DNA of 6,461 bases from JALXCG01 sp026991065 [NCBI: Gemmatimonadota bacterium]. GTDB lineage: Bacteria; GCA-2686955. The stretch lies in contig JALXCG010000322.1 in NCBI GenBank assembly GCA_026991065.1, forward strand, positions 1-6,461. Direction: 5' to 3'. Shown here piece by piece: positions 1 through 6,461 of the stretch. Under the pieces are notes generated by a model. The model saw nothing but the letters and a program-made list of their open reading frames with translations. It ran no database searches and was not told the origin of the DNA. Position numbers and translations under genes: made by a program. Every line of letters starts with the position of its first letter. Positions within the stretch are counted from its first letter, which is position 1.

Positions 1-646
1 CCAGTATCATTCCGCCCGGGGCCATGGCCGCCCACTGCAGCGACAGCGCTTGATCCGCCGACAGGCGACGCACCACCTCGAAAACCGGCAACTCCTCCTC
101 CATGGCCGCCAAAAGGGCGACCCGCGCTGGAGGTGAAAGCGCGTCGCGCAACCCCGCCGCAAACTCGATCCGAAACTCGGAGTCACCGACACCGAAACGC
201 GCTCCCCGCACGCTCTCCACCAGGGCTTCGGTCACGCGATCGACGGCCGGGAGCGTTGCACCCAATCCACCCGCCTCAAGGGCATCGAAGGAGGCATCGA
301 GCAGGTCGGTTGCCTCCAGGATTAGGCTCTGCAACGCGCTGTAACTGCCGCCTTCGCGGCGGGGAAGATCCTGTATCGCCTCTTCGAGAATGTGGCACAG
401 CTGAACCAGGTGATCCAATCGCGCGAATGCCACCAGAGACTTGATCGAATGAGCATCGCGAACTGCACCATTCAGTGCGTCCGCATCCTCTTTATTGAAT
501 ACCTGTTCGATATTTCGGACCCAGCCGGCAAAAAAAAGTCGCGTTTCTTCCAGAAAATCGGACAGTTCCTCTGCACTTACTCCGCCGTGCTCTTCACTGT
601 CGTCGAGCTGACCGGCTGGCCCCAGGCACGCTGTCGTATCGATCAT
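1..646 (-). CDS. CheA-like Hpt-domain protein, N-terminal part (runs off the left edge)
   Basis: The minus-strand frame starting at ATG 646-644 stays open to the window edge, giving about 215 residues with no stop. Residues about 25-95 look like a histidine phosphotransfer helix bundle: an acidic amphipathic first helix (EELSDFLEETRLFF), then DAHSIKSLVAFARLDHLVQLCHILEEAI. His66 is the likely phospho-acceptor and Lys69 the usual lysine three residues on; the glycine that normally follows is Ser70. Residues about 100-215 are acidic, Ala/Leu-rich and probably helical, resembling the region between Hpt and kinase domains in CheA/FrzE-type proteins. Any kinase, CheW-like or receiver domains would lie outside the window. 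In such proteins the histidine receives phosphate and passes it to a response regulator. The start codon overlaps the upstream STAS gene's stop as ATGA. It could instead be a stand-alone Hpt protein; the Hpt call is firm, the CheA call less so. Confidence 0.72.
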   Translation of the reverse strand, partial: MIDTTACLGPAGQLDDSEEHGGVSAEELSDFLEETRLFFAGWVRNIEQVFNKEDADALNGAVRDAHSIKSLVAFARLDHLVQLCHILEEAIQDLPRREGGSYSALQSLILEATDLLDASFDALEAGGLGATLPAVDRVTEALVESVRGARFGVGDSEFRIEFAAGLRDALSPPARVALLAAMEEELPVFEVVRRLSADQALSLQWAAMAPGGMIL

Positions 647-1038
647 GAGGTCTCATCTCCCGCCGAGAAACTCGCCACGGCACTCTTAATGGTGCGGAAA
701 AAACGAAATGAACGATCGCCCCCTACCAGGGCCAAGGCAAAGCGATGCCGCGCGCGCAACCGAGCCACCCGAATCCCCCCACCCGCCAAGTTGGACTCCG
801 CGGCGGCCCGCATCAGCATGGCGATGCCGGAGCCCGAAAGTTTGCGAACACGGTGCATATCCAGAACGATTCGGGTGTCGCCCGCGCTTAGCAGACGCTC
901 AATTCTGCTATGCAGGCGGATCGTCTCCACGCCGCCCACCTCGCGCCCAACGTCCAATACGACAACATCGCCGACCGCGGGCTCTTGCGCGGCCTCGAAG
1001 AGAATTCGCCGGATCTGAGGCAAGGAGTCTTGAGGCAT
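643..1038 (-). CDS. STAS-domain protein, anti-anti-sigma-factor-like
   Basis: From ATG 1038 the product is 131 residues and almost entirely one STAS domain. It runs from strand GDVVVLDV (residues 23-30) through RIVLDMHRV (56-64) and the helix-capping loop LSGSGIAML (67-75) to the terminal helix near 113-125. SpoIIAA-type proteins carry DSSG in that loop and a partner kinase phosphorylates the second serine. Here the motif reads SGSG, keeping the second serine (Ser70) but losing the aspartate and first serine. The product is cytoplasmic. Its stop overlaps the start of the Hpt/CheA-like gene by ATGA, so it probably works with that pathway rather than with a sigma factor. The start is uncertain. 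The frame stays open to TTG 1239, with ATG 1128 and GTG 1215 as alternatives; the GTG has AAGGA five bases ahead. I chose 1038 because it gives a normal STAS length, although its ribosome binding site is weak. Confidence 0.72.
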   Translation of the reverse strand: MPQDSLPQIRRILFEAAQEPAVGDVVVLDVGREVGGVETIRLHSRIERLLSAGDTRIVLDMHRVRKLSGSGIAMLMRAAAESNLAGGGIRVARLRARHRFALALVGGDRSFRFFRTIKSAVASFSAGDETS

Positions 1039-1255
1039 GGCCACCGTTCTTCGCGGTTCGGATGCACGACCTCTGCACGAGCCCGCCGTCAGCGGCGTGA
1101 GCTTGCGTGTGAAGCCGATTGCGGACATCCGCCAGCGCGAATCCGCGAGTCCTTGTACAGGATGCACAACCGTGCGACCGGTCACGGACTCTGCTGGCTG
1201 AATCGGGCGAAACACCACATTCCTTGAGAACTTAGTCAAAAAAGGAACGCCGACT
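1039..1255. other. Gap between the STAS and lipoprotein genes
   Basis: These 217 bases lie upstream of the chosen STAS start and downstream of the lipoprotein stop. The STAS frame is open across most of it, so part may encode an N-terminal extension. It holds a near-identical 12-base direct repeat (1060-1071 and 1160-1171). On the minus strand a run of six T follows the lipoprotein stop, but no convincing stem precedes it, so I do not call a terminator. No strong promoter is visible. Confidence 0.4.
1060..1171. repeat. 12-base direct repeat, copies 100 bases apart
   Basis: GGATGCACGACC (1060-1071) and GGATGCACAACC (1160-1171) differ at one base and start exactly 100 bases apart. The second copy overlaps a small inverted repeat, GCAC-N4-GTGC (1164-1175). 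They could be paired regulator sites ahead of the STAS/CheA-like genes or a chance match. Confidence 0.3.
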
Positions 1256-1834
1256 CTACTCCGCTGCCAGGTGAAACTCGAACTCCCCGGCGAAGCGCGA
1301 CATGCGCACCAGGTGGAAAGGGTGTGTCATCACCGACAGAGTGATCGTACCCGGTGCCGGCTTGGTTTCCACATATTCCACGCGGCGGCCGGCTGCGGTT
1401 TCCCGACAGGAGACAATCTCCACCCCATGGCCGCTCGACGAACGCGTGCCGGCGAAAACACCGACGACCAGGCTCGTGGCAAAATCGACTTCCGGCAGGG
1501 GCCGGGGAGGGGACTCGCCACGGGTATGTTCGGCCCACAGCGCGGCGAACGCCTGAGGATCCCGAATCACCACTCGGCGCGGCTCGTGGATGCCGCTCCG
1601 GCTCCCCCGCGCAATGCTCTCGAAGGCAATGGAACCGGTTTCGGGCGAGCCGCCGGGTTCCCCCCGGGAAGCGCACCCGGAAGAGAGGACACCGGCCAAC
1701 ACAAGCCCACTTAGCGCAGTCAACCCGGACCAACGGCCGGCGCCGAAGTGACGGCCTTGACGACCCCGGAGTGGCCGCGCCGAAGGTGCATCTCCGGACG
1801 CTCCACCGGTCCAGGGCAAGAAAGCTAGCTGCAT
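1256..1834 (-). CDS. Lipoprotein with a PrcB C-terminal domain
   Basis: The product is 192 residues. A hydrophobic stretch (about 38-50) leads to VLSSGC with Cys54, an acceptable lipobox although position -3 is Ser rather than Leu, so it is probably a lipid-anchored envelope protein. After a Gly/Ser/Pro-rich linker (55-80), residues about 81-190 match the PrcB_C pattern: a basic VVIRD strand, FAALWAEH (96-103), PEVDF (114-118), VVGVFAGTRSSSGHGVEI (123-140), and a PAPG turn followed by HPFHLV near the end. PrcB was named from a subunit of the Treponema denticola protease complex; the wider family is of unknown biochemistry and should not be assumed proteolytic. ATG 1834 has GAAAGG on the minus strand 11 bases upstream, but it leaves 53 residues before the cysteine, long for a signal peptide. 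A TTG at residue 38 is an alternative. The gene diverges from enolase across 87 bases. Confidence 0.78.
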   Translation of the reverse strand: MQLAFLPWTGGASGDAPSARPLRGRQGRHFGAGRWSGLTALSGLVLAGVLSSGCASRGEPGGSPETGSIAFESIARGSRSGIHEPRRVVIRDPQAFAALWAEHTRGESPPRPLPEVDFATSLVVGVFAGTRSSSGHGVEIVSCRETAAGRRVEYVETKPAPGTITLSVMTHPFHLVRMSRFAGEFEFHLAAE

Positions 1835-3214
<1,380 letters not shown>

Positions 3215-3229
3215 TCCAGGAAACCCGCC

Positions 3230-3598
3230 ATGCCCATTCCAGCCCCTTTCCCCGGCCAGAGATTCAAGCGCGGCCATGAGCCCGTTCTCATACAAAGCCG
3301 TTCACGTCTCTTCTGGCTCTGCCTGGGGCTCTTTTGGCTGCTCCTGGTCAGTCAGATGATCTGGGGGCACCATGGATTGCTGGCCTGGCGGAGCGCTGAA
3401 CGCGCGGTGGCGGAGCGCAGCGCAGCGATCCGCGCCGCTACCGCGCGCCTGGAGCAGTTGCGCAAGCGCAATGAGGCCATGCAAAACTCTCCGGAAGCCC
3501 AAGAGGAGGTGGCCAGGGAACTCTACGGCTATACCACGCCGGGAGCGATCGTCTTCGAGTTCGATGATGCCAAAGAGTGGTCGATTGAGGTGCGCTGA
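3230..3598 (+). CDS. ftsB: Cell-division protein FtsB / DivIC-like
   Basis: FtsB bridges FtsL and FtsQ in the divisome and helps activate septal peptidoglycan synthesis. The 122-residue product has the expected layout: a basic cytoplasmic N-terminus (1-26), one membrane segment (about 27-46, Leu/Trp-rich), a coiled coil (about 53-85) rich in Ala, Arg and Glu, then the family signature ELYGYTTPGAIVFEF (97-111). That signature corresponds to the ELGMVRPGE-like motif of FtsB/DivIC proteins. AGGAAA at 3218-3223 precedes ATG 3230 with normal spacing. An FtsB gene directly after enolase is a common bacterial arrangement and supports the call. The N-terminus is slightly longer than in E. coli FtsB (103 residues). 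DivIC and FtsB cannot be told apart from sequence alone, but the single membrane segment and eno linkage favour FtsB. Confidence 0.9.
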   Translation: MPIPAPFPGQRFKRGHEPVLIQSRSRLFWLCLGLFWLLLVSQMIWGHHGLLAWRSAERAVAERSAAIRAATARLEQLRKRNEAMQNSPEAQEEVARELYGYTTPGAIVFEFDDAKEWSIEVR

Positions 3599-3685
3599 TA
3601 GATTCTCTTGCAATGCGATTCCGCGCCCAGGGCACGGCCAAAGCAGAAGACCGCGCGCTGATGGTGGATCAAGGCCGAGTTTTGC

Positions 3686-3714
3686 TTGACACGAACCCCG
3701 GGATTCTGCATACT
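3686..3714 (+). promoter_or_regulatory. Sigma-70-type promoter of tRNA-Met
   Basis: A perfect -35 TTGACA (3686-3691) is followed by a 17-base spacer and CATACT (3709-3714). Transcription would begin near 3721, about seven bases before the mature tRNA. This is the clearest promoter in the window and gives the tRNA transcription independent of eno-ftsB. Confidence 0.8.
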
Positions 3715-3727
3715 GCGTTTTCTTCAC

Positions 3728-3804
<77 letters not shown>

Positions 3805-3813
3805 ACTTCCCGG

Positions 3814-3845
3814 AAAGGGCTCGAGATCGGCCTCGAGCCCTTTTC
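3814..3845 (+). terminator. Intrinsic terminator after tRNA-Met
   Basis: A 12-base-pair perfect stem, AAAGGGCTCGAG (3814-3825) against CTCGAGCCCTTT (3832-3843), encloses a six-base loop and ends in TTTT. It begins ten bases after the tRNA CCA end and should stop transcription before rpmB. Confidence 0.88.
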
Positions 3846-3897
3846 AGTGTCGAACTGAAGGCAAGCATTCACTGTCTGGTGAGTTCCCCCCTTCAGT
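3843..3897. repeat. Alternating TTCAGT / ACTGAA repeats upstream of rpmB
   Basis: TTCAGT (3843-3848) faces ACTGAA (3854-3859) across five bases. ACTGAAGG (3854-3861) is also the exact inverse of CCTTCAGT (3890-3897), which ends just before the candidate rpmB -10. The middle element can therefore pair with either flank, or the three may be protein-binding half-sites. Confidence 0.4.
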
Positions 3898-3905
3898 GGT
3901 ATGAT
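3877..3905 (+). promoter_or_regulatory. Candidate rpmB promoter
   Basis: TATGAT (3900-3905) is a good -10. The hexamer 17 bases upstream, TGGTGA (3877-3882), is a poor -35. A start near 3912 would leave a leader of about 43 bases. The terminator between the tRNA and rpmB makes a separate promoter necessary, which supports this site. Confidence 0.5.
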
Positions 3906-3919
3906 ATTGGTTTCCGAAG

Positions 3920-3934
3920 CTCCGATGGTCGGAG
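3920..3934 (+). promoter_or_regulatory. Small hairpin in the rpmB leader
   Basis: CTCCGA-TGG-TCGGAG forms a six-base-pair stem with a three-base loop. Its 3' arm includes a GGAGG-like stretch nine bases before the real AAGGAG, so the hairpin may hide a decoy binding site. A regulatory role is only a possibility. Confidence 0.3.
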
Positions 3935-3942
3935 GATTCGCC

Positions 3943-3948
3943 AAGGAG
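3943..3948 (+). promoter_or_regulatory. Ribosome binding site deciding the rpmB start
   Basis: AAGGAG lies six bases before ATG 3955. It shows that translation begins there and not at the in-frame ATGs at 3901 or 3925. Confidence 0.85.
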
Positions 3949-3954
3949 AAACCG

Positions 3955-4197
3955 ATGGCTCGCGTCTGTAGCATCACGGGCAAACGCCCCCTCGCTGGGA
4001 ACAACGTCTCCCACGCCCACAACAAGACTCGCCGGCGTCAGCTTCCCAATCTTCAGCGCAAACGCATCTACGTTCCGGAATTGGGTCGCTTCGTGAGGAT
4101 TCGTCTGTCTGCGCGTGCGCTGCGCACGGTTTCCCGCAAGGGGCTCCTGGCCGTCCTCCGTTCCGAAGGCCTGACTTTGCGCGACGTCGTCTGCTGA
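3955..4197 (+). CDS. rpmB: 50S ribosomal protein bL28
   Basis: bL28 is a small basic protein of the large ribosomal subunit. The 80-residue product opens with MARVCSITGKRPLAGNNVSHAHNK-type sequence, the standard bL28 N-terminus, followed by RRRQLPNLQRKRIY (26-39) and a conserved RFVRIRLSARALRTVSRKG stretch (44-62). Length is normal. It has a single cysteine (Cys5) with Thr8 where zinc-binding bL28 forms carry a second cysteine, so it belongs to the form without a zinc ribbon, as in E. coli. The start is fixed by AAGGAG and by homology. No rpmG follows, unlike the rpmB-rpmG pair of E. coli. The initiator tRNA lies just upstream but is separated by a terminator. Confidence 0.98.
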   Translation: MARVCSITGKRPLAGNNVSHAHNKTRRRQLPNLQRKRIYVPELGRFVRIRLSARALRTVSRKGLLAVLRSEGLTLRDVVC

Positions 4198-4302
4198 TCC
4201 AACCCCGGGCTTGGGCCTGAGTCAAGCAGGCTCGGGATACCGCACAGTGCGGAACCCCGGGCCCTTGCTGTTGATCATCCGCGGAACAGCAGACATGAGG
4301 AG
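4198..4302. other. Repeat-rich gap between rpmB and the peptidase gene
   Basis: These 105 bases hold an exact direct repeat AACCCCGGGC (4201-4210 and 4253-4262). It encloses two small hairpins: GCCTG/CAGGC (4215-4231) and CCGCA/TGCGG (4240-4252). A third stem, TGCTGTT/AACAGCA (4266-4272 and 4285-4291), lies just before GAGGAG. None is followed by a T-run, so an intrinsic terminator for rpmB is not evident. The peptidase frame happens to be open across the whole gap from the rpmB stop. Confidence 0.45.
4297..4302 (+). promoter_or_regulatory. Strong ribosome binding site upstream of the peptidase frame
   Basis: GAGGAG ends six bases before ATG 4309, which is in frame with the peptidase gene, and directly abuts ATG 4303. 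It argues for a start 126 bases upstream of the one suggested by the signal peptide. Confidence 0.5.
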
Positions 4303-4434
4303 ATGCTCATGCGCTGTTCTTCCAGCTCACCCCGGACCCGAGAGAGCAGATGCCGCGCCACCTCGGCTCTGCCTTCTGCATGCCAGCGCACGACTGCCGT
4401 CACCTGGATGGCGGCGTCCCACGGCCCCCGCTTG

Positions 4435-5967
4435 ATGCTTCGACATTGGCGGAAGAGCGCTGTTTGGCTGCTACTTGGCGCGCTCACACTCCCCGCGACC
4501 GCTCGACCGCCGATCCAACCCAGCCGCGGTATTGACCTGCTGCTGCAGGCAACGCCGGCCGGGATTGAGATTGCAGCCTATCGCTCGCGCCACAACCCAC
4601 CCCGTGGCGTCGCGTCCCCCCCCATGGCCGTTGCCCCCGGCCTGCATCTGGAGGTGGTATCGACGGCCGGTTCGGTGATCGAGTGGGTCGCTCTGGGCGA
4701 CCCCCACCTGCTCCTTTTTGACGATCTGAGTGGCGCGCGGCCAAGGCTCGGAATCGAGGAGGTCGCGGAGCGCTGGCTGCGCATACCCCTGGCGATTCCG
4801 GCCGGCGCCACGCCGGAACTGCGCATCCGTGATCAGCGCGGAGAGATCTGGGACTCGGTCGCGCTGAGTGATTTGAGCGATTTGACCCCATCCGGCGACG
4901 GGGGCGCGAGGCGCGGCGGCGCGGCGGTTGAGCCGGTTCTCATCAACGGCGACTCCGCCCAGCGCCTGGATCTGCTCTTCATCGGCGACGGATATCGCGA
5001 AGCGGAGTGGCCGCTCTTTCGCGATCATGTGGCCACCTGCGTCACCGCCCTGCTGGGCGCGGAGCCTTTCGCCACCTACCCCACTGCGATCAACATCTGG
5101 CAGCTCCCGCTGCGCTCGGCGGAGTCGGGAGCCGATCACCCCTGCGACGGGATTCAGCGCCAGACACGCCTGGATGCCACCTATGACTGGCCGGCATGTC
5201 GCACGCGCATGATGAGCTACAACTACCTCAAGGCCTGGCTGATCGCCACCGCGGCGTTGCCGGAGTGGGACAATCTGATCGTCCTGGTCAATGATCCGGA
5301 GCGTGCCGGCGCCATGCCGCCTTTCGCGCCGGGTCCGGTCTACGGCGCTTACGATGATCTGCGCTATCTGACCATCCACGAGTGGGTCGGGCACGACCTG
5401 GCGGGGCTGATGGATGAGTACGATGCCACCGAGGATGTGGGGCCGATCGGCCTGCCCTATGCCCCGAACTGTTCGGCGTCCCGACTCTTCCCGCCGTGGC
5501 AACACTGGATCCGCGCCGGGGAGCCGGGAATGGGCACGTTCAGGAACTGTGCATTCAACAATCTCTATCGCCCCACGGCGGATGCGTGCATCATGCGGGA
5601 AAGCGACGTCTACGCTTTCGATCCGTTCTGCCGCGAGCGCGCCGTCAAAGGGCTCTTTAAGGTGGTGCGGCCGATTCTGGGCGCGGAGCCCGATCCCGGG
5701 GAGCCGCTGCTGCTCGGCCCGGGAGAGACGGTCGAGATCTGGGTGGAGACGCTCGAAGCGGTGGACCACAAACCGGTTTTCACCTGGTGGCTCGACGGCG
5801 AAAACGCGGGCGAGGGCTATTTACCCTGGTTCGAGCTGGATGCCGCGTCGCTGGATCCGGGAATCCACACGCTGGCGGTGAAGGTCCACGACCCGACGGC
5901 GATGGTGCTCAAGGATCGGCATCACCTTCTGGATGACGAACGCAGCTGGGAGGTGCGACGCTTCTGA
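4435..5967 (+). CDS. Secreted M64-family (IgA-peptidase-like) metallopeptidase
   Basis: From ATG 4435 the product is 510 residues. It opens with a classic signal peptide: MLRHWRK, hydrophobic AVWLLLGALTL, and probable cleavage after PATA. A beta-rich N-terminal domain is followed by the M64 core: INGD (170-173), LLFIGDGYREAEW (180-192), PFATYPTAINIW, SAESGADHPC, NLIVLVND, the zinc region HEWVGHDLAGLMDEY (315-329), YRP (378-380) and FCRERAV with Cys399. Residues about 420-510 look like an Ig-like C-terminal domain. M64 enzymes are zinc endopeptidases; the founding member cuts IgA, but environmental homologues have unknown substrates. The usual motif is HEFGH or HELGH, then DEY. Here one residue is inserted, giving HExxxH, so activity and metal binding are uncertain. 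In-frame ATGs at 4303 and 4309 follow a strong GAGGAG; they would add 42-44 Ser/Arg/Thr-rich residues ahead of the signal peptide. Family assignment is firm; the start is not. Confidence 0.88.
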   Translation: MLRHWRKSAVWLLLGALTLPATARPPIQPSRGIDLLLQATPAGIEIAAYRSRHNPPRGVASPPMAVAPGLHLEVVSTAGSVIEWVALGDPHLLLFDDLSGARPRLGIEEVAERWLRIPLAIPAGATPELRIRDQRGEIWDSVALSDLSDLTPSGDGGARRGGAAVEPVLINGDSAQRLDLLFIGDGYREAEWPLFRDHVATCVTALLGAEPFATYPTAINIWQLPLRSAESGADHPCDGIQRQTRLDATYDWPACRTRMMSYNYLKAWLIATAALPEWDNLIVLVNDPERAGAMPPFAPGPVYGAYDDLRYLTIHEWVGHDLAGLMDEYDATEDVGPIGLPYAPNCSASRLFPPWQHWIRAGEPGMGTFRNCAFNNLYRPTADACIMRESDVYAFDPFCRERAVKGLFKVVRPILGAEPDPGEPLLLGPGETVEIWVETLEAVDHKPVFTWWLDGENAGEGYLPWFELDAASLDPGIHTLAVKVHDPTAMVLKDRHHLLDDERSWEVRRF

Positions 5968-6165
5968 TGACGGCGGGGCGCCCGGCTGCAACGCAATCTG
6001 GAGCCGAACGCGGTTCCGCCGGTGGAGTAGGCTGCTTCGGAGAGAAGAGCGGAGAAGACCACCGGGGCGCTCGCGAGGAGACGCGGCGGCGGAGCGCTGG
6101 AGCGAAAACTTCATCCCTCCGAAAAAAGAGGCGGTGAGGGGCGTGAACTCGGCACCCCGGCCGAC
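5968..6165. other. Gap between convergent genes
   Basis: I see no credible gene in these 198 bases. A seven-pair stem (6000-6006 with 6011-6017, loop AACG, one G-T pair) follows the peptidase stop but has no T-run. On the minus strand a run of six T (6122-6127) lies about 40 bases past the phosphatase-like stop, but no good stem precedes it. Ends of transcription cannot be placed. Confidence 0.5.
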
Positions 6166-6461
6166 CTATTTGACATAGCCCAGGCTGCGCAACTGGTCGC
6201 GAATCGCATCGTCGATCTCGCCCGTCGCGCCACCATGGGCGGACTCGGTTTCGAAGGTGGGGAGCGGCTCCGGCAGCGGACGCAGCGAACCATCCGCGCG
6301 GTGCGGGAGGAGATCGGGCGGCAGTTTGCCGGGTAGATCCTGCGCTCCGGGGAGACCGAGGTGAGCGAGGATCAGGGGGACGATGTCTACCTGCTCCAGT
6401 TTCGGGTCGAAAACTGGAGATTCGGGTGTGCGCGGCAGCACGGTCGGACCGGCGATGAGAT
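6166..6461 (-). CDS. Alkaline-phosphatase-superfamily protein, C-terminal end (runs off the right edge)
   Basis: The minus-strand frame enters at the right edge and ends at TAG 6168-6166, showing the last 97 or so residues. It is open upstream of GTG 6441, so that codon is not the start. The visible part has the usual end of sulfatase or type I phosphodiesterase/nucleotide-pyrophosphatase proteins: LIAGPTVLP near the edge (a degenerate GPG-type strand), then VDIVPLILAHLGLPGAQDLPGKL, matching the DVAPTLLALLGLP...DGK pattern, a Pro-rich linker, and a helix ending LRSLGYVK. An LGY ending is common in this superfamily. The catalytic threonine/serine and most metal ligands lie outside the window, so substrate and activity cannot be judged. 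It converges with the peptidase gene. Confidence 0.7.
   Translation of the reverse strand, partial: LIAGPTVLPRTPESPVFDPKLEQVDIVPLILAHLGLPGAQDLPGKLPPDLLPHRADGSLRPLPEPLPTFETESAHGGATGEIDDAIRDQLRSLGYVK

What the first reader, a model, noticed from the sequence alone, without database searches (positions are those of the whole stretch)
5374..5421. M64-type peptidase with an expanded HExxxH zinc motif (HEWVGH)
The sequence shows CAC GAG TGG GTC GGG CAC in the correct frame, followed by DLAGLMDEY. M64 proteins normally read HEFGH or HELGH, then SxxGLADEY, so GH and everything after it align while one residue has been inserted between the catalytic Glu and the second His. All other family landmarks are intact on both sides, so a frameshift or decay is unlikely. 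HEXXGH is the established zinc motif of dipeptidyl peptidase III (family M49), where the helix accommodates the extra residue. The protein may therefore be an active variant with M49-like motif geometry, or an inactive, binding-only descendant. Whether M64 members with this motif are already known I cannot say.
Basis: partly seen in the sequence, partly recalled or inferred. Interest (0 to 1): 0.6.

Follow-up and report, generated by a model that had tools for sequence, protein, structure and literature searches.

The report
Zinc protease with stretched metal-binding motif
A probably secreted bacterial protein-cutting enzyme of a known family carries one extra amino acid inside the short motif that holds its catalytic zinc, and the same stretched motif recurs, otherwise intact, in scattered distant relatives, which suggests a working alternative way to build this active site.

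Summary
The ORF ending at 5967 is an M64 peptidase (PF09471, E 1.9e-21) with HEWVGHDLAGLMDEY, one residue longer than the family's HExxHxxxGxxD. It is not a sequencing error: the only other genome of the phylum held has HEWIGHDLAGLMDEY, and between the two the catalytic domain is 75% identical, the flanking domains 36-42%, with dN far below dS. It is not unique either: HExxGH occurs in M64-like proteins of Bacteroidota, Patescibacteria, Woesearchaeota, one Clostridia genome and two IMG/VR contigs, as a minority in each sample read: 1 of 28, 4 of 79 and 9 of 22 loci. All 21 distinct HExxxH reads found by profile keep both His, Glu, the Asp and the Tyr. HExxxH rows are not one clade (AU p 0.007 and 0.014). 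A regular alpha helix cannot bring His i and i+5 to one zinc; some widened turns can, as reported for DPP III and TldD. Best reading: an active zinc peptidase with a bulged active-site helix. The 2025 family survey reports no such variant.

The parts
4435..5967 (+). M64-family peptidase gene (likely start ATG 4435; the open frame begins at 4303), stop included
   Evidence: ORF 4303-5967; PF09471 E 1.9e-21. Start 4435 is chosen by eye because a signal-peptide-like stretch follows; no program was run.
4435..4503 (+). Probable Sec signal peptide, residues 45-67 (MLRHWRK...LPATA)
   Evidence: Read from the sequence; inference, no prediction program.
4504..4935 (+). N-terminal domain, residues 68-211, no known family
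   Evidence: 36% identical to the sister gene; its piece 4489-4899 has no Pfam match at E 0.1. Boundaries are mine.
4936..5667 (+). M64 catalytic domain, residues 212-455
   Evidence: Pfam residues 215-408, phmmer residues 212-448/451 to 4df9 and 3p1v; 75% identical to the sister.
5377..5394 (+). Expanded zinc motif HEWVGH (H359, E360, H364)
   Evidence: gap in canonical relatives.
5413..5421 (+). D371 (third zinc ligand by homology), E372, Y373
   Evidence: roles from the IgAse structure, PMC12237041 (passages).
5587..5598 (+). Met-turn CIMR (C429-R432)
   Evidence: Met in 31 of 31 HExxxH tree rows.
5620..5631 (+). D440-P-F-C443: aligned with C-P-V-C of 4df9; with C429 and E372 a possible structural zinc site with Asp in place of one Cys
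   Evidence: Alignment; site described for IgAse. Inference.
5668..5964 (+). C-terminal domain, residues 456-554, no known family
   Evidence: 42% identical to the sister; piece 5683-5964 has no Pfam match at E 0.1.

Best explanation
It is a probably secreted M64-family (igalysin) zinc peptidase whose active-site helix has one residue more between the catalytic Glu and the second zinc-binding His, giving HExxxHxxxGxxDEY. The extra residue is taken up as a wide, roughly five-residue helical turn, so that H359, H364 and D371 still meet at one zinc and E360 still activates the water. Shown here: the sequence, the insertion, its conservation in the sister, its recurrence, and selection on the domain. 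Inferred: the bulge, zinc binding, secretion and activity.
For: M64 homology. Same insertion in the sister genome. Catalytic domain dN 0.20, dS 2.18 (near saturation), identity 75% against 36% and 42% in the flanks and 84% over residues 330-400. All 21 distinct HExxxH reads found by profile keep His, Glu, Gly, His, Asp at the same spacing, and Tyr; 12 of them are not genes found by the motif pattern. Met-turn Met in 31 of 31 HExxxH tree rows. Ideal-helix geometry: i,i+5 cannot share a zinc in a regular alpha helix, and 8 of 15 widened turns tried allow it. Precedents: DPP III helix with five residues per turn and similar coordination (PMC3268031, passages), TldD (PMC5810440, passages), TMCPs (PMC10499314, passages), and Caldithrix DPP III, where the shorter HEISH leaves the zinc site much the same (PMC5805324, passages).
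Against: No structure could be predicted and no metal or activity was measured. In the geometry test 7 of 15 widened turns failed, and with 5 degrees of backbone noise 0 of 150 backbones closed at i,i+5 against 145 of 150 at i,i+4, so the insertion needs a specific distortion. The third ligand was not part of that test. Conservation could also mark a binding role.
Confidence: 0.78

Rival explanations
1. The insertion has destroyed the metal site; the protein is a catalytically dead, binding-only descendant of M64.
For: The spacing departs from the HEXXHXXXGXXD that the 2025 survey reports for its clusters (PMC12402451, section 7). A regular alpha helix cannot chelate with this spacing.
Against: A dead enzyme would be expected to lose ligands in some relatives; all 21 distinct HExxxH reads keep both His, Glu, Asp and Tyr. 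The one degenerate read, YEFSN, is of canonical length and lies in a frame with stops. Selection is strongest in the catalytic domain.
Confidence: 0.15
2. The site holds metal, but with rearranged ligands (for example D365, next to H364, or E372 replacing a normal ligand), so the chemistry differs from that of M64.
For: The window pair has Asp directly after the second His (GHD), and the structural-zinc residues are altered (D440 for a Cys).
Against: The residue after the second His is not conserved in the other HExxxH rows, while H, H and D371 are; E372 is Arg in 4 of 21 HExxxH reads.
Confidence: 0.06
3. The extra codon is a sequencing or assembly error.
For: The genome is a fragmented draft: 902 contigs, 83.81% complete.
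Against: The sister gene, with different synonymous codons, has the same insertion.
Confidence: 0.01

Closest known systems
M64 / igalysin metzincins: Thomasclavelia ramosa IgAse (ThomasA), Bacteroides BF3526, PDB 4df9/9qdi and 3p1v
   Same: Homologous catalytic domain; catalytic Glu, Asp ligand, Tyr switch and Met-turn residues all present.
   Different: HExxxH in place of HExxH; Asp in place of one helix Cys of the structural zinc site. Substrate unknown; nothing here points to IgA.
M49 dipeptidyl peptidase III (HEXXGH)
   Same: Same motif spacing, Gly before the second His; its helix is described with five residues per turn (PMC3268031, passages).
   Different: Different family: third ligand is a Glu in EECRAE-type motif (PMC5805324, passages; PMC7804941); the window protein matches only M64 in Pfam. 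M49 also has the reverse change, HEXXGH to HEXXH.
TldD (TldD/E protease)
   Same: HExxxH on a helix with a distorted turn that holds the extra residue (PMC5810440, passages).
   Different: Unrelated fold, third ligand is Cys, needs TldE.
TMCP / KIAA0895L tubulin carboxypeptidases
   Same: HExxxH motif in a working metallopeptidase (PMC10499314, passages).
   Different: Gluzincin clan, third ligand in an EEG motif.

Membership tests
M64 (PF09471, igalysin) | Sequence homology of the catalytic domain | tested here: met
   PF09471 77 bits against a cut-off of 26; 4df9 E 4.7e-13, 3p1v E 4.8e-10.
M64 (PF09471, igalysin) | Zinc motif HExxHxxxGxxD with exact spacing | tested here: not met
   HExxxHxxxGxxD: one residue more before the second His. 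The remaining spacing is kept. The strict motif claim fails; descent from M64 does not.
M64 (PF09471, igalysin) | Catalytic Glu, Asp ligand, Tyr after it, Met-turn | tested here: met
   E360, D371, Y373, CIMR 429-432.
M64 (PF09471, igalysin) | Structural zinc site: Glu after the Asp plus three Cys | tested here: inconclusive
   E372, C429, C443 present; Asp 440 aligned with the remaining Cys of 4df9. Metal not testable.
M64 (PF09471, igalysin) | Metzincin fold and bound catalytic zinc | not testable with these tools
M64 (PF09471, igalysin) | Cleaves IgA (property of IgAse, not of all members) | not tested
   Needs an assay; BF3526 is reported not to act on intact IgA (PMC12402451, abstract passage).
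M49 (dipeptidyl peptidase III) | HEXXGH motif | tested here: met
   HEWVGH.
M49 (dipeptidyl peptidase III) | Sequence homology to M49 | tested here: not met
   The only Pfam match at E up to 1 is PF09471; the only PDB matches at E up to 1 are M64 chains.

The most novel reading that the evidence does not exclude
Metzincin peptidases of the M64 family have switched their zinc motif between HExxH and HExxxH more than once while staying active, the mirror image of what M49 did, giving a natural series in which one helix bulge tunes the position of the catalytic Glu and the metal tolerance. This would be the first HExxxH metzincin described.
Probability: 0.6. Interest if true: 0.65.

Novelty: new variant of a known kind. 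Interest (0 to 1): 0.5.

Why it matters
HExxH is the signature by which many zinc proteases are recognised, and the latest M64 survey reports only that spacing, apart from one cluster that lacks the residues. If these enzymes are active, signature searches and 'inactive homologue' calls built on HExxH miss a recurrent class. The family also holds natural relatives with and without the extra residue, so that the effect of a five-residue turn on metal choice and on the catalytic Glu, so far approached by changing DPP III and thermolysin (a reference title only), can be tested in natural enzymes.

Tried and rejected
Sequencing error: rejected, the sister gene has the same insertion. M49 membership: rejected. 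One HExxxH clade: rejected by the AU test on 95 rows (p 0.0068) and on 66 rows (p 0.0144); the 66 leave out 14 rows (long branches and the two IMG/VR rows; 5 HExxxH, 9 canonical) and 15 further canonical rows from the Bacteroidota sample, thinned for speed. Which HExxxH branch lies nearest the window is open: joining the window pair with the Bacteroidales HExxxH rows (p 0.147) or with the Gottesmanbacteria-type rows (p 0.0997) is not rejected. The trees are unrooted, so gain and loss cannot be told apart.

The search for related loci with the window protein found no relative in genome contigs, so a degenerate DNA pattern was used. Rows chosen by that pattern keep HE..GH, Gly, Leu/Phe, Asp, Glu and Tyr/Phe by construction; only profile-found rows are independent. 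NCBIfam gave no family for any of 24 rows. A whole-genome PF09471 search found no match at E 0.001 in the Woesearchaeota and Clostridia genomes G388 and G389 (7 of 9 genomes matched), so those two kinds are weak members. Gene neighbourhood gave no substrate hint: window neighbours are; in the sister a glycosyltransferase-like ORF and a protein-kinase-like ORF flank the gene (named by reading the translations, no search).

Paper searches for the variant: 'peptidase M64' or HEXXXH (21 papers, mostly seen as a listing), metzincin with HEXXXH (one paper, where HEXXXH is M49), igalysin (one paper), HEXXGH/M64/PF09471 combinations (4 papers), PF09471 (one paper). In what I saw none describes HExxxH in M64. 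One paper prints HExxGHxxGxxH for the M12B Reprolysin_4 domain (PMC10469887, passage); I take that for a slip for HExxHxxGxxH, from recall. The library lacks most subscription papers.

Full report
What is there. The + strand ORF 4303-5967 (554 aa) matches PF09471 Peptidase_M64 with E 1.9e-21 over residues 215-408, and no other Pfam family at E up to 1. The ATG at 4435 is the likelier start because the sequence from there reads like a Sec signal; that is my reading, not a prediction. The motif HEWVGHDLAGLMDEY lies at 5377-5421. phmmer aligns the protein to the solved M64 chains 4df9 (E 4.7e-13) and 3p1v (E 4.8e-10) with a one-residue gap inside the motif. The draft genome (902 contigs) has one M64 match. 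The flanking domains have no Pfam family at E 0.1.

The canonical family. For the IgA protease of Thomasclavelia ramosa the catalytic zinc ligands are H539, H543 and D550 in HExxHxxxGxxD; E551 with three Cys (606, 616, 619) binds a structural zinc, Y552 is a possible tyrosine switch and C606-I-M608-R is the Met-turn. The paper places the family, igalysins, within the metzincins and notes one residue more before the Gly than other metzincins have (PMC12237041, passages). A 2025 network survey of PF16217 and PF09471 describes 15 clusters and states that all proteins across clusters retain HEXXHXXXGXXD, with Asp changed to Glu in two clusters and the residues missing in a trypanosomatid cluster (PMC12402451, section 7 read; its supplementary figure not seen). 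The window protein keeps these catalytic residues but has HExxxH. Of the structural set it has E372, C429 and C443, and Asp 440 where 4df9 has its other helix Cys.

It is real and constrained. Two genomes of the phylum are held. The other, G001, encodes a protein 58% identical over residues 73-553 with HEWIGHDLAGLMDEY. In a pairwise alignment the catalytic domain is 75% identical over 243 codons (dN 0.20, dS 2.18), residues 330-400 around the motif 84% (70 codons), the N-terminal domain 36% (139 codons) and the C-terminal domain 42% (99 codons). dS is near saturation, so only the direction of the comparison matters.

It is a minority form that recurs. A degenerate pattern for HExxGHxxxG[LF]xDE[YF] found 21 loci in genome contigs and 2 in viral contigs. 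By record title the 21 are 14 Bacteroidota, 3 Patescibacteria (2 of them Gottesmanbacteria), 2 Woesearchaeota, 1 Clostridia and the window's sister; all 23 lie in open frames of at least 298 codons. With the window, 24 rows were aligned; 22 of 24 match PF09471 at E 0.01; a profile of the 24 finds 3p1v and 4df9 at E 1.4e-35 and 8.2e-35 and four IgA protease chains at E 1e-12 to 1e-14. The motif residues of these rows are conserved by construction of the pattern. Against: a whole-genome PF09471 search found no match at E 0.001 in the Woesearchaeota and Clostridia genomes.

The look that does not filter on the motif is by profile. A model of the 64 canonical tree rows was run over the loci that family or profile searches had brought in (L002-L008, L032-L054, L057-L128). 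It gave 85 distinct motif reads: 63 HExxH, 21 HExxxH and 1 degenerate. Of the 21, 9 repeat genes already found by the pattern and 12 do not. All 21 keep His, Glu, Gly, His, Asp at unchanged spacing after the second His, and Tyr; the Glu after the Asp is Arg in 4 rows of the Patescibacteria sample; the Gly of GxxD is not kept in several, as in several canonical rows. By sample: of 29 loci (26 of 386 genomes across the domain had a match), 28 are readable, some sharing a gene; 1 is HExxxH (the sister; the window itself not counted), 2 loci of one gene are degenerate, 25 are HExxH. In Bacteroidota (57 of 296 genomes with a match) 4 of 79 loci are HExxxH, all 4 in the centre genome, which had been chosen for having it; rows covering only the C-terminal part were not read. 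In the Patescibacteria class (20 of 280 genomes with a match) 9 of 22 loci are HExxxH, 3 of them already known. The 9 genomes had been picked because one search found HExxxH there, so their 13 HExxxH and 2 HExxH distinct reads say nothing about frequency. The Met-turn Met is present in 31 of 31 HExxxH tree rows and in 56 of the 57 canonical rows with a letter there (7 of 64 have a gap).

Evolution. On a tree of 95 rows (31 HExxxH, 64 HExxH, insert column left out) the form needs 5 changes and starred branches force at least 3; holding HExxxH together is rejected (p 0.0068). On 66 rows (26 and 40) it needs 4 changes, at least 2 forced, and one clade is again rejected (p 0.0144). A mainly Bacteroidota HExxxH group stands as one side of a fully supported branch (20 rows; 18 rows). 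The window pair's nearest other rows by path are canonical, and so are its best blastp and phmmer matches after the sister: best canonical 95.5 and 82.4 bits, best HExxxH 79.7 and 56.8 bits. But the pair's place is loose: joining it with the Bacteroidales or the Gottesmanbacteria-type HExxxH rows is not rejected (p 0.147 and 0.0997), and the tool warned of long branches and of odd composition in the pair. So more than one switch is supported; number and direction are not.

How it may work. In an idealised alpha helix, two His at i and i+4 can share a zinc (best mismatch 0.07 A) and two at i and i+5 cannot (4.97 A). Of 15 widened-turn backbones tried for i,i+5, 7 closed to 0.03-0.29 A, 1 to 0.57 A, and 7 did not close under the 0.7 A limit, the three with the angles (-76,-41) among them. 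With random backbone noise of 5, 10, 15 and 20 degrees, 0, 1, 7 and 18 of 150 backbones chelated at i,i+5, against 145, 119, 77 and 54 of 150 at i,i+4. The extra residue thus needs a specific distortion, and such distortions exist. They are reported elsewhere: the DPP III helix has five residues per turn with similar metal coordination, its Glu is nearer the metal (3.2 against 4.8 A) and it is active with Cu(II), which the HExxH deletion form is not (PMC3268031, passages); TldD takes the extra residue within one distorted turn, as DPP does (PMC5810440, passages); [quoted passage not shown] TMCPs use HExxxH (PMC10499314, passages). I conclude that the window protein is most likely an active metallopeptidase with a bulged zinc helix: it works like DPP III in helix geometry, belongs by descent to M64, and fails the exact M64 spacing.

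The substrate is unknown. 'Not in print' rests on the searches in an open-access library and on the survey statement.

Noticed in passing
L121, L123, L125, L128 (Patescibacteria sample): HExxxH M64-like reads with DRY in place of DEY: the Glu that binds the structural zinc in IgAse is Arg.
   Followed up: no
L113 (G836): HEFGHSFGLADEY: one residue fewer after the second His, which restores the general metzincin spacing HExxHxxGxxD.
   Followed up: no
L022 (Woesearchaeota record, ORF of 1434 aa): A second HExxxH-like motif, HENGGH...DEH, lies near the C-terminus of the same frame, so the protein may hold two such domains.
   Followed up: no
L055, L056 (IMG/VR contigs): M64-like proteins with HEFLGH and a C-terminal DLNGDGRVD stretch that looks like a dockerin repeat (likeness from recall). 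Whether the contigs are truly viral was not checked.
   Followed up: no
L012/L020 (Bacteroidales bacterium CF, G386): One genome with four HExxxH M64 genes and one canonical one: a lineage-specific expansion.
   Followed up: partly
L044, L054 (G055): A degenerate M64 copy, YEFSN in place of HExxH, in a frame with stops; probably a pseudogene.
   Followed up: no
window 1922-4197: Ordinary neighbours upstream: enolase, DivIC/FtsB, tRNA-Met (3728-3804), ribosomal protein L28.
   Followed up: yes
window 2-1834, - strand: ORFs with an Hpt domain, a STAS domain and a PrcB_C domain.
   Followed up: no
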